Assembly: GCA_019695115.1 (NCBI GenBank)
Contig: JAIBAP010000033.1
Coordinates: 1 to 64,000 of the forward strand
Reading direction: 5' to 3'
Source: Caldilineales bacterium
Lineage (GTDB): Bacteria; Chloroflexota; Anaerolineae; J102
DNA: 64,000 nucleotides
Both the position numbers and the translations under genes were made by a program. The notes under the pieces were generated by a model that saw nothing but the letters and a program-made list of their open reading frames with translations, was not told where the DNA came from and made no database searches. Positions 1 to 64,000 of this stretch are shown one piece after another. Each line of letters starts with the position of its first letter. Position 1 is the stretch's first letter.

Positions 1-370
1 AGCCTACTTTGATGCCAGGTGTCGACTGCTCGGCCGAGCCGGCGTTTGCGCCCCTGCCTGGATTATGTGAGTTCCGCCTACTTTAACTCATCTCCCTCTC
101 TTCGGGAAACTTTGACGCCCACCCCGCGGTGGCGCGACCAGGGTCTATCAAGTTGTAACCTGATCTGGGGAAGGGTCTGATCGAACGCGGCTGCATCTGT
201 CTCGAACCGCCTGTCTTGATGCAGCAGTTGGGAGTCCTGCCAGGCTAACCAGTCGCAGGTTCATGGCCCGCCCTGGGCGCAGCGAGATTACTGACTGCAC
301 AGCCCAAAAGCGCGAAAATCGGATGTTGATCGAGTAGTTTCCCCTCTCCAGTTCGCACCGGAGGTGTGAG
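1..370. other. Non-coding stretch at window edge
   Basis: I see no credible gene here. The phrase CTACTTT..GA occurs near positions 4 and 78, and ACTTTGACGCCC near 110, a loose echo without a clear tandem register. A strong Shine-Dalgarno (GGAGGTG, about 360-366) at the right edge serves the next gene. Open frames on the minus strand are antisense to that gene and lack domain character. Confidence 0.5.
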
Positions 371-727
371 ATGGATGCAAATTCCATTACTCCAGCAAGC
401 GCGCCCAAGCGACCGCAGTGGCAGCGCGTCTTCAGCCGACCCAGCACACGGCTCGGTTGGGAGGCTGTGGCGTTGGCGGCCGTGTTTGCGGTCCTTTTTG
501 TGGTCAATGCGGCCGTGCTGATGCCGACGCCGGACGTACTGGCCCGGGAACGAGCCTTTCGGATCGCCTATGGTGTGGCCATGCTGGCGTGTGGACTTAC
601 GGCCGGGCTTCTTGCCCTGGTCGCCGTGATCCGTCGCCATGAACGCTCCTGGCTCGTCGGCTTCACGCTGATTTTTGGCCTGATGCTGTTGGCCCTCATT
701 CTCGGCGAGTTCCTGATCCCGCACTGA
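371..727 (+). CDS. Small integral membrane protein, unknown function
   Basis: The 118-residue product has a short basic cytoplasmic N-terminus (about residues 1-27) followed by three hydrophobic segments at about 29-51, 66-88 and 94-115, so it is probably a three-span inner-membrane protein. The ATG at 371 is fixed by a strong Shine-Dalgarno (GGAGGTG, 5-11 nt upstream). I do not recognise a family and no catalytic motif is visible. It stands alone: the next gene is convergent and about 125 bp away. Codon use and GC match the neighbours. Confidence 0.7.
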   Translation: MDANSITPASAPKRPQWQRVFSRPSTRLGWEAVALAAVFAVLFVVNAAVLMPTPDVLARERAFRIAYGVAMLACGLTAGLLALVAVIRRHERSWLVGFTLIFGLMLLALILGEFLIPH

Positions 728-851
728 AACCCTGCTTCCGCCTGGTCGAATTTCGTTGCACACAAAGACCACAAAATGACCCCTGAGAAAGGACCTCCTG
801 TCCCCTTCCTGATCTTCGCGCCATCGCGTCAGCGATTCAGAAACTGAGAGG

Positions 852-2012
852 TCATGCTCCGAGTGGGTAGCGCCCCAATTCCTCCACTGCGTCCACCATG
901 GCCAGGATATTCTCGGCGGGCACATCGTTCATGAGCGTGTGCACCGAAGCCACCATATAGCCGCCGCCCGGCCCCAGGATGTTCATCACCCGCCGCACCT
1001 CCTGGCGCACCTCGTCGGGCGTGCCATAGGGCAGGACGCGATGGGTGTCGATGGCGCCGCAGAAGACCATGTTCTGGCCAAAACGCCGCTTCAACTCGGC
1101 CAGGTTCGACATCCGCCCGGCCGAAGTCTGCACGGGGTTGAGGATATCGATGCCCATCTCGATGAAGTCGGGGATCAGATCCATGACATCGCCATCGGTA
1201 TGAAACAGCACCTTGGCCTGCGTGCGCTCCTTGATGAAGGCGATGAACTCGGCGTGCAGCGGCCCCAGGTATTGGCGATACATCTTGGGCGAGATCATCA
1301 GCCCACTCTGCGTGCCCAGGTCATCGCCGATCTTGATGATGTCGATCAGGTCGCCGCACTCGGCCAGGAAGCTGCCCATCAATTCCTTGCAGAGGTCGGT
1401 CAGCTTGCGCAGCATGGCAAAGGCGAAGTCGCGGTTGTTGACCATGTGGATCATAAAGCGATCCAGCCCCTGCATGGCATGAGCGCGCTCGAAGGGGAAC
1501 AGCAGCCAGGGGGTGGCAACGAGGGCGTATTCGCCCTCGTCGCGCAGCTTCTGGGCCTGGGCGCGCACATGGGCCACGCGGCTGGGGTCGCTCATATCGG
1601 GCCAGCCGGGATACGCCTCGATCTCTTCGACGGTGGAGGCGTCGGCCAGGGGATGGACGCCGGGGAACCAGACATCGTCGGTCAGTTCGATCTGCCCGCT
1701 GCCCCAGGAATCGATGAAGGGCGAATGGGGCGGCCGCGCCCGGTTACGCGCCAGGATGTGCGCCGGTTCCAGGTCGAGCACCCCGCGCACATCGGTGTGC
1801 AGCCGCACCATCGTCGCCTCGTCCGGCGCGGCCGTGCCCAGTTCCGGCCAATCGTAGATGTAGTTGTCGGGGGCGTCGATGCCCAGCAGCGCCTTCAGGT
1901 CGCGATACGGCTTCATCTTCATGCCGGTGGCATTGCTGACGCCGATGCAGATGGGGACGCGGTCGGGTTCTTCGTGATGGATGGCGGCGAGGACGCGGTC
2001 GCGGGGTTTCAT
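852..2012 (-). CDS. URO-D superfamily protein (uroporphyrinogen decarboxylase / MtaA-like methyltransferase family)
   Basis: The 386-residue protein begins MKPRDRVLAAIHHEEPDRVP, the characteristic N-terminus of the URO-D/MtaA-CmuA superfamily, which uses a TIM barrel either to decarboxylate uroporphyrinogen or to move methyl groups between corrinoid proteins and thiols. An internal GDDLGTQ.GLMISP.MY segment and HTDGDV near residue 270 are further family marks. The degenerate uroporphyrinogen pocket and absence of heme genes nearby favour a MtaA/MtbA-like methyltransferase or unassigned role over HemE. Its ATG overlaps the stop of the upstream HicB-like gene by 4 bp (ATGA), so it is probably translationally coupled to the TA pair. 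Substrate unknown. Confidence 0.85.
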   Translation of the reverse strand: MKPRDRVLAAIHHEEPDRVPICIGVSNATGMKMKPYRDLKALLGIDAPDNYIYDWPELGTAAPDEATMVRLHTDVRGVLDLEPAHILARNRARPPHSPFIDSWGSGQIELTDDVWFPGVHPLADASTVEEIEAYPGWPDMSDPSRVAHVRAQAQKLRDEGEYALVATPWLLFPFERAHAMQGLDRFMIHMVNNRDFAFAMLRKLTDLCKELMGSFLAECGDLIDIIKIGDDLGTQSGLMISPKMYRQYLGPLHAEFIAFIKERTQAKVLFHTDGDVMDLIPDFIEMGIDILNPVQTSAGRMSNLAELKRRFGQNMVFCGAIDTHRVLPYGTPDEVRQEVRRVMNILGPGGGYMVASVHTLMNDVPAENILAMVDAVEELGRYPLGA

Positions 2013-2566
2013 GCTGGGGTCTCCTTGTCGGCGCCCATTTGATATGGGGCGGACGGCTCGTGTAGCGCCAAACTGGGAAGGGATGATAACGGTGTGGCTT
2101 CGCCCGCAGCATCCCAGGCCAGAGCAGAGCCATTCTCTAGTTTGTGCAACAGGCGCTCTACCCCAATGATCAAATCGGGCAGCTTGCGAAACCCGATCTC
2201 CGGCTGCACAGGCTCGGCCCTGCCAACGGCGCGCGCCAGAGCTGTATTGATGAATTGGTTGAGGCTGGCGCCTTCGCGCTCGGCGGCCAACGCCAGGTCG
2301 CGGTGCAGCGATTTGGGCACGCGCACCACGAACTTGCCGCTATAGTCTTCACCGAAACGGGGTTCAGGGATGGCCGCCCTATCTTCCAGCGCCACCTCCA
2401 GCCAGCCGCTCATGGCGTCCTGGATCATTTCGACTGCTTCAGCGGCGCTATCGCTTTCGGTCATGCAGCCTGGCAATTCCAACACGCGCGCGAACCAGGT
2501 GGCTTCGTCCTCGCGCGATAACAGAATAGTGTAGGGCAAAGAGAGATAGTAATCCAGGTTTTTCAT
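2009..2566 (-). CDS. hicB: HicB-family antitoxin with long C-terminal tail
   Basis: Residues about 8-55 match the HicB partial RNase H-like fold (LSREDEATWFARVLELPGC, then SAAEAVEMIQDAMSGWLE). Residues about 78-112 form a ribbon-helix-helix DNA-binding part (VPKSLHRDLALAAEREGASL, then NQFIN). HicB neutralises the HicA mRNA interferase and represses the operon. At 185 aa it is longer than typical HicB; the last 70 residues have no recognised motif and may have been captured from intergenic DNA. It follows hicA by 7 bp and overlaps the URO-D gene by 4 bp, giving a hicA-hicB-URO-D run. Confidence 0.85.
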   Translation of the reverse strand: MKNLDYYLSLPYTILLSREDEATWFARVLELPGCMTESDSAAEAVEMIQDAMSGWLEVALEDRAAIPEPRFGEDYSGKFVVRVPKSLHRDLALAAEREGASLNQFINTALARAVGRAEPVQPEIGFRKLPDLIIGVERLLHKLENGSALAWDAAGEATPLSSLPSLALHEPSAPYQMGADKETPA

Positions 2567-2573
2567 GGTCGGC

Positions 2574-2834
2574 CTAATCCATTACTTTGGCTGCAGAAAC
2601 ATCGAGTTCATCGAGGATGGCCAACACCTGCTTGACGTAGACTGCTTTCACAAACGGCCGCTTGAAGGGGACGGTGATTCGATGCCGACCGAACGAATAG
2701 ATGTAATGCAATGACCCGCTGTGCGGCTGGCGGCGTACAAAGCCATGGGCATCCAGCAACTTGTCGAGGTCTTCGAAGGTGACGCTTTGTGGATTGTTAC
2801 GAATCTTCAGTAGGAGTTTGTCGAACTTAGCCAT
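2574..2834 (-). CDS. hicA: HicA-family mRNA interferase toxin
   Basis: The 86-residue protein has the HicA double-stranded-RNA-binding-like fold. The conserved region GFVRRQPHSGSLHYIYSFGR, followed by HRITVPF and KAVYVKQVLAIL, corresponds to the family G-S-H-x-I/H catalytic segment; the His of GSLH is the expected catalytic residue. HicA cleaves mRNA independently of ribosomes. It is the first gene of the hicA-hicB pair, the usual order, and has its own sigma-70-type promoter just upstream. Confidence 0.85.
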   Translation of the reverse strand: MAKFDKLLLKIRNNPQSVTFEDLDKLLDAHGFVRRQPHSGSLHYIYSFGRHRITVPFKRPFVKAVYVKQVLAILDELDVSAAKVMD

Positions 2835-2846
2835 TCACACAGCAAG

Positions 2847-2875
2847 ACAGTACCATATTCGGTATCATCCGTCAA
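2847..2875 (-). promoter_or_regulatory. hicAB promoter with operator-like dyad
   Basis: On the minus strand TTGACG (2870-2875) and TACTGT (2847-2852) are separated by 17 bp, 12 nt upstream of the hicA ATG. The spacer holds a dyad (ATACC-n5-GGTA type), a plausible binding site for the RHH part of HicB and thus autoregulation. Confidence 0.55.
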
Positions 2876-2960
2876 TATCGGCACGTCAGGATCAAACGAT
2901 GGGCGCGCAGCAGCAACCGTGTCTTGCTGTCACAGGGCGCAGACGAAGCGGTTGGTTGGC

Positions 2961-4244
2961 TCAGTGATCCTTGCTATACGGCTTGCCATCGGCGGCGGGC
3001 GGGATGGCGCGCCCGATCAAGCCGGCCAGGGCGATCATGGTAGCGATGTAGGGCGCCATCAACAGGAACTGCGAGGGGATGGGCACTTTCAGAATCGACA
3101 GCTTGCCCTGCAACGATTCGGCAAAACCGAAGATGAGACTGGCGCCAAAGGCCCCGAACGGCAACCACTTGCCGAAGATCATGGCGGCCAGGGCAATGAA
3201 GCCGCGCCCGGCCGTCATCACCTCGTCGAAGCGTCCCACCGAACCGAGCGTGAAATAGGCGCCGCCGAATCCGGCCACCAGCCCGCCCAGGATGACGGCC
3301 AGATAGCGGGTGCGGAAGACATTGATGCCGAGCGTATCTGCTGCCCGTGGGTGCTCGCCCACCGCCCGCGTGCGCAACCCCCAGCGCGTGTAGAACAGAC
3401 CGATGTGGATGACGATGAGCAGGATGTACATCCCGAACAAGAAGATGTTGCCCTCGAAGAAGATCGGGCCGATGATGGGGATGTCGCCCAACACCGGCAG
3501 CTTGAAAGGCTTGAACGTTCCAGGGCTATTCAACTCTTGGAATACTTGCAGGAACTTGCTGGAAATGAAACTGGTGATCCCAACCGAAAAGATGTTGATC
3601 ACCGTGCCGCTGATGATCTGGTCGACCATGTAGTGGATGGAGAGCACGGCGTGGATGCCGGCCAACAAGCCGCCGGCCAGCATCGCCGCCATCAACCCCA
3701 CCCACAGGCTGTGGCTGACGCTACCCACCAGCGCCCCCACCATCGCCCCTGTGAGGAACATGCCCTCGATGGCGATATTGACCACCCCCGCCCGCTCGCA
3801 AAGCACGCCCGACAGGGCGCCGATCGTTAGCGGCACCGCCCGCTGCACCATCGCTTTCAGCATCCCCACCAGGTTGATCGACTGGTCGCGCGTGGCCCAA
3901 ACGAGAAAAGAAAAAATGAAGAAGAGGATGATCAACCCCAGCAGGACATTGGTCGCCCGGCCGAAGCCGCGCACCAACTCGTAGGCTCCCATGCTGACCG
4001 CCACCAGCGAGAGCAAGAGCACGGTCGTGTAGGAAGGCAGCACCCAGTCGGCCAGGCGCTGGTCGGCGGGCACCGGCCCCAGGTTGAGGCCGAAGCTGGA
4101 GACCAGCCCGGAATCGACGCCCGCTGCAAACAACCAATAGATCAACAAACCGATGGCAATGAAGACGGCGCCGTAGATGCGGTGCCGGCGCTCATAGGAC
4201 TTGATGGCCGCTGATTTCGTCGCTACTGCTGTGGTCGTTGTCAT
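2961..4244 (-). CDS. BMP-type nucleoside ABC transporter permease, second subunit
   Basis: The 427-residue protein belongs to the BPD_transp_2 permease family (NupQ/YufQ branch). About nine or ten hydrophobic segments are visible, with the family signature ALSGVLCERAGVVNIAIEGM around residues 160-180 and the EHPRAADTLGI coupling segment near 300. I place the start at the ATG at 4244, because it is preceded by AGGAG 7 nt upstream and because the 28 extra codons of the longer frame are encoded by a 22-bp tandem repeat. It is the last gene of the BMP transporter cluster. Family transporters import nucleosides; the substrate here is inferred. Confidence 0.9.
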   Translation of the reverse strand: MTTTTAVATKSAAIKSYERRHRIYGAVFIAIGLLIYWLFAAGVDSGLVSSFGLNLGPVPADQRLADWVLPSYTTVLLLSLVAVSMGAYELVRGFGRATNVLLGLIILFFIFSFLVWATRDQSINLVGMLKAMVQRAVPLTIGALSGVLCERAGVVNIAIEGMFLTGAMVGALVGSVSHSLWVGLMAAMLAGGLLAGIHAVLSIHYMVDQIISGTVINIFSVGITSFISSKFLQVFQELNSPGTFKPFKLPVLGDIPIIGPIFFEGNIFLFGMYILLIVIHIGLFYTRWGLRTRAVGEHPRAADTLGINVFRTRYLAVILGGLVAGFGGAYFTLGSVGRFDEVMTAGRGFIALAAMIFGKWLPFGAFGASLIFGFAESLQGKLSILKVPIPSQFLLMAPYIATMIALAGLIGRAIPPAADGKPYSKDH

Positions 4245-4280
4245 TCGTAAACTCCTTGCATGGTTGTTTTTTTCCGAACC

Positions 4281-4430
4281 GCACGCGTTAGCAAGCGGAC
4301 TCGCACGCGTTAGCAAGCGGACTCGCACGCGTTAGCAAGCGGACTCGCACGCGTTAGCAAGCGGACTCGCACGCGTTAGCAAGCGGACTCGCACGCGTTA
4401 GCAAGCGGACTCGCACGCGTTAGCAAGCGG
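4281..4430. repeat. 22-bp tandem repeat, about 6.8 copies
   Basis: The unit GCACGCGTTAGCAAGCGG plus ACTC starts at 4281, 4303, 4325, 4347, 4369, 4391 and 4413; the seventh copy lacks the last 4 bp. All copies appear identical. The unit contains ACGCGT and imperfect dyad arms (CGC..GCG). It fills the gap between the two permease genes, ending 3 bp from the stop of the upstream one. There are no spacers, so it is not CRISPR. Confidence 0.95.
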
Positions 4431-4433
4431 AGG

Positions 4434-5678
4434 CTACTTCCCCCATCCGCGCATGAACACCTCGCCCTGGCCTTCGCCGGTCGATCGCAGCCGGTAGATG
4501 GCCCGGATGATGGCCGGTGCGGCGATGAAGGCGATGATCAGGGCCTGGATCACGTCGATGATCTCGACCGGGATGCGGGCTACATTCTGCATCCGGGTGG
4601 CGCCGCTGCGGAGGGTGCCAAAGAGCAGCCCCGTCAGCACCACCCCCAGCGGGTGGCTTTTGCCAAGCAGGGCAATGGCGATGCCGTCGAAGCCGTAGCC
4701 AGAGGAAAACGCCAGCGCCAGATTGTGATTGACCCCCAACACCTCGTTGGCTCCCGCCAGCCCCGCCAGCGCGCCCGACAGACACATAGCGATGATGATG
4801 TTGCGGGTGATGCTCATGCCGGCGTAGCGGGCGGCGTCGGGGTTCTGCCCCACCGTCCGCACCTCGAAACCCCAGGTCGTCTTGAACAGGAACCAGTAGA
4901 CGAACAGCGCCATGCCTATCGCCACGAAAAAGCCTAAATGGAAGCGGATCGGGTCGGGGAAGAAACGAGGCAACTCGGCCGACTTTTCGATGAACGGGCT
5001 GACGGGATTGGCCGATTCGGGGCGCTTGAGTGGGCCTTTGTCGCTCAGAAGCCATTCGCTCAGCCGGAAGGCGATATAGTTCATCATGATCGTGTTGATG
5101 ACCTCATGCGCCCCGGTTTTGGCTTTGAGGATGGCAGGGATGAAGGCCCAGAAGGCGCCGCCGGCCGCGCCGGCCAGGATGGCGAGGGGGAGATGGATGA
5201 TGGTTGGCAGGCCTTTGACGGCAAAGCCCACCCACACGGCGCAGATGGCGCCGACATAGAGTTGTCCTTCGACGCCGATATTGAACAGGCCCGCCCGGAA
5301 TCCGACCGCCACCGCCAGCCCCGTCAGCAGGAGCGGGGTCGCCGTCACCAGGCTGTCGGTGATCGGGTAGAACGCTTTGGCAATGGCGGCGCCGTCGCCG
5401 CTGCCGATGGCGGCGACGATCTGCGAGATCGACCCGATCGACCCCTGGAACAGCGAGCCATAGGCCGTCGCCACCGCCCGCCACATCAGCGGGAAGGCGC
5501 CGGCAAAGTCCTCGCGCAGCGCCTTCAGCACCGCCAGATCGGTGAGGATGATGACCAGCGAGCCGAGCACCAGGGCGGTGAAGATCGACAGCAGCGGGAT
5601 GACGAGCGGCTGCAGGAGCCGTCGCCAGCGCGAGGGGGCGGCGGGTGCGGGTGGGTGTGGGGCAGCGAGTTGCGCCAT
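4434..5678 (-). CDS. BMP-type nucleoside ABC transporter permease, first subunit
   Basis: The 414-residue BPD_transp_2 family permease (NupP/YufP branch) has a hydrophobic segment near 25-50 and the family core FRAGLFNIGVEGQLYVGAI around residues 125-143, then EVINTIMMNYIA and VGQNPDAARYAGM. The ATG at 5678 is chosen because AGGAG lies 7 nt upstream and the longer frame runs into non-conserved sequence. It sits 52 bp downstream of the DarT-DarG gene and 189 bp upstream of the second permease, separated from it by the 22-bp repeat array. Confidence 0.9.
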   Translation of the reverse strand: MAQLAAPHPPAPAAPSRWRRLLQPLVIPLLSIFTALVLGSLVIILTDLAVLKALREDFAGAFPLMWRAVATAYGSLFQGSIGSISQIVAAIGSGDGAAIAKAFYPITDSLVTATPLLLTGLAVAVGFRAGLFNIGVEGQLYVGAICAVWVGFAVKGLPTIIHLPLAILAGAAGGAFWAFIPAILKAKTGAHEVINTIMMNYIAFRLSEWLLSDKGPLKRPESANPVSPFIEKSAELPRFFPDPIRFHLGFFVAIGMALFVYWFLFKTTWGFEVRTVGQNPDAARYAGMSITRNIIIAMCLSGALAGLAGANEVLGVNHNLALAFSSGYGFDGIAIALLGKSHPLGVVLTGLLFGTLRSGATRMQNVARIPVEIIDVIQALIIAFIAAPAIIRAIYRLRSTGEGQGEVFMRGWGK

Positions 5679-5730
5679 AGCATCACTCCTAAGGTGAACA
5701 CTTACCGAACTACAAGGAAAATGCCAGATG

Positions 5731-6900
5731 TTAGCTAAAAAGGTACTTATACGTAAGAAATTCGTTCTGTATCTCCTGTTCCAAGGGAAGGTGGATACTA
5801 ACCGGAACATCCAAATCAAGCATCTGGCACATGATGGGGCCAACATCTTCCCATTGGAGATTGCCCAGCCCACAACCCAGGGCCGGCATGGCCAGGGATT
5901 TGATGCCCAACGGCTGATAGTTCTCCTTCACCCAGACCAAACCCTGCCGGATGCCATCGATGTCAGAATTCTCTTTCCAGTGATTCTTGGTCGCAAAAAA
6001 CAAGAACCAGGTCTCTCGATTGGTGTGCGACAGGCTAAACGGTTGGTCCGCCAGTTGATGATCGAGTGAGGTCTCTCGTTGATAGAGATAAGGCTTTCCC
6101 ATCTTCAGAAGCCCATCACGACAAACTTGCTGATATTCGACATAGGCGTCAGGAAATTGATATTTGGCCCGTGAAGCCAGGCCTTTGCCCATCACACCGA
6201 CAGTATTCACACTGATCGTCAAAGTCTGTTTGCCGGAGAAAAACATATCGCCCTTGACCAGGTTGAGATTTGGAGTCAATCTATGCTCATAAGATGGAGC
6301 AAAAAACATGTTTGGCTCAGGAATAATTTCTAGTTCTCTTTCGCCAATCAGTGCACGGAGTTTTCGTTTCACAGTGTGATTGGCTACATAAATAGAGCTG
6401 ATCAATTGTGGCGGAATGAAATCTGGCGCCAACACCTCGGCCATGATTTTTCGTTTGGTTCCGGCCTCCTCGGTCCACCAGGTCGCATTGATAACGTCTC
6501 GCATTCCGGGTAATCGCTTGATACCTTCTTCGCGAGGCAAAATCTCAGAATTGTAACTCGCTGCATTTCCGGTAGTGATGTAAATATCTGGATTGTTTAG
6601 AATACTGGTCTGTACGGCAATCACAGCTATATCATCTGGTGATTTCTCTAGAAGCACGCGATAGAGCATGGGGTTACGCGGCTGAAAGTAGAGGTTCGCA
6701 AAACTCCATAACGACTTGCCATTTGGCGTCAATCTCTGATTCCTCCCAGAGACAATTGCCTTGTCGTAGATCGGCGTGTGCGCAATGCCATCCGCCTCGA
6801 TCTTGGCATGAGAGAGTATCCCATACCTCAAGATCGACGGAATATTGTCGATGTGCGTGATGTAATAAAGCTCGCGTAAACGCCGATTCTGCTTGTTCAT
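5731..6900 (-). CDS. DarT-DarG fusion: DNA ADP-ribosyltransferase toxin joined to macrodomain antitoxin
   Basis: Residues about 9-195 match the DarT (DUF4433) DNA ADP-ribosyltransferase: YYITHIDNIPSILRYGI (His16), NLYFQPRNPMLYRV (69-82) and KIMAEVLAPDFIPPQLI with Glu155, the likely catalytic Glu. Residues about 207-370 form a DarG-type macrodomain: LVKGDMF, SVNTVGVMGKGLASRAKYQF (230-249), MPALGCGLGNLQWEDV. DarT marks thymidine in single-stranded DNA and DarG removes it; normally they are two genes. The C-terminal DarT-binding domain of standard DarG is missing. The ORF starts 9 bp after the ATPase stop and ends 52 bp before the permease start, so it is embedded in the transporter operon. GC is visibly lower (near 50%), suggesting transfer. 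No clear Shine-Dalgarno. Confidence 0.85.
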   Translation of the reverse strand: MNKQNRRLRELYYITHIDNIPSILRYGILSHAKIEADGIAHTPIYDKAIVSGRNQRLTPNGKSLWSFANLYFQPRNPMLYRVLLEKSPDDIAVIAVQTSILNNPDIYITTGNAASYNSEILPREEGIKRLPGMRDVINATWWTEEAGTKRKIMAEVLAPDFIPPQLISSIYVANHTVKRKLRALIGERELEIIPEPNMFFAPSYEHRLTPNLNLVKGDMFFSGKQTLTISVNTVGVMGKGLASRAKYQFPDAYVEYQQVCRDGLLKMGKPYLYQRETSLDHQLADQPFSLSHTNRETWFLFFATKNHWKENSDIDGIRQGLVWVKENYQPLGIKSLAMPALGCGLGNLQWEDVGPIMCQMLDLDVPVSIHLPLEQEIQNEFLTYKYLFS

Positions 6901-6909
6901 AGCCAGATT

Positions 6910-8475
6910 CTAGAACACCGCTTCGGCTTCGTCCTCGGCCGGCTCCTCGATGGGGGCAATCTGATCGGGGCTGACGCCGGCCATGAGCAGGCCGAGATAT
7001 TCCTTCGTCACGTGCGGCGAATCGACGATGGCGATGATCTTGCCGCGATACATCACAGCAATGCGGTCCGACAGGGCCATGATCTCGTCCAGTTCGGTGG
7101 AGACGAGCAGCACGGCGCAGCCCGTGTCGCGCTTTTCGAGGATGCGCGAATGGATGTACTCGATCGAGCCGACATCCAGGCCACGGGTTGGTTGCGAGGC
7201 GATGAGCAGCTTGATCGGGCGCGAGAACTCGCGGGCGACGATCACCTTCTGCTGGTTGCCGCCCGAGAGCGAACTGGCCGGTGTGCCGATGCCGGGCGTC
7301 CGCACATCGAATTGCTTGACCAGATCGGTCGCCGCCTTGCCCACCTCGTCTTGCTGGATGACGACGCCCCTGGCGAAGGGCGGCAGATAATAGGTGTTCA
7401 GCACCATGTTATCGGCGATGGGATAGGAGAGCACCAGCCCATCCGCCTGGCGGTCTTCGGGCACATGCGCCACTCCGGTCTCGACCACCTTGCGTGGGGT
7501 GGCGCGGGTCGTATCCTTGCCATCGATAGAGATGGCGCCGCTCAGAGCCGAACGCAGCCCCGTCAACGCCTCGACGAATTCGGTCTGACCGTTGCCCTGC
7601 ACCCCCGCCACCCCCACCACCTCGCCCGCCCGCACCTCCAGCGTGACTTCATTGACGGCCAGGTTCTCGCGGTCGTCCAACACACTCAGGCGGTCGATCT
7701 TGAGCACCGTATCGCCGGGGACGCAGTGCGTCTTCTTGGCCTTGAGGCTCACATCGCGGCCTACCATCATCGACGCCAACTGCGGTTGCGTAGCGGCCTT
7801 GGGGTCGGCCTGCCCCACCACCTTGCCCAGCCGCAGCACGGTGATGCGGTCGGCCACTGCCAGCACCTCGCGCAGCTTGTGGGTGATGAAGATGATCGAT
7901 TTGCCCTGCGCCACCAGCGACTGCATCACCTTGAACAGTTCATCCGCCTCCTGCGGCGTCAACACCGCCGTCGGCTCATCCAGGATGAGGATGTCAGCGC
8001 TGCGATAGAGCAGCTTGATGATTTCGACCCGCTGCTGCACCCCCACTGGCAGATCTTTGATATAGCTGTTCGGGTCTACCGCCAGACCGAACTTCTCCGA
8101 AATCTCGCGGATGCGGGCAGCGGACTTGCGCCGATCTAGAAACACACCGCCCCGCAGAGACTCGACTCCCAACATCACATTCTCGGTCACGGTCAGCACC
8201 GGCACCAACATGAAATGCTGATGCACCATCCCCACCCCCGCGTCGATGGCGTCGTTGGGGCTGTGGACGGTCAACTTCTTGCCCTTGACGATGATCTCCC
8301 CCTCGTCCGGCTGATAGAGGCCGTAGAGGATGTTCATCAACGTGGATTTGCCGGCGCCATTCTCGCCGAGCAGGGCCAGGATCTCACCCTGATTCAACTC
8401 CAGGTCGATGTGATCGTTGGCCAACACGCCAGGAAAACGTTTGGTGATGCCGCGGAGTTGGAGGATAGGCGCCAT
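6910..8475 (-). CDS. BMP-type nucleoside ABC transporter, duplicated ATPase subunit
   Basis: The 521-residue protein carries two ABC ATPase modules in one chain, as in NupO/YufO and RbsA-like sugar importers. Module 1 has Walker A GENGAGKST (about 36-44), signature LPVGVQQRVEIIKLLYR and Walker B ILILDEPTAVLTP. Module 2 has the relaxed Walker A GVQGNGQTE, signature LSGGNQQKVIVAREF and LLIASQPTRGLDVG, i.e. a degenerate second Walker B, usual for this family. The ATG at 8475 begins MAPILQLRGITKRFPG, matching family N-termini; longer frames enter an octamer repeat. It powers import with the two downstream permeases. Confidence 0.92.
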   Translation of the reverse strand: MAPILQLRGITKRFPGVLANDHIDLELNQGEILALLGENGAGKSTLMNILYGLYQPDEGEIIVKGKKLTVHSPNDAIDAGVGMVHQHFMLVPVLTVTENVMLGVESLRGGVFLDRRKSAARIREISEKFGLAVDPNSYIKDLPVGVQQRVEIIKLLYRSADILILDEPTAVLTPQEADELFKVMQSLVAQGKSIIFITHKLREVLAVADRITVLRLGKVVGQADPKAATQPQLASMMVGRDVSLKAKKTHCVPGDTVLKIDRLSVLDDRENLAVNEVTLEVRAGEVVGVAGVQGNGQTEFVEALTGLRSALSGAISIDGKDTTRATPRKVVETGVAHVPEDRQADGLVLSYPIADNMVLNTYYLPPFARGVVIQQDEVGKAATDLVKQFDVRTPGIGTPASSLSGGNQQKVIVAREFSRPIKLLIASQPTRGLDVGSIEYIHSRILEKRDTGCAVLLVSTELDEIMALSDRIAVMYRGKIIAIVDSPHVTKEYLGLLMAGVSPDQIAPIEEPAEDEAEAVF

Positions 8476-8510
8476 AGCGAATCCTGTTCTGAGTGGGGTT
8501 TGGGAGGGGT

Positions 8511-8652
8511 GGTAGACAGGTATAGAAAGGGCAGGTAGACAAGTAGACAAGAAGTAAGTAGACAAGGTTCGGTCGCCGTCCCTCTGGCGACACAAGACCT
8601 GTCCCTGCGACCTTGTCTATTTATCAACCTGTCTACTTGTCTACTCTTTTAC
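8511..8652. repeat. Octamer array with inverted arms (GTAGACAR type)
   Basis: 8511-8567 contains GTAGACAG/GTAGACAA-like units; 8610-8652 contains the complementary form (CTTGTCTA, CTGTCTAC, TTGTCTAC). The arms can pair into a long imperfect hairpin lying between the BMP lipoprotein and ATPase genes. In the sense of the operon the purine-rich arm is 5' and the pyrimidine-rich arm leads to the ATPase start. Confidence 0.8.
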
Positions 8653-8690
8653 TCTCAGGCAAGTCTATCACAAAGGAGGCAAGAATGAAA

Positions 8691-8721
8691 CTGGCGGCCC
8701 AGGGAATCTCTGGGCCGCCAG
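8691..8721 (-). terminator. Strong GC hairpin, 12-bp perfect arms
   Basis: CTGGCGGCCCAG (8691-8702) pairs with CTGGGCCGCCAG (8710-8721) around a 7-nt loop. It lies downstream of the BMP lipoprotein gene and before the ATPase. Without a long U tract it may act as a partial terminator or mRNA-stabilising hairpin. Confidence 0.6.
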
Positions 8722-8737
8722 CTTGGTAGTTCAGTGT

Positions 8738-8770
8738 AAACCCTAAAGGTTTCCAAAACCTTTAGGGTTT
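8738..8770 (-). terminator. A/T-rich hairpin, 15-bp perfect arms
   Basis: AAACCCTAAAGGTTT (8738-8752) and AAACCTTTAGGGTTT (8756-8770) form a perfect stem with a 3-nt loop, 15 bp downstream of the lipoprotein stop. Together with the hairpin at 8691-8721 it probably lowers expression of the ATPase/permeases relative to the binding protein. Confidence 0.65.
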
Positions 8771-8785
8771 TGCGGATCGACTTGC

Positions 8786-10912
8786 TTACGGCAGGCTGCT
8801 GAAGCTGTTGACTTTGATCTTGCCGTCGATGATGTCCTGAGTGACCTGGGCGACGCCATCCTTGACGGCCTGGGGCACCTCGCCGTCGAAGTTGTGGAAG
8901 GGAGCGATGCCGATTTCGCCGTTGGCCAGGGTGGCGACCTTGACGCCGCCAGCGTAGGAGCCATCGGCCACGGCTCGCGTCGCCGAAGCGACCGAGAGTT
9001 CCAGGTGTTTGAGCACGCTGGTGAGGACGATGTCCTTGTACTCAGGTGCGCTCACGAACCAGTCGGTGTCAACGCCGACGAGCATGACGCCGGGGTTCTC
9101 CTTCACTGCCGCCGCCGTGCCCAGACCCACCGGGCCGGCCACCGGCATGATGATGTCGGCGCCCTCGTCGATCAGGTTCTGGCCGAACTGCTTGCCCTTG
9201 TCCTGGTCGCTGAAGTCACCCGTGAACAAGCCGTCCTTGGTGGCATTGTCCCAACCCAAGAGTTCGACCGCAGTGCCGTTCTGCTGATTGTAGTACTCGA
9301 TGCCTTCCTGGAAGCCCACCATGAAGTCGGCCACGGGCGGGATGTTGATGCCGCCGAAGGTGCCGACCTTGCCGGTCTTGGTCATGCCAGCCGCCACATA
9401 GCCGGCCAGGAATGCGCCTTCCTGGGTGGCGTAGACCTGCTGCCAGACGTTGTCATAGGGGTCGGCATAGGCAAAGTCAAGGATCTGGAACTTCTGATCC
9501 GGGTTCGCCGTCGCCGCCGCCGCCGTGGCATCGCCCAAGAGGAAGCCGACGGTCACGATCAGGTCGCAGTCCGAGGCGATGAACTCGTTGATGTTCTTCT
9601 CGTAGTCGGTCTGCTGCTGCGACTCCAGATACGTCGCCTCCCAACCCAACTCTGCCGCCACCGCTTCGGCGCCATCCCACGCCGTCTGGTTGAACGACTT
9701 GTCGTCCACACCACCCGTGTCCGTCACCTCGCACACCTTGCCGCCTTCCATCATCGCCGTTTCACCCAATGTGCTGAAGCTGTTGACTTTGATCTTGCCG
9801 TCGATGATGTCCTGAGTGACCTGGGCGACGCCATCCTTGACGGCCTGGGGCACCTCGCCGTCGAAGTTGTGGAAGGGAGCGATGCCGATTTCGCCGTTGG
9901 CCAGGGTGGCGACCTTGACGCCGCCAGCGTAGGAGCCATCGGCCACGGCTCGCGTCGCCGAAGCGACCGAGAGTTCCAGGTGTTTGAGCACGCTGGTGAG
10001 GACGATGTCCTTGTACTCAGGTGCGCTCACGAACCAGTCGGTGTCAACGCCGACGAGCATGACGCCGGGGTTCTCCTTCACTGCCGCCGCCGTGCCCAGA
10101 CCCACCGGGCCGGCCACCGGCATGATGATGTCGGCGCCCTCGTCGATCAGGTTCTGGCCGAACTGCTTGCCCTTGTCCTGGTCGCTGAAGTCACCCGTGA
10201 ACAAGCCGTCCTTGGTGGCATTGTCCCAACCCAAGAGTTCGACCGCAGTGCCGTTCTGCTGATTGTAGTACTCGATGCCTTCCTGGAAGCCCACCATGAA
10301 GTCGGCCACGGGCGGGATGTTGATGCCGCCGAAGGTGCCGACCTTGCCGGTCTTGGTCATGCCAGCCGCCACATAGCCGGCCAGGAATGCGCCTTCCTGG
10401 GTGGCGTAGACCTGCTGCCAGACGTTGTCATAGGGGTCGGCATAGGCAAAGTCAAGGATCTGGAACTTCTGATCCGGGTTCGCCGTCGCCGCCGCCGCCG
10501 TGGCATCGCCCAAGAGGAAGCCGACGGTCACGATCAGGTCGCAGTCCGAGGCGATGAACTCGTTGATGTTCTTCTCGTAGTCGGTCTGCTGCTGCGACTC
10601 CAGATACGTCGCCTCCCAACCCAACTCTGCCGCCACCGCTTCGGCGCCATCCCACGCCGTCTGGTTGAACGACTTGTCGTCCACACCACCCGTGTCCGTC
10701 ACCTCGCACACCTTGCCTTTGGCTTCGGGGGCGGCGGTAGGTTCAGGCGCTTTGGTGGGTTCGGGCGCTTTCGTCGGCTCAGGGGCTTTCGTCGGCGCTG
10801 CGGTCGGTGGGGGCGCCTCGGTGGGAGCAGGCGTGGCGCGCCCGCCGCAGGCGGCGAGCACGAAGGCCGCCACCAAGATGACGGTCAAGACAGTAAACAG
10901 TCGTTTGTACAT
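8786..10912 (-). CDS. BMP-family nucleoside-binding lipoprotein with two identical tandem binding domains
   Basis: The 708-residue protein starts with a lipoprotein signal (MYKRLFTVLTVILVAAFVLA then AC, lipidated Cys22), followed by a Pro/Thr/Ala linker with EPTKAP repeats (about 23-65). Two PBP1-like BMP domains (about 66-380 and 391-708) each begin KVCEVTDTGGVDDKSFNQTA, the family ligand-loop motif. The domains are identical because the DNA is a direct repeat of period 975 bp (see repeat entry); a short linker (TLGETAMMEGG) joins them. Family members are about 330-390 aa with one domain. The ATG at 10912 has AAGGAGG upstream. It should be anchored outside the membrane and feed the permeases. 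Confidence 0.9.
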   Translation of the reverse strand: MYKRLFTVLTVILVAAFVLAACGGRATPAPTEAPPPTAAPTKAPEPTKAPEPTKAPEPTAAPEAKGKVCEVTDTGGVDDKSFNQTAWDGAEAVAAELGWEATYLESQQQTDYEKNINEFIASDCDLIVTVGFLLGDATAAAATANPDQKFQILDFAYADPYDNVWQQVYATQEGAFLAGYVAAGMTKTGKVGTFGGINIPPVADFMVGFQEGIEYYNQQNGTAVELLGWDNATKDGLFTGDFSDQDKGKQFGQNLIDEGADIIMPVAGPVGLGTAAAVKENPGVMLVGVDTDWFVSAPEYKDIVLTSVLKHLELSVASATRAVADGSYAGGVKVATLANGEIGIAPFHNFDGEVPQAVKDGVAQVTQDIIDGKIKVNSFSTLGETAMMEGGKVCEVTDTGGVDDKSFNQTAWDGAEAVAAELGWEATYLESQQQTDYEKNINEFIASDCDLIVTVGFLLGDATAAAATANPDQKFQILDFAYADPYDNVWQQVYATQEGAFLAGYVAAGMTKTGKVGTFGGINIPPVADFMVGFQEGIEYYNQQNGTAVELLGWDNATKDGLFTGDFSDQDKGKQFGQNLIDEGADIIMPVAGPVGLGTAAAVKENPGVMLVGVDTDWFVSAPEYKDIVLTSVLKHLELSVASATRAVADGSYAGGVKVATLANGEIGIAPFHNFDGEVPQAVKDGVAQVTQDIIDGKIKVNSFSSLP
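8798..10717. repeat. 945-bp direct tandem duplication, period 975 bp
   Basis: 8798-9742 and 9773-10717 are identical wherever I compared them (including long identical frames in other phases at 9009/9984 and 9477/10452). The 30 bp between them (9743-9772) is unique. 975 is a multiple of three, so the host gene stays open. Confidence 0.93.
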
Positions 10913-11045
10913 GGTTGCTATCTCCTCCTTGAGAGAGTACCGCAGTAGAGAGTAAAACGGAAATCGCTTGCGAACGACCGGGAATAGGAATCGTCCGGGG
11001 AAGTTCGGGGCCGGGAATCTGCACTGCCCCGCTTTCTCGTGGTCA

Positions 11046-11074
11046 AGTATACGACGGCTTGGCTTTTGTCGCAA
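11046..11074 (-). promoter_or_regulatory. Probable promoter of the BMP transporter operon
   Basis: Minus-strand TTGCGA (11069-11074) and TATACT (11046-11051) are separated by exactly 17 bp. The predicted start near 11039 gives a leader of about 127 nt before the lipoprotein ATG. The leader has some hairpin potential but I recognise no known riboswitch in it. Confidence 0.6.
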
Positions 11075-11104
11075 CAAAAGCAAGCGATGCCAAGATGCCA
11101 ACGC

Positions 11105-13501
11105 CTATGACGACGCTTCCGGCTTCGCCCCCACCACCTCGCGCCCGCGCGTCCCACCCAAATCGGGGCCGATGACGCCCGCCTCTTCCATCATATCGAT
11201 CAGCCGGGCGGCGCGGGTGTAGCCGATCTGCAGACGGCGCTGGAGCAGGCTGGTGCTGGCCTTGCCCGCCTCGCGCACGATCTCCACCGCCCGGTCGTAG
11301 AGGGCGTCCTTGCCGGCCTGCTGCTCGGCCTGGGCCAACATATCATCCCACAAGGGCCGCTGCACCGATGGCTCTGGCGGGGCGGGCGGGGCGGTGGGGC
11401 TGACGGCCGGCTCGTCGTCGGCGGGGAAATCCATCTCGGCCAGCGGCCGCATCCCGGCCTGCGCTCCTCCCTGCCCGTGCCAGAAGCGCACCAGCCGGTT
11501 CACCTCCAGATCCGAGACGAACGCGCCCTGCAAACGCGCCAGCTTGGCCGAGTCGGGCCGCATGAACAGCATATCCCCGCGCCCCAGCAGCCGTTCGGCC
11601 CCCGGCGTATCCAGGATCACGCGCGAATCGATCTGGCTGGTGACGGCGAAAGCGATGCGCGAGGGGAAGTTGGCTTTGATCAGCCCGGTGACGACGTTGA
11701 CCGAAGGCCGCTGCGTGGCGATGACCAGGTGGATGCCGGTGGCGCGGGCCATCTGCGCCAGCCGCACGAGCGATTTCTCCACATCGTCCGGCGCCGTCAT
11801 CATGATGTCGGCCAGTTCATCGACGACGATGACGACGAAAGGCAAGATCGATTTGCCCTGGGCCGCGCGCTGGGCGTTGTAAACATCGATATTGCGGGCG
11901 CCAGCCCTTTCCAATTCCTTATAGCGCCGATCCATCTCGGTGGTGGCCCAATGCAGCACGCCGATGACCTTCTCGATGTCGGTCACGACGCTGTCGATCA
12001 AGTGGGGGATGCCGTTGTAGCCGGTCAACTCCACTCGTTTGGGGTCGACCATGACGAAGCGAAGCTGGTCGGGCGTGTATTGGAACAGCAGCGAACAGAT
12101 GAGGGCGTTGATGCACACCGACTTGCCCGACCCCGTGGCCCCCGCCACCAACAGATGCGGCATCCGCGAGAGGCTGGCCGCCACCGCCCGCCCCGAAACA
12201 TCCTGCCCCAACGAGATGCGCAGCGGCCCCTTCAGCCGTTGGAATTCCTCCGATTCCAGGATGCTGCGTAGCGAGACCATGGTCACGCTGCGGTTGGGCA
12301 CCTCCAGGCCGACGATGTTGCGCCCAGGCACCGGCGCTTCGATGCGGATGGGCGAGGCTGCCAGGGCCAGCGAAAGGTCGTTGGACAGGGCCTGAATCTG
12401 GCTGACGCGCACCTTCAGTTGCAGCTCTTCGCCCCGGACTTTTTTGGTGATGAAACCCGGTTTGAGACCGAACTGCGTCACCACTGGCCCGCGATTGACC
12501 TCGATGACGGTGACGGGGACGCCAAACGCCGATAGCGTGTCCTCGATGATGCGGGCGCGCTCGGTCAGGTCTTCTTCGCTGAGGTCGCCGCTCTCCAGGT
12601 CCTCGAGGATGTGCTCGATCTGTGGCAGCCGCCAGTTGGTCTGCTCGGCGCCGATGATGCGGATGGTGGGTGGGGCAGGTGCGGGCGGCGGGGTGTGGAC
12701 CATGTTCGGGTCCGGCGGCAGAGTGGTGATCGGCCCATCCAGATCGTCGAACGGCGAGCCGGCCGTTTCGGGCGCGGCGCGCAGGCTTTGCAGCCAGGCC
12801 CGGAATCGCTCACTGCGCGAAGGGCGCACCCGGATCACGCCCGGTTCGCGGTGTAGACGCTCGCCCCACCCCATGATCGCCGCCGCCAGGCTGGCGGTCA
12901 GACCAGGCAGTGTGGCCCGCAAGTCGGCCAGACTGATCCCCAGAGCCAGGATCAGACCGGCGGCCGCCAGACCCAGCAGCGCCGCCAGGGCCAGTCCGAT
13001 TCCCAGGGCGCTGGTCAAGAGGTCGGCCAGAAACCATCCCACCCAACCGCCGCCGCCGTTCGGCCCCGATGCGGTCAGGTCGCCGGTAGACGAGACGGAT
13101 GATGCGACCAGCAAATGGGCCGTGGCCTGGAAGACGAGCCAGAGCAGCAACAGGCCGGCGATCTGGGGCGGGCCAATGCCGCCAGCATGACCGCCGCTGC
13201 GCAAGAAGATGAAGACGCCCAATCCCAGGAGGATGAAGGGGACGAGATAGCGGCCAAAGCCGAAGCCGGCCGTGAGTTGCTGCACCCACCAGCCTGTCAG
13301 CCCGGCCGGCCGGCTGAGCAACGAAAGCAGCGTGAACAGCCCCAGCCCGGCCAGAACCACCCCCCACAAGGCGCCGCTGCGTAGAGAGAGGCCGGCCGGC
13401 TGCCGCCCGGATTTGGCCGCGCTCTTTGCCCCGCTGCGAGTGCTCGACCCGGACGGTTTGCGCTTGCTGGTAGAGGAGGCTGTGGCCGGACGCTTGGACA
13501 T
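11105..13501 (-). CDS. ftsK: DNA translocase FtsK/SpoIIIE
   Basis: The 798-residue protein has a basic, Ser/Thr-rich N-terminus, four or five membrane segments (about residues 45-215), a short linker, then the RecA-like motor. LLVAGATGSGKSVCINALI is Walker A; FVVIVVDELADIMM is Walker B; VIATQRPSVNVVTGLIKANF is the FtsK signature. The C-terminal winged-helix gamma domain (LLQRRLQIGYTRAARLIDMM.. EEAGVIGP) reads KOPS-like sites in family members. FtsK pumps chromosome ends across the division septum. The ATG at 13501 starts MSKRPATASS. It is the last gene of the minus-strand run, about 190 bp upstream of the BMP operon start. Confidence 0.95.
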   Translation of the reverse strand: MSKRPATASSTSKRKPSGSSTRSGAKSAAKSGRQPAGLSLRSGALWGVVLAGLGLFTLLSLLSRPAGLTGWWVQQLTAGFGFGRYLVPFILLGLGVFIFLRSGGHAGGIGPPQIAGLLLLWLVFQATAHLLVASSVSSTGDLTASGPNGGGGWVGWFLADLLTSALGIGLALAALLGLAAAGLILALGISLADLRATLPGLTASLAAAIMGWGERLHREPGVIRVRPSRSERFRAWLQSLRAAPETAGSPFDDLDGPITTLPPDPNMVHTPPPAPAPPTIRIIGAEQTNWRLPQIEHILEDLESGDLSEEDLTERARIIEDTLSAFGVPVTVIEVNRGPVVTQFGLKPGFITKKVRGEELQLKVRVSQIQALSNDLSLALAASPIRIEAPVPGRNIVGLEVPNRSVTMVSLRSILESEEFQRLKGPLRISLGQDVSGRAVAASLSRMPHLLVAGATGSGKSVCINALICSLLFQYTPDQLRFVMVDPKRVELTGYNGIPHLIDSVVTDIEKVIGVLHWATTEMDRRYKELERAGARNIDVYNAQRAAQGKSILPFVVIVVDELADIMMTAPDDVEKSLVRLAQMARATGIHLVIATQRPSVNVVTGLIKANFPSRIAFAVTSQIDSRVILDTPGAERLLGRGDMLFMRPDSAKLARLQGAFVSDLEVNRLVRFWHGQGGAQAGMRPLAEMDFPADDEPAVSPTAPPAPPEPSVQRPLWDDMLAQAEQQAGKDALYDRAVEIVREAGKASTSLLQRRLQIGYTRAARLIDMMEEAGVIGPDLGGTRGREVVGAKPEASS

Positions 13502-13581
13502 TTTAGCTCATTTGTTCGTATCGGCAGTATAGCATGTTCGGGCGAGCGGGGCAACCTGGCTGGGGAGGTGGTCTGCTGGAA

Positions 13582-15255
13582 TCACAACTCCACCACCAGC
13601 GGCAAGATCATCGGCCGCCGGCCTGTCGTTCGATAACAGAAATCGGCGAGACGGTTGTGGACCTGCTCGGCAACATCTTTGGCGTTTTCGACCTGCTCCA
13701 ATACATCCCAGATGACTTCTTTGGCGTCTTCCATCAACGTCTCGGAACCAGAGAGTTGGACGAAACCGCGCGAGAGAATCTCCGGCCCGGCGATGACCTC
13801 GCCCGTTTCTTCGTCCAGCCCGATGATGACCACCAGGAAGCCATCGCGGGCAAGGTGGCGGCGGTCGCGTAGCACCACCGAGCCAATGTCGCCCACCCCC
13901 AGGCCATCGACGAAAACATGGTCGCAAGCCAGTTTCTCGGCCGGCAGGATCCAGTCCGGCCCCAGTTCCATCACCTGCCCGTTTTCGATCACGAAGATGT
14001 TCTGCTCGTCGATGCCGGTCTCGCGGGCCAGCCGGGCATGTAGCACCAGTTGCCGGTACTCGCCATGAATGGGGATGACGGCCTGCGGGCGCACCATCTC
14101 GATCATGCGACGCTGGTCCTCGCGGCTGCCGTGTCCGCTGACATGGACTTCGGTCAGTTCGGCATAGTAGACATCCGCGCCCAGCCGGAAGAGATTGTCC
14201 AGGGTGCGGTGGATCATCTTTTCGTTGCCGGGGATGGGCGAGGCGCTGACGATGATGGTGTCGCCCTTGCCGATGCGAACATGCCGGTATTGGCCGTGGC
14301 TCATGCGGACGAGGGCGCTGGTCGGCTCGCCCTGGCTGCCTGTGCAGACGATGGCGACCTTCTCCGGCGGCAGGTGGTTCATCTGTTCGGCCGTGACCAG
14401 GCCGCCGCTGGGCGGGCGCAGATAGCCGAGCTCGACCGCCATCTTAGCGTTCTGGATCATGCTGCGCCCGGTGACGCCGACGGTGCGGCCGTGCTTTTCG
14501 GCGGCGTCGATGACCTGTTGGATGCGCGAGATATTGGAGGCGAACGAGGCGACGATCACCCGGCCGGGCGCTCGCGCCGTCAGATCGTCCAGCACCTGCC
14601 CCAATTCCTGCTCGGAGGGCGTGAATCCCGCCACCTCGGCATTGGTCGAGTCCGAAAGCAGCAGCCGCACGCCTTCATCGCCCAGGGCGCGCAGTTTGGC
14701 CTCGTCGGTCAGGCGGCCATCGACGGGGTGGTGGTCGAATTTGTAGTCGGTGACATGGACGATGATCCCCACCGGGCTGCGGATGACGACGCCGACGACA
14801 TCGGGGATGGAGTGGCAGAGATGGATGAATTCGATCTGGAACGGCCCCAGGGGCAGGCGGGTGTTCTCGTCGATCAGCCGCAGGTCGGCGCTATCGAGCA
14901 GGTGATGCTCGCGCAGCCTGTTGCTCACCAGCCCCAGCGTCAGGCGTGTGCCATAGACGGGCGCTTTGATCTGGCTGAGGACGTAGGGCAGGGCGCCGAT
15001 GTGGTCTTCGTGGCCGTGGGTGAGGATGAAGCCCTTGAATTTGGACTGGTTGTTGATCAGGTAGGCGAAGTCGGGGATGACCAGGTCGATGCCAGGGAGG
15101 TCGTCAGAGGGGAACATGAGGCCGGCGTCGATGGCGAAGATGGCGTCGTCGTATTCGAAGGCCATGATGTTTTTGCCGAATTCGCCCAGCCCGCCGAGCG
15201 GGATGATGCGAAGGGTGGATTCGGCGCCGTAGGAGGGGGAGGGTTTGTGCTTCAA
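13582..15255 (-). CDS. rnj: Ribonuclease J
   Basis: The 557-residue protein shows the metallo-beta-lactamase/beta-CASP architecture of RNase J: IIPLGGLGEFGKNIMAFEYD at the N-terminus, the zinc motif LTHGHEDHIGALPYV near residue 80, CHSIPD, the beta-CASP region with STNAE, TGSQGEPTSALVRM, and HVSGHGSREDQ followed by PIHGEYRQL. The C-terminal domain continues to WDVLEQ. RNase J combines endo- and 5'-3' exonuclease activity in mRNA decay and rRNA maturation. Length is normal (about 550). The start is TTG at 15255 with GAGGAT upstream. It lies 80 bp upstream of ftsK and 54 bp downstream of the udg gene. Confidence 0.95.
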   Translation of the reverse strand: MKHKPSPSYGAESTLRIIPLGGLGEFGKNIMAFEYDDAIFAIDAGLMFPSDDLPGIDLVIPDFAYLINNQSKFKGFILTHGHEDHIGALPYVLSQIKAPVYGTRLTLGLVSNRLREHHLLDSADLRLIDENTRLPLGPFQIEFIHLCHSIPDVVGVVIRSPVGIIVHVTDYKFDHHPVDGRLTDEAKLRALGDEGVRLLLSDSTNAEVAGFTPSEQELGQVLDDLTARAPGRVIVASFASNISRIQQVIDAAEKHGRTVGVTGRSMIQNAKMAVELGYLRPPSGGLVTAEQMNHLPPEKVAIVCTGSQGEPTSALVRMSHGQYRHVRIGKGDTIIVSASPIPGNEKMIHRTLDNLFRLGADVYYAELTEVHVSGHGSREDQRRMIEMVRPQAVIPIHGEYRQLVLHARLARETGIDEQNIFVIENGQVMELGPDWILPAEKLACDHVFVDGLGVGDIGSVVLRDRRHLARDGFLVVIIGLDEETGEVIAGPEILSRGFVQLSGSETLMEDAKEVIWDVLEQVENAKDVAEQVHNRLADFCYRTTGRRPMILPLVVEL

Positions 15256-15309
15256 AGGGTGATCCTCAAGTGCGGATTTCGACTCGCGATGGTGGGGTGC
15301 GAAACAAGG

Positions 15310-15927
15310 TCAGAGCAGGGTGAGTTGCTCGAAGGTGGGGGGCGGAGGGGGCGGGGGCTGGCGAAGTTGGCGCGCTTCAGCCAGCAAAGCGGGAATCTTG
15401 GCAAAATCGACCACCAAATCCTGACGCCAGCCGGGGTTGCGGAGGACGGCGGCAGGGTGATAGAGGGGGAGGACGATGCAGCGTTCGAGGTGCAAGGGCT
15501 GGCCGTGGACACGGGTGATGCGGGCGGTGGGTGGGAAGAAATGCGCCATCGAGAAGCGGCCCAAGGTGACGATGAGTAAGGGGTCGATCAGGGCGATCTG
15601 CTGCTCCAGATAGGGTTTGCAGGCTTCGATCTCTTGGGGCAGGGGGTCGCGGTTTTCGGGCGGGCGGCATTTGATCACGTTGGCGATGAAGCAGTCCTGC
15701 CGGGCGAGGCCGATGCTCTGCAATAGCCCCTCGAGAAGCTGGCCCGAACTGCCGACAAAGGGCCTCCCCTGACGGTCTTCGTGGAAGCCGGGGCCTTCGC
15801 CGACGAACATCAGTTCGGCGTCAGCGCGGCCCTCGCCGGGCACGGCCTGTGTGCGCAAGCGGCCGAGCGGGCAGCGCTGGCACGAGCGGATCTGTTCGGC
15901 GAGGCGGGGGAGGTCGGGTGGGAGCAT
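15310..15927 (-). CDS. Uracil-DNA glycosylase, family 4 (Fe-S type)
   Basis: This 205-residue enzyme removes uracil from DNA. Cys16 and Cys19 (IRSCQRCPLG) together with the Cys of NVIKCRPPENRDP and of EIEACKPYL are the four ligands of the [4Fe-4S] cluster. FVGEGPGFHEDRQGRPFVG is the uracil-binding motif and LPLYHPAAVLR the second catalytic motif. Type-4 enzymes are common in thermophiles and deep-branching bacteria. The ATG is immediately preceded on the sense strand by a C run and CAATCTC/CAATAAC heptamers rather than a Shine-Dalgarno. Confidence 0.93.
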   Translation of the reverse strand: MLPPDLPRLAEQIRSCQRCPLGRLRTQAVPGEGRADAELMFVGEGPGFHEDRQGRPFVGSSGQLLEGLLQSIGLARQDCFIANVIKCRPPENRDPLPQEIEACKPYLEQQIALIDPLLIVTLGRFSMAHFFPPTARITRVHGQPLHLERCIVLPLYHPAAVLRNPGWRQDLVVDFAKIPALLAEARQLRQPPPPPPPTFEQLTLL

Positions 15928-16009
15928 GGGGGGGATTGGAGATTGGTTATTGGAGATTGGTTATTGCGTGTTGACAGAAAACGATACGGAATACGGAACA
16001 CGCAATATG
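15928..16009. repeat. Heptamer array upstream of the uracil-DNA glycosylase
   Basis: Read on the minus (sense) strand: CAATAAC, CAATCTC, CAATAAC, CAATCTC, CAATCCC, then CCCC and ATG. Farther upstream lie TTGCGTGTT and AACACGCAA, inverted 9-bp words that can pair. The array occupies almost the whole gap to rimI. Confidence 0.85.
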
Positions 16010-16014
16010 AGCCA

Positions 16015-16581
16015 CTAACCCCAAATCTGCTGCAATTCAGCTTCATTTGCAGCCAATTCGGTCTGTAAGTCGGCGGCAACCAGGGTGGGGCGGGTCATGA
16101 TCAGGGCGTCTTCGTTGTTGTCGCTGTAGTAGCGGCGGCGCCGCCCGGCTTCGGCAAACTGAGTCCGGCGATAGAGGGCCTGGGCGGCTATGTTGGAGAC
16201 GCGCACTTCCAAGGTGGCTTCGGTGCAGCCCAGGCCCTGGGCCAGAATCAACAGATGTAGCAACAGATAGCCACCCAGTTTGCGCCCGGTGTAGCGGGGG
16301 TGGGTGGCAATGGTGGGGATGTGGGCCGTCTCTTCAAGCTGCCAGATGCCGCCATAGGCCAGGATAGGGGGCAGGTCGGGGGCAAGGCCCCGGAGCAAGC
16401 GGTAGTGCGACCAGGGGTTGGCCGTCAGTTCCCGGCGGTAGATGCCGCTCGTCCATGCCTGGCTGAAGACGCGACGCTCGATCGCCATGATCTCGGGCAG
16501 GTCGTCCAGAAGCATGGCATCGAGCTTGAAGGGGAGGGAGGGGGAGGTGGCAAGTGGCAAGTGGAAAGTGGCAGGTGGCAA
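16015..16581 (-). CDS. rimI: Ribosomal-protein-alanine N-acetyltransferase RimI (GNAT)
   Basis: The GNAT fold is clear: LLDDLPEIMAIERRVFSQAW at the start, IPTIATHPRYTGRKLGGYLL (acetyl-CoA pyrophosphate loop R/Q-x-x-G-x-G/A, here RKLGG), and LEVRVSNIAAQALYRRTQFA near the C-terminus. RimI acetylates the N-terminal Ala of ribosomal protein S18. The gene lies directly after tsaB, a frequent bacterial order. The start is uncertain: ATG at 16515 would clip the first beta strand (FKLDAM), while upstream in-frame starts are TTG codons at 16560 and 16581 inside a CCACTTG heptamer array. Confidence 0.85.
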   Translation of the reverse strand: MPPATFHLPLATSPSLPFKLDAMLLDDLPEIMAIERRVFSQAWTSGIYRRELTANPWSHYRLLRGLAPDLPPILAYGGIWQLEETAHIPTIATHPRYTGRKLGGYLLLHLLILAQGLGCTEATLEVRVSNIAAQALYRRTQFAEAGRRRRYYSDNNEDALIMTRPTLVAADLQTELAANEAELQQIWG

Positions 16582-16620
16582 GTTCTTCGTTGATTGTTGA
16601 CTGTTGATTGTTGATTGTTT
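16538..16620. repeat. Heptamer arrays in the tsaB-rimI gap
   Basis: On the minus strand CAATCAA-type units (about 16590-16620) are followed by CACCTGC, CACTTTC, CACTTGC, CACTTGC, CACCTCC units (about 16545-16585) and a C-rich run, leading into rimI. Two TTG codons in this array are in frame with rimI. Confidence 0.85.
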
Positions 16621-17277
16621 TCAGCCCAGGTAGATGGGGCTGAGGGTGATGGGGTCGTCGATGTCTCCGGCTTGCAGGCGTTGCCAGGCCAGGGCCGCCA
16701 GGACGCCGGCCCGGCGCAGGGCCAACGTTTGGGGAACGATGATGGCTCTCTCGCCCCAGGTCTGGCGCAAGAGCGATTCGTCTGCGGCGCTCAGTTCGCC
16801 GGCGAAGCAGAGCGGCGGGGCGAACGCCTCCAGCTGGGGGAGGAGGTCGGACAGGCGGGCCAGGCCCCATTCGCTCAGGCGGCGGGGCGCGCCGGATTCG
16901 GCGGCGTAGACGGTCCAATCGTAGCGGCCCCGGCCGGCAGCCAGCAGCGCGACCACCGGCTGGCGCCCCAGGTGGGGCAAGGCGACGACATCGAGGGTGG
17001 GGACGCCGATCAGCGGCAGGCCGGTGGCGGCGACAATGCCTTTGGCCAGGCTGACGGCCACGCGCGTGCCGGTGTAGGAGCCGGGGCCGATGGCGACAGC
17101 CAGGGCGCGCAGGTCGGTGGGGCGGAGGCCCTGTAAATTGAGCAAGGCATCGACCTGAGCCGCCAGTTCGCTCGTATGCCGCCTGTGCGAGCGCCAACTC
17201 GTCTCGGCCAGCACCTGGCGGCCATCGTAAAGGGCGATGGAGGCGAAGTCGGTGGCGGTGTCGAGGGCGAGCAGCAT
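16621..17277 (-). CDS. tsaB: tRNA t6A biosynthesis protein TsaB
   Basis: The 218-residue protein starts MLLALDTATDFASIALYDG, the ASKHA nucleotide-fold N-terminus of TsaB, and carries AVAIGPGSYTGTRVAVSLAK near residue 62, the family hallmark. TsaB is the scaffold partner of TsaD in making threonylcarbamoyl-adenosine at position 37 of ANN-decoding tRNAs. It lies 12 bp downstream of tsaE and just upstream of rimI, the conserved tsaE-tsaB-rimI cluster; tsaD is not in this window. Start ATG at 17277. Confidence 0.95.
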   Translation of the reverse strand: MLLALDTATDFASIALYDGRQVLAETSWRSHRRHTSELAAQVDALLNLQGLRPTDLRALAVAIGPGSYTGTRVAVSLAKGIVAATGLPLIGVPTLDVVALPHLGRQPVVALLAAGRGRYDWTVYAAESGAPRRLSEWGLARLSDLLPQLEAFAPPLCFAGELSAADESLLRQTWGERAIIVPQTLALRRAGVLAALAWQRLQAGDIDDPITLSPIYLG

Positions 17278-17289
17278 AGGCCAGGGCGG

Positions 17290-17730
17290 TTAGCGGCGGT
17301 TGGTGAGGGTGATGCGGCGGCGACCGGGGCCGGCGTCGGCCAGCTCGATCTCCAGGCGGGCAGCGGGCAGCAAGGGCAGGATGCGGTCAGCCCACTCGAT
17401 CAGCACGATCCCCTGGTCGAAAAGCTCCTCAACCCCCAGATTTCTGGCCTCCTCGACCGGTTTTTCCAGGCGATAGCAGTCGATGTGAAAGAGGACGCCG
17501 CCGGCGGGGAGGTCGTATTCGTTGATCAGGGTGAAGGTGGGGCTGGTGACGGGGGCCGTGATCCCCAGGCCGGCGGCCAGGCCCTGGGCAACCTGTGTCT
17601 TGCCTGCCCCCAGATTACCAAGCAGGGCGACGACAAGCGGGGGGCGCAGACCGGCCGCCAGGTTTTTGGCCCAGGTGTGCGTGGCTTCGGGGCTATCGCT
17701 CTCGATCATGACGGGCGTCGGGCCGGACAT
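17290..17730 (-). CDS. tsaE: tRNA t6A biosynthesis ATPase TsaE
   Basis: The 146-residue P-loop ATPase has Walker A LLGNLGAGKTQVAQGLA, the TSPTFTLINEY switch segment, the HIDCYRLE motif and VLIEWADRI, all typical of TsaE. It drives turnover of the TsaB-TsaD complex. I use the ATG at 17730 (MSGPTPVMIE); a 12-codon longer start is possible but adds unconserved residues. It is first in the minus-strand run and divergent from the metallophosphoesterase gene. Confidence 0.93.
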   Translation of the reverse strand: MSGPTPVMIESDSPEATHTWAKNLAAGLRPPLVVALLGNLGAGKTQVAQGLAAGLGITAPVTSPTFTLINEYDLPAGGVLFHIDCYRLEKPVEEARNLGVEELFDQGIVLIEWADRILPLLPAARLEIELADAGPGRRRITLTNRR

Positions 17731-17840
17731 GCGGCGATTGTAACGGATGGACGCTACCCAAGACAAGCCGCGCCCCCTTCTCTGCCCCTGCCCCCCAATT
17801 GCAGTCGCCCGTCATATCGACTACACTCGCCACAGATCAT

Positions 17841-17881
17841 CCAATAACCAATCTCCAATAACCAATCTCTATTCTCCACCC
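17841..17881. repeat. Heptamer array abutting the metallophosphoesterase ATG
   Basis: Plus-strand units CAATAAC, CAATCTC, CAATAAC, CAATCTC, TATTCTC, then CACCC and ATG. The same words in the same sense orientation occur before the uracil-DNA glycosylase gene on the opposite strand. Confidence 0.9.
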
Positions 17882-18622
17882 ATGCGCCTCGCCCTCATCT
17901 CCGACATCCACGGCAACCTCGTCGCTCTGCAGACGGTGCTCAAGGCCATCGATGCGCTCAAACCCGACGCCATCTGGTTTTTGGGCGATGTGGTGGGCTA
18001 TGGGCCAGAGCCGCAGGCCTGCGTCGAGCTGGTGCAGCAGGCGGCGGCGGTGATCCTGGCCGGGAACCACGACCTGGCTGTAGCCGGGCGCGCCGATCTC
18101 GATGACTTCACCGAGACGGCGCAGGCGGCGCTCCGTTGGCACCAACGCCTCCTCCCCGCCGAAACTCTCACCTGGCTGGCCGGGCTGCCCAGCCTGTTGG
18201 TTCAGGATGGCATCACCCTGGCCCACGGCAGCCCCCGCTCGCCGGTGTGGGAGTATGTGGTCGATGACGATTCTGCCTCCGCGAACGCCGATCACTTCGA
18301 TACACAACTCTGTCTGATTGGGCACAGCCACGGCGCCATCGCCTGGCAGCTAACCAAGGGCCGCTGGTGGCGCCAGGCCAAACTGCAGCGTCGTCCATCG
18401 GGCGAGGCCTTGAGCCTGGCCGAGGACCGCTGGCTGCTGAATCCGGGCAGCGTGGGCCAGCCGCGCGACCACGACCCGCGCGCCAGTTTCGCCATCCTGG
18501 ACACCGAAGCGCAGACCTGGACGTGGCATCGCCACGACTATGACATTGCGCCCGTGGCCGAGGCCATCCTGGCGGCCGGGATGCCGCCCAAGCTGGCGCG
18601 ACGGCTGTTCGACGGCACCTGA
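17882..18622 (+). CDS. Calcineurin-like metallophosphoesterase (YfcE/MJ0936-type)
   Basis: The 246-residue protein begins MRLALISDIHGNLVALQTVL and has the metal motifs DIHGN, FLGDVVGYG, LAGNHDLAV, LAHGSP and IGHSH, the complete metallophosphoesterase set. Such proteins are Mn/Ni-dependent phosphodiesterases; the natural substrate is unknown. The ATG at 17882 directly follows a heptamer repeat with no Shine-Dalgarno. Length and domain are normal. It stands alone between tsaE (divergent) and the DUF4349 lipoprotein gene. Confidence 0.9.
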   Translation: MRLALISDIHGNLVALQTVLKAIDALKPDAIWFLGDVVGYGPEPQACVELVQQAAAVILAGNHDLAVAGRADLDDFTETAQAALRWHQRLLPAETLTWLAGLPSLLVQDGITLAHGSPRSPVWEYVVDDDSASANADHFDTQLCLIGHSHGAIAWQLTKGRWWRQAKLQRRPSGEALSLAEDRWLLNPGSVGQPRDHDPRASFAILDTEAQTWTWHRHDYDIAPVAEAILAAGMPPKLARRLFDGT

Positions 18623-18764
18623 GAGACGGCCGGGCGGAACCGGCGGCGGCCTGGCTGCGTCCTGATCGAGGAAAGCAACCCCTCATTGCGGCGGCTGGCC
18701 CTGCACCGGCCAGACTCGCCGCCCTGCCCCTATCCACCTGCTGACTTCCTGAAGGAGGAGAACC

Positions 18765-19667
18765 ATGAAACGTGCCATCATTCTACCCATCATTCTGATC
18801 CTGGCGCTCGTCGCCGGCTGCAGCAGCAGCGGCGCCCAGTCGGAGGTCGGCTTTGCCCCTGCCCCGTCCGCCACCATGGCCCCCGCCGCCGAAGCCCCGG
18901 CCAAGGATGCGGCGGCCAACCAAGGCGGCGAGATCGCCACCGACGCGATTCAGGAGGGGCGCAAGGTTGTCTATAACGCCACCATGTCCCTGATCGTCCA
19001 GGACACCGAGGCCACGGCCCAGCAGATCGACGGCCTGGCGCAGTCGGTGGGCGGCTATGTGGCCAACATGAACGCCTATCGCGACTACAACAACATCCTC
19101 GTCTACGACATCACCCTGCGCATCCCGGCCGAGCAGTTCGAGGCGGCGCGCACGGCGCTGCGGGCGCTGGCCGTGCGGGTGGAGAACGAGAATATCAGCA
19201 CCGATGATGTCACCGACCAGTACTACGACATCGAGGCCCGTCTGACCAGCCTGCACGCCACCGAAGAGGAGTTGCTGAAGCTGCTGGCCGAGACGCGCGA
19301 GCGCGGGGGTAAGGTCGAGGACATCATGTCCATCTACCGAGAGTTGACGACTATCCAGGCCGAGATCGAATCGCTGCAAGGCCAACTCAATCGGCTGGAT
19401 AAGCTCGTGGCCCTTTCCACCATCAACATCAATGTCCGGCCCGATGAGCTGGCCACACCCATCGTCGAAAATAGCTGGCGCCCCCTGGAAACGTTACGCA
19501 AAAGCGTGGGCTCCCTTGTCAACGTGCTGCGTGGTCTGGTGGATCTGTTGATCTACCTGGTCATCGTCGTCCTGCCGGTCCTGATTCTGCTTGCCATCCC
19601 CCTTGTCCTCATCGTCCTGTTCCTGCGTTGGCTCGTCCGCCGCTTGCAGGGGCGGAAGAAGGCCTAG
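18765..19667 (+). CDS. DUF4349-family lipoprotein with C-terminal membrane anchor
   Basis: A lipoprotein signal (IILILALVAG, then Cys19) is followed by an Ala/Pro-rich linker, a beta-alpha DUF4349 domain (about 65-260) and a coiled-coil segment (LTTIQAEIESLQGQLNRLDK). Two hydrophobic stretches at about 255-285 end in RWLVRRLQGRKKA, a positively charged cytosolic tail. It probably sits at the cell surface, tethered at both ends. GGAGGAG lies 5-12 nt upstream of the ATG at 18765. The function of DUF4349 proteins is not established. It lies about 105 bp upstream of rseP, separated by paired heptamer arms. Confidence 0.88.
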   Translation: MKRAIILPIILILALVAGCSSSGAQSEVGFAPAPSATMAPAAEAPAKDAAANQGGEIATDAIQEGRKVVYNATMSLIVQDTEATAQQIDGLAQSVGGYVANMNAYRDYNNILVYDITLRIPAEQFEAARTALRALAVRVENENISTDDVTDQYYDIEARLTSLHATEEELLKLLAETRERGGKVEDIMSIYRELTTIQAEIESLQGQLNRLDKLVALSTININVRPDELATPIVENSWRPLETLRKSVGSLVNVLRGLVDLLIYLVIVVLPVLILLAIPLVLIVLFLRWLVRRLQGRKKA

Positions 19668-19772
19668 GGTGTTTCGTATTGCGTGTTGCGTAGATTCTGT
19701 ACTAATCGACAAAAATACGTAGTACGCAATACGCACCAACAACGCTCACCGCTTCCACCTACCAAAATCTCC
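19668..19772. repeat. Paired heptamer arms between DUF4349 gene and rseP
   Basis: After the stop: CGTATTG, CGTGTTG, CGTAGAT (about 19676-19696). Before rseP: TACGTAG, TACGCAA, TACGCAC, CAACAAC (about 19716-19744). CGTATTGCGT and ACGCAATACG are exact complements, so the mRNA could fold across the gap. Confidence 0.8.
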
Positions 19773-20897
19773 ATGTTCCAAAACCTCGGCTTGACCAGTC
19801 TGGCCGTCATCCCCGTCCTGGGGTTCCTCATCTTCGTGCACGAATTGGGGCATTTTCTGGCCGCCCGTTGGATGGGCGTCAAGGTGCTCGAATTCGGTTT
19901 CGGCTATCCCCCCCGCCTGGTCAAGCTGTTCGAGCGCAACGGGGTCGAGTACACGCTCAACTGGTTGCCGTTCGGCGGCTTCGTGCGTATGGCCGGCGAG
20001 GATGGCAATTTCGATAGCGAAGGCAGCCTGGCCACCGTCGCACCCTGGCGCCGGATGGTCGTCCTTTTTGCCGGGCCGTTCATGAACCTGCTGACGGCGG
20101 CCGTCATCTTCGCCGTCCTGCTGCTGGCGGGCACGCCGCAGTTCGTGGGCGATGCCGCCACCCTGCCGGTTGAAATCCTGGCCATCTCGCCCGGCAGCCC
20201 GGCCGAGCAGTCTGGCCTGCAGGTTGGCGATGTGATCGAAAGCATGAACGGACAGGTGGTGCGCGGGGCCGAGGCCGTCAGCGCCGCCATCAAGGCCAAC
20301 GCCGGCCAGGAAGTGGCGATCGTCGTCCATCGCCAGGACGAGACCCTCACGATTGCACTCACCCCCCGCCGCCCGGAGGAAACCCCCGAAGGTCAGGGCG
20401 CCGCCGGGATTCAGATCGGCCCCGTCATCCCGCCGGAAGCGATCACGACAGTGCGATCCAACCCCATCGAAGCCGTCGTCGGCGGCGTCCAACGCACGGT
20501 TTTCCTCATCGGCCAGATGTTCGGCGGCCTGGGCATGCTGTTGCGCAGCGCCATCTCGCCGGCGGTGGACATGCCCGAAGGCGGCGTCGGCGGGCTGGTG
20601 GCTATTGGTCGCATTACGGCCGAGGTGGCGCGCGAGGGGTGGAAGGATTTGCTGAATCTGACCGCGTTCCTCAGCGTCAACCTGGCCATCCTCAACCTCT
20701 TGCCCATCCCCGCCCTCGATGGCGGTCGCATCATGTTCGCCCTGCTCGAGATGGTGCGCCGCAAGCGCATCCCGCCCGAAAAAGAAGCGATGGTGCATCT
20801 GGCCGGTTTCGCTGTGCTCATCGCCTTCATGGTGTTGATCACCTTTGTGGATGTGAGCAACTGGCTGGCCGGGCGGCCGGCGCTGCCGGGCGGTTGA
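19773..20897 (+). CDS. rseP: Site-2 intramembrane protease RseP (M50B)
   Basis: The 374-residue membrane protease has the zinc site HELGHF (residues about 23-28), the FGFGYPPRL segment, one PDZ domain (about 120-200: AEQSGLQVGDVIESMNGQVV), and the third metal-ligand motif NLLPIPALDGGRI near the C-terminus. Four transmembrane segments are visible. RseP-type enzymes cut anti-sigma factors and signal peptides within the membrane. The ATG at 19773 (MFQNLGLTSL) fits the family; the longer frame runs into repeat DNA. A perfect 20-bp hairpin follows the stop. Confidence 0.92.
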   Translation: MFQNLGLTSLAVIPVLGFLIFVHELGHFLAARWMGVKVLEFGFGYPPRLVKLFERNGVEYTLNWLPFGGFVRMAGEDGNFDSEGSLATVAPWRRMVVLFAGPFMNLLTAAVIFAVLLLAGTPQFVGDAATLPVEILAISPGSPAEQSGLQVGDVIESMNGQVVRGAEAVSAAIKANAGQEVAIVVHRQDETLTIALTPRRPEETPEGQGAAGIQIGPVIPPEAITTVRSNPIEAVVGGVQRTVFLIGQMFGGLGMLLRSAISPAVDMPEGGVGGLVAIGRITAEVAREGWKDLLNLTAFLSVNLAILNLLPIPALDGGRIMFALLEMVRRKRIPPEKEAMVHLAGFAVLIAFMVLITFVDVSNWLAGRPALPGG

Positions 20898-20902
20898 GCG
20901 AT

Positions 20903-20945
20903 AATTCCCCGCTTTCAGGTCTCCCAGACCTGAAAGCGGGGAATT
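20903..20945 (+). terminator. Perfect 20-bp palindrome after rseP
   Basis: Arms 20903-20922 (AATTCCCCGCTTTCAGGTCT) and 20926-20945 are exact complements with a CCC loop, 6 bp after the rseP stop. The T-rich end (AATTTCT) makes a terminator likely, though the perfect symmetry also fits a REP-like palindrome. Confidence 0.7.
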
Positions 20946-21010
20946 TCTGAGATCACGCAGTGTTGATCAATTCGTCGTGTGGATATAACAGCGCCTGGTA
21001 GCTACTTGTA

Positions 21011-21334
21011 ATGACACGAATGCTCTCTACTTGTGAAGGCTTCGAGTGGGATGAAGGCAACTCTGACAAGAACTTGCATCTTCATGACGTAACTGATAGC
21101 GAATGTGAACAGGTCTTTTTCAATTTACCCCTCCTTGTCGCCGCGGATGTCAAACACTCTCAGCGTGAACCAAGATATTATGCTTTGGGGCGCACCGATG
21201 ATGATCGCTGGCTATTCATTGCTTTTACTGTCAGAAATAAACGACTACGCATCATATCGGCGCGCGACATGAATGATCGTGAGCTAAAGAAATATGCTAA
21301 CCGAATTGAAAGTGATACCAGTTTTCAACAATGA
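21011..21334 (+). CDS. brnT: BrnT-family toxin
   Basis: The 107-residue protein matches the BrnT (DUF497) RelE-like RNase: FEWDEGNSDKNLHLHDV at the N-terminus, YYALGRTDDDRWLFIAFTVR and LRIISARDMNDRELKKY at the C-terminus. BrnT cleaves mRNA and is neutralised by BrnA. The start is 21011 or 21020 (both ATG). A weak promoter (TATAAC near 20984) precedes it. It overlaps the brnA-like gene by 41 bp and is less GC-rich than its surroundings, as expected for a recently acquired TA module. Confidence 0.85.
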   Translation: MTRMLSTCEGFEWDEGNSDKNLHLHDVTDSECEQVFFNLPLLVAADVKHSQREPRYYALGRTDDDRWLFIAFTVRNKRLRIISARDMNDRELKKYANRIESDTSFQQ

Positions 21335-21587
21335 AGATGAAGAGCGAGAGTTTTGGTCAAGCCAAGACTCAACGGAATATGTTGATTGGGAAATGGCCGA
21401 ACCCGTGGTCTTTTCCAAGTTGAAACCAACAACGAGGTCGATTTCATTGCGACTGCCTGTGCCGATGTTGGATGAGTTGCGGCTACTGGCCAATAAGCAC
21501 GATGTGTCTTATCAGTCGCTGATCAAGTTGTACTTGCGGGAACGGATCGATGAGGAGTTACGGCCCGTCGTGATGAAGGTTGCTTGA
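21294..21587 (+). CDS. brnA: BrnA/CopG-type antitoxin
   Basis: The 97-residue protein has an acidic N-terminal half (FNNEDEEREFWSSQDSTEYV) and a C-terminal ribbon-helix-helix (RSISLRLPVPMLDELRLLAN then KHDVSYQSLIKLYLRERI). This is the BrnA/CopG-family layout: N-terminal toxin-binding part and C-terminal DNA-binding dimerisation part. Its start lies inside the brnT frame (41-bp overlap), so the two are translationally coupled. Confidence 0.85.
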   Translation: MLTELKVIPVFNNEDEEREFWSSQDSTEYVDWEMAEPVVFSKLKPTTRSISLRLPVPMLDELRLLANKHDVSYQSLIKLYLRERIDEELRPVVMKVA

Positions 21588-21627
21588 GTCATGCTAGCGG
21601 GAGAGGTCTTGTGGACCTGAGCGGCGG

Positions 21628-23046
21628 CTAGTGTAGTCGATAATATCTCACTCCCACCCGCGCAAACTCCGCCTCCTCCTGCCGATGACCGTGCGCCTCC
21701 AGCCAGGCGCGCACCAGGCCCTGCCGGTCGTAGAATTCTGGCTCGCTTTCCACCAGCCACACGCCCGGAAAGCCGCCGGTCAGGTCGGTCATGCGCTGGT
21801 CGAGGGCGGCGGCGTCGACTTCGCGATTGGTGTAGGGCGCATCGACCCAGGCAAAGTCAGATCGGTCGTAGTATTGGTAGGTGTAGCGGATGTAGGGGAT
21901 CAGGAAGACGGTGAGGTCTTCGGGCCGGCGATGGGCCGAGACAAAGGCGCCGGCGCTGCGAAAATCGGACTTGATGGTGTGGGCGCCCTGCTGCCAGCCA
22001 TTCCAAAGCTGAAAACCGATCAGCACCGCCACCAACACCGCCGCCACCCGGCGGTCTTGCCTGGCCACCGCCACCGCCCCCGCCGCCCATAGCAGCAACA
22101 GCGCCGGCATGACCCAGATCAGGTAGCGGTCGAGAAAAATGGGGACGGCCAGGGAGAGGAAGAAGACGCCCACGACCGGCAGGAACCACCAGACCAGGGC
22201 CAGGCGGCGAGGGGTGGGCGTCTGGTGGGGCTGCGGCAGGAAGAGGGCGGCCAACAAGAGGAAGACGGGGGCGGCCAGCAGCCAGGGCGAGGGGGCGAGC
22301 ACGATGCCCTGGGTCTGCGCCTGCCAGAGCGTTTGCAGGATGCGTCCCAAGGGGGCGAAGGCATGGCCGGTGGCGAAAGTGGGATCGACCAGGAGCCGCC
22401 ATTGCCACCACAGCAGCGGGATGTAGGGCAGCACCAGCACGGCCAGGGCGAGGACGAAGCCTGGCCAGCGCCGCCGCCAGGCCGGGACGAGCAGAAACCA
22501 GGCCATCTGCAAGGGGATGACGAAGACGCCGAGGACGTGGATGTAGAAGCAGGCCGAGGTGAACCCCATCCAGGGCGCCCACCGCCACCAGCGCCCTCGC
22601 TCGACCGCCCAGGTAAACGCCATCAGCGAAAGCATGACGACGACCACCAACAGGGCGTACATCTTCGCTTCCTGGCTGTACCACAGGTGGTAGGGATTGG
22701 CCGCCAGAAGCAAGGCCGCGATCAGGCCGGCGGCGCGCCCAAACCAGCGCCGGCCCCACACGAACATAAGCGGGATCGCCAACACACCCAGCAGGGCGCT
22801 GGGGAAACGGAGGGCAAATTCGCTCTGGCCGGCCGCCATCAGCCAGGGGCGCAGCAGCAGGAAGTAGAGCGGGCCGTTCTCGCCGGGCCGCGTGAACATG
22901 GCCAGGGCCTCGGCCAGGGGGCGGGTGGCAAAGCGCAGGCTGTCGGTCTCATCCCGCCAGAGCGATTGCGCGTCCAGTCCGTGCAGCCGCCAGGCCCAGG
23001 CAAGCAGGAGGATGAGGAGCAAAAGGGGTCGGTAGAATCGCTGCAT
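21628..23046 (-). CDS. GT39/ArnT-like membrane glycosyltransferase
   Basis: The 472-residue protein has about 11 hydrophobic segments and the GT-C signature near its start: LDAQSLWRDETDSLRFA, where the Asp-Glu pair in the first extracytoplasmic loop is the expected catalytic/metal site. YLWYSQEAKMYAL-like residues (YHLWYSQEAKMYALLVVVVM) form the second loop motif. The C-terminal soluble part contains FYDRQGLV. Members use polyprenyl-phosphate sugars; acceptor unknown. The ATG at 23046 begins MQRFYRPLL; longer frames enter the next gene. It lies 73 bp downstream of a Pro/Thr-rich membrane protein gene. Confidence 0.85.
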   Translation of the reverse strand: MQRFYRPLLLLILLLAWAWRLHGLDAQSLWRDETDSLRFATRPLAEALAMFTRPGENGPLYFLLLRPWLMAAGQSEFALRFPSALLGVLAIPLMFVWGRRWFGRAAGLIAALLLAANPYHLWYSQEAKMYALLVVVVMLSLMAFTWAVERGRWWRWAPWMGFTSACFYIHVLGVFVIPLQMAWFLLVPAWRRRWPGFVLALAVLVLPYIPLLWWQWRLLVDPTFATGHAFAPLGRILQTLWQAQTQGIVLAPSPWLLAAPVFLLLAALFLPQPHQTPTPRRLALVWWFLPVVGVFFLSLAVPIFLDRYLIWVMPALLLLWAAGAVAVARQDRRVAAVLVAVLIGFQLWNGWQQGAHTIKSDFRSAGAFVSAHRRPEDLTVFLIPYIRYTYQYYDRSDFAWVDAPYTNREVDAAALDQRMTDLTGGFPGVWLVESEPEFYDRQGLVRAWLEAHGHRQEEAEFARVGVRYYRLH

Positions 23047-23119
23047 CTGAACCGCCCATCCCGGCCCATCCGCCCATTTTCGGATCAAGAGCAAGCGGTG
23101 GAGTCGCTGCACCCTTATT

Positions 23120-23776
23120 TCAGCCTGACCCCTGGCCGCGCCGCTGGAGATAGTAGAACCCCACCGCCAGGGCGATGAAGACGATGATGCCGCAGCCGAG
23201 GAGGAAATAGGCGCTGTAGAGGACAAAGGTGTCGATCAGTTCGACCAGGGCATCGGCATTCTGGGCCGGCGGCGCCCCGGCCTCGGTCTGGGTGATGATT
23301 AGGGTGGTGGTCAGGGCCTCGGCCGGGGCGGGGAGGGGCGGCGGGGTGGCCGTGGCCAGGATGACGGGCGGAGGAGGAGGGGTGTCGGTAGGCGGAAGCG
23401 TCACCGCGGGCGCAACCAGGGGCGTCTCGATAGGCGTCTCGATGGGCGTCTCGGTGGAGAGGGGCGTAGCCGGCTCGACGAAAGAGGTGGCCGTGGCGGG
23501 GATCGGCGGGGTGGCCGCGGGCGGGGGCGTGGTGGCTGCTGCTGGTGGGGTGTTGGTGGGGGCCGGGGTGTTGGTGGGGACGGCGGTGGTGGGCACCAGG
23601 GTGGCCGTGGGCGGCGGCGAGTTCGTCGCTGTGGGCGGTTCGCTGGTCTGGAAGGCGCGCAGGGCCTCGATCTGCGGCGCGCCGAGGAAGAAGGTGATCA
23701 GAAGCGAGGCGAGCGCCAACCAGGCCAGTGGGTGGCGCCAAAGGGCGCGGGTGAGGCGCGGACGAGAGGGGGGCAT
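23120..23776 (-). CDS. Pro/Thr-rich membrane-anchored protein, unknown function
   Basis: A basic N-terminus and hydrophobic segment (WLALASLLITFFLG, about 20-35) precede about 110 residues dominated by Pro, Thr and Ala (PPTATLVPT, ETPIETPIETP), then a second hydrophobic segment (about 187-208, FVLYSAYFLLGCGIIVFIAL) and a short basic tail. This looks like an extracytoplasmic stalk held by two membrane spans, possibly glycosylated. The neighbouring GT39-like gene is a natural candidate for the modifying enzyme, but that is inference. I place the start at the ATG at 23776. Confidence 0.65.
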   Translation of the reverse strand: MPPSRPRLTRALWRHPLAWLALASLLITFFLGAPQIEALRAFQTSEPPTATNSPPPTATLVPTTAVPTNTPAPTNTPPAAATTPPPAATPPIPATATSFVEPATPLSTETPIETPIETPLVAPAVTLPPTDTPPPPPVILATATPPPLPAPAEALTTTLIITQTEAGAPPAQNADALVELIDTFVLYSAYFLLGCGIIVFIALAVGFYYLQRRGQGSG

Positions 23777-23963
23777 ACTCAGTGAACCGATTCGACCCTG
23801 AAAGCGGCCGCGGGCGCAGAGGCGTGCAGTGAAGCCTGTGGAGAGTGGGAGAAGGCAGCCATGGGCGGGATTATACACCAGCGATGAGGCCCGCCCCGCA
23901 ATTGTCTGCTTCGGCTGCTGTCGCCTCGTTTGGGTGGGTGTGGGTGATCGGCTGCGTCTGGAT

Positions 23964-23992
23964 TTGACAAATCGGAACAAATGTTCTATTCT
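23964..23992 (+). promoter_or_regulatory. Promoter with a LexA (SOS) box in the spacer
   Basis: TTGACA (23964-23969), 17-bp spacer, TATTCT (23987-23992). The spacer contains GAAC-AAAT-GTTC (23975-23986), a perfect fit to the Gram-positive-type LexA site GAACN4GTTC (CGAACRNRYGTTC core). The next gene downstream on this strand is the VOC protein at 24139. LexA binding here would occlude RNA polymerase. Confidence 0.65.
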
Positions 23993-24138
23993 TGTCATCG
24001 TCGGGCGGGCAGTGGGGCGCCCAGGCGAACAGCACAATCCCGGCAGGCCAGTGTTTTGGTCGGCAGCCGTCTCTTCTTCCTGCCCGATTCGCCACCTACA
24101 CCCCTTGCAGCACCACACACTCTGGAGGAACTTCCATC

Positions 24139-24576
24139 ATGGCTCGCGTGAGCACCTATCTCAACTTTCCACGCTCGACCGAAGAAGCGTTCATGTTCTA
24201 CCGCTCCGTTTTTGGCGGCGATTTCGAGGGATCGATCATGCGCTTCCGCGACATCCCCGCCGACCCCAACAGCCCTCCTATGGCCGAGGCCGACAAGGAT
24301 CTCGTCATGCATGTCATGTTGCCGATCCTCGGCGGGCACATCCTCATGGGCACCGACGCCCCGGAATCCATGGGCTTCACGGTGACGCCGGGCAACAACA
24401 CCTACATCAACCTGGAGCCTGACACCCGCGCCGAAACGGATCGGCTGTTCGAGGCCCTGGCCGAGGGCGGCGAGGTGGAAATGGCCCTCCAGGATATGTT
24501 CTGGGGCGGCTATTACGGCAGCCTGACCGACCGTTTTGGCATCCAGTGGATGTTCAACTGCGCCAGCGCCAGCTGA
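24139..24576 (+). CDS. VOC-superfamily protein (PhnB/glyoxalase-like)
   Basis: The 145-residue protein starts MARVSTYLNFPRSTEEAFMF, then YRSVFGG, and ends GGYYGSLTDRFGIQWMFN, the PhnB-like branch of the vicinal oxygen chelate fold. Such proteins are paired beta-alpha-beta-beta-beta modules; some bind metals and small molecules, others confer resistance by sequestration. No substrate can be assigned. The ATG at 24139 has GGAGG about 11 nt upstream. The only good promoter upstream carries a LexA-type box, so a DNA-damage response link is possible. Confidence 0.85.
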   Translation: MARVSTYLNFPRSTEEAFMFYRSVFGGDFEGSIMRFRDIPADPNSPPMAEADKDLVMHVMLPILGGHILMGTDAPESMGFTVTPGNNTYINLEPDTRAETDRLFEALAEGGEVEMALQDMFWGGYYGSLTDRFGIQWMFNCASAS

Positions 24577-24632
24577 CTTTTCGTCCGCGGCCAGGGCAGG
24601 CGCCGGGACCTGTCCTGGCCGCGCCGCCGGTT

Positions 24633-25853
24633 TCACGCCAATGCCGGCGCGGCGCGGCCCACATAACGGGCGCGTGGGCGGATCAGTTGGCCGCTGGCGT
24701 ATTGCTCGCCGGCATGGCCGATCCAACCGATGGTGCGGCCGAGGGCGAAGATGGCCAGGGCGGCAGGGGCGGGTAGGCCCAGGCTGCGGGCCGTGGTCTC
24801 CAGGGCAAGATCGATCGTGGGCCGCAATCCCACCGTCTCGAACACGGTTTCGCACAGGGAGTGCGCCAGGGCGACCGCCGGCGCATCGGGGCAGCCCGCC
24901 GCCGCCAGATCCAGAAGCAGGCGGGCGCGGGGGTCGCCATCTGGGTAGAGAGGGTGGCCGAAGCCGGGCAAAGCGTCGCCAGCCCTGAGATAGCCGACCA
25001 CGGCATCGAAGACGCCATCCTGGGCCGCGCGCAGCAGCGCCGCCACGCGCACGTTGTGGCCGCCGTGCCGGCGCCCCTGCAAGGCCGACAGCCCGGCAAT
25101 GACGACGGCGTAGGGCGTCGATCCGGCCGAAGCGACGCAACGGGCGGTGAAGGCCGAGACATTGAGTTCGTGGTCGGCGCATAGGATCAGGGCGGACGAG
25201 AGCAGGCCGGCGGCGGCGGGGTGATCGGGCGCCCAGGCGGTCTGCAGCCCGCCAGCCAACGGCAGGGAGACAGGTCGGTCGGCGGTGACGGCTGCCAGGA
25301 GCTGGAGGATGCGGGCGCCGGTGGCGGCCAGGGCGAGCGGCTCGGTGTTGTGGGCCAGGAGATCGTCTGCCCCCGCCCGCGCCAACACAGCCTGGTAGCG
25401 TTCGATGGGATGGTGGCTGCCGATCTCCGACCTCGCCTGCACCCGCATGGCCTCGGCTCTCTCGCTCTGGGACGCAAACAAGCCGCCATCGTCGAAGCGG
25501 TCGAGCCAGATCAGGGCCGCGACTTCTTCGACTGTCCGTTCTTGCGCCAGCGCCAGGGCGTCGTAGCCGCGGTAGCACAGGCGACCATCGTGGATCGATG
25601 TGATCGCCGAATCGAGCACGGGCAGACCGTAGTCGAGGGCGTTCTGCGCCACCTGCAGCGGGTTACGGAGGCTTTGCTTGCGTCCCCGCAGCGCCTCGAC
25701 GTCCGCAGCATGGTAACGCCGCCTGCGCGTGGCCGCATCGGCCGTCTCCGAGCGGATCAGCCCGCGGCTGACATAGGAATAGAGGGTGGGCAGGCGGATG
25801 CCGAGGCGGGCGGCAGCTTCTTGGGCGCTGAGATAACGGTCGGGGTCAGTCAT
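24633..25853 (-). CDS. Citrate synthase-family protein with N-terminal helix-turn-helix
   Basis: Residues about 5-55 form a MerR/excisionase-like HTH (YLSAQEAAARLGIRLPTLYS, YVSRGLIRSE). Residues about 85-406 form a citrate synthase domain: ITSIHDGRLCYRGYDALALA, EVAALIWLD, ADHELNVSAFTARC (catalytic His), and FGHPLYPDGDPRA (second catalytic His). HTH-citrate synthases are a known subclass of uncertain role; the DNA-binding part suggests it may sense an acyl-CoA or oxaloacetate pool and regulate transcription. It is divergent from a normal citrate synthase gene with a 120-bp shared promoter region. Start ATG at 25853. Confidence 0.88.
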   Translation of the reverse strand: MTDPDRYLSAQEAAARLGIRLPTLYSYVSRGLIRSETADAATRRRRYHAADVEALRGRKQSLRNPLQVAQNALDYGLPVLDSAITSIHDGRLCYRGYDALALAQERTVEEVAALIWLDRFDDGGLFASQSERAEAMRVQARSEIGSHHPIERYQAVLARAGADDLLAHNTEPLALAATGARILQLLAAVTADRPVSLPLAGGLQTAWAPDHPAAAGLLSSALILCADHELNVSAFTARCVASAGSTPYAVVIAGLSALQGRRHGGHNVRVAALLRAAQDGVFDAVVGYLRAGDALPGFGHPLYPDGDPRARLLLDLAAAGCPDAPAVALAHSLCETVFETVGLRPTIDLALETTARSLGLPAPAALAIFALGRTIGWIGHAGEQYASGQLIRPRARYVGRAAPALA

Positions 25854-25894
25854 GACGGGGGCATCTTCTGCAATAGTTGATCGGAAAATCAAGA

Positions 25895-25923
25895 TTGACA
25901 ACGTTGATTGTATGCGCTATCCT
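25895..25923 (+). promoter_or_regulatory. Promoter in the divergent citrate synthase intergenic region
   Basis: TTGACA (25895-25900), 17-bp spacer, TATCCT (25918-25923), about 50 bp before the citrate synthase ATG. CAACGTTG, a perfect 8-bp palindrome, straddles the -35/spacer junction, and AATCAA/TTGATT arms flank it: a candidate operator for the HTH-citrate synthase encoded divergently. Confidence 0.55.
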
Positions 25924-25973
25924 GGGGCGCGTCAAACGTCAACCCTACTCAGCAGGCAAAACAAGGAGCTGTT

Positions 25974-27116
25974 ATGGCAAGTGAATCCGCGACCGGTTTT
26001 GTTTCCGGTCTCGAAGGCGTCGTCGCGGCGCAAACCCGCATCAGCCATGTCGATGGCCTGGCCGGGGAATTGATCCTGGCCGGGTATCGGCTGGAAGATA
26101 TAGCAGGTGAAGTTTCGTTCGAGGAGATGGCCTTTTTGCTCTGGCACGATCGCCTGCCCACCGCCGCCGAGGCGGCGCAGATGGGCGCCGACCTGGCGCG
26201 CTGGCGGCGCCTGCCGCAGCCCACGCTCGATCTGCTGGCTGCGGCGGCGCGGGCCGGCTACCCGGCCATGGATGCGCTGCGGATGGCGATCGGGGCCTGC
26301 GACCTCGACCTGACGGCCGCCGAACGCGACCAGACGACCCTGGGCCAGGTGTTGTTGGCGCGCACGCCCACCGCTGTGGCCGCTTACTGGCGGTTGCGCC
26401 AGGGCCTGGCGCCCGTCGCCCCCGATCCTGACCTGGGCCATGCCGCGAACTATCTCACCATGCTGACCGGCGTCCGGCCCAGCCCGGCCCGTGTGCGCGG
26501 GCTGGAGACCTACCTGAACACGGTCATCGACCATGGGCTGAACGCCTCCACCTTCACTGCCCGCGTGATCATCTCCACCCGCGCGGACATGGTCTCGGCT
26601 ATCACCGGGGCCATCGGCGCCCTCAAGGGGCCGCTGCACGGCGGCGCGCCGGGGCCGGCGTTGGCGATGGTCTTCGAGATCGGCGCCGCCGAGCGGGCGG
26701 AGCCGTATCTGCGGGCCAAACTGGAGCAGGGTGAGCGCCTGATGGGGTTTGGGCATCGCATCTACAAGGTGCGCGACCCGCGCGCCCAGGTTTTGGCCAC
26801 TGCTGCCAGGTCGATGTATGCCGCCGATGGGGACATGGCCCTTTACACGCTGGCCAGTCAGGTCGAGGAGACGGCCGTGCGGCTGCTGGCCGAGTACAAA
26901 CCGGGGCGAAATCTGCAAACCAATGTCGAATTCTACACGGCGCTGCTCTTGCATGGCCTGGGCTTGGAGGTCGAACTCTTTACCCCGACCTTTGCCGTGG
27001 GACGTGTGGCGGGCTGGATCGCTCATGCCTGGGAGCAACTGGCCACCGGCAGGCTGATCCGCCCCGCCTCGGAATATATCGGCGCCCGCGGGCGAAGGAA
27101 AGCGGGAGAGGAGTAG
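25974..27116 (+). CDS. Citrate/2-methylcitrate synthase
   Basis: The 380-residue protein has the citrate synthase fold: FVSGLEGVVAAQTRISHVDG at the N-terminus, VIDHGLNASTFTARVI (catalytic His near 190), LHGGAPGPA, LMGFGHRIYKVRDPRA (second His, CoA-binding Arg) and NVEFYTALLLHGLG (catalytic Asp replaced by Glu-Phe region, as in some bacterial forms). It condenses oxaloacetate with acetyl-CoA or propionyl-CoA; sequence alone does not decide. AAGGAG lies 7 nt before the ATG at 25974. Its TAG stop is the first part of a long octamer repeat. Confidence 0.9.
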   Translation: MASESATGFVSGLEGVVAAQTRISHVDGLAGELILAGYRLEDIAGEVSFEEMAFLLWHDRLPTAAEAAQMGADLARWRRLPQPTLDLLAAAARAGYPAMDALRMAIGACDLDLTAAERDQTTLGQVLLARTPTAVAAYWRLRQGLAPVAPDPDLGHAANYLTMLTGVRPSPARVRGLETYLNTVIDHGLNASTFTARVIISTRADMVSAITGAIGALKGPLHGGAPGPALAMVFEIGAAERAEPYLRAKLEQGERLMGFGHRIYKVRDPRAQVLATAARSMYAADGDMALYTLASQVEETAVRLLAEYKPGRNLQTNVEFYTALLLHGLGLEVELFTPTFAVGRVAGWIAHAWEQLATGRLIRPASEYIGARGRRKAGEE

Positions 27117-27365
27117 ATAGGTAGACAGGTAGACAAGTAGACAGGTAGACAAGTAGATAGGTAGACAAGTAGACAGGTAGACAAGTAGACAGGTAGATAG
27201 GTAGATAGGTAGACAAGTAGAAAAGTAGATGGGTAGACAAGTAGACAGGTAGATTGTTAGACAAGTAGATAGGTAGACAAGTAAATCGGTAGATAGGTGG
27301 ACAGGTGGCCAAGCAGTCAGGTAGATGTACGGCCTTGTCTACTTGCCCACTTGTCTGTCCAGGTG
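27113..27365. repeat. Long octamer array, about 27 units, with inverted distal arm
   Basis: From the citrate synthase stop to about 27327 the plus strand reads in strict 8-nt register: GTAGATAG, GTAGACAG, GTAGACAA and variants (GTAGAAAA, GTAGATTG, GTGGACAG). The stop codon TAG is part of the first unit. At about 27333-27360 the complement appears (CTTGTCTACTTG, CTTGTCTG), leading toward the next gene, so a very long imperfect hairpin could form. The rest of the 350-bp gap to 27466 shows no gene; AGGAG before 27467 is the next gene's Shine-Dalgarno. Confidence 0.95.
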
Positions 27366-27466
27366 GGCGAAGACTATGGCAGGCAGCAACTTTGACAGGC
27401 GGCAAGAGCGCGTGTAGGCTGTGGGCCATTGTCTTTTCTCACCCCCCTCTGTGTCAGGAGCAAACC

Positions 27467-28519
27467 ATGAACAAACCTTTGACGGCGGCCACTTCGCCGG
27501 ACTTGAAGAAAGATGATCTGATCGTCATCACCGGGGCCGGCGGCTTCATTGCCGGAACGCTCACCCGCTATTTCCACGACCAGGGCTTCACCCGCATCCG
27601 GGCGGTGGATAAGAAGCCGCTGCCGCAATGGTATCAGCGCGTGCCGGGCGTCGAATGTCTGTCGTTGGATGTAAGCGAAAAAGAAAACGCCATTCGCGTC
27701 GTCGAAGGCGCCACCGAAGTCTACAACCTGGCCGCGGATATGGGCGGCATGGGCTTCATCGAGAAATTTCGGGTCGAGTGCCTGCGCAGCGTGTTGATCA
27801 ACACACACATGATCGAGGCCGCCTATCGCGCCGGCGCGCAGCGCTACTTCTATTCCTCGTCGGCCTGCGCCTATAACACCACCCTGCAACAGGACCCCAA
27901 TGTGCGGGCGCTGAAAGAATCCGATGCTTATCCGGCCATGGCCGAGCGCGGCTATGGCTGGGAAAAGTTGATCAGCGAGATGTTTTGCCAGGAATACTGG
28001 GCCGAGCGCGGGATGAAGACCGCCATCGCCCGCTTCCACAATGCCTATGGCCCCAACGGCACCTGGTACGGCGGTCGCGAGAAAGCCCCCGCCGCCCTCT
28101 GTCGCAAAGTGATCGAAGCCAAAGACACCGGCCGGCGCGAGATCGAAATCTGGGGCGATGGCACGCAGACGCGCAGCTTCATCTATGTCGATGACCTGGT
28201 CTATGGCATCGACATGATCATGCACTGCGACGCCCTCATCGCCACCCCCATCAACCTGGGTTCCTCCGAGCTGGTCTCGATCAACGAGTTGGTGAGCATG
28301 ATCGAGGCGATCGCCGGGGTCACGCTCAAGCGCAACTACAACCTCAGCGCCCCGCGGGGTGTGGCCGGCCGCAACAGCGACAACACCTTCATCAAGTCAG
28401 TGCTGGGCTGGGAAGCGAATACGCCGCTGCGCCACGGCCTGGCCACCACCTATGCCTGGATCGAGAGCCAATACTACGACCGCAAGGCCGGCAAACAGGT
28501 TGTCACCGACCGCATCTGA
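27467..28519 (+). CDS. NAD-dependent epimerase, GDP-mannose 3,5-epimerase-like
   Basis: The 350-residue extended SDR has the Rossmann motif ITGAGGFIAGTL (about 23-34) and the catalytic YGWEK (Tyr-x-x-x-Lys; about 163-167). Diagnostic segments AADMGGMGFIEKF, SSACAYNT, LKESDAYPA, ARFHNAYGPNGTWYGGREKA and WGDGTQTRSFIYVDD align closely with plant GDP-mannose 3,5-epimerase (GME), so GDP-L-galactose/GDP-L-gulose formation is the best guess. It would feed exopolysaccharide or glycoprotein sugars. AGGAG lies 6 nt before the ATG at 27467. It is flanked by an octamer array upstream and a tRNA gene downstream on the other strand. Confidence 0.85.
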   Translation: MNKPLTAATSPDLKKDDLIVITGAGGFIAGTLTRYFHDQGFTRIRAVDKKPLPQWYQRVPGVECLSLDVSEKENAIRVVEGATEVYNLAADMGGMGFIEKFRVECLRSVLINTHMIEAAYRAGAQRYFYSSSACAYNTTLQQDPNVRALKESDAYPAMAERGYGWEKLISEMFCQEYWAERGMKTAIARFHNAYGPNGTWYGGREKAPAALCRKVIEAKDTGRREIEIWGDGTQTRSFIYVDDLVYGIDMIMHCDALIATPINLGSSELVSINELVSMIEAIAGVTLKRNYNLSAPRGVAGRNSDNTFIKSVLGWEANTPLRHGLATTYAWIESQYYDRKAGKQVVTDRI

Positions 28520-28626
28520 AGCCAGGTTGGTTCGGGACCCTCGGTCTCGCGTCTGCTGCGACGATGGTCGATGGTGGTCTTCTCTATGGAAATGACCGCC
28601 ATCGGCCATTGTCTCCCCAAACAAAA

Positions 28627-28653
28627 GCCCCGACCGGGATGCTCGGTCGGGGC
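28627..28653 (-). terminator. Intrinsic terminator of tRNA-Glu
   Basis: GCCCCGACCG (28627-28636) and CGGTCGGGGC (28644-28653) form a 10-bp GC stem with a 7-nt loop; on the minus strand it is followed by TTTTGTTT. It lies 7 bp beyond the tRNA 3' end. Confidence 0.9.
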
Positions 28654-28660
28654 AGGTAGA

Positions 28661-28733
28661 TGGCCCATACGGGGTTCGAACCCGTGTCTCAGCCTTGAGA
28701 GGGCTGCATCCTGGGCCTCTAGACGAATGGGCC
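28661..28733 (-). tRNA. tRNA-Glu (anticodon CTC)
   Basis: The 73-nt gene folds as a cloverleaf. The acceptor stem is GGCCCAT/ATGGGCC with discriminator A, and the D arm begins TCGTCTAGAGG. The anticodon stem CAGCC/GGCTG encloses the loop CTCTCAA, giving anticodon CTC. The T arm is ACGGGTTCGAACCCCGT. CCA is not encoded. It decodes GAG, the dominant Glu codon in GC-rich genomes. Confidence 0.96.
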
Positions 28734-28746
28734 ACACTGGTCGGGC

Positions 28747-28775
28747 ATTATAGCGGCCCCGGATGCCCGTGTCAA
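28747..28775 (-). promoter_or_regulatory. Consensus promoter of tRNA-Glu
   Basis: Minus-strand TTGACA (28770-28775), 17-bp GC-rich spacer, TATAAT (28747-28752): a perfect sigma-70 consensus ending 13 bp before the tRNA 5' end. Confidence 0.9.
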
Positions 28776-28809
28776 AACGGGGCGCGGTTCGTCACGCCTG
28801 GCGGCGCCG

Positions 28810-31185
28810 GTGTCCACCCTTCCCTTTCCCTTTCTCCGTTCCGAGCGCATTCCCTCGCCCTACCTGGTGGTGTATGCGGCGCTGGGGTTGGCGGCTGGGG
28901 TGGCGCTGGGTGAGCGGATGGTGCGGTCGGGGTGGTTTGGTTGCGCGGGCGGGGCGCTAACCCCCAATCCGCTGTGGTTGTTGGCGCCGCTGCCGGTGCT
29001 GGCCGGGTTCATCGCCTGGGGCAGGGAGCGACGGCGGGTGGTCATCCCTCTGGTGGCCGGCGGCTGCCTGCTGCTGGGCGTCTGGCGCTATGCCTGGCAT
29101 CCGTTCGAACCCTGCCTGGGGCCGGGCAACCTGGCTTTCTATCATCGCTCCGACCCCTTCGACCGTCCGACCGTTCTGGAGGGCATGATCAGCGGCTACC
29201 CGGACGAGCGCGAAGCCTACAACCAATACCGGGTGCAGGTGGATACGCTCTGGCAGGGCGACGAGCGCTTGCCGGTGGCGGGGGCGGCACTAGTGCGAAC
29301 CGGCAAGGAGACGCTGCTGCAATACGGCGACCGGGTGCGGGTGAATGGCGCGCCGACAAGCCCTCCCACCTTCCCAGGCTTCGACTACCGTCGCTTTCTG
29401 GCCCGCAAGGACATCTACACCCTGGTGCGCCGGGCCGAGGTGACGGTGCTGGCCTCGGGCCAGGGCAACCGGCTGCTGGCAGCCCTGTATGCTTTCCGCG
29501 CGCGCGCTGCCGGCATCCTGTCGGCCCTCTTGCCCAGGCCCTACGCCGCCCTGGCCAACGGTATGATCCTGGGCATCGAAAGCGGCATCCCCAGCGACCT
29601 GTACACGCAGTTCAACCTCACCGGCTCCAGCCATGTCATCGTCATCAGCGGCAGCAACATCGCCCTGGTGTCGGCCATCTTCCTGGCCGTTTTCAGTCGC
29701 GGGTTGGGCGGGCGCAAGCGTCTAGCCGCGGCCTGCACCCTGGTCGGCATCATCGCCTATACCCTGCTGGTGGGCGCCGACTCGGCCGTGACCCGCGCCG
29801 CCATCATGGGCGGGCTGTTCGTCCTGGCCACGGCCTTCGGCCAGACCAGCGTCGCCCTGATCTCGCTCTTCCTGGCCGGGTTGGTCATGTTCTTGCTCAA
29901 CCCGCTCACGTTATGGGATGTCGGCTTTCAGCTCAGCTTCGCCGCCACCCTGGGCCTCATCCTCCTCGGCCAGCCCATGCAGCGCCGCTGGCAACAAGGG
30001 ATCGGCCGGAAGCTGCCCAAGTTTGCCCGTGGCCTGGTGTCCGAGGGATTGCTGATCACCTTGGCCGCCCAAATCGCCACTTTGCCTCTCATCGTCTACT
30101 ACTTCGGCCGGCTGTCGTTGATCTCGCTCCTGGTCAACGTGCTCATCCTGCCGGTGCAGCCGTTCATCCTCATCGGCGGCGGGCTGAGCATCCTGGTAGG
30201 GTTGGCCTGGCTGCCCCTGGCGCGGGCTACCGCCCTCGTCCCGCACGCCTGCCTGTGGTGGACGGTGGCGGTGGTGCAGCAGGGCGCTGTCATCCCCTTT
30301 GCCTCGCTCGAAATCGACGCCTTTGGCCGCTTTATCGCCCTGGTCGCCCTCATCCTCTATGGGCTGACCTTCCTGTGGTGGCTGTTGCGCCAGGAGCAAG
30401 GCGCAACCACGCTGCTGCCGCCGGCCTGGCGCCTGCCGGCCCTGCGCGGCGTCACCCTGGCCGGGCTGCTGATCCTGCCCGTGTGGGTGGGAGCCGCCTG
30501 GAACGAAGCCCGGCCCGATGGCCGCCTGCACATCCACCTGCTGGGGCGAGAACGGGCGGCCGATTTTCTGCTGGTGGCGCCCAACGGCAACAGCGCCCTG
30601 ATCACCACCGCCCGCGAGTCGCCCGCCTATCCATTGCCGACCCTGCTGGCGATGCTGCCCGGCCAGCGCTGCCCCCAACTCATCCTGGTCGCCCGCCCGG
30701 CGGCGCCCGCGCCTGACCTGGGCGATTGTCCACAATCGCAGGTGCTTGCCGCTGGCCACCCTGCCTTGCAGCCCGGCGCCCAGATCACGCTGGCGGATGG
30801 CGTCGTCCTGACCCAACTTGCCGGCGGCGGCGACGAAGCCCTGCTGTTCATCCTGCGGTACAATGATTTCTCGGCCCTGCTGCCGTTCGAGAACAGCCAG
30901 GAGACGCAGGCGGCCCTTCAGCCGGAGACGCCGGCCGGGATTTCACTGCTCCCGGCTCCCTTCCCCGGCACAGGCGCCTGGCCGCAGCCCGACTTCCTGG
31001 CGCACCTCCGTCCCGAACTCGTACTCGTGCCGCAGGGCGCCACCTACCCTCCGTCGGTCATGGCCCGGCTCAGCCAGACGGCCACGGCTGCAATCGCCAA
31101 CGACGCCGCCACCGAGATCACGACCGATGGCCGCAGCTTTCGCCTGACCACGCGCCCCTATCCTCAAGACGACCTGACGCCCTGA
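28810..31185 (+). CDS. comEC: DNA-uptake channel protein ComEC/Rec2
   Basis: The 791-residue protein has an N-terminal membrane segment, a DUF4131 soluble OB-fold-like part (about 95-215) and the Competence domain with about ten membrane spans, including GSSHVIVISGSNIALVSAIF and LLVGADSAVTRAAIMGGLFV, both hallmarks. The C-terminal 230 residues are a shortened, motif-poor remnant of the beta-lactamase-like domain: no HxHxDH is visible, so a nuclease role is unlikely. ComEC carries single-stranded DNA across the inner membrane in natural transformation. The start is GTG at 28810. argH follows 18 bp downstream. Confidence 0.92.
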   Translation: MSTLPFPFLRSERIPSPYLVVYAALGLAAGVALGERMVRSGWFGCAGGALTPNPLWLLAPLPVLAGFIAWGRERRRVVIPLVAGGCLLLGVWRYAWHPFEPCLGPGNLAFYHRSDPFDRPTVLEGMISGYPDEREAYNQYRVQVDTLWQGDERLPVAGAALVRTGKETLLQYGDRVRVNGAPTSPPTFPGFDYRRFLARKDIYTLVRRAEVTVLASGQGNRLLAALYAFRARAAGILSALLPRPYAALANGMILGIESGIPSDLYTQFNLTGSSHVIVISGSNIALVSAIFLAVFSRGLGGRKRLAAACTLVGIIAYTLLVGADSAVTRAAIMGGLFVLATAFGQTSVALISLFLAGLVMFLLNPLTLWDVGFQLSFAATLGLILLGQPMQRRWQQGIGRKLPKFARGLVSEGLLITLAAQIATLPLIVYYFGRLSLISLLVNVLILPVQPFILIGGGLSILVGLAWLPLARATALVPHACLWWTVAVVQQGAVIPFASLEIDAFGRFIALVALILYGLTFLWWLLRQEQGATTLLPPAWRLPALRGVTLAGLLILPVWVGAAWNEARPDGRLHIHLLGRERAADFLLVAPNGNSALITTARESPAYPLPTLLAMLPGQRCPQLILVARPAAPAPDLGDCPQSQVLAAGHPALQPGAQITLADGVVLTQLAGGGDEALLFILRYNDFSALLPFENSQETQAALQPETPAGISLLPAPFPGTGAWPQPDFLAHLRPELVLVPQGATYPPSVMARLSQTATAAIANDAATEITTDGRSFRLTTRPYPQDDLTP

Positions 31186-31203
31186 AACCAACGATCAAGG
31201 ACT

Positions 31204-32577
31204 ATGACAAAACTGTGGGGCGGACGCTTCGAACACGAAGCCGACGCCATCCTTTCCCGCTTCAACGACTCGATCGGCTTTGACCGCCGGCTGTGGGAGG
31301 CCGACCTCCGCGGCTCGCGTGCCTATGCCGAGGCCCTGCACGCCGCTGCCGTGCTGACCACCGCCGAAACGCAGCAGATCCTCCAGGGTCTGGAGGCGGT
31401 GGGCGAAGAGTGGGCCGCCGGCCGCTTCCTCCTCCAACCTGACGACGAAGACATCCACACGGCGGTGGAGCGCCGGCTGCACGAACTGATCGGCCCCGTC
31501 GCCGGCAAGCTGCACACCGGGCGCAGCCGCAACGACCAGGTCGCCACCGACCTGCGCCTGTTCCTCCGCCAGGAGATCGGCGATCTGGATGCCCGGCTGG
31601 TGGCCATACAGCGAACCCTGGTGGCTGCATCCGAGCGTTATCTCGACCTCATCCTGCCTGGCTACACCCATCTGCAACCGGCCCAGCCCATCCGCTTCAG
31701 CCACTGGTTGCTGAGCTATTTCTGGATGTTGCAGCGCGACCGCGAGCGGCTGCACGACCTCTCGCGGCGGGTCGAGGTCCTGCCGCTCGGTTCGGGCGCG
31801 CTGGCCGGGACGCCGCTGGCCATCGACCGCCAGGCCTTGGCCGCGCGCTTGGGTTTCAGCCAGGTCAGCCCTAACAGCCTGGATGCCGTCAGCGACCGCG
31901 ATTTCGTGGCCGAGTTCCTGTTCTGGGCGGCGCTGCTGGGGGTGCACCTCAGCCGCCTGAGCGAGGACCTCATCCTCTTCTCCAACCCCAGCCTGGGTTT
32001 CGTCATCCTGGCCGACGCCTTCACCACCGGCTCCAGCCTGATGCCGCAGAAGAAGAACCCCGACGCTTTCGAGCTGGCCCGCGGCAAGGCCGGCCGGCTC
32101 ATCGGCCATCTGACCGGGCTGCTGACTACGCTCAAGGGGCTGCCCAGCAGCTACAACAAGGATTTGCAGGAAGACAAAGAGCCGCTGTTCGACGCCATCG
32201 ACACCCTGGCCCTGGCCCTGCCCGTCCTCACCGGCGCCATGGCCACCCTGTCGCCGCAGCCCGAGCGCATGGCGGCGGCCCTGCGCGATGACATGCTGGC
32301 CACCGACCTGGCCGATTGGCTGGTGGCGCAGGGCGTCCCCTTCCGCCAAAGCCACGGCATCGTGGGTGAGGTGGTGCGGCTGGCCGAGCGCCGGGGCTGC
32401 TTGTTGCGCCAACTTGATCTGGCCGACCTGCAAGCCATCCACCCGGCCTTCAGCGCCCAAGCCCTGGCCGTGTGGGATTTCGAGCGTTCGGTCGAGCAGA
32501 GATCGGCCCCCGGCGGCACCGCCCGCACCGCCGTGCTCGCCCAGATCACCGCCGCCCGCGCCCTTTGCGGAGCTTGA
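31204..32577 (+). CDS. argH: Argininosuccinate lyase
   Basis: The 457-residue protein begins MTKLWGGRFEHEADAILSRF and contains HTGRSRNDQVATDLRLFLR and the superfamily signature TGSSLMPQKKNPDAFELARG (catalytic Ser loop). It splits argininosuccinate to arginine and fumarate, the last step of arginine synthesis. Length is standard. It sits 18 bp after comEC with no other arg genes in the window. AAGGA lies 7 nt upstream of the ATG. Confidence 0.97.
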   Translation: MTKLWGGRFEHEADAILSRFNDSIGFDRRLWEADLRGSRAYAEALHAAAVLTTAETQQILQGLEAVGEEWAAGRFLLQPDDEDIHTAVERRLHELIGPVAGKLHTGRSRNDQVATDLRLFLRQEIGDLDARLVAIQRTLVAASERYLDLILPGYTHLQPAQPIRFSHWLLSYFWMLQRDRERLHDLSRRVEVLPLGSGALAGTPLAIDRQALAARLGFSQVSPNSLDAVSDRDFVAEFLFWAALLGVHLSRLSEDLILFSNPSLGFVILADAFTTGSSLMPQKKNPDAFELARGKAGRLIGHLTGLLTTLKGLPSSYNKDLQEDKEPLFDAIDTLALALPVLTGAMATLSPQPERMAAALRDDMLATDLADWLVAQGVPFRQSHGIVGEVVRLAERRGCLLRQLDLADLQAIHPAFSAQALAVWDFERSVEQRSAPGGTARTAVLAQITAARALCGA

Positions 32578-32578
32578 T

Positions 32579-32718
32579 CCGCGAAGGGCGCGAAGATCGC
32601 GAAGGGCGCAAACAAAAACGCCGCCTTTCATCCTCACCCCCCACGCCCTACGCATCACGCATCACGGAACACGGAACACTCTTCACGTTTCACTCTTCAC
32701 GTTTCACCCCTCATCCCC
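32579..32718. repeat. 9-mer and heptamer arrays abutting the thrC ATG
   Basis: 32582-32612 repeats GCGAAGGGC/GCGAAGATC (9-nt). From about 32643 the plus strand reads ACGCATC, ACGCATC, ACGGAAC, ACGGAAC, ACTCTTC, ACGTTTC, ACTCTTC, ACGTTTC, ACCCCTC, ATCCCC, then ATG of thrC: several different words kept in one 7-nt register. Confidence 0.93.
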
Positions 32719-34047
32719 ATGTACCACGCTCATTTCCGCTGCTTCCGCGGCTGCCCCGGCCGCTACTCGCTCTACGAAGTCATCTACACCTGCCCCACCT
32801 GCGGCGGGCTGCTCGAGGTCGTCCACGAGACCCCGGCCCTGCGCGACCGCTCCGGCTCCGGCTGGATGCACCTGTTCGAAGGTCGTTCGGGCACCACCGC
32901 CTGGCCGTTTGGCTCCGGCGTCTGGCGCTACAAGGAGTGGGTCATCCCCGATCTGGAGGACGATAACATCGTCAGCACCTTCGAGGGCAACACCAACCTG
33001 TTCTGGGCGGCGCGGCTGGGCGAGCAGATCGGCCTGCCCGATCTCTGGGTCAAGCAGTCGGGCAATAGCCACACGGGTTCGTTCAAAGATTTGGGCATGA
33101 CGGTGTTGGTCAGCGTGGTCAAGCAGATGATCGCCCAGGGCCGGCCGATCAAGGCCGTGGCCTGCGCCTCCACCGGCGACACCTCGGCGGCATTGGCGGC
33201 CTACGGCGCCGCCGCCGGCATCCCCACCATCGTCTTCCTGCCCCAGGGCAAAGTCAGCCGCGCCCAACTCATCCAACCCATCGCCAACGGCGCCACCGTC
33301 CTCGCCCTCGACACCGATTTCGACGGCTGTATGAAGATCGTCAAAGAGGTGACGAAGGACAACAGCATCTATCTGGCCAATTCGATGAACTCGTTGCGCA
33401 TCGAGGGTCAGAAAACGGTGGGGTTCGAGGTGGTGCAGCAGTTCGATTGGCAGACGCCCGATTGGTTCGTGATCCCGGTTGGCAATCTGGGCAACATCAG
33501 CGCCCTGGGCAAGGGCTTGCTGCAAATGAAGGATCTGGGGCTGATCGACAAGCTACCGCGGCTGGCTGCAGCCCAGGCGGCCAACGCCAACCCGTTCTAC
33601 GAGTCGTACAAGCGCGGGTTCAGCGAGAAGGTAAGCCTCAAGGCCCAGACCACCCTGGCCTCGGCCATCCAGATCGGCGACCCGGTCAGCTACGAGAAAG
33701 CCGCCGCCACCTTGCAGCATTTCGATGGCGTGGTCGAACAGGCCAGCGAGCACGACCTGGCCGAGGCCGCCGCCCGCGCCGACCGCACCGGCCTCTATAC
33801 CTGCCCCCACACCGGCGTCGCCCTGGCCGCCCTGATCAAACTCGTCCGCCAGGGGATCATCCGGCCGCACGAGAAGGTCGTCGTCATCTCCACCGCCCAC
33901 GGCCTCAAATTCACCCAGTTCAAGGTGGGCTATCACGACGACAAGCTAGAGGGCGTGGAAGCGCACCTGGCCAACGCGCCTATCTATCTGCCGGCGGATG
34001 TGGATGTGGTCAAGCGGACGTTGGAGCGGAAGTTGGCGCGAGCCTGA
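32719..34047 (+). CDS. thrC: Threonine synthase
   Basis: The 442-residue PLP enzyme starts with a zinc-ribbon-like segment ([26 protein letters not shown]), then [20 protein letters not shown] with the PLP-binding Lys, [17 protein letters not shown] (phosphate loop) and [13 protein letters not shown]. It converts O-phosphohomoserine to threonine. The ATG at 32719 is fixed by the conserved Cys-rich start. No Shine-Dalgarno: a heptamer array runs up to the ATG. The other threonine-pathway genes (lysC, hom, asd) are about 20 kb away. Confidence 0.95.
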
Positions 34048-34049
34048 GA

Positions 34050-34304
34050 TCAGGCCTTTGCCAAACTGAAGGCGCCATCTCGCCGCAGTTCGGTGAGCCG
34101 GATGACGAGGCGGAGCGCCTCATTCACGGCGGCTTCGTCTGGGAAGGCGCTGGCGACATCAGGCTCAAGCAGCACCAGGTTCGTGCCTTCACGATACCGC
34201 GCCGCGTATTTGCCCCGAACACCGTCTTTGAGCAGTGTGTGCAGATCGTATTCTGGACGTAGTTCATCGTCCATTTCACCGCTATAATTCTTCTTCATAA
34301 GCAT
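34050..34304 (-). CDS. Putative antitoxin partner of BrnT-type toxin
   Basis: The 84-residue protein contains SGEMDDELRPEYDLHTLLKD, GVRGKYAARYREGTNLVLLE and a C-terminal helix (AAVNEALRLVIRL). This short family is commonly found next to small toxins and resembles the toxin-binding half of BrnA-type antitoxins, without an obvious ribbon-helix-helix. Its start lies within the end of the BrnT-type gene (23-bp overlap; ATG at 34304 or 34298), the usual toxin-first coupling. Confidence 0.7.
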   Translation of the reverse strand: MLMKKNYSGEMDDELRPEYDLHTLLKDGVRGKYAARYREGTNLVLLEPDVASAFPDEAAVNEALRLVIRLTELRRDGAFSLAKA

Positions 34305-34557
34305 TTCTTTCAGAGTGAGTCAATTCGCGCGCGCTAATAATGCGGATCCGATTTCTGCGTTCTACAAACGAGACCATCACTAAGCGATTCTTGTGCGTTT
34401 GTCCTACGATAATGAAACGATCTTCATTGAGTGAGTGGTCGGGATCAGGCGCAGTGACACTGAGCGGATCACTAAAAACCGTAGCTGCTTCTACAAATGC
34501 AATCTTGTGCTTCTGCAGATTCCTGGCGGCTTTTTGAGGGTTCCATTCGAATTCCAT
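34282..34557 (-). CDS. brnT: BrnT-family toxin, second copy
   Basis: The 91-residue protein shows the BrnT profile: MEFEWNPQKAARNLQKHKIA, FVEAATVFSDPLS, RFIIVGQTHKNRLVMVSFVE and IRIISARELTHSERNAYEE. Compared with the copy at 21011 it has the more canonical N-terminus. It is predicted to be an mRNA-cleaving toxin. The ATG at 34557 is preferred (GGAGAG upstream); an in-frame GTG at 34566 is possible. It pairs with the 84-aa gene downstream. GC is lower than in flanking genes. Confidence 0.87.
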   Translation of the reverse strand: MEFEWNPQKAARNLQKHKIAFVEAATVFSDPLSVTAPDPDHSLNEDRFIIVGQTHKNRLVMVSFVERRNRIRIISARELTHSERNAYEEEL

Positions 34558-34691
34558 CTGTGACACTCTCCGTTACTCAGTCGCCCGATGCTTCTTCGAA
34601 GTGCTCGGCGCTGCGCATCTGACAACATTGTGCCACAACTGGCAGCATTTGCAAATGGCCCGCGCCGACGCCAACCGGCCCACCCACCACC

Positions 34692-35261
34692 ATGCCCTCC
34701 CCCCACCCCTACACCACCCCCACCGGCCTGCAAATCAGCTTCCGGCGGCTGCGGCCCGAAGACGCGCCTTACATCGTCGATCTGTTCCAGCATCTCAGCC
34801 CCCAGAGCCGCTACCAGCGTTTCCAGATTCCGCTGGAACACGCCGACCCGGCCTGGGTGGAACAGATGGCCCGCGATATCGTGCGTGTGGAGGAACCGGG
34901 CGAGGGCTGGCTGGCTTTCGCCGACTTGCCCGATGAGCCGAACGCTTGCATTGGCGGCGGGCGCTTCATCGCCACCGGCGCAGGGGTGGCTGAGGCCTCG
35001 GTGACGGTGCGCGATGACTTCCAGAGCCAGGGGCTTGGCTCCGAGATCCTGCGGCTGCTGTTCGACGAAGCCCGTCAGGCCGGCATCCACACCATCACGG
35101 CCTATGTACAGGCTTCCAACCGGGCGGTCTTTGCCATGCTGGCGCACTTCGACCTCCCCTTCCGCACCAGCACTCAGCTGGGCGAGACGATGATCGAGGT
35201 GGATCTGACCGGCAGCCGCAGGCCACAAGCGCCGAGTGAGTCCACCTTGCCGCCGGGTTGA
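34692..35261 (+). CDS. GNAT-family N-acetyltransferase
   Basis: The 189-residue protein has the GNAT fold: FRRLRPEDAPYIVDLFQHLS, then ASVTVRDDFQSQGLGSEILR (acetyl-CoA loop Q-x-x-G-x-G) and TAYVQASNRAVFAMLAHFDL. This branch resembles the GNAT modules fused to acyl-CoA synthetases and related single-domain proteins; the substrate is unknown. The ATG at 34692 lies in the C/A-rich string CCACCACC-ATG-CC. A close paralogue follows 48 bp downstream, so the pair probably arose by tandem duplication. Confidence 0.85.
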   Translation: MPSPHPYTTPTGLQISFRRLRPEDAPYIVDLFQHLSPQSRYQRFQIPLEHADPAWVEQMARDIVRVEEPGEGWLAFADLPDEPNACIGGGRFIATGAGVAEASVTVRDDFQSQGLGSEILRLLFDEARQAGIHTITAYVQASNRAVFAMLAHFDLPFRTSTQLGETMIEVDLTGSRRPQAPSESTLPPG

Positions 35262-35266
35262 AGCTG

Positions 35267-35311
35267 TGCTATGCTGCCTCCTATGACGCAATGCGTCATA
35301 GGAGGCAGCAT
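35267..35311 (+). promoter_or_regulatory. Perfect 41-bp palindrome over RBS and start codon, with extended -10
   Basis: Arms 35271-35290 and 35292-35311 are exact 20-bp complements around a single A. The right arm contains GGAGG (35301-35305) and the ATG (35310) of the second GNAT. An extended -10 (TGC-TATGCT, 35267-35275) overlaps the left arm: RNA started near 35282 would lack most of the left arm, while read-through RNA from the first GNAT would fold and hide the RBS. Confidence 0.75.
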
Positions 35312-35876
35312 GGAACACTCCCTGACTTTTTTGACTCGCCGTAAGCGCCGTATCTGGTTGCGCCCGATGCGGCCAGACGATGTGAGCCATTTGATCGATA
35401 TCTTTGCCCATCTCAGCCCCCAAAGCCGCTATTTTCGCTTTCACGAGCCGTTGGAAGCGCCCGACCCGGAGCAGGTGGAAGAGAAGGCGCGTGAGATAGC
35501 TGCGCTCGACCCCGACAAAGGTCGCGGCTGGCTGGCTTTTGCCAATGTGCGCGGGCGGAGGACGCCGGTGGGCGGGATCCGCTGGGTGCGGGTGGATGAG
35601 ACCACCGCCGAGATCGCCCTGACGGTGCGGGATGACTTCCAGGGACAGGGCATCGGCCTCGAGCTATTGCGGATTGCCGTGCTGGATGCCGCCGCCGCCG
35701 GTGTGCGCAGGGTGGTGGCGGTCATCCAGGGCGCCAACCAGGCGGTGGTGCAATTGCTCCGGCACGCGCCTGCGCCGATCCAGAAGACGATTTCGGCGGG
35801 GGAAATCTATGTGGAGGCCGATCTGCGGGAGGTTGCCGCAGCGATGCGCGAACAAGCGCCGGCGGCGTCGGTGTAA
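35310..35876 (+). CDS. GNAT-family N-acetyltransferase, paralogue
   Basis: The 188-residue protein is about half identical to the preceding GNAT (RPMRPDDVSHLIDIFAHLSP, LTVRDDFQGQGIGLELLRIA, AVIQGANQAVVQLLRH). I choose the ATG at 35310 because GGAGG lies 4 nt upstream and MEHSLTFLTRRKRRIWLRPM begins like the paralogue; an in-frame ATG at 35271 would put the palindrome in the coding region. The gene ends exactly where the convergent 55-aa gene ends (stops abut at 35876/35877). Confidence 0.82.
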   Translation: MEHSLTFLTRRKRRIWLRPMRPDDVSHLIDIFAHLSPQSRYFRFHEPLEAPDPEQVEEKAREIAALDPDKGRGWLAFANVRGRRTPVGGIRWVRVDETTAEIALTVRDDFQGQGIGLELLRIAVLDAAAAGVRRVVAVIQGANQAVVQLLRHAPAPIQKTISAGEIYVEADLREVAAAMREQAPAASV

Positions 35877-36044
35877 TCAGGCCAGGCGCAGACGCCGGAA
35901 AAGCCACGGCCCCAGGCCGATGACGAAGAAGCCCACCAGGGTGTAGCGCAGCAGCCGGACGGCCTGATCGAGCCGGAAGTTGCCTTCGACAAGAGGCGAT
36001 AGCGCCAGGTCGAGACCGTAGAAAAGGGCGAGGAGACGGTTCAC
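35877..36044 (-). CDS. Small single-span membrane protein, GTG start
   Basis: A 55-residue frame begins with GTG at 36044, overlapping the stop of the M20 peptidase gene by 4 bp (GTGA). It reads VNRLLALFYGLDLALSP at the start and has one hydrophobic segment (about 33-50, LRYTLVGFFVIGLGPWLF) and a basic C-terminus. The overlap and clean hydrophobic profile argue for a real, translationally coupled gene. Function unknown. Confidence 0.5.
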   Translation of the reverse strand: MNRLLALFYGLDLALSPLVEGNFRLDQAVRLLRYTLVGFFVIGLGPWLFRRLRLA

Positions 36045-37147
36045 GCTCCGGGATCGGTCAGTAATGCCATCAGCACCCGCGCCGCATCGACCATGTCCTG
36101 GATGGCGATGTGCTCGTCGGGGGTGTGCACCTGGGCCATGCCGGTGGAGAGGACGACGCAGGGGATGCCGGCGTTGGTGTAGATGTTGCCGTCGGTGCCT
36201 CCGCCCGCCATTCTGGGCCGCACGACCAGGCCGAGTCGCTCGATGGCGCGCACAGCGGCGGCATAGGGGCGCTGGTCGGGGGTGAGGCGGTAGGTGTGGT
36301 AGAGCGGGATGACCTCGACGCTGATCGTCGCCCCGCGTTCGCTGGCGGCGCTTTGCAGGGCGCTGACCATGGCCTCGGTCTGGGCGGCCAGCCTGGTCGT
36401 GTCGCGGCTGCGGGCCTCGCCGTAGAGGGTCACGCGGTCGGGGACGATGTTGGTGGCCTCGCCGCCGTGGATGACGCCGATGTTGGCCGTGGTTTCGTCG
36501 TCGATGCGGCCCAAGGGCATGGCGGCGATGGCAGCGGCCGCCGCGACGATGGCATTGACGCCGTTCTCTGGCTCGGAGCCGGCGTGCGCTTTTTTGCCGT
36601 GGACGGTGGCCTCGATGCGATTTTGCGAGGGGGCCGAGTAGACGAGCGTGCCAATGGGGCCGCCAGCGTCGAGGACGACGCCCCAGGCGGCCTGGAGCCG
36701 GCCGGCATCCAACTGCCGCGCCCCCCACAACCCCAGCTCCTCGCTGACGGTGATCACGATTTCCAACGGCGGGTGGGGCCAGTCGGGGTGCTCGGCCAGC
36801 AGGGTCAGGGTCTCCAGGATGATGGCCACGCCCGATTTATCGTCGCCGCCGAGGATGGTGGGGCCTTCCGAGTAGATGACGCCGTCGCGGATGACCGGGA
36901 TGATGCCGGTGTCGCTGCCGACGGTGTCCATGTGGCAGCTGAGGAGGATGGTTTCCTCGCCCTGGCCGGGCAAGCGGGCGATGAGGTTGCCGACGCCATC
37001 CTGTTCGACGGCGCAGCCCAGGTCTTGCAGTCGCCCCAGCAGGTGCTGGCTGATGGCGGCCTCGTGGCCGGAGGGGCTATCGATGCGAACCAGATCGAGG
37101 AAGAGATTGAGCAGGCGGTCGCGGTGGATGGAGTCGTGTGGGAGCAT
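36041..37147 (-). CDS. M20-family metallopeptidase (PepT-like tripeptidase)
   Basis: The 368-residue protein shows LVRIDSPSGHEAAISQHLLG, the first metal motif LSCHMDTVGSD, LGGDDKSGVAIILETL (bridging Asp), VSEELGLWGARQLD (general base Glu-Glu) and the dimerisation domain from about 175. RMAGGGTDGNIYTNAGIPCV carries further ligands. Family enzymes are cytosolic aminopeptidases/dipeptidases. The ATG at 37147 directly follows a C-rich GGGAGACG-type array on the sense strand. A 55-aa membrane protein gene overlaps its stop. Confidence 0.9.
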   Translation of the reverse strand: MLPHDSIHRDRLLNLFLDLVRIDSPSGHEAAISQHLLGRLQDLGCAVEQDGVGNLIARLPGQGEETILLSCHMDTVGSDTGIIPVIRDGVIYSEGPTILGGDDKSGVAIILETLTLLAEHPDWPHPPLEIVITVSEELGLWGARQLDAGRLQAAWGVVLDAGGPIGTLVYSAPSQNRIEATVHGKKAHAGSEPENGVNAIVAAAAAIAAMPLGRIDDETTANIGVIHGGEATNIVPDRVTLYGEARSRDTTRLAAQTEAMVSALQSAASERGATISVEVIPLYHTYRLTPDQRPYAAAVRAIERLGLVVRPRMAGGGTDGNIYTNAGIPCVVLSTGMAQVHTPDEHIAIQDMVDAARVLMALLTDPGA

Positions 37148-37274
37148 GGGAGGGAGGGGGGAGGGGGAGACGCAGGGAGGGGGAGACGCAGGGAGGGGGA
37201 GACGCAGGGACGCAGGGAGGGGGAGACGCAGGGACGGGGGGAGGGGACGCGGGGACGGGGGGAGAGGACGGGGG
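37148..37274. repeat. G-rich 8/16-nt repeat array abutting the peptidase start
   Basis: Plus strand repeats GGGAGACG + CAGGGAGG several times, drifting to GGGACGCAGG and GGGGACGC. On the sense strand it is C-rich (CGTCTCCC, CCTCCCTG) and ends CCTCCC-ATG. It fills the whole gap between the MFS stop and the M20 start. Confidence 0.92.
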
Positions 37275-38594
37275 TCAGGGGGAGGGGGCGGGGGAGGGGC
37301 GGCGGAGGGCGAGGAGGCTGATGGCGCTGACGACGGCGCAGGAGATGGCCAACCAACGCATCATTTCGGGGATGCCGAGCAGGTCGGCCATCCATGCCGC
37401 CGCCAGCAGGGGGATCATGCCGATGAGGTTGGTGAGCATGAATTGGACGGTGAAGACGCGCCCGCGCAGGTTGGCGGGCGTCTGCCGCTGGATGGCGGTT
37501 TGGGCGATGGTGAGGACGCCATAGATGGCAAAGCCCGCCACCAGGGCTGTAGCCGAGACCATGACCGTGAGCGGCACCAGGCGTTCGGGGTAGACATCGA
37601 AGATGGGGATGCGAAGGGTGCTGTAGTCGCGGCTGAGGAAGCCCATGAAGGCGAAGCTGGAGCCGGTGAATAACAACATGGTCAGTTGCAGCCACTGTTG
37701 CGATAGCCGGCTGCCCCATCGTCCCAGGAAGATCATGGCGATGAACATGCCCAGGCCGGCGGGCGCAAAGACGAAGACGGCGTCTTCAGGCGCCAGGCCG
37801 AGGACGCGGGCGCTGAAGCCGGGCGCGATCATGGCCAGGATCATCACCAGCGTGGCTACGAGCGTGAGTTGAAGCATGGCCAGGCCCACCGTCCCTTCGC
37901 GGGCGACGAATCGCCAGCCTTCGTGGAGTTCCGCCTGCACCTCGCGGCGAGAAGCAAGCATGGTGACGCCTTTGACGCGACGACCGGGGTCGCGCGGCAG
38001 CAACAGGTCGAGGAAGAAGGCGAACAGGTAGCACAGCCCCATGAGCACGAAGGCGCCGCTCACCCCCACCGCTTTGACGGCCAACGGCGCCAGGAAGATG
38101 AGTCCGACGATCTGCGAGGCGGCGATGGTGATGTTGAAGATCGAGTTGGCGGTCATCAACCGCTCCTCACCCACCACCAGCGGGATTTTCGCCATCACGG
38201 CCGGGTTGTTGAAGACGCCGATGGCCGAAGCGATGAAGGTGATGAGATAGACGGCGATCAAGAGGGCGTCGCCGTGCAACCATTGGAGGACGAGCAGGTA
38301 GGCGAAGGCCAGCAGGGCGCGGGTGATGTTGGAGAGTGAGATGATCCACTTCTTGGGCACACGGTCGATGACGGCGGCCGAAAAGAACGAGAGCAGCACC
38401 GGCGGCAGGCTGAAAGCGACGATCATCAGGCCGATGTGGGCGCTTTTTCCGGTCAGGCGCTCGATGAGGACGAGCTGGACGAAGTGGATGCCGTTCTGAG
38501 CGGTGAGGGCCAGCAGTTGCGACAGCCAGATCAGCCGGAAGGCCGGGAGCCGGAGGATGGGGCGGAAGCCGTCGGTGCGAGGGGGTGGTGGCAT
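37275..38594 (-). CDS. Major facilitator superfamily transporter
   Basis: The 439-residue protein has about 12 hydrophobic segments. After the first span come DRVPKKWIISLSNITRALLA (the family D-R-x-P-K/R loop between spans 2 and 3) and VFNNPAVMAKIPLVVGEERL, typical of the enterobactin-exporter-like MFS_3 branch. An efflux role is likely, substrate unknown. The ATG at 38594 follows a run of CACGGAA/CACGCAA heptamers ending in CACCCCC. Confidence 0.88.
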   Translation of the reverse strand: MPPPPRTDGFRPILRLPAFRLIWLSQLLALTAQNGIHFVQLVLIERLTGKSAHIGLMIVAFSLPPVLLSFFSAAVIDRVPKKWIISLSNITRALLAFAYLLVLQWLHGDALLIAVYLITFIASAIGVFNNPAVMAKIPLVVGEERLMTANSIFNITIAASQIVGLIFLAPLAVKAVGVSGAFVLMGLCYLFAFFLDLLLPRDPGRRVKGVTMLASRREVQAELHEGWRFVAREGTVGLAMLQLTLVATLVMILAMIAPGFSARVLGLAPEDAVFVFAPAGLGMFIAMIFLGRWGSRLSQQWLQLTMLLFTGSSFAFMGFLSRDYSTLRIPIFDVYPERLVPLTVMVSATALVAGFAIYGVLTIAQTAIQRQTPANLRGRVFTVQFMLTNLIGMIPLLAAAWMADLLGIPEMMRWLAISCAVVSAISLLALRRPSPAPSP

Positions 38595-38665
38595 GGGGGT
38601 GTGGGGCGTGTTCCGTGTTGCGTGTTCCGTGTTCCGTATTGCGTATTGCGTATTGCGTGTTATGT
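38595..38665. repeat. Heptamer array abutting the MFS start
   Basis: On the minus (sense) strand: CACGCAA, TACGCAA, TACGCAA, TACGGAA, CACGGAA, CACGCAA, CACGGAA, CACGCCC, CACACCC, CC, ATG. The register is strict over about ten units. Confidence 0.93.
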
Positions 38666-38742
38666 ATCGAGTTGGAGGCTGTTTAGGCGCGATGTCAGGG
38701 CTTTCCGTTTCTCATTTGATGCAAGAGAACTCCTCGATAGTG

Positions 38743-38956
38743 TGTCATGCTGAGCGGGTCAATCGGCCAACTTACATGGTGAAGACCATACCAGCGAAGC
38801 ATCCATTCGCTACGCTCAGGACAGGTTCTCGCGCGTCTTAGGTCAGCACTAACGGAAAGGCATCATACAATTCATGAGATTTGGATGGCCCACGCGAGAT
38901 GCTTCGCTGGAATTCCTCTGCAACAACCTTGTGTGATCGACCCGCTCAGCATGACA
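38743..38956. mobile_element. MITE-like element with 22-bp terminal inverted repeats
   Basis: The left end TGTCATGCTGAGCGGGTCAA (+TC) and the right end (38935-38956) are inverted copies with one mismatch. Nested 13-bp perfect arms CCAGCGAAGCATC (38791-38803) and GATGCTTCGCTGG (38898-38910) lie inside. The 214-bp element encodes no credible protein and shows no clear target duplication. TGTCATGCTGAGC ends are seen in dispersed palindromic repeats of several phyla. Confidence 0.6.
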
Positions 38957-39146
38957 TAATTAGCACTCTGACGCTTTACGACTCAGTGGATATGAGAACC
39001 GGAAAGCCCTGGGCGCGATGTATCGTCAATAAGGCATGTTTCGATCTTTGCAACAGGTTGCAGTTCTTATCCGTGTTTCTTCCTACTTGTGTCATTAGAA
39101 AACTATCAACTAACAGCGATGCCTGTGGGCGCAAAATGAAATAAGA
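38957..39146. other. Non-coding, relatively AT-rich
   Basis: No gene is supported between the MITE-like element and the DUF951 stop. The DNA is markedly more AT-rich than the surroundings (for example AACTATCAACTAACAGCG), suggesting inserted or decayed sequence. Confidence 0.5.
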
Positions 39147-39380
39147 CTAAGTGTTATCGATTTGTGTCGCGAGGTCGGGGGCAGGTTCGGGGGCGTGGTG
39201 GACGAAGGTTTTGACGGCTTTGCGGAATTCGTCGCGCGGGAGCAGCAGCCGGCGTTTGCAGGTCTGGCAGACGAGGCCGATGTCGGCCCCGGTGCGCACC
39301 ACCGCCCATTCGTAGCCGCCGCAGGGGTGGGGTTTGCGCAGGCGGACGATGTCGCCGATGTGGATGGGGAGGTAGGTCAT
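39147..39380 (-). CDS. DUF951-family small zinc-finger-like protein
   Basis: The 77-residue protein reads [20 protein letters not shown], then [20 protein letters not shown], the full DUF951 profile. The Cys of PHPCGG and the C-x-x-C of VCQTC suggest a metal site. DUF951 genes usually sit near translation or segregation genes; function unknown. The ATG follows in-register heptamers (CAATAAC, CACTACC, CAATAAC, CACCCCC, CGCCGCC). Confidence 0.88.
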
Positions 39381-39422
39381 GGCGGCGGGGGGTGGTTATT
39401 GGGTAGTGGTTATTGCTTAGTG
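39381..39422. repeat. Heptamer array in register with the DUF951 ATG
   Basis: On the minus strand five 7-nt words (CAATAAC, CACTACC, CAATAAC, CACCCCC, CGCCGCC) end exactly at the ATG. This is the clearest case of the array and the start codon sharing one register. Confidence 0.88.
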
Positions 39423-39435
39423 GCGGGGAGGGCCG

Positions 39436-39945
39436 TCATTCGGCGCTATCCAGGCGCCGCCGCGCCTGGCGGATGAAGTGCTTTTCAGAGTCGTAGGTCA
39501 GCAGGGCTTCGGCGGCGGGCAGGTCGGCGGCCCACAGCGGCTGAAACAGGGCTTCGGCGGCGTCGGGGCTGGTGGGGCGCGGCGGCTGGCGCCGGGGGTC
39601 GCGCAAACGCATGAGAAAGTAGCGTTCGTGGCGCTGTGTGATCCCGCCCGGTCGCGGGAACTCGATCGTGTTCTGACCCAGATCGGCCACGATCTCCAGC
39701 TGGCAGAAGCCGCTCTCCTCGCAGACCTCGCGCAGCGCCGCCTGTTCGGGCGTCTCGCCGGCCTCGATGTGGCCTTTGGGCAGGCGGATCTCGTGGCGAG
39801 AGCCTTCCTCGTCGGGCAGGTAGCGTTCGAGCAACAGGACGCGGCCGCTTTCGTCGAGGACGACGCCGCCGGCGGCGCGATAGGTGTTGAAGGGAGGCTG
39901 TGGCACGGGTTTCAATGGGGATGAGCGATGATCGCAGGGCGGCAT
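39436..39945 (-). CDS. Nudix hydrolase
   Basis: The 169-residue protein carries a complete Nudix box, GHIEAGETPEQAALREVCEE followed by SG (G-x5-E-x7-R-E-U-x-E-E-x-G), preceded by YRAAGGVVLDESGRVLLLER. It should hydrolyse a nucleoside diphosphate linked to another moiety; the substrate (for example ADP-sugar, Ap4A or oxidised nucleotide) cannot be told. It lies 55 bp upstream of the DUF951 gene on the same strand. Start ATG at 39945. Confidence 0.9.
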   Translation of the reverse strand: MPPCDHRSSPLKPVPQPPFNTYRAAGGVVLDESGRVLLLERYLPDEEGSRHEIRLPKGHIEAGETPEQAALREVCEESGFCQLEIVADLGQNTIEFPRPGGITQRHERYFLMRLRDPRRQPPRPTSPDAAEALFQPLWAADLPAAEALLTYDSEKHFIRQARRRLDSAE

Positions 39946-40261
39946 CCGACCGGCGCGCCCGCAATAGTATGCCAGGCGATGGCCCAGGCCAAAATGGCGG
40001 GGTGGGATCGTGCATCATCGCTCGTATGCGCCTCTGACCGCGCGCGATAGGGCCGCACGCTTGCAACTTAGTTGGGACACGGATCAAGGCCGATTCACAC
40101 GGATTCTCAACACAAAATCATTGCTCCAATCCGTGTCCAGACGACCTTTCCCACAGCCCGCTCGCCTCTTTCGCCTTCCGCCCCCGTTCTTCGTCGTTTG
40201 TCTTTCGTCCTTCGTCAAATCAGAAACGGAACCTATGTTTTCAACGTGACGTGGGTTTAGA
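39946..40261. other. Divergent intergenic region with short pyrimidine heptamers
   Basis: No gene is supported. About 40189-40216 on the plus strand reads TTCGTCG, TTTGTCT, TTCGTCC, TTCGTCA (7-nt register). Near 40078-40135 words related to GATTCACACGGATT and AATCCGTGTCC face each other. Promoters for the divergent Nudix and EamA genes are expected here but none is clear. Confidence 0.6.
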
Positions 40262-41137
40262 ATGCCCTCCATGCGCGCACGACCACAGAGCCGGGGCTTG
40301 ATCAGCATCCTGGTCGCGGTGCTGATCTGGGCGACCATCCCCTTCGTGATCGACGCCGCCCTGGCCAGCCTCAGCCCCTCGGCCGTGGTCAGCGCCCGCA
40401 TGTTGCTGGCCGGGGCGGTGATGACAGTTGTCGTCGGCCCGCGCCGCCTGGGGCGGGCTATCCGCCACAACCTGCGCTTCTTCCTCATCCTCTCGCTGTT
40501 CGGCTTCGCCCTGCCCAGCCTGATGTATGCCACCGCCCTGCAGACGGTGCCCATCCCGGTGCTGACCTTCGTCGCCAACAGCTACCCCGCCCTGGCCATC
40601 GGTCTGGCCGCCATCTTCCTGCACGAGCGGCCCACGCGGCTGCAACTGCTGGGGATGTGCAGCGCCCTGGTCGGGCTGTTCCTGATGTCCGGGATCGGCC
40701 CCGGCCAGAGCCTCACGCCGGGCATCGTGCTCGTGCTGCTGACATCGGTCGGCTGGGCCAGCGCCGGCGTGGTGAGCAAGAAGCTGACGGCCCAAGTGGA
40801 CGCCACCACCATCGTCGCCGGCCGCCATCTGCTTTCGGGGCTGTTCATCCTGCCCTTGCTGCTGGTGCAAGGCCTGCCGGTGGGCGCAGCCGGCCCAACC
40901 ACCTGGCTGATCCTGGCCGTGTTGGTGGCGATGTCCTTGCTCAGCTTCGAGTTCTACGTCCTGGGCCTGGCCCGCACCAGTGTCACCACGGCCTCGCTGC
41001 TGGAGGCACTGACGCCGGTGATCACCTTGCTGATCAGCGTCGTCTTCTTTGGCCAGGGCTTGACCGGGGTGCAGACGGCGGCGGCGGGGCTGGTGTTGTT
41101 GGGGACGGTGTTGGCGAGTTTGGAGGCAAAGAAGTAG
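40262..41137 (+). CDS. EamA/DMT-family transporter
   Basis: The 291-residue protein has ten predicted membrane spans arranged as two EamA repeats (about 15-140 and 155-288). Typical features are WATIPFVIDAALASLSPSAV, ARMLLAG, ANSYPALAIGLAAIFLHERP and TSVTTASLLEALTPVITLLI, then SVVFFGQ. DMT proteins export metabolites such as amino acids. The ATG at 40262 is the first reasonable start. The stop overlaps a 10-bp hairpin shared with the convergent tyrosinase-partner gene. Confidence 0.88.
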   Translation: MPSMRARPQSRGLISILVAVLIWATIPFVIDAALASLSPSAVVSARMLLAGAVMTVVVGPRRLGRAIRHNLRFFLILSLFGFALPSLMYATALQTVPIPVLTFVANSYPALAIGLAAIFLHERPTRLQLLGMCSALVGLFLMSGIGPGQSLTPGIVLVLLTSVGWASAGVVSKKLTAQVDATTIVAGRHLLSGLFILPLLLVQGLPVGAAGPTTWLILAVLVAMSLLSFEFYVLGLARTSVTTASLLEALTPVITLLISVVFFGQGLTGVQTAAAGLVLLGTVLASLEAKK

Positions 41138-41158
41138 GGGCGTGGTTGCCACGCCCCT
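41136..41158. terminator. Bidirectional hairpin between convergent genes
   Basis: AGGGGCGTGG (41136-41145), loop TTG, CCACGCCCCT (41149-41158): 10-bp perfect stem overlapping the EamA stop and 3 bp from the end of the convergent gene. Confidence 0.75.
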
Positions 41159-41160
41159 CC

Positions 41161-41727
41161 CTATCGATAGGTTCGCAATGACATGCGCGTGAAGTGGAAC
41201 AGGTCGGGAGCCAGACGATGGCGTTTGCGGATCGGGTCCTGGGACACTGGCACCAGCGTGATCGATTCGAGACCCTTGTCCGAGGCGGCCAGCACCCGTT
41301 GCAGCGCCTCGGTGATGGTAACGAGTTTGGTCTGTGGGGTCAGGGGATGGGCGGGGCGGCGGTCGAAGCCCCGGCGAGGGCCGGTGGGGATGTCGCAGTG
41401 TCCCAGGTCGCCGAAACATTTGCCGTGGCCGAAGATGACGAAGCGGCCGGCGTAACCGCTCTGGGCTGTGCGGGCCATTTTCTCGGTTGCGGCGGGGTTG
41501 TTGAGGAAGACGCGCACCTCGTAGGAAAGGTCGCTGTGGTCGACGCCGTCGAAGACCAGGTCGGCGCGGGTGAACTGGCTGTCTTCACCCCGCGGCCAGT
41601 ACTTCATGCCCAGGACGAGGGCGCCCGGTGCTGGCTGGTGTCCGGCCTGAACGACTTGGTCTTGGTGGGCGGCGTCGTGGCGTTCGTGATGTTCGTGGTG
41701 CTCGTGATGGCTGTGGCTGGCGTTCAT
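41161..41727 (-). CDS. His-rich tyrosinase-associated protein
   Basis: The 188-residue protein starts with a metal-binding-type stretch (HSHHEHHEHHERHDAAH, residues 5-21). The rest (DLVFDGVDHSDLSYEVRVFL, NNPAAT, YAGRFVIFGHGKCFGDLGHC) resembles the beta-sandwich C-terminal domain that follows the copper domain in plant polyphenol oxidases and haemocyanins. It starts 3 bp after the tyrosinase stop, so the two are one unit. I infer a separate shielding domain or copper-delivery partner of the tyrosinase; it is not the Streptomyces MelC1 type. No export signal is seen. Confidence 0.6.
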   Translation of the reverse strand: MNASHSHHEHHEHHERHDAAHQDQVVQAGHQPAPGALVLGMKYWPRGEDSQFTRADLVFDGVDHSDLSYEVRVFLNNPAATEKMARTAQSGYAGRFVIFGHGKCFGDLGHCDIPTGPRRGFDRRPAHPLTPQTKLVTITEALQRVLAASDKGLESITLVPVSQDPIRKRHRLAPDLFHFTRMSLRTYR

Positions 41728-41730
41728 GGT

Positions 41731-42519
41731 TCAGGCCTCCCAAACGGTCATTTCCACCGCATAGTCGTAGCCGAGGGCGTTGACGTTCAGGGTGTCGGCC
41801 ACGGTCATGGCGAAGGGGGTGAGGACGGTATCGAGCAGGTCGGCGCCGGGGTCCACGCCGGGGTGCGCCATCTGCCACAGACGCCAGAGCCGGTCGACCA
41901 TGGTGTGATGGGCCCAGAAGATGGGGTCATAACCGGCCGCCGGCACCGCCGACATACTGCCTCCCACCCAGACGTGAACGGCGTTGTGGACGTTCTCCAT
42001 CCGCATGGAGAAATCCTCGAAGGTCGGCGCCGCCAGCACCGATTCCACCGTCGCCCGTCGTGGCAGTTCGTCGGGCGCGTCCGGGTCGCGGCGGGTGCGT
42101 GGGGGCGTGCTGCTGGTCAGCACCCCCGGTATCTGCCGGCGAACGTTACGCACCAGCGCCGGCGTCCAGCCAATGGCAGCGTCGAAGAGCGGGTTGGCTT
42201 CACCATCGGCCATCGCCGCGCTGAAGGCCGGGGGCAGGCCCTCGCGATGCGAGACCTCCGAGCTCCAGTCCCACCAGGGCAGGGCCACGCCCGGCTCCAG
42301 GTCTTGCAGGGCCAATTCCATGAAGTAGAGGTAGGCCCGATGCCAGGGCAGGAAGAGCAGGTTGCCGTGCTGGCAGTCGATCGGCAGGGGCAGCCCGTGC
42401 AGGCTGGCGAAGTATTCGTAGCCGCGCTCGTCGTTGATCGCCATTGCCTGGCGGAAGGCGCGGCGCAGGGCGCTGAGGTCGGCGGCGGTGAGGCCGCGGA
42501 TGTTTTGTCGTATCGCCAT
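41731..42519 (-). CDS. Tyrosinase-family type-3 copper protein
   Basis: The 262-residue protein has both copper sites. CuA: His41 (SLHGLPLP), His51 (CQHGNLLFLPWHRAYLYFME) and His60. CuB: His178 and His182 (NVHNAVHVWVGG) and His204/205 (YDPIFWAHHTMVDRLW). These are the polyphenol oxidase/tyrosinase signatures, so oxidation of phenols to quinones is expected. The ATG at 42519 (MAIRQNIRGL) has AGGAGG about 10 nt upstream; longer frames run into a decamer repeat. No signal peptide is visible. Confidence 0.88.
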   Translation of the reverse strand: MAIRQNIRGLTAADLSALRRAFRQAMAINDERGYEYFASLHGLPLPIDCQHGNLLFLPWHRAYLYFMELALQDLEPGVALPWWDWSSEVSHREGLPPAFSAAMADGEANPLFDAAIGWTPALVRNVRRQIPGVLTSSTPPRTRRDPDAPDELPRRATVESVLAAPTFEDFSMRMENVHNAVHVWVGGSMSAVPAAGYDPIFWAHHTMVDRLWRLWQMAHPGVDPGADLLDTVLTPFAMTVADTLNVNALGYDYAVEMTVWEA

Positions 42520-42565
42520 GAATAGCCATCCTCCTGGCGAAGGGGGCTTGGGTGGTGTGGGGCGC

Positions 42566-42600
42566 GCGGATGAACGCGGATGGGCGCAGATGGAGACTCG
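42566..42600. repeat. Decamer repeat upstream of tyrosinase gene
   Basis: GCGGATGAAC, GCGGATGGGC, GCAGATGGAG in 10-nt register on the plus strand (CATCCGCGTT-type on the sense strand). Confidence 0.7.
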
Positions 42601-42766
42601 TGGTGGGCCGATCATAGGGCAGGAGGTGAGGGGCGTCAAGAGGAGGCGCGAGAGGGCAAGGGCGGAGGGGACGCGGTCCTGGCGCGCATCCGCGCCAATT
42701 CGGCGCGGTCGGAGGCCAAATCGGGTTGGCCGGTGGCTTCATCGAGCGCCACGACCACCACGGTTC

Positions 42767-42827
42767 CAGGTGCGACGCATCTCCGAGATGCGTCGCACCT
42801 GCGCCTGCAACCCGCCTGTGCTATACT
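42767..42827 (+). promoter_or_regulatory. Perfect 16-bp hairpin followed by extended -10 promoter
   Basis: CAGGTGCGACGCATCT (42767-42782), loop CCG, and its complement (42786-42801) form a perfect hairpin. An extended -10, TGC-TATACT (42819-42827), follows. A partly deleted copy of this block recurs at about 43772-43821, before the nucleotidyltransferase gene. Confidence 0.7.
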
Positions 42828-42873
42828 CCGATCATCCTGAATGGCCCCTGAGCCATCTTTACGGACATCCACC

Positions 42874-43212
42874 ATGGTCACAGCCGTCAGAACTGCCCCC
42901 GCCCCGCCCCTCAGCCTGCCCCCGCGCCTGGCTTTTGTCCTCACCCAACTCGCGCCTACGCCCGACCCCGAACTGGCCCTGCGCAAGGTGCTGACCGAGT
43001 ACATCGATCTGAAAATCGCCGCCCACCAGTCCGAGATCGACCGCTTCGAGGCCAAATGGGGCATGGACTTCGCGCGCTTTGCTCAGGCCAGGGCTGATGA
43101 CACCCTCGGTGTCGATCCTTACTCCTTTCCCGTCGAGAGCGATTTCTGGGACTGGGAGGCAGCCACGACCTTGCTCGACCACTTCAGCGCCTTGCGAAAT
43201 CAGTGGATATAG
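42874..43212 (+). CDS. Putative antitoxin of a TumAE-like pair
   Basis: The 112-residue protein has a Pro-rich start, then ALRKVLTEYIDLKIAAHQSE, IDRFEAKWGMDFARFAQA and ESDFWDWEAATTLLDHFSAL. The KWGMDFxxF and WDWE.. pattern resembles small helical antitoxins encoded before DUF6516/TumE toxins. It overlaps the next gene by 10 bp. The ATG at 42874 is chosen; a GTG/ATG slightly upstream is possible. The family call is tentative. Confidence 0.5.
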   Translation: MVTAVRTAPAPPLSLPPRLAFVLTQLAPTPDPELALRKVLTEYIDLKIAAHQSEIDRFEAKWGMDFARFAQARADDTLGVDPYSFPVESDFWDWEAATTLLDHFSALRNQWI

Positions 43213-43538
43213 CTGCCTTTCTGGCCGAATTCGAACAGGCGACCGCGGAAGCTGGCTATTTTGAACGCGTCCTCCTTGACGTGATCGAAGATGTTGCCAG
43301 GGGTCGCGGTTTCCTACGGGCTGGCATGTTTTTGAGCTTCTATTTCAATGGGCGTACCCAGACGCTTGCATTTGCACTGATAGAAGGCAATGAGCGGCTT
43401 TGGGGCATCGACCGTGACAACTTCGTTGGTTGGCATCGCCACCCACTTGGTGCAACAGAACGTCATGATCCCATTTCTCCCATGTCGGTGAGCGAGATCG
43501 TTCAGGAACTGACCGAGGTAGTGAACACCTTTCTCTGA
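43203..43538 (+). CDS. Putative TumE-like (DUF6516) toxin
   Basis: The 111-residue protein (GTG start at 43203, inside the preceding gene) contains MFLSFYFNGRTQTLAFALIE, LWGIDRDNFVGWHRHPLGAT and a C-terminal helix SVSEIVQELTEVVNTF. The order beta-rich core, His-x-His-Pro segment and terminal helix resembles DUF6516/TumE toxins. I cannot exclude another small TA family. The pair sits between the promoter block and a fragment of nif3. Confidence 0.45.
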   Translation: MDIAAFLAEFEQATAEAGYFERVLLDVIEDVARGRGFLRAGMFLSFYFNGRTQTLAFALIEGNERLWGIDRDNFVGWHRHPLGATERHDPISPMSVSEIVQELTEVVNTFL

Positions 43539-43620
43539 TGGACAGAGCATCTTGGATCGAAAGACATATTTGTGGCGCCGCCTCTCTTGACAAAGCTGAA
43601 CTGGCAGGCCTTGACCGCCT

Positions 43621-43763
43621 ATGAACCGCTCCGACCTCACCTCCTACCTCGACTCCTTCCTCAACCTGGCCGCTATCCCCGATTACGGACCCCAGGGCTT
43701 GCAAGTCGAGGGCCGGGAGGAATTGCATACCTTGGCCGTAGGTGTGGACGCCGCCCATCCCGC
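43621..43763 (+). pseudogene. Truncated duplicate of the nif3 5' end
   Basis: 43621-43763 matches 44192-44334 (start of the intact Nif3-like gene) with about 90% identity by eye; both encode NRSDL.SYLD, LNLAAIPDYGPQGLQVEGRE. The match ends abruptly after GCCGCCCATCCC, beyond which the frame reads into a second copy of the promoter block. It is a displaced 5' fragment, not a working gene. Confidence 0.9.
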
Positions 43764-43771
43764 ATCCCGAC

Positions 43772-43821
43772 GACGCATCGTACCCGCCCCTGAAACCCGC
43801 CTGTGTTATACTCCGATCAGA
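43772..43821 (+). promoter_or_regulatory. Second copy of the extended -10 promoter block
   Basis: ACCCGCCTGTG-TTATACTCCGATCA here matches ACCCGCCTGTG-CTATACTCCGATCA at about 42810-42833. The -10 is TGT-TATACT (43804-43812). Upstream, GACGACGCATCG looks like the hairpin of the first block with most of its second arm deleted. Confidence 0.7.
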
Positions 43822-43847
43822 TCGATCTTCAAGGAAGTTGATAGTAC

Positions 43848-44195
43848 ATGGCGAAGCCCGCTCCCCGACTTGACTCCCACACCCTGCCGGAGATCCTTGT
43901 TCAGGACATCAAGGCAGTTGCGCTTCGCGTCTCGCCCGGCGCCGAAATCGTGCTCTTTGGTAGTCGTGCAAGAGGCGATGCGCGACCTGAGTCCGACTAT
44001 GATCTCCTTTTCCTGGCCCAACAACCGCTCACGCCGATGCAGCAAGAAACGCTCAACGATGCGCTCTACGAGATCGAACTCCGACACGGCATCGTGATAT
44101 CGTCTATCATAATCGATCGATCCAGATGGGAGACACCACGCCACCGCGTAACGCCCCTCCATCAGCACATCGACCGCGAAGGCATCGTTTTGTGA
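43848..44195 (+). CDS. MNT-type nucleotidyltransferase (MntA-like antitoxin), orphan
   Basis: The 115-residue protein has the minimal nucleotidyltransferase motif IVLFGSRARGDARPESDYDL (GSRARG-x5-SDYD), with both metal-binding Asp residues. MntA proteins AMPylate and inactivate HEPN toxins, but no HEPN gene is next to it; the downstream neighbour is nif3, whose GTG overlaps its TGA by 4 bp. It may be a remnant of an MNT-HEPN module or act on an unlinked toxin. Confidence 0.85.
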   Translation: MAKPAPRLDSHTLPEILVQDIKAVALRVSPGAEIVLFGSRARGDARPESDYDLLFLAQQPLTPMQQETLNDALYEIELRHGIVISSIIIDRSRWETPRHRVTPLHQHIDREGIVL

Positions 44196-44944
44196 ACCGC
44201 TCCGACCTCGTTTCCTACCTCGACGCCCTCCTCAACCTGGCCGCCATCCCCGACTACGGACCCCAGGGCTTGCAAGTCGAGGGCCGAGAGGAAGTACACA
44301 CCCTGGCCGTGGGTGTGGACGCCGCCCATCCCACCATCGATGGCGCCCTGGCTGCCGGCGCCGACCTGCTGCTCGTCCACCACGGCATCTTCTGGGGCGA
44401 GGCCAGGCGCATCGCTGGCGCCTTCGGCCACAAAGTGCGCAAGCTGATCCGGGCCGATCTCAACCTCTATGCCGCCCACCTGGCCCTCGACCTGCACCCC
44501 ACCCTGGGCAACAACGCCGAACTCTGCCGGCTGCTGGGGCTGCACCCCACCGGCTCCTACTTCGCCTACAAGGGCGTGGACGTGGGCCTCATCGCCGAGC
44601 CGGTGGCCGCGACCACCTTCGCCGAACTGGCCGCCGCCTTCGCCGGGGCGCTGCAACCGCCGTTGCTGGTCGATGCCTCTGGCCCAGAGCGCGTGCGGCG
44701 GGTGGCTGTCTGTTCGGGCGACGCCAGCCGCAGCCTGGAGGAGGCGGGGCGGCTGGGCTGCGACCTGCTGATCACGGGTGAGCGCGACTACACCATGGCC
44801 CACGTCGCCGCTGAATTGGGCATGAATGTGATCTACGGCGGCCACTACGCCACCGAGACCTTGGGGGTGCAGGCCCTGGCCCGGCATCTGCACGAGCAGT
44901 TCGGGCTGGCTTGGGTGTTCGTGGACGTGCCGATTGCGCAGTAG
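44192..44944 (+). CDS. Nif3-like dinuclear metal-center protein (GTP cyclohydrolase 1 type 2 family)
   Basis: The 250-residue protein shows the NIF3 profile: NLAAIPDYGPQGLQVEGREE, VGVDAAHPTIDGALAAGADL, LLVHHGIFWG (metal ligands His-His), YAAHLALDLHPTLGNNAELC, ITGERDYTMAHVAAELGMNV, YGGHYATE. The protein binds two metals; its cellular role is unsettled. The GTG start at 44192 overlaps the nucleotidyltransferase stop. Its first 143 bp exist as a diverged second copy 571 bp upstream. Confidence 0.9.
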   Translation: MNRSDLVSYLDALLNLAAIPDYGPQGLQVEGREEVHTLAVGVDAAHPTIDGALAAGADLLLVHHGIFWGEARRIAGAFGHKVRKLIRADLNLYAAHLALDLHPTLGNNAELCRLLGLHPTGSYFAYKGVDVGLIAEPVAATTFAELAAAFAGALQPPLLVDASGPERVRRVAVCSGDASRSLEEAGRLGCDLLITGERDYTMAHVAAELGMNVIYGGHYATETLGVQALARHLHEQFGLAWVFVDVPIAQ

Positions 44945-44951
44945 GGCGGAC

Positions 44952-44997
44952 TTGCACTATAGAAGTCAGTGCCTTATTATACGTGTATTACACGTAT
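44952..44997 (+). promoter_or_regulatory. mazEF promoter with perfect operator palindrome
   Basis: TTGCAC (44952-44957), 17-bp spacer, TATTAT (44975-44980). Overlapping the start region, ATACGTGTA-T-TACACGTAT (44979-44997) is a perfect 9-bp inverted repeat, a likely site for the antitoxin. Confidence 0.8.
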
Positions 44998-45011
44998 CCA
45001 AGAGGTGATCT

Positions 45012-45242
45012 ATGCAAAAGAAACTCACCCTTACCATTGACGAAGGGGTGTACGACGGCCTGCATCGCAGAATCGGGCGTGGCTCCATCAGTCAATTCAT
45101 CGAGGCCCTCGTGCGTCCCTATGTTATCGATGCCGATTTGGACGCTGCTTATCGCGAAATGGCAGCCGATCAAGCGCGCGAAGCCGAAGCTGAAGAATGG
45201 ATCGAAGCTCTGATAGGAGATGTCTGGAATGAAACGAGGTGA
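45012..45242 (+). CDS. MazE-type ribbon-helix-helix antitoxin
   Basis: The 76-residue protein has an N-terminal RHH ([20 protein letters not shown], then [15 protein letters not shown]) and an acidic Ala/Glu helix ([20 protein letters not shown]) for toxin binding. AGAGGTGA lies just upstream of the ATG at 45012. It overlaps the toxin gene by 14 bp and probably binds the palindrome at 44979-44997. Confidence 0.85.
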
Positions 45243-45549
45243 GATTTGGTGGGTAGATTTCGATCCTTCCGTGGGCGGTGAGATTCGCAAACAGCGGCCA
45301 GCCGTGATTGTTAGCAACGACGCAGCCAACAAGCACCTGAATCGAGTTCAAGTCGTACCGTTGACCACCAAGGTTGAACGCGTTTTTCCAAGCGAAGCGT
45401 TGATTCTCGTGCAAGGCAAGGCTCACAAGGCTTTGGCCGATCAACTCACGACGGTGAGCAAACTCCGATTGAGCGATCGGTTGGGGCAGATTTCGGTGGC
45501 GGACATGAACAAGTTGGAGCGAGCGATCAAGACGCAGTTGGACTTGTAG
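45229..45549 (+). CDS. mazF: MazF/PemK-family mRNA interferase
   Basis: The 106-residue toxin reads [38 protein letters not shown], and ends [20 protein letters not shown], the standard MazF profile with the catalytic Arg (KQRP) and Thr-Thr. It cleaves RNA at short motifs. The ATG at 45229 gives the canonical MKRGEIWW start; ATG 45220 is a longer option. It is directly downstream of its antitoxin. Confidence 0.93.
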
Positions 45550-45595
45550 CGGCTCTTGTCCCGTTTTGTCTTTCCAGACTCTCTGATCGACCCAC

Positions 45596-46624
45596 ATGAA
45601 ATTCGACGCCGCCCTCGTCGCTGACGACACCCAGCAAATCCTGGCCGCTGCCGCTGCCGCCGAGGGCCTGGGCTTCGATTGCCTGTGGGCGTCCGAGACC
45701 AACCATGACCCCTTTCTCCAGCTTGCCCTGGCCGCCGAATACACCACCACCCTGCATGTGGGCACCGCCATCGCCGTCGCCTTCGCCCGCAGCCCCATGC
45801 ACACCGCCTATGTGGCCTGGGACCTGGCCCGCTACAGCCAGGGTCGCTTCATCCTCGGCCTGGGCACGCAGATCCAGGCCCACATCGAGCGCCGCTTTGC
45901 CATGCCCTGGGGCCAGCCCGCCGCCCGGCTGCGCGACTACATCCTGGCCCTGCGCCACATCTGGGCGGCCTGGCAGGACGGTGGCCGCCTGAACTACCGC
46001 GGCGAGTTCTACAAACTGACCTTGATGGCGCCCTTCTTCGACCCCGGCCCCATCGCCCACCCGGCCATCCCCATCTACATCGCCGGCGTCAACCGCCTGT
46101 TGTGCGAACTGGCCGGCGAACTGTGCGACGGTTTTCACGTCCATCCCTTCCACACCCCCCGCTACCTGACCGAGAACATCCGGCCCTGGCTGGCGGCGGG
46201 CGCCGGCAAGACCGGCCGGAGCCTGGAACAGGTGGAAATAAGCGCCACCGTCTTTGCCGTGGTGGGCGATAGCGAGGAAGAACGGACCGCCACCCGCGCC
46301 GCCATCCGCCAGCAGATCAGCTTCTACGCCTCCACCCCCTCCTACCGGCCGGTGCTGGACCTGCACGGCTGGGGCGACCTGAGCGAGCAGTTGGGCCGGC
46401 TGGCCGTGCGCCAGCGCTGGGACGAGATGCCGGCCTTGATCAGCGACGAGATGGTCGAGGTCTTTGCCGTGCAAGGGACCTGGGCCGAGATCGGCCCCGC
46501 CATCCGGCGGCGCTATGGCGGGCTGATCGACCGCGTCACCCTCTACCTCCCCTTCCGTCCGGGCGAGCGCGACGGCAGTTGGCGGCGGGCGCGGGCCGGT
46601 TTGCGCGGACCGACCGGCGACTAA
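45596..46624 (+). CDS. LLM-class flavin/F420-dependent oxidoreductase (TIGR03617-like)
   Basis: The 342-residue TIM-barrel protein has GLGFDCLWASETNHDPFLQL, TLHVGTAIAVAFARSPMHTA, RFILGLGTQIQAHIERRF and IPIYIAGVNRLLCELAGELC, then DGFHVHPFHTPRYL, matching the luciferase-like TIGR03617 branch, usually F420-dependent. Substrate unknown. The C-terminal Arg-rich tail (GERDGSWRRARAGLRGP) is normal. Its stop overlaps the convergent spoVS stop by 4 bp. Start ATG at 45596. Confidence 0.88.
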   Translation: MKFDAALVADDTQQILAAAAAAEGLGFDCLWASETNHDPFLQLALAAEYTTTLHVGTAIAVAFARSPMHTAYVAWDLARYSQGRFILGLGTQIQAHIERRFAMPWGQPAARLRDYILALRHIWAAWQDGGRLNYRGEFYKLTLMAPFFDPGPIAHPAIPIYIAGVNRLLCELAGELCDGFHVHPFHTPRYLTENIRPWLAAGAGKTGRSLEQVEISATVFAVVGDSEEERTATRAAIRQQISFYASTPSYRPVLDLHGWGDLSEQLGRLAVRQRWDEMPALISDEMVEVFAVQGTWAEIGPAIRRRYGGLIDRVTLYLPFRPGERDGSWRRARAGLRGPTGD

Positions 46625-46950
46625 TCGGCGCCGTTGGCCTGGGGTTGGTCGCTGAAGCCCGCGACCAGAGAAGGCGGCAACACGCCCGGGTTCAGCTTCC
46701 AGACCGTGAATCGCACCGCCGTCCGTTCGGCCCCCTCGATATCGACTTCGGTGAAGACCGGCGCGCAGGCGATGGCGATGCCGTCTCCCTGTAAATAGCC
46801 CCTGGCGATGGCGATGGCTTTGATCGCCTGGTTGACGGCGCTGGCGCCGATGGCCTGCACCTCGGCCAGCCCTCGCTCGCGGATCACTCCGGCGATGGCG
46901 CCTGCCACGGCCGTCGAGCGAGACCGCGCCGAGACTCTGATGATTTCCAT
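46621..46950 (-). CDS. spoVS: Stage V sporulation protein S (SpoVS, Alba-like fold)
   Basis: The 109-residue protein has EIIRVSARSRSTAVAGAIAG, IGASAVNQAIKAIAIARGYL and AERTAVRFTVWKL, the SpoVS profile with an Alba-like nucleic-acid-binding fold. In Bacillus it affects sporulation; in many non-spore-formers its role is unknown. No sporulation genes are in this window. The extra C-terminal 20 residues are not conserved. The ATG at 46950 has GGGAG 9 nt upstream. Confidence 0.9.
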   Translation of the reverse strand: MEIIRVSARSRSTAVAGAIAGVIRERGLAEVQAIGASAVNQAIKAIAIARGYLQGDGIAIACAPVFTEVDIEGAERTAVRFTVWKLNPGVLPPSLVAGFSDQPQANGAD

Positions 46951-47116
46951 GACAATTTCTCCCTGCCGCCAGGGCATCGCTGCCGCTGTCTGGAATGTAA
47001 GCGACCGGGCGGTGTCTGGCAGCCGCATTCTATCGTGCCTGGCCGCGTCATGCAATTCGGCTTACAGGCGTCAAGGTCTTTTCGGCGGCGATGAATTGGC
47101 TGCGCTCTGGCGGCCA

Positions 47117-47125
47117 TGCTATAGT
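47117..47125 (+). promoter_or_regulatory. Extended -10 element before the MBL-fold gene
   Basis: TGC-TATAGT lies about 50 bp upstream of the GTG start at 47176. It matches the extended -10 words seen upstream of GNAT2, the nif3-region genes, lysC and the USP gene. Confidence 0.45.
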
Positions 47126-47175
47126 GAGCCAGAGACCCTCTGCTCGTTCCGCCTTCTGCCCACGAAGTTCAGCCT

Positions 47176-47790
47176 GTGCCACCGCCACCATCGCCGCTCT
47201 CGATCGTCAATGTCGGCTATCGCTCGACCAACTACTGGGTCGTCAGCGCCGGGAGATCGCGGCTGCTGGTGGATATCGGCTGGCCGGGCACGTTTGGCGC
47301 CATGAAGACCAACCTCCGTCGCATGGACATCCCCCTCGACCAGATCCGCTTTGCCCTGGCGACCCACTATCACATCGACCATGCTGGCCTGGCCGAGGAA
47401 TTCAAACGGGCAGGCGTCCCCCTGCTGGTGCTCGATGTCCAGGTCGACGCCATCCCGCTCATGAAGACCTGGACGAAGCCCTGGGATCACTACCTCGAAA
47501 TCACGGCCGCAGGCAACACCGTCATCTCGTTTGCCTCTAGCCGCGCCCTCCTGGCCGGGATCGGCATCCCCGGCGAGATCGTACACACGCCCGGCCACAG
47601 CGACCACTGCGTCACCCTCCTCCTGGATGATGGATCGGCCTTCACCGGCGATCTCCCGCCCGAGGACTACAGCTTCGATAACCCCACGGCCTTGGCCAGC
47701 TGGGAGATGTTGCGCCGCCGCGGGGCCGATACGGTCTACCCTGCGCACGGGCCGGTGCGGCCGCTCGGTGCACCGTCCCTTCCAGCCTGA
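47176..47790 (+). CDS. MBL-fold metallohydrolase
   Basis: The 204-residue protein carries [10 protein letters not shown] (HxHxDH motif, about residues 57-65), [18 protein letters not shown] and YPAHGPV, all five metal motifs of the metallo-beta-lactamase fold. It is likely a small hydrolase of the glyoxalase II-like type; substrate unknown. The start is GTG at 47176. It precedes the SUI1 gene by 38 bp. Confidence 0.88.
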
Positions 47791-47828
47791 TCTCTGCCGT
47801 CGTCTCTGTTCACCGCCCGGCCATCACC

Positions 47829-48086
47829 ATGCCCACCCCTGCCCAGACTGAACCCATCCGCGTCTACCTGGAGCGCAAAGGGCGCGGCGGCAAGTCCGTC
47901 TCGGTGATCAAAGGCATCCAGAGCCATCCCGACGGCAAAAAGAGCCTCCTCAAACACCTGCAAGCCCGGTTGGGCACAGGCGGCGCCGTCAAAGAAGGCG
48001 ACATCGAGATCCAGGGCGACCACCGCGACCGCATCATCGACCTCCTGGCCGAGCTGGGCCTGAAGGCGAAGAAGGCGGGAGGCTAG
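47829..48086 (+). CDS. SUI1/eIF1-like translation factor (YciH family)
   Basis: The 85-residue protein has [40 protein letters not shown] and [18 protein letters not shown], the SUI1 fold core. Bacterial YciH proteins bind the 30S subunit and influence initiation fidelity. It is followed by the Clp ATPase gene after 6 bp. A start-selection factor is notable in a genome where many starts appear to lack a Shine-Dalgarno. Confidence 0.92.
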
Positions 48087-48092
48087 AAAACC

Positions 48093-50306
48093 ATGACCCT
48101 CCTCAACCCCGACATCCCCGCGCCCGAACTGACCCGCGCCCTCAATGACGCCGCCGCCGCCATGAAAGCCTACGGCCAGACGGTGCTCACGCCCGAACTG
48201 CTGCTGCTGGCCTTCGCCCGCGGCGAGAAATACAACGCCAGCCTGCTGTTGCAGCACCTCAGCCGCGAGCGAGGCTTCAAGCTCGACGAATTCACCAAGA
48301 CGGTCGAGCAGATGGCCAAGTTGCGCCAGGGGCGCGATGGCAAACTGGGCTTCGTCAGCGACGACGGCGCCACGGTGGCGCTTTCGGACGAGCTGCTCAT
48401 CGTCCTCGATGAAGGCCGGGGCATTGCCCGCGCCCTGGACGAGGTGCAGGTGGGGACGCATCATGCCCTGGGGGCCATGTCCGAGCGCGGGGTCAGCACC
48501 TCCGCCTTCCTCCAACGGCACGGCATCACCCCTGCCGCCATGACCGACCAGCTGATGGCGGCGGCGGCGATCAAGAAACAGACGGCCAACGATCTGGTGG
48601 GCCAGGCCCAGGCCGGCGAACTCAAGCCTGTCTACTATCGCCAGGCCCTGTTGCGCGACCTCAGCACCCTGCTGGCCCTGGCCGGGCGCCGGCATGTGCT
48701 GCTGATTGGGCCGCCCGGCGTGGGCAAACGCTCGTTGGTGCAATCATTGGCCCTGTTGATGGCCGAGGGCAAGGGGCCGGCGGGGCTGAAATCGTTGGTC
48801 ACGATCCACGAATCCTCGCTGCTGACTGACCCCGCCCAGGCGCTGGAGGCCGGTTTACGCCAGGCCGCGGGCGGCATCCTCTTCGTCCCCAACATCCAGC
48901 GTTTCTTCGGCGGCCCGCTCGACGCCGTTTTTCCCAAGGCCGAGCGCCCGCTGCAAAAAGCCTTCCTCGGCGCCGACCCGGTGCTCATCGGCTCGCTCAG
49001 CCAGGCCGATTACGACCGTTTCATCGCCAAGACCGCCGCCGTGGCCGAAAACTGCCAGCGCCTGGAGGTGCCCGAACCCGGCGTCGATGAGACCGTCGCC
49101 ATCCTCGACGTCCATCGCCCGCATCTGGAGGCAGAATACGGCTTGCAGATCGACCCTGCCAGCCTGCCCGCCGTCGCCAACTTCGCCCGCCGTTACCTGA
49201 CCGAGACGCCCCTCCCCGCCTCGGCCATCCAACTCCTGCACCGCTCCTGCGCCCTGGTGCGCGCCGGCGGCCAGGCCCAGAACCCCTTCCGCCCGACCAT
49301 CAGCGGCGACGGCGCCCGGCTCGACGGCGAGGACGTGGCCCTGGCCCTGAGCTTGATGACCGGCGTCCCCGTTAACCGGCTGGGCGTGGACGAGCGGGCG
49401 CGCTACGCCAGCATGGTCGAGGCCATCCGCCAGCGCCTCATCGGCCAGGATGAGGCGGTTCTGGCCGTCTCGCGCGCGGTCAAGACCGCGCGCGTCGGCC
49501 TCAAGGACCCCAAGCGGCCGATCGGCTCCTTCCTCTTCCTGGGTCCCACCGGCGTCGGCAAGACCGAACTGGCCAAGGCCCTGGCCGAGTTCATGTTCGG
49601 CGATGAGAACGCCGCCTATGAGCTGGACATGAGCGAATATCAGCAAGAGCACAGCGTCGCCCGGCTGATCGGCGCACCGCCCGGCTATGTGGGCTACGAG
49701 GGCGGCGGCCAACTGACCGACTATGTGCGCTCGCATCCCTACGCCATCATCCTCTTCGACGAAGTCGAAAAAGCCCACCCGCGCGTCCTGGACGTGCTGT
49801 TACAGATGATGGAAGAGGGCCGCCTGACCGATGGCCAGGGCCGGCCTGCCTATTTCAACGAGGCCGTGATCATCCTCACCAGCAACCTCGGCTCCGAATT
49901 CCTGACCGAAGCGATCATCAGCGAGCGACAGCGGCAGATGGTGATGGAGGCCGTGCACAGCTTCTTCCGCCCGGAGTTCCTCAACCGGCTGGACGAGATC
50001 ATTCTCTTCCACGCCCTTTCGCCCGATGAATTGCGGCAGATTCTTGACTTGCTACTGAAAAAAGAGGCCGCCCTGCTGACCCCGCGCGGCCTCAAGCTCG
50101 AAGTCGATACACCTGCCCGCTCCTGGCTGCTGGCCCAGAACGATCACCCCGAATGGGGCGCCCGGCCTTTGCGCCGCATCTTGCAGAAGCATCTGCGCGA
50201 GCCGTTGGCGGATTATCTGCTGGCCAACGACCCCGCCGCCGGCACGGTGGTGCGCGTGAGCGCCACCACCGCCGGCCTGGAATTCGAGATGGCGGCGCCG
50301 GGGTGA
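48093..50306 (+). CDS. Clp/Hsp100-family AAA+ ATPase with degenerate first domain
   Basis: The 737-residue protein has a short Clp N-domain-like part (about 1-150), a first AAA domain with Walker A GPPGVGKRS (206-214) but ILFVPNIQ (262-269) in place of the usual Walker B ILFIDEIH, and a complete second AAA domain: GPTGVGKTELAKALA (484-498), Walker B ILFDEVEKAHP (553-563), sensor ILTSNLGSEF and the C-terminal arm WGARPLRRILQ. The ClpB middle coiled coil is absent. Domain 1 should bind but not hydrolyse ATP efficiently. It may be a ClpC/ClpA-like unfoldase variant; no adaptor or ClpP gene is nearby. Confidence 0.88.
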   Translation: MTLLNPDIPAPELTRALNDAAAAMKAYGQTVLTPELLLLAFARGEKYNASLLLQHLSRERGFKLDEFTKTVEQMAKLRQGRDGKLGFVSDDGATVALSDELLIVLDEGRGIARALDEVQVGTHHALGAMSERGVSTSAFLQRHGITPAAMTDQLMAAAAIKKQTANDLVGQAQAGELKPVYYRQALLRDLSTLLALAGRRHVLLIGPPGVGKRSLVQSLALLMAEGKGPAGLKSLVTIHESSLLTDPAQALEAGLRQAAGGILFVPNIQRFFGGPLDAVFPKAERPLQKAFLGADPVLIGSLSQADYDRFIAKTAAVAENCQRLEVPEPGVDETVAILDVHRPHLEAEYGLQIDPASLPAVANFARRYLTETPLPASAIQLLHRSCALVRAGGQAQNPFRPTISGDGARLDGEDVALALSLMTGVPVNRLGVDERARYASMVEAIRQRLIGQDEAVLAVSRAVKTARVGLKDPKRPIGSFLFLGPTGVGKTELAKALAEFMFGDENAAYELDMSEYQQEHSVARLIGAPPGYVGYEGGGQLTDYVRSHPYAIILFDEVEKAHPRVLDVLLQMMEEGRLTDGQGRPAYFNEAVIILTSNLGSEFLTEAIISERQRQMVMEAVHSFFRPEFLNRLDEIILFHALSPDELRQILDLLLKKEAALLTPRGLKLEVDTPARSWLLAQNDHPEWGARPLRRILQKHLREPLADYLLANDPAAGTVVRVSATTAGLEFEMAAPG

Positions 50307-50342
50307 TGGCGTTGACCTGGCGGCAGTGGGCCGGGCCAGCGG

Positions 50343-51512
50343 CTAAGCGCGGGTCAGGATGGGCAGATAGAGCCGGGGCCAATACTCAGGCTTGGAGGCG
50401 CGCGTGACCAGCGCCCACTGATAGAGTTGATCGGCCAGGCGTCGGCGCAGCATGGGGTTGGCGTCGGTGGCGCTGTGGGCGAATTCGTACAGGGCGTCGA
50501 AGATGGCGCCGTTTTCGGCCTGCACGGGGATGGGCCGGAAGACCGGGCGGCGGCTCTGTTCGGCGAACTCGATCAGGGCCTGGTAGAGGGCCAGTGTGCC
50601 GCTGAAGGTGCGGTTGCTGTCGGGGAAGGCTTCTGGGTCGCCGAATTCGGCCGAGTGCATCGTCCACCGGCAGGGCCAGAGCGGGTCGTTGGGGCCTCTG
50701 GGGACGACATGAGCGCCAAAGGGCAGGCCCAGGGCATCGACAGCGGCCAGGCAGTCGCGGTGCGACCAGCTATCTCCCAGCGAGTGCAGGTAGATGCCAA
50801 AGGCCGGCAGGCTGCCGGCGCCGATGCTGCCCGTATCGACCACGACCGTCTGGCTGGCGAAGCAGGCCGTGCTGGAATAGATGTTGGTGAGCATGTGCCA
50901 GGCCGAGGTGGCGGTGCTGCTGTAGCCAAAGGTGACGATGCCGGAGAGGTCGGGCGTCTGCCCGAAGGCCCAGGCGCGGATGGCGCCCAGTTCTTCGGGC
51001 CGGTCGTGCGGCATGTGGAAGAAGACGCCGTAAGGCCCATAGCGCGAGGTGAAGCAGTCCGGACACTCCATCGCCGTCGTAGTCAGGCCGAAGGTGACGG
51101 TGGGGGCAATGGTGGTGGGCGAGGGGCAGTGGGTGCTGGTGATCACCTGGCTGAGGGGCGGCGGGGTGGGGTAGTTGTTCGGGTCGGCGTCGAAGGTGTA
51201 GACCGGGTTGGCGCCGGGCAGCGGGCCGGAGTCGGTCGCCTGCGAATAGGCCTGGATGAGGGCGGCGTCCTCGACCGAGAAGCCGGCGGCAATGGCCAGC
51301 GCCCCCACCAGGTCGAAATGGACGCTGCTGACGGTAGGGGTGTAGGTGGGGCGGACGGCCAGAGGCGAGTGATCCAGCGGGTCGAAGTAGTTCAGGTTCT
51401 CCTCATCCCAGGCGTGGGCCGAGCGGAGGGAGGCGACGAGGCCCAGGCCGAGCAGGAGGGCGGCGGCGAGGGCGATCAGCGGCAGGTGGAGGCGGGCGCG
51501 GAGGGTGTGCAT
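50343..51512 (-). CDS. Secreted protein with DUF6765-like features, unknown function
   Basis: A signal peptide (about 1-34, ending SLRSAHA) precedes a soluble protein of about 355 residues. SVHFDLVGALAIAAGFSVED, AALIQAYSQATDSG and GIYLHSLGDSWSHRD resemble the helical His/Asp pattern of DUF6765-type proteins related to zinc phospholipase C folds; this is tentative. Four Cys in CPDCF and nearby suggest disulphides. The end YWPRLYLPILTRA resembles short C-terminal tails common in secreted Chloroflexota proteins. The ATG at 51512 is preceded by a C-rich octamer array. Confidence 0.65.
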   Translation of the reverse strand: MHTLRARLHLPLIALAAALLLGLGLVASLRSAHAWDEENLNYFDPLDHSPLAVRPTYTPTVSSVHFDLVGALAIAAGFSVEDAALIQAYSQATDSGPLPGANPVYTFDADPNNYPTPPPLSQVITSTHCPSPTTIAPTVTFGLTTTAMECPDCFTSRYGPYGVFFHMPHDRPEELGAIRAWAFGQTPDLSGIVTFGYSSTATSAWHMLTNIYSSTACFASQTVVVDTGSIGAGSLPAFGIYLHSLGDSWSHRDCLAAVDALGLPFGAHVVPRGPNDPLWPCRWTMHSAEFGDPEAFPDSNRTFSGTLALYQALIEFAEQSRRPVFRPIPVQAENGAIFDALYEFAHSATDANPMLRRRLADQLYQWALVTRASKPEYWPRLYLPILTRA

Positions 51513-51593
51513 GGGCGGCGGAGGAGAGGGAGGGGCGCAGGGAGGGGGAGACGCAGGGAGGGAGGGACGCAGGGAGGGAGGGTGGGGAAGAGG
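51513..51593. repeat. G-rich 8-nt repeat array before the secreted protein gene
   Basis: GCAGGGAG, GGGGAGAC, GCAGGGAG, GGAGGGAC words on the plus strand; C-rich on the sense strand and ending at the ATG. Similar words fill the gap before the M20 peptidase gene. Confidence 0.85.
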
Positions 51594-51662
51594 GGTATTT
51601 TACCTGCGAATCAAGACGTTGGCTGTGCCCAAAAGCGCCCTCTTGGGCCACGGCTGCGAGTT

Positions 51663-51691
51663 TTGACGCTCGTTCCCGACCATGCTACACT
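51663..51691 (+). promoter_or_regulatory. Promoter of the lysC-hom operon
   Basis: TTGACG (51663-51668), 17-bp spacer, TACACT (51686-51691) with an extended TG two bases before. Predicted transcription start near 51698, 113 nt before the lysC ATG. Confidence 0.7.
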
Positions 51692-51721
51692 CGCGTCGTT
51701 CAGTTGCAGGCGGCGTAGCTT

Positions 51722-51750
51722 GCCCTCCCGATGGTCGGGAGGGCATTTTT
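51722..51750 (+). terminator. Intrinsic terminator in the lysC leader (attenuator candidate)
   Basis: GCCCTCCCGA (51722-51731), loop TGG, TCGGGAGGGC (51735-51744), then ATTTTT. It lies between the promoter at 51663-51691 and lysC, so most transcripts would end after about 50 nt unless the hairpin is blocked. Confidence 0.85.
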
Positions 51751-51770
51751 ATAACATTCCCGCCCCAGCC

Positions 51771-51798
51771 TCCGATCTCCGATCTCCGATCTCCGCCT
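51771..51798. repeat. CGATCTC heptamers before lysC
   Basis: CCGATCTC-type units (CGATCTC repeated three times) on the plus strand end about 12 nt before the lysC ATG. Confidence 0.85.
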
Positions 51799-51810
51799 TC
51801 AGGAATCCCC

Positions 51811-53205
51811 ATGCTCGTACTCAAATTCGGCGGCACCTCCGTCGGCAACACCCAGGCCTTCGCCCAGACAGCGCAAATCATTGCCCGCGCCCGCGCGCAG
51901 GACGCCAACACCGTCGGCGTCACCTCGGCCATGAGCGGCGTGACCAACACCCTCATCCATGCCGCCCGTTCGGCCGCCGCCGGTCACGAACAGCCCTATC
52001 GCGAGGCCCGCAGCGATTTGCTGCTCAAACACCAGTTGGTGGCCGGGCAATTGATCGAGGACGGGGTGGAGCGCGCGGCCTATGGCCGGCTGATCGACGA
52101 GCGGCTGCGCTCGTTCGAGCGGCTGTGCCAGTCGATCTATGTCTTGGGCGAACTCACCGCCCGCGGCCTGGATGTGGTGTCGGGCTTGGGCGAACGCATG
52201 GCCGCGCCCTTGCTGGCGGCCGTCTTGCGCGCCCACGGCGTCGACGCCGAATGGGTGGATGCAGGCGAAATGATCGTCACCGACGACAGTTTCGGCTCGG
52301 CCACGCCGCTGATGGAACCGACCAGCGCCCGCATCAACGCCCGCTTGCGGCCCTTGCTGGAGCAGGGCAAGACGCCGGTCGTCACCGGTTTCGTCGCCGC
52401 CACGACCAGCGGCATCCCCACCACCCTGGGCCGGGGCGGGTCCGATTACTCGGCCGCCATCGTCGGCGCCTGCCTGGGGGCCGGCGAAGTGCAGATCTGG
52501 ACGGATGTAAACGGCGTCATGACCGCCGACCCCCGCATCGTGCCCGGCGCCGTCACCCTGCCCGAGCTGACCTACATCGAGGCCTCGGAACTGGCCTATT
52601 TCGGGGCCAAGGTGCTCCATCCCAAGACCATCCTCCCCGCCATCGAGGCCGCCATCCCCATCCGCGTGGCCAACACCTTCGACCCGGACGGCCCCTCGAC
52701 CCTGGTCGTGCCCGAAACCCGCAACGGCGGCTCGGTCAAGGCCATCACCGCTATCAAACACCTGACCCTGGTCAATGTCGAGGGCCGGGGGATGATCGGC
52801 GTGCCGGGCATCGCCGCCCGCACCTTCAAGGCCGTGGCCGGGGTGGGGGCCAATGTGCTGATGATCAGCCAGTCGTCCTCCGAGCAGAACATCTGCTTCG
52901 CCGTGCCCGAGGCCGATACGCCGGCCGTGGTGTCGGCGCTGCAACAGGAGTTGTCGCAGGAACTCTCTCGCCATTTCATCGACCAGGTGCGGGCGATGCA
53001 CAACATCGTCATCATCGCCGTGGTGGGTGTGGGCATGCGCGGGACGCCCGGCATTGCCGGACGACTGTTCAGCGCCCTGGGCGAGTCGCACATCAACGTC
53101 ATCGCCATGTCCCAGGGGTCGAGCGAGGTGAATATCTCGCTGGTGGTGGCAGAGGCCGACGCCGACGACGCCGTGCGCAAGATCCACAGCGCCTTTTTTG
53201 CCTGA
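51811..53205 (+). CDS. lysC: Aspartate kinase
   Basis: The 464-residue protein begins MLVLKFGGTSVGNTQAFAQT, the kinase nucleotide loop, and continues with GLGERMAAPLLAAVLRAHG, LGRGGSDYSAAIVGACLGAG and two C-terminal ACT domains (about 305-460; VEGRGMIGVPGIAARTFKAV, VVGVGMRGTPGIAGRLFSAL). It phosphorylates aspartate, the first step toward lysine, threonine and methionine; ACT domains give feedback inhibition. The ATG at 51811 is fixed by the conserved start. hom follows after 3 bp. Confidence 0.96.
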   Translation: MLVLKFGGTSVGNTQAFAQTAQIIARARAQDANTVGVTSAMSGVTNTLIHAARSAAAGHEQPYREARSDLLLKHQLVAGQLIEDGVERAAYGRLIDERLRSFERLCQSIYVLGELTARGLDVVSGLGERMAAPLLAAVLRAHGVDAEWVDAGEMIVTDDSFGSATPLMEPTSARINARLRPLLEQGKTPVVTGFVAATTSGIPTTLGRGGSDYSAAIVGACLGAGEVQIWTDVNGVMTADPRIVPGAVTLPELTYIEASELAYFGAKVLHPKTILPAIEAAIPIRVANTFDPDGPSTLVVPETRNGGSVKAITAIKHLTLVNVEGRGMIGVPGIAARTFKAVAGVGANVLMISQSSSEQNICFAVPEADTPAVVSALQQELSQELSRHFIDQVRAMHNIVIIAVVGVGMRGTPGIAGRLFSALGESHINVIAMSQGSSEVNISLVVAEADADDAVRKIHSAFFA

Positions 53206-53208
53206 ACC

Positions 53209-54291
53209 ATGCTCACAATCCCCCTCATCCAATTCGGTCTTGGCGGCGTTGGCCGGGCCGTGGTCGAGCGCATCCTGCACGCCCGCGACGATTTCGAGTG
53301 GCGCTATGGTCTGCACCTGAGCTACGTGGCCCTGTGCGATAGCCAGGGCGCCATCATCGACGCCGACGGCATCAGCTACGGCGACTTGCGGCGGGCGTTG
53401 GCAGCCAAGAGCGAGGGCCGCAACCTGGGCGAGGTCGAGGCCGGGTATCAGCACGAGGGCCTGGCCGACATCATCGACATTGCCGGGGCGGATGGGGCCA
53501 TCGTCATCGATGTCACCGCCACCACCGAAACGGTCGAGGCCCTGCTGCTGGCGCTCGAGAAGGGCTATGCCGCCGTCCTGGCCAACAAGAAGCCCCTCAC
53601 CCAAAGCTACGAGACCTTCCGCCGGCTGACGCAGGCCGGTCAGCTGCGCTACGAGGCCACAGTTGGGGCCGGCGTGCCGGTGATTGCCGTCCTCAGCGAG
53701 AACCTGATCGCCTCGTTCGACACCATCCACAGCATCCAGGGCTGTTTCAGCGGCACGCTCGGCTATCTGACCACCGGTTTGCAGGCCGGCGAGGCTTTCT
53801 CCTCGCTCGTGCGCCGGGCCAAAGCCCTGGGCTACACCGAACCCGACCCCCGCGACGACCTGGGCGGGATGGATGTGGCCCGCAAGGCCTTGATCCTGGC
53901 CCGGACGCTGGGCTGGCCGCTGGAGCTTGAACAGGTGGTGGTCGAGCCGCTCTATCCGCCCGAACTGGCGGGCGGCAGCGTCGATGACTTCATGGCGGCG
54001 CTGCCATCGCTGGATGAGCCGTATCGCCGCCGGGCCGAGGCCGCCCAGTCCGAGGACCAGACGCTGCGCTATGTGGCCAATCTGGTCGATGGCGATTGCC
54101 ATGTGGCCATGCAGGCGGCGCCGCTCGCCAGCGCCCTGGGCCAGCTTCAGGGCACCGACAACCTCATTGCTTTTCACACCGAGGTCTATCACACCACCCC
54201 GCTCGTGCTCCAGGGCCGGGGCGCCGGTGCGCACGGCACGGCCGCCGGCGTCCTGGCCGACATCGTCGCCCTGGCCGGGCGCAGGCGCTGA
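53209..54291 (+). CDS. hom: Homoserine dehydrogenase
   Basis: The 360-residue protein has a Rossmann start (IQFGLGGVGRAVVERIL), VIDVTATTETVEALLLALEK, NKKPLTQSYETFRRL and ATVGAGVPVIAVLSENLIAS with GCFSGTLGYLTTGLQ, then the conserved catalytic segment EPDPRDDLGGMDVARKALIL. It lacks a C-terminal ACT domain, so it is the short form. It reduces aspartate semialdehyde to homoserine. The last about 140 bp recur, decayed, at 55011-55119. Confidence 0.95.
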   Translation: MLTIPLIQFGLGGVGRAVVERILHARDDFEWRYGLHLSYVALCDSQGAIIDADGISYGDLRRALAAKSEGRNLGEVEAGYQHEGLADIIDIAGADGAIVIDVTATTETVEALLLALEKGYAAVLANKKPLTQSYETFRRLTQAGQLRYEATVGAGVPVIAVLSENLIASFDTIHSIQGCFSGTLGYLTTGLQAGEAFSSLVRRAKALGYTEPDPRDDLGGMDVARKALILARTLGWPLELEQVVVEPLYPPELAGGSVDDFMAALPSLDEPYRRRAEAAQSEDQTLRYVANLVDGDCHVAMQAAPLASALGQLQGTDNLIAFHTEVYHTTPLVLQGRGAGAHGTAAGVLADIVALAGRRR

Positions 54292-54314
54292 GTGATCAGA
54301 ATGGTAGCGCCGTT

Positions 54315-54662
54315 CTACAGGCTGATCAGGATCCGAAGCCTATCTTCGACTTGCCGCATCGTCGCCGCCGAGACTTTGCCCCAGGGCGGGCCATGCAATC
54401 GTTCCTTTGCAATCGACCGCAGCCCATCGCAGAGGATGTAGCTTGGCTCTCTCAGGCCCCCTTCCGGTGGTTCCACGGGCACATGCACCGGAATGCCGCG
54501 AAAGGTGCGCGTGAGGGGCAAGACGAAAACCAGTCCAGCCGGGCCGTGATTGAACAGATTGGCCGAGACAATCAACACTGGTCGCCAGCCCATCTGCTCA
54601 TGCCCCCGCGTCGGGTCCAGATCGGCCAGCCAAATCTCACCCCGTGAAGGACGAAGCACCAT
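54315..54662 (-). CDS. PemK/MazF-family mRNA interferase
   Basis: The 115-residue toxin has SRGEIWLADLDPTRGHEQMG, WRPVLIVSANLFNH, VFVLPLTRTFRGIPVHVPVE and ILCDGLRSIAKERL, the PemK/MazF core. The ATG at 54662 overlaps the antitoxin stop by 1 nt (TGATG). It is on the minus strand between hom and the hom/asd chimera, opposite to the operon. Confidence 0.9.
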   Translation of the reverse strand: MVLRPSRGEIWLADLDPTRGHEQMGWRPVLIVSANLFNHGPAGLVFVLPLTRTFRGIPVHVPVEPPEGGLREPSYILCDGLRSIAKERLHGPPWGKVSAATMRQVEDRLRILISL

Positions 54663-54910
54663 CAGTAAGGCTCCAATCCATCGCCGAGCGCGGCATCCCA
54701 GGCTGCACGTTCGGTCTCGACTTCCTGCCATACCGGCTCCGATTCGCGCAGCATCGCGTAGGCTGCATTCGTCGCCGCCAATAGTTGTTGGCGGCGATAA
54801 AGTTCGAGAGCGCGGTCCAGCACCCACTGCATCGATTTGCCTTCGACCGCAGCCAGGTCGCTCAATTTGTCTCGCGTCGCCGTCGAAATGCGGATCGTCG
54901 TTGTTGTCAT
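54662..54910 (-). CDS. RHH antitoxin of the PemK-like toxin
   Basis: The 82-residue protein has an N-terminal ribbon-helix-helix (TTTTIRISTATRDKLSDLAA, then EGKSMQWVLDRALELYRRQQ) and an acidic C-terminal helix. GGGAGGAATTCA precedes the ATG. It probably represses from the GTAGAC half-sites just upstream. Confidence 0.88.
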   Translation of the reverse strand: MTTTTIRISTATRDKLSDLAAVEGKSMQWVLDRALELYRRQQLLAATNAAYAMLRESEPVWQEVETERAAWDAALGDGLEPY

Positions 54911-54922
54911 TGAATTCCTCCC

Positions 54923-54953
54923 GTAGACAAATCAGTCTACAGGATTGTAGACC
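54923..54953 (-). promoter_or_regulatory. Operator-like GTAGAC half-site cluster
   Basis: GTAGAC at 54923-54928, GTCTAC at 54935-54940 and GTAGAC at 54948-54953 lie just upstream of the antitoxin gene: two overlapping inverted repeats typical of RHH antitoxin operators. Confidence 0.65.
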
Positions 54954-54965
54954 CTATCCTTTCCG

Positions 54966-55119
54966 CGAGTCAACTCCATGTCACCCATCCCTGTCGGCAT
55001 CCTCGGCGCCAACAACCTCATTGCTTTTCACACCGAGGTCTATCGCACCACCCCGCTTGTGCTCCAGGGCCGGGGCGCATGGCACGGCCGCCGGCGTCCT
55101 GGCCGGGCGCAGGCGTTAG
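54966..55119 (+). pseudogene. asd-hom chimeric duplication
   Basis: 54966-55010 copies the leader and first codons of asd (SPIPVGILGA; one mismatch in about 44 bp). At GGCGCC it switches to a copy of the hom 3' end (NNLIAFHTEVY.TTPLVLQGRG), which carries about three substitutions and deletions of 8 and 18 bp relative to 54150-54291. The frame is broken. The order is asd 5' end then hom 3' end, as expected at the junction of a tandem duplication of the hom-asd interval. Confidence 0.9.
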
Positions 55120-55184
55120 TTTGCCAGGTTCTCTGTTAGCGATACAATTGCGTCGAGGCGTTCATCGCCTGCTATGGAGGCGCT

Positions 55185-55454
55185 ATGCAAATTCACGAAC
55201 TTGTCATCGAGATGAAGTTGTTGGAACGCCGCTTGACTCTTTACGAGGAAAAGTACGGCATCCTCAGCGCCGATTTCTATGATGCACTCATGCGCGGCAT
55301 CCTCGCTCGCTATGATGAGTATGACGAGACGCGCGCCGATTTCAGCCGCTGGAAAGGCATTTACGAGACCTGGTTGCGTCGTAAGCAGGCCTATACGGCG
55401 CAACTCCATACTCAGGAACTCGTCAACGCCTTGCGCTTCCAACCCGCCTACTGA
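55185..55454 (+). CDS. Small helical protein, probable antitoxin of a TumE-like pair
   Basis: The 89-residue protein (QIHELVIEMKLLERRLTLYE, EKYGILSADFYDALMRG, DETRADFSRWKGIYETWLRR) is an alpha-helical type I have seen encoded just before DUF6516/TumE genes. GGAGG lies 5-9 nt upstream of the ATG at 55185. Its TGA shares one base with the ATG of the next gene. Confidence 0.6.
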   Translation: MQIHELVIEMKLLERRLTLYEEKYGILSADFYDALMRGILARYDEYDETRADFSRWKGIYETWLRRKQAYTAQLHTQELVNALRFQPAY

Positions 55455-55654
55455 TGGTGAGCAAGCGCCCCCTCAAGTCGCTTGCCAGTTACAGCCGTTT
55501 TGTGGCCGAGCAATTCAATCGGTCCTCTGTGCAGCGATCAACGGTCGTTGTTTGGTCGGACAGCCCCTACACGGGAACAGCCGAAGGCGAGGCATGGTTT
55601 GTGGGCGGCGGCATTCGTCTTCGTATGCACGAGATCGAACGACTACTTGTCTGA
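55454..55654 (+). pseudogene. Truncated TumE-like (DUF6516) toxin
   Basis: The 66-residue frame (LKSLASYSRFVAEQFNR, STVVVWSDSPYTGTAEGEAW, FVGGGIRLRMHEIERLLV) resembles the first half of DUF6516/TumE proteins, which usually continue to a His-rich end (total about 130 aa). Here the frame stops 43 bp before asd. It is probably 3'-truncated by the recombination that made the locus. Confidence 0.55.
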
Positions 55655-55697
55655 AAGCTGGGCCAGCCACATCCCCAATCTCTACCGAGTCAACCCC

Positions 55698-56750
55698 ATG
55701 TCACCCATCCCTGTCGGCATCCTCGGCGCCACCGGCGCTGTGGGCCAACGTTTCATCAGCCTCCTCGCCCATCACCCCTGGTTCCAGATCACCGACCTGC
55801 TTGCCTCGCCGCGTTCAGCCGGCAAACGCTATGGCGACGCCGTCAACTGGATCCTGGATGCGCCCCTGCCCGCCCCCATCGCCGAGATGACGCTCAAGCT
55901 CGGCCAGCCAGGCCAGATCGACGCCCGCATCCTCTTCTCGGCCCTCCCCACCGACGAAGCGCAGGCGATGGAGCCGATCCTGGCCGAAGCCGGGCATTTC
56001 ATCTTCTCCAACGCCTCCCCCTACCGCATGACGCCGGATGTGCCGCTGGTCGTGACCGAGATCAACCCCGACCATCTGGCCCTGGTGAAGCAGCAACAGG
56101 CCGCCCGCGGCTGGCAAGGCTTCATCGTCTGCAACGCCAACTGCACGGCCACCCATCTCGTCGGCGCCCTGCACCCCCTCGACCAGGCCTTTGGGCTCGA
56201 CAAGGTCTTCGTCGCCACCATGCAGGCGGCTTCGGGCGCGGGCTACCCCGGCGTCCCCTCGCTCGACCTCATCGACAACGTCATGCCGCACAGCTACGGC
56301 GAAGAAGACAAGGTGCAGACCGAGCCGCTCAAAATCATGGGCCGGCTGGTGGAGGGGGCCATCGAGCCGGCCGGGTTCAGGATCAGCGCCCATTGCCATC
56401 GTGTGCCGGTCATCGATGGCCATTACGAGGCCGTCTCGGTCGCGCTCCGGCGCCCGGCCGGGCGCGATGACCTCATCGACGCCTTCCGCTCGTACCGCAG
56501 CCTGCCGCAGGAACTGCACCTGCCCAGCGCGCCCGATCCGGCTGTCATCGTCCGTGATGAACTCAACCGGCCGCAGCCACGCCTGGATCGCATGGCCGGC
56601 GGCGGCATGGCCACGGTCGTCGGTCGCATCCGACCCTGCAACCTCTTCGACTGGCGTTTCTCGCTCCTCGGCCACAACACCATCCGCGGCGCCGCTGGCG
56701 GCTCCATCCTCAACGCCGAACTTATGGTGCATCAAGGCGCGATTCGTTAG
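55698..56750 (+). CDS. asd: Aspartate-semialdehyde dehydrogenase (archaeal/fungal-type)
   Basis: The 350-residue enzyme has GILGATGAVGQRFISLLAHH (NADP fold), the catalytic Cys in CNANCTATHLVGALHPL, and the second catalytic His in RISAHCHRVPVIDGH. It reduces aspartyl phosphate to the semialdehyde, linking lysC and hom. ATG at 55698. The first 33 bp of coding sequence and leader are duplicated at 54966-55010. Its TAG is followed directly by an octamer/heptamer array. Confidence 0.95.
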   Translation: MSPIPVGILGATGAVGQRFISLLAHHPWFQITDLLASPRSAGKRYGDAVNWILDAPLPAPIAEMTLKLGQPGQIDARILFSALPTDEAQAMEPILAEAGHFIFSNASPYRMTPDVPLVVTEINPDHLALVKQQQAARGWQGFIVCNANCTATHLVGALHPLDQAFGLDKVFVATMQAASGAGYPGVPSLDLIDNVMPHSYGEEDKVQTEPLKIMGRLVEGAIEPAGFRISAHCHRVPVIDGHYEAVSVALRRPAGRDDLIDAFRSYRSLPQELHLPSAPDPAVIVRDELNRPQPRLDRMAGGGMATVVGRIRPCNLFDWRFSLLGHNTIRGAAGGSILNAELMVHQGAIR

Positions 56751-56909
56751 TAAGAAGGTAGACAAGGAAACAAGTAGACAAGGAAACAAGTAGACAAGGA
56801 AACAATCAACAATCAACAATCAACAATCAACCAGCCACCTGCCACTTGCGACCTGCCCTTGCCACTTGCGACCTGCCACTTGCCACCTGCGACCTGCCAC
56901 TTGCCACTC
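56751..56909. repeat. Compound repeat array between asd and the HAD-like gene
   Basis: GTAGACAA + GGAAACAA 16-mers (56757-56803), CAATCAA heptamers (56803-56832), then CACCTGC, CACTTGC, GACCTGC, CACTTGC heptamers to about 56909. The last block is in frame with the downstream gene and provides TTG codons. Confidence 0.92.
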
Positions 56910-58040
56910 CACACCCTTTCCCAACTCACCGGCGATTTCGTCGTCTACCGCAATCTGGAACCGTATGAAGCGCGGGTTCCGGGGCTGTCGGCGGCCTGGC
57001 GCGAAATGGGTTTGCCCGGCCCCGCCATCCTTCGCAAGCGCGACCCGGCCTACCCCCATGCCGCCGCCTGGATCCTGCGCCGCTTCCATCAACTCGCCGC
57101 GCCCGGCGCCCCCCTGACCGAGCTTCTCCTCATCGGCGATACACTCGGCAGCGATGGCGGGGCTTTTCGGGCGCTGGCCGGAGCCACCGGCTGGCAGGGT
57201 TCCGCCTTCATCGGCGCCGAGGATCTGGCGCAGCCGCCCCAAAGCGAATGGCAGGGCGATCTCTACCTTGCCAACCGTTGGCAGGCGCTGGCCGGCTGGC
57301 TGCAGGTGCTCCGGGCGCGAGGGCTTGGCCTGGACGAGCGCACCCTGGTCGTCGTCGATATCGACAAGACCGCCCTCGGCGCCCGCGGCCGCAACGACCG
57401 TCCCATCGACCGCACCCGGCTGGACGGCATGCGCCAGACCGTCCTCGACGCCCTCGGCCCCGCCGCCAACTGGGACGCCTTCGCCGCCATCTACAACGAA
57501 CTCAACCGGCCGGCCTACAAAGACCTGACTGCCGACAACCAGGACTATCTGGCCTACATCTGCATGATGACCGGCGCCGGCGTCATCCAGTTCGACGACC
57601 TGCTGACGGCCTACCGCGCCGGCGAGACCGCCGGTTTCGATGCCTTCATCGCCCGGATTCAGACCCAGGCAGCCGCCCTGTCGCCATCACTGGCCGCCGT
57701 CCACCAGGCCGTCTACACCGCCCACCGCGCCGGCGACCCGACGCCGTTCAAGAACTTCCGCCGCCAGGAATACCTGGCCGCCGCCCGGCTGATGGGCTGC
57801 CTGCCCGACGATGCCTCCCTGGGCGAGCGCCTGGAGCAGGAAATCTGCCTGACACAAGAAGTGTGGGATGCCTGCCGCTGGCTGGCGGGCCGCGGCGCCG
57901 TCATCACCTCGCTCTCCGACAAACCCGACGAAGCCTGCGGCCCCACCCCCGACCTGGCCGCCCGCGGCTACCTGCCCATCCATCTGACCCCCACCCACCT
58001 GGCCGGCGCCCCGCTGGCGCTTGAAACCGGACGAGATTGA
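56859..58040 (+). CDS. HAD-like protein of unknown function
   Basis: From about residue 20 the protein reads LSQLTGDFVVYRNLEPYEAR and later VVVDIDKTALGARGRNDRPI (DxDxT motif) and GAVITSLSDKPDEACGP, consistent with a haloacid dehalogenase-like phosphatase core. No ATG is available upstream of the conserved part; in-frame TTG codons at 56859, 56880 and 56901 lie in the CACTTGC array, giving a 7-residue-periodic N-terminus (PLATCHL, PPATCHL). The start given is the longest option. Partner genes are unknown. Confidence 0.7.
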   Translation: MPLATCHLPPATCHLPLHTLSQLTGDFVVYRNLEPYEARVPGLSAAWREMGLPGPAILRKRDPAYPHAAAWILRRFHQLAAPGAPLTELLLIGDTLGSDGGAFRALAGATGWQGSAFIGAEDLAQPPQSEWQGDLYLANRWQALAGWLQVLRARGLGLDERTLVVVDIDKTALGARGRNDRPIDRTRLDGMRQTVLDALGPAANWDAFAAIYNELNRPAYKDLTADNQDYLAYICMMTGAGVIQFDDLLTAYRAGETAGFDAFIARIQTQAAALSPSLAAVHQAVYTAHRAGDPTPFKNFRRQEYLAAARLMGCLPDDASLGERLEQEICLTQEVWDACRWLAGRGAVITSLSDKPDEACGPTPDLAARGYLPIHLTPTHLAGAPLALETGRD

Positions 58041-58076
58041 AAGCACCCGCTTAGCATCCGCTCCGCGCCCGCTTTG

Positions 58077-59447
58077 ATGCCTGCGTCAACCGCGTCTTTA
58101 CTTGTTCCCTTGTCTACTTCTCCCCCCCGCCTTCTCCCCTTCACCGGCTGGCGCTATGCCCCCGGCATCGACCTGGACAGCGTCGCGGCCCCGCCCTATG
58201 ACGTGATCGACGCCGATGAGCGGGCGACGCTGGCCGGGCGAGATGAGCACAACGTCGTCCATCTCACCCTGCCGCAGCCCGATCCCGCCAGCGGCCGCAC
58301 CGCCTACGAAGTCGCCGCCCAGGTCGCCGCCGCCTGGCGCGCCCACGGCATCCTCCGCCCCGACCCGACCCCGGCCCTCTATCTGCTCCGCCAGCGTTTT
58401 CATCTGCCTGACGGCCGGGCCGCCGAACGCCGCGGCTTCATCGGTCGTCTGCGGCTGGCGGCATGGGGCCAGGGCATCCTTCCCCACGAACGCACCTTCC
58501 CGCAGGCCAAAGCCGACCGTCTGGCTCTGCTCAAGGCCACCGGCCTGCACGACAGCCCCATCTTCACCCTGTTCCAGGATGAGGACGGCGAGGCGGGCCG
58601 GGCGCTGGCCGCAGCACAAGAGCAGCCGCCCGCCGCCGTCTATGGCGACGATCATGGCGACATGCACGAACTCTGGCGCGGGGATGACCCCGCCCTGATC
58701 GCCCACCTGACGGCGCTGATGCAGGCGCGGACGCTGTATGTGGCCGACGGCCATCATCGCTACGAAACCGCCCTGGCCTACCAGGTCTGGCGGCGGCAGG
58801 AGGGCGGCGATGAGGGGGCCGGGCACGGGGCCGGGCACGGGGCCGGACACGGGGCCGACTACTGCCTGGCCTATTTTGCGGCCCTGGAAGACCCCGGCCT
58901 GGTCATCCTCCCCACCCATCGCCTGGTGATGCACGCAGGGCGGGTCGAGGCCGACCAGCTATGGGCGGCCCTGGCAGCCGACTTCGACCTGCTCCCCTGC
59001 GCCGATGACGCCGAACTCATCGCCGGCCTCGAACGCCATCCGGCCGGCGCCGCCGTCTTCGGGCTGGTGCTGCAGAACCTGCCGCCGCACTTACTCCGGC
59101 TGCGACCCCACCCGGCCCAAGGGCGCGTCCTCCTGGCCGATCACCCCGCGCCCGTAGCCGCCCTGCCGGTCGCCATCCTCCAGAGCCTCATCCTCGGCCC
59201 CTACTTTGGCGTCAGCGCCGACCCGCAGACACAGAAAGCGCAACTTCGGTTCGAGCCAGACGCCGCCGCCGCCATCGCACATGTCCGCGCTGGCCGCGCC
59301 GCCGCCGCCCTGCTGACCCGCCCCACCAGCCTGAGCCAACTGCGCGACCTGGCCGACGCCGGCTGTGTGGCCCCGCCCAAAGCCACCTATTTCTATCCCA
59401 AGCTGCCATCGGGTCTGGTCTTCAGCCTGACGCAATCGCCGGCGTAA
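58077..59447 (+). CDS. DUF1015-family protein
   Basis: The roughly 440-460 residue protein shows the DUF1015 profile: LLPFTGWRYAPGIDLDSVAA, PPYDVIDADER, LPHERTFPQAKADRLALLKA, YVADGHHRYETALAY and NLPPHLLRL. The function is unproven; family members are linked to amino-acid metabolism genes. A four-residue tandem (GHGAGHGAGHGA, about 248-259) breaks the domain, from 12-bp repeats. The ATG at 58077 is used, but a TTG in the pyrimidine octamers near 58111 would remove a poorly conserved leader. Confidence 0.82.
   Translation: MPASTASLLVPLSTSPPRLLPFTGWRYAPGIDLDSVAAPPYDVIDADERATLAGRDEHNVVHLTLPQPDPASGRTAYEVAAQVAAAWRAHGILRPDPTPALYLLRQRFHLPDGRAAERRGFIGRLRLAAWGQGILPHERTFPQAKADRLALLKATGLHDSPIFTLFQDEDGEAGRALAAAQEQPPAAVYGDDHGDMHELWRGDDPALIAHLTALMQARTLYVADGHHRYETALAYQVWRRQEGGDEGAGHGAGHGAGHGADYCLAYFAALEDPGLVILPTHRLVMHAGRVEADQLWAALAADFDLLPCADDAELIAGLERHPAGAAVFGLVLQNLPPHLLRLRPHPAQGRVLLADHPAPVAALPVAILQSLILGPYFGVSADPQTQKAQLRFEPDAAAAIAHVRAGRAAAALLTRPTSLSQLRDLADAGCVAPPKATYFYPKLPSGLVFSLTQSPA
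58096..58135. repeat. Pyrimidine words at the DUF1015 5' end
   Basis: CTTGTTCC, CTTGTCTA, CTTCTCCC complement the GTAGACAA/GGAAACAA words after asd. This is the 'before-start' form of the octamer family, here overlapping the annotated coding start. Confidence 0.6.
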
Positions 59448-59958
59448 AAGCCAGGGTGCAGCGGGGCGCCTGCGGCGAGGAGAGGTCGATCTCCCAGGCC
59501 CCGGCGCAGGCGATGACATTGCGATGGTCGAAGCGATCACGCAGGGGCGCCATCACGTCTGCACCCACGCCCAGGCTTTGCAGCAACACCTCGATGGGGA
59601 AACCGTGCGACACCGCCGCCAACGGCTCATCGCCGTCGGCGACGATGCCCGCGAAGAAACGCTGCATCCGGGCGTGGATCGCCTCGAAGGTCTCGCCGCG
59701 GCGCGATTCGATCAGGTCAGGCGCCTCGACCAGGGTGGCGCCCAGGGCGGCGCTCACGATCGCCGCCGTCTGCCGGGCGCGCGCCATAGGCGAGGCGTAC
59801 ACCTGTCTGATGCCCCGTCCGTCCAACCAGGCGGCCAGTTGGGCGGCCTCGGCCTGGCCCTGGGGGACGAGCGAGGGGCCGGGTGGGATGTCGTAGGGGA
59901 TGTCCTTGCGGTTCCAGTCGGGCGTGGCGTGGCGGGCGAGATAGAGCACAGGTGGCAT
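59422..59958 (-). CDS. Histidine phosphatase family protein
   Basis: The 178-residue protein begins PPVLYLARHATPDWNRKDIP (catalytic His in RHAT) and has YASPMARARQTAAIVSAALG and AVSHGFPIEVLLQSLG (second His), the phosphoglycerate-mutase-like core. Substrate unknown. It overlaps the DUF1015 gene tail to tail by 26 bp and is 2 bp downstream of the dehydrogenase gene, likely co-transcribed with it. Start ATG at 59958. Confidence 0.88.
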   Translation of the reverse strand: MPPVLYLARHATPDWNRKDIPYDIPPGPSLVPQGQAEAAQLAAWLDGRGIRQVYASPMARARQTAAIVSAALGATLVEAPDLIESRRGETFEAIHARMQRFFAGIVADGDEPLAAVSHGFPIEVLLQSLGVGADVMAPLRDRFDHRNVIACAGAWEIDLSSPQAPRCTLAFTPAIASG

Positions 59959-59960
59959 GG

Positions 59961-60983
59961 TCAGCTAGGTTGAGTGCACAAACGGCGGACGGCGTCGGCC
60001 ACAGTCTCTGTCCCGGCCTGCCCGCCCAGATCGGGCGTGTGCGGGCCGTGCCGCAGCACGTGTTCGATGGCGGCGTCCAAACGGCGGGCCGCGTCGAAGC
60101 GACCCAGGTGTTCAAGCAGCATCACCGCTGTGCGCAGAGCGGCCAGCGGATTGGCGATGCCCTGACCGGCGATGTCGGGCGCCGAACCGTGCACCGGCTC
60201 GAACACCGCCGCCGGGCCGGAGCCGATATTGGCCGACGGCGCCAGCCCCAGCCCGCCCGCCAACCCCGCCGCCAGATCGGAGAGGATGTCGCCAAAGAGG
60301 TTGGTGGTCACCAGCACATCGAAACGACCAGGGTCGCGGGCCAGCCACATCGCCGCCGTGTCCACCAGCATCTCGTCCACCTTCAGACCGGGGAAAGCAG
60401 CGGCCGTCTCCAGGCAGGACGAGCGGAAGAGGCCGTCGCTGTGCTTGAGCACGTTGGCCTTGTGGACGACGGTCAGCCGCGGGGGACGGCCCACACGCTC
60501 GGCATGGCGAAAAGCCTGTTCGCAGGCCAGGCGGGCGATGCGTTGGCTGGCCGCGGCGGTGATCACCCGTTCGACCACCCAGCCGCCCTCGATGGCATGC
60601 TCTCGGCCGCTGTACAATCCCTCGCTGTTCTCGCGCACGATCAACAGGTCGAAGAGGGGCGGGCGTTTGGGCAGATTGCGGGCGGGGCGCAGGTTGCCCC
60701 ACAACTCCAGCTCGCGGCGCAGGCCCAGGATGGGGCTGCTGTAACCGGGGGTGGCCTGCATGGGCGATTGGATGGCGCCAAAAAGGACGGCGCCGGCGCT
60801 GCGGGCGGCCACCACCGTCTCGGCGGGCAGGGCCAGCCCCCGCCGCTGGAAGCAGCCCCAGCCGGCTTCTGCCTCCTGAAATACAAGATCAGGTGCAAGA
60901 GCCGCCAGGACGCGGGCCGCCGCGGGCACGACTTCGGCGCCGATGCCATCGCCGGGGATGAGGAGAACAGTGGGGTGGGTCAT
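59961..60983 (-). CDS. Isocitrate/homoisocitrate/isopropylmalate dehydrogenase family
   Basis: The 340-residue protein has VLLIPGDGIGAEVVPAAARV, LRRELELWGNLRPARNLPKR (substrate Arg residues), IVRENSEGLYSGREHAIEGG and FGDILSDLAAGLAGGLGLAP with VFEPVHGSAPDIAGQGIANP. It oxidatively decarboxylates a beta-hydroxy acid. The VRENSEGLY segment, rather than the LeuB form, favours isocitrate or homoisocitrate; no leu or lys-AAA genes are adjacent. The ATG at 60983 (MTHPTVLLIP) is chosen. Confidence 0.87.
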   Translation of the reverse strand: MTHPTVLLIPGDGIGAEVVPAAARVLAALAPDLVFQEAEAGWGCFQRRGLALPAETVVAARSAGAVLFGAIQSPMQATPGYSSPILGLRRELELWGNLRPARNLPKRPPLFDLLIVRENSEGLYSGREHAIEGGWVVERVITAAASQRIARLACEQAFRHAERVGRPPRLTVVHKANVLKHSDGLFRSSCLETAAAFPGLKVDEMLVDTAAMWLARDPGRFDVLVTTNLFGDILSDLAAGLAGGLGLAPSANIGSGPAAVFEPVHGSAPDIAGQGIANPLAALRTAVMLLEHLGRFDAARRLDAAIEHVLRHGPHTPDLGGQAGTETVADAVRRLCTQPS

Positions 60984-61053
60984 GGTCGTCGGTGTCAGCC
61001 TCTGACGGGTCGGCGATGGCATGAGCAAGATCATGGTCAAAGCCCGCGATCCG

Positions 61054-61062
61054 TGCTATGCT
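61054..61062 (+). promoter_or_regulatory. Extended -10 before the universal stress protein gene
   Basis: TGC-TATGCT lies about 87 bp upstream of the ATG at 61149, with a weak TGGTCA 17 bp before the hexamer. Confidence 0.45.
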
Positions 61063-61148
61063 TGCGGGTGAGGCGCCGGGCTTTCTGTTGCCGGTGTACG
61101 CTCCATCATACGCTTCCTTTTCTCGCAATTCCAAGCGAGGCTGGCGTC

Positions 61149-61568
61149 ATGTTTCAGACCATCCTTTGCGCTGTCGATGGTTCGGCTGCCACCGAACGCC
61201 TCCTGCTCTATGCCCTGCACTTTGGCAAGACCGAGCAGGCGCTGCTGCACGTCGTCCACGTCTTTCAGCCGCCCACCCACTATGCCGCCAACGAGGGTTA
61301 CGCCGAACTGGTGGCCCTCTACCGGGGCGTCGCGACCAATGTCGTCCAGGATGCGCGCCTGTTCTTGCAGGAGACGGGGTTGGAGGTGTCGGGCGAGGCC
61401 ATCGAGGGCAACCCGGCCGAGGTCATCCTGGCCGAGGCGGGCCGCATCGGCGCCGACCTGATCCTGTTGGGCAGCCGCAATCCCGCCGACATGACCGACA
61501 TGCTCTTGGGCAGCGTCAGCCAGCAGGTGTTGGCGGCGGCGCCTATCCCGGTTTTCGTTTGTCCCTGA
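61149..61568 (+). CDS. Universal stress protein (UspA family)
   Basis: The 139-residue protein starts MFQTILCAVDGSAATERLLL and ends with LILLGSRNPADMTDMLLGSV, then SQQVLAAAPIPVFVCP. The ATP-binding motif G-x2-G-x9-G-S/T is present only in altered form (GSRN replaces GSRG), so nucleotide binding is uncertain. It lies 2 bp upstream of the MEMO gene and is likely co-transcribed. Confidence 0.9.
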   Translation: MFQTILCAVDGSAATERLLLYALHFGKTEQALLHVVHVFQPPTHYAANEGYAELVALYRGVATNVVQDARLFLQETGLEVSGEAIEGNPAEVILAEAGRIGADLILLGSRNPADMTDMLLGSVSQQVLAAAPIPVFVCP

Positions 61569-61570
61569 CC

Positions 61571-62407
61571 ATGCATCCCGGCCCATCTTCAGTTTCGGAT
61601 CGAAAGACAGGGGCGAGCGTGCGCCCCGCCGCCGTGGCCGGCAGCTTCTATCCGGCTGCGCCGGCCTATTTGCGGGCAGCGGTCGAGCGATACCTGGCCG
61701 ACGCCGCTCCGCCTCCGACCGGTCGGGTGCGGGCGGTGATCGCACCCCATGCCGGTTATGTCTATTCAGGGCCGATTGCCGGCCATAGCTTCCGGGCCTT
61801 GCCCAGGCTGGCCGGGCGCACGGTCTTCCTGCTCGGCCCGGCCCATTTTGCGCCCGTGCGCGGGCTGGCGGCGCTTTCTTCTGCCGCCATGCTCACGCCG
61901 CTGGGGGCGGCGCCGGTCGCGACCGGCATCGTCGCCGACCTGCTTGCCTCTGCCGACCTGGTGCGGGGGGATGACGAGGCGCACGCGCCCGAACACTGTC
62001 TGGAGGTCGAGTTGCCGTTCTTGCAGGTGTTGGGCGGCGCCGACCTGCGGGTGGTTCCGCTTCTGTTCGGCCATGTCGATCCCGCCCGCCCGGCCGACCT
62101 CCTCTCCGGCTTCCTCGTTCAGGATCGCAACGCCCTCATTGTCGTCAGTTCCGACCTCAGCCACTACCACCCCTACGAGACGGCGCGCAGGCTGGACACA
62201 GGCTTCCTGGAAGCCGTCGTCTCGGGGGACGTGGCTGCGGCCGAGAGGGGCGAGGCCTGCGGCCTGCTGCCCATCCTCAGCCTGCTGCTGCTGGCGGCGC
62301 GTTTTGGCTGGCGCGCCCGGCTGCTCGACTACCGCAACTCTGGCGACACCGCCGGCGACCGGCGCCGGGTGGTCGGTTATGGCGCGGTGGCGTTTGTGGA
62401 GGAGTGA
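61571..62407 (+). CDS. MEMO-family protein (AmmeMemoRadiSam system protein B)
   Basis: The 278-residue protein reads RPAAVAGSFYPAAPAYLRAA, VIAPHAGYVYSGPIAGHSFR, LLGPAHFAP, EHCLEVELPFLQVL and VVSSDLSHYHPY, all typical MEMO motifs with the His-rich metal site. MEMO relates to class III extradiol dioxygenases; in bacteria it forms the AmmeMemoRadiSam system with AMMECR1 and a radical SAM protein. AMMECR1 follows; the radical SAM gene is not in the window. Its TGA lies inside the first unit of a GTGAGGC/GTGAAAC array. Confidence 0.92.
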   Translation: MHPGPSSVSDRKTGASVRPAAVAGSFYPAAPAYLRAAVERYLADAAPPPTGRVRAVIAPHAGYVYSGPIAGHSFRALPRLAGRTVFLLGPAHFAPVRGLAALSSAAMLTPLGAAPVATGIVADLLASADLVRGDDEAHAPEHCLEVELPFLQVLGGADLRVVPLLFGHVDPARPADLLSGFLVQDRNALIVVSSDLSHYHPYETARRLDTGFLEAVVSGDVAAAERGEACGLLPILSLLLLAARFGWRARLLDYRNSGDTAGDRRRVVGYGAVAFVEE

Positions 62408-62436
62408 GGCGTGAAACGTGAGGCGTGAAACGTGAT
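62404..62436. repeat. GTGAGGC/GTGAAAC heptamers starting at the MEMO stop codon
   Basis: GTGAGGC, GTGAAAC, GTGAGGC, GTGAAAC, GTGATG on the plus strand; the MEMO stop TGA is contained in the first unit. Confidence 0.9.
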
Positions 62437-62498
62437 GTCGTTTTGAGCTGGTTCCCCGACTCGTATTCAGCGATGAAGATCATTGTCGTCCTTTGGCC

Positions 62499-63101
62499 AT
62501 GACCTTGCCCGACATCCCCCTTTTGACCGATGACGAAAGCCAGGCGTTGTTGCAGGTCGCCCGGCAGGCGGTGGTCGCGGCCACGCAGGGCCAGCGCCAT
62601 TGGCAGCCCAAGACGAGCGCCCTCCCCGCCGCTCTCTTGCGCCCCGGCGCCAGCTTCGTCACCCTGCACACCCGCGGCCGGCTCCACGGCTGCATCGGCA
62701 GCGTCGAAGCGCGGCTGCCCCTGGCCCTGGATGTGGCCAGGAACGCCCAAAGCGCCGCCCTCGACGACCCGCGTTTCTATCCTCTGGCTGCTGAGGACGT
62801 GGACGACACCGAGATCGAAGTCTCGGTCCTCACCCCGATGCAGCCGCTGACCTACACCGATCTCGACGACCTCGTGCGGCAGATCAGGCCGGGGGTGGAT
62901 GGCGTCATGGTCGGGCGCGGCTGGCAGCGCGGGTTGCTGCTGCCCCAGGTCTGGAAAAACCTCCCCGACCCCACCGACTTCCTGACCCACGTCGCCCTCA
63001 AAGCCTCGGCTGCCATCGACATCTACCACCATCCCGATACCACCGTTCACGTCTTTCAGATCATCAGCTTCACCCTGCTGCCAGCCAATGCGGTCGAATG
63101 A
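62499..63101 (+). CDS. AMMECR1-family protein (AmmeMemoRadiSam system protein A)
   Basis: The 200-residue protein has FVTLHTRGRLHGCIGSVEAR (the conserved L-R/H-G-C-I-G motif), SAALDDPRFYPLAAEDVDDT and GVMVGRGWQRGLLLPQVWKN, the AMMECR1 profile. The function is unsettled; a role with MEMO and a radical SAM enzyme in modifying a small substrate is proposed for this family. The ATG at 62499 (MTLPDIPLL) is used; TTG 62493 is two codons longer. It is 91 bp after MEMO. Confidence 0.93.
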   Translation: MTLPDIPLLTDDESQALLQVARQAVVAATQGQRHWQPKTSALPAALLRPGASFVTLHTRGRLHGCIGSVEARLPLALDVARNAQSAALDDPRFYPLAAEDVDDTEIEVSVLTPMQPLTYTDLDDLVRQIRPGVDGVMVGRGWQRGLLLPQVWKNLPDPTDFLTHVALKASAAIDIYHHPDTTVHVFQIISFTLLPANAVE

Positions 63102-63103
63102 AG

Positions 63104-63218
63104 ACGTGTTGCGTGTTCCGTGTTCCGTATCGATCATCAAATCCACCCACGCACCACGCACCACGCACCACGAAACACGCAACTAACCAATCTCCAATCT
63201 CCAATCTCCACCCCCACC
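63104..63218. repeat. Paired heptamer arrays between AMMECR1 and thioredoxin genes
   Basis: After the stop: CGTGTTG, CGTGTTC, CGTGTTC, CGTATCG (63105-63132). Before the next ATG: CACGCAC three times, CACGAAA, CACGCAA (63147-63183), then CAATCTC three times, CACCCCC, ACC and ATG. The two halves are partly complementary. Confidence 0.93.
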
Positions 63219-63962
63219 ATGCCCATCGACACCCCCATCTACACCTCCCGTCATAGCATCGACCGCGTGCTCAGCACCGGCCTGCCGCTGGTGCTTGTCT
63301 TCTCACAGCCTGCCAGCGCCCTCAGCCGCCAACTCGACCCCACCCTGAACACCCTGGCCGGCGACTACGCCGGCAAAGTGTTGTTCGCCAAGCTCGACAT
63401 CGGCGAAGAGCCGGAACTGGGGCAGAAGTTTGGGATCAGCCAACTACCCTCGCTCGTCTTCATCCGCAACAGCCGGGCCGAAGCCACCGCCGCCGGGGTG
63501 ATAGCCGAACCCGACCTGCGCCGGTGGTGCGACTATCTGGCCCGTGGCGGTGATCGACCTCCTGTTCCGTCAGGCCGGGCTGAAACCATGCGGATGCCCG
63601 AACCGGCCGCCGCACCACCGGCCGCCGCCCCTTCCACCGGTGGCAAACCCATCACCCTCACCGACGCCACCTTCAACGACACCATCGCCGGCGACACGCC
63701 TGTGCTCGTCGATTTCTGGGCGCCGTGGTGCGGTCCCTGCCGGATGGTGGCCCCCACCGTCGAAGCCCTGGCCAGGGAATTCGATGGCAAACTGGTGGTG
63801 GGCAAGTTGAACGTGGACGAAAACCAGCGCACCGCCCAACGCTATGGGATCATGAGCATCCCCACCCTGATGATTTTCCGCCAGGGCAAGGCCATCGACC
63901 AGGTGGTGGGCGCCCTGCCCGCGCCGGCCCTGCGCCAGCGCGTCCTGCCGCACGTCAATTGA
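63219..63962 (+). CDS. Double thioredoxin-fold protein
   Basis: The 247-residue protein carries two thioredoxin domains. Domain 1 (about 1-105) keeps the fold (VLFAKLDIGEEPELGQKFGI, SQLPSLVFI) but has FSQPASAL where the C-x-x-C would be, so it is redox-inactive. Domain 2 (about 140-247) is a normal thioredoxin with VDFWAPWCGPCRMVAPTVEA and the cis-Pro IPTLMIF. A Pro/Ala linker joins them. This resembles CnoX/YbbN-like thioredoxin fusions that act in protein folding. No signal peptide. A heptamer array abuts the ATG. Confidence 0.88.
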   Translation: MPIDTPIYTSRHSIDRVLSTGLPLVLVFSQPASALSRQLDPTLNTLAGDYAGKVLFAKLDIGEEPELGQKFGISQLPSLVFIRNSRAEATAAGVIAEPDLRRWCDYLARGGDRPPVPSGRAETMRMPEPAAAPPAAAPSTGGKPITLTDATFNDTIAGDTPVLVDFWAPWCGPCRMVAPTVEALAREFDGKLVVGKLNVDENQRTAQRYGIMSIPTLMIFRQGKAIDQVVGALPAPALRQRVLPHVN

Positions 63963-64000
63963 TGATCGCCCCGGCTGCGTTCGACGCCGCCCTGCTGCGC
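63962..64000 (+). CDS. Start of a further gene, cut by the window edge
   Basis: An ATG at 63962 overlaps the thioredoxin stop by one base (TGATG) and opens a frame reading MIAPAAFDAALLR to the window end. The tight coupling suggests a real downstream gene, but only 13 codons are visible. Confidence 0.4.
   Translation, partial: MIAPAAFDAALLR

Follow-up and report, generated by a model that had tools for sequence, protein, structure and literature searches.

How does one gene come to carry the same 946 bases twice without a single difference, and what could its product do with two copies of one domain? This question is raised by a lipoprotein gene in the window, i.e., the whole stretch of 64,000 nucleotides from a Caldilineales bacterium that was analyzed here. 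Exact comparison revealed two identical copies of 946 bp on the minus strand, with a period of 975 bp and a unique linker of 29 bp between them (Table 1). An initial annotation had proposed a perfect in-frame duplication of 945 bp with a unique 30-bp linker at 9743-9772; the perfect identity, the frame, the period and the uniqueness of the linker were confirmed, and the two lengths had to be corrected. The gene runs from an ATG at 10912 to a stop codon at 8786, with the repeat in frame, and its 708 aa product shows, in order, a lipoprotein signal (lipobox LAAC), a Pro-rich tether, a first head, the linker and a second head. The N-terminal head is followed by STLGETAMMEGG and the C-terminal head terminates in SSLP and the stop codon. 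No other fully identical direct repeat of at least 80 nt was found within the window. A search of the bacterium's own genome allowing up to three mismatches located no second occurrence of the linker, that is, no template for its 29 bp.

Table 1. Coordinates of the two-headed gene, its parts and the importer genes of the same operon in the window.
Feature	Position	Strand	Basis
Two-headed BMP/PnrA-like substrate-binding lipoprotein, 708 aa	8786..10912	-	PF02608 in two stretches; model with two complete domains
Lipoprotein signal MYKRLFTVLTVILVAAFVLAAC, lipobox LAAC, extent approximate	10850..10912	-	Read from sequence; helix 2-21 in model
Pro/Thr/Ala-rich flexible tether (APTKAPEPTKAPEPT...)	10718..10849	-	Sequence; residues 22-62 with pLDDT <50
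N-terminal head, identical repeat copy	9772..10717	-	Exact comparison
Inter-head linker, unique 29 bp (STLGETAMMEGG region)	9743..9771	-	Single occurrence in genome; residues 381-387 with pLDDT <50
C-terminal head, identical repeat copy	8797..9742	-	Exact comparison
ABC ATPase, two ABC_tran stretches	6910..8595	-	PF00005 twice; comparison with L040 places the start at an ATG within the ORF
Permease 1 (BPD_transp_2)	4434..5873	-	PF02653; true start probably further inside the ORF
Permease 2 (BPD_transp_2)	2961..4328	-	PF02653

The window is the start of a 66,310-bp contig (C33) of a genome in 135 contigs, and at least ten other contigs have ends nearly identical to its first 124-128 bases. Such shared ends are the signature of a short-read de Bruijn assembly with k=127, broken by the multi-copy element located at these ends. 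Window positions 1-127 are common to the ends of C64, C15, C60, C55, C11, C118, C94, C61, C28, C12 and C6. Since the repeat exceeds k in such an assembly, the assembler itself might have duplicated a single-headed gene. However, all three junctions (tether-head, head-linker-head and head-stop) are spanned by 127-mers, so reads must carry the 29-bp linker flanked by head sequence, and other genomes, single-contig ones among them, show the same layout with different linkers and non-identical heads. An artefact of this kind is therefore very improbable, and at least two heads can be taken as safe. Thus, the assembly error that had been suspected does not apply to the two-headed layout, which 127-mers and single-contig genomes support; it does bear on the exact copy number and the strict identity, which the k=127 assembly leaves exposed, as the assembler could have levelled small differences between the copies and the true number of heads may exceed two. 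In two other genomes, BMP genes break off inside a head at a contig end (L108 and L109 in G002; L110 and L111 in G005), which is what would be seen where short-read assembly fails on repeated heads. Two-headed genes are probably under-counted, because short-read assemblies can break, collapse or smooth them.

The PF02608 (Bmp/PnrA-like) profile matched the window protein in two stretches with 342.7 bits against a curated cut-off of 24.1 (E 2e-102). An AlphaFold2 model (mean pLDDT 85) showed two complete heads, mostly at pLDDT 85-98, with a disordered tether and linker and with a head orientation that is not fixed (pTM 0.50). All close PDB matches to this model were single BMP/PnrA heads; the best was guanosine-bound Lbp (7x0r, TM 0.88 over the target), followed by pneumococcal PnrA, BmpD with adenosine and TmpC with inosine, several of them with bound nucleosides. 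The BmpA pocket has been described as F27, F151, F176, V224, D225 and K242 (PMC13325309). By alignment to PnrA and to this BmpA description, the corresponding residues in head 1 are F82, F205, F242, V289, D290 and K310, and head 2 has the same six, i.e., both heads possess the aromatic cradle and the polar contacts of a nucleoside pocket. Across 36 two-headed proteins, both heads likewise retain the pocket residues almost throughout. The only hydrophobic helix of the window protein is the signal peptide and the chain stops after head 2; fusion of the binding domains to a transmembrane subunit, as in OpuA and GlnPQ, was not found, and the permeases are encoded by separate genes. The Pfam match, the model, the conserved pockets and 35 two-headed relatives in the class all sustain the proposal of a two-headed BMP lipoprotein. 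It could be argued that just one head matters, the second being a spacer that recombination keeps similar with no functional need, since homogenization is automatic in tandem copies and does not require selection. Yet pockets are intact in both heads across the 36 proteins, including pairs that are 39-75% identical and show little sign of recent conversion, and we consider this explanation unlikely.

The two-headed gene heads an operon and is followed by genes for a two-domain ATPase and two BPD_transp_2 permeases, which is the operon arrangement of the BMP family. The operon encodes a single importer with two heads on one anchor. The syntenic operon of another genome of the genus (L040) also encodes a ribokinase and RbsD, and an inosine-uridine nucleoside hydrolase is encoded in the operon of one two-headed relative. 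Nucleoside uptake is the best reading of the role of the gene, with a nucleoside as the presumed substrate. In one ORF of the window (5731-6900, minus strand), DarT (PF14487) precedes a DarG-type macro domain, with PADLOC matches to both DarT and DarG. This ORF is located between the importer ATPase and permease 1, and as it is absent from the operon L040 of the same genus, it seems to be a fused DarTG-like gene that was inserted into the importer operon. Between the permease genes, a perfect 22-bp tandem repeat of 6.9 copies was identified at 4280-4431 that may reach the called start of permease 2. Many short arrays with periods of 7, 8 or 14 bp occur at 8510-8640, 27113-27325, 56758-56831 and other places in the window, and the intergenic ones include GTAGACAG/GTAGACAA-like units.

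We searched 396 sampled genomes from the class, retrieved the matching regions and mapped their domains. The initial annotation had treated the gene as a singular oddity; instead, the architecture is recurrent and phylum-wide. These genomes encode at least 36 two-headed BMP proteins, that of the window among them, spread over 17 families, and others occur in Chloroflexia, including the finished genome of Chloroflexus aurantiacus J-10-fl. The head-to-head identity within one protein ranged from 39% to 100%. The heads were identical at every base compared in the window, L027 and L048, and 98.8-99.7% identical at the nucleotide level in L011, L049 and L015. In a tree of 91 heads, the heads paired within their own protein in about 16 cases, but in four families they grouped by position, first heads with first heads. 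The two-headed design has therefore arisen several times, and some lineages have inherited it over a long time. Among the 75 matches listed from plasmid records, a limited sample, no two-headed BMP was found, all being single-headed by span, and no description of two-headed BMP proteins was found in the open-access papers searched. A binding head was also observed outside a transporter context, in a protein of 1288 aa that combines WD40-like repeats with a BMP domain at its C-terminus (L114 in G221, 2956-6822, minus strand).

Relatives with finished genomes allowed a closer view of how heads become alike. Seven genomes of one family outside the class encode full-length two-headed BMP proteins with a recognizably shared linker (TGVDP.SGD.DP.TIP.P.PF). 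In G500, which we take as C. aurantiacus J-10-fl (a single contig of 5,258,541 bases), the heads are 99.0% identical to each other in DNA and 100% in protein, and 82-88% to the heads of five close congeners. Three congeners of the Chloroflexus group have heads that are 86-88% alike, with position-specific orthology. Since the linker is shared and yet the heads are closer within the species than between congeners, conversion can be assigned to this group. In the same group, the two-headed protein L121 is a mosaic, and in L124 a stretch of 836 identical nt gives way abruptly to a diverged end (p=0.001 against codon shuffles). Within the class, identical tracts of 627, 540 and 773 nt were located in L054, L064 and L015 (p=0.001 each), and in these three, in L049, L026, L060 and in others the identical tracts far exceed the codon-shuffle expectation (p=0.001). 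In the species pair L060/L063, several tracts are closer within the protein than between the species, whereas the ends are not. Greater likeness within than between species, the pattern of concerted evolution, is thus seen both in the Chloroflexus group and among the mosaics from several lineages of the class. Sequence comparison of the finished-genome relatives demonstrates recurrent intragenic gene conversion, in which a shared duplication would have undergone repeated partial or complete homogenization; duplications that occurred independently are not enough to account for the mosaics.

Four lineages with old head pairs have a C-terminal island of some 25 codons, in which the divergence between the two heads exceeds that between species by 21-30 percentage points. 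Conversion tracts may seldom extend to this edge, or the linker-side end of head 1 may be constrained unlike the free end of head 2. The island families are f19, f46, f20 and f33 (L069-L076, L065-L068, L042-L044, L060 and L063), and the remaining head sequence is more alike in them. An origin of L026/L027 by conversion of the diverged second head of L014/L016 was considered and rejected, as these heads are 39% identical and too far apart; the linker start shared by the two pairs is the natural tail of head 1.

What, then, made the window copies identical? The two heads show no differences at 310 aligned domain codons, far beyond what chance or protein-level constraint would be expected to leave, whereas at the same 310 codons they differ from the head of the closest complete relative, a single-headed protein of the same genus (L040 in G001), by 75 synonymous and 42 non-synonymous codons. 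From this comparison, the last homogenizing event is far younger than the split from G001. This event could be the duplication itself: a recent in-frame tandem duplication with a filler-DNA junction would leave copies identical through their youth, with no conversion, and would replace the homogenization step of our reading only. Consistent with it, G001 is single-headed, the identity spans the full heads, including the C-terminal codons that differ in the four lineages above, and the tree places both window heads together within a clade of single heads. On the other hand, a pure tandem copy leaves no unique linker, and the 29 unique, untemplated bases need either filler DNA or older copies. 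The head tips are AGC ACA TTG in head 1, AGC AGC CTG in head 2 and TCG ACC TTG in G001; that the tip of head 1 resembles the ancestral end more closely than that of head 2 weakly favors older copies that were later converted. The single-headed state of G001 could also be due to loop-out or assembly collapse, and in G002 contig ends interrupt the gene within the head at either side, like an unresolved repeat. The test of likeness within and between species gives identical copies here, but the complete congener is single-headed. We therefore see fresh duplication as a real possibility, somewhat short of probable, and the odds of conversion and duplication at this locus as nearly equal. Both the very recent event and the gene conversion that had been proposed fit the window gene, and conversion is demonstrated in the finished-genome relatives; the window is the fully homogenized extreme of the series.

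Heads of other types are also joined to BMP heads. We identified the arrangements BMP-BMP-PhnD (L011, L045), BMP-BMP-SBP_bac_8 (L054), SBP_bac_8-BMP-BMP (L064), PhnD-BMP (L091, L093), SBP_bac_8-BMP (L082), BMP-SBP_bac_8 (L096, L099) and Peripla_BP_4-BMP (L094). In the operons L141, L142 and L149, genes for BPD_transp_1 permeases accompany those for the mixed lipoprotein and the BMP importer, and L141 and L142 encode one more ATPase; in L144, L146 and L147 the BMP importer alone was seen. These operons suggest that the different head types may each have a permease of their own. The window heads might likewise serve two importers or a sensor rather than one importer, given that mixed relatives (BMP-BMP-PhnD, SBP_bac_8-BMP-BMP) adjoin genes for a second permease type; however, the window operon encodes one importer and its heads are identical, so they presumably have the same partner, and we find this improbable. 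For Chloroflexota at large we tentatively propose that the substrate-binding lipoprotein has been made into a modular multi-headed receptor, in which identical heads kept alike by conversion would boost one importer and mixed heads would serve two importers of the same operon.

For the window gene, the reading that we consider likely is a lipid-anchored two-headed nucleoside receptor for the adjoining BMP-type ABC importer, with heads kept alike by intragenic recombination. One lipid anchor and a disordered tether would carry two complete PnrA-like heads on a short flexible linker, each predicted to bind a nucleoside independently. Both heads could dock alternately with one permease pair, which would always keep a second loaded head near; a kinetic benefit may follow, and the raised local substrate concentration at the transporter that had been suggested is plausible by analogy with OpuA and GlnPQ. 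The tandem copies would recombine within the gene, and conversion, or loss and re-duplication, would erase their differences. Here a phylum keeps re-making multi-headed free lipoproteins with recombination-homogenized heads, and finished genomes within it show clearly that domains of a single gene can evolve in concert. Natural one-, two- and three-headed versions allow tests of receptor number near the translocator against uptake rate.

Binding proteins are usually described as one domain per chain or as permease-fused domains. The window protein shares with PnrA/TmpC, BmpA-D and Lbp (PF02608) the fold, the lipobox, the pocket residues and an operon with an ATPase and two BPD_transp_2-type permeases, but the solved members found are single heads, whereas here two identical heads stand on one anchor. 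In OpuA, two like domains per complex cooperate and reach millimolar local concentration near the translocator (PMC11065425). The window protein is predicted to resemble it in keeping two like binding domains close to one translocator; however, OpuA is a homodimer with the domains fused to its membrane subunits, and the window heads belong to one separate lipoprotein chain. GlnPQ also carries binding domains in tandem on a short linker, and its SBD1-SBD2 pair, joined by 14 residues, acts largely independently (PMC8025302); yet those domains differ in specificity and are permease-fused, whereas the window heads are identical and part of a free lipoprotein. Recurrent concerted evolution is known in prokaryotes for tuf and other genes (PMC6053082), with the same greater likeness within than between species, although there it involves whole genes and here two domains in one gene. 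The underlying kinds are thus known, and what is new is a homotypic two-headed receptor that is free and lipid-anchored and whose relatives show concerted evolution within the gene.
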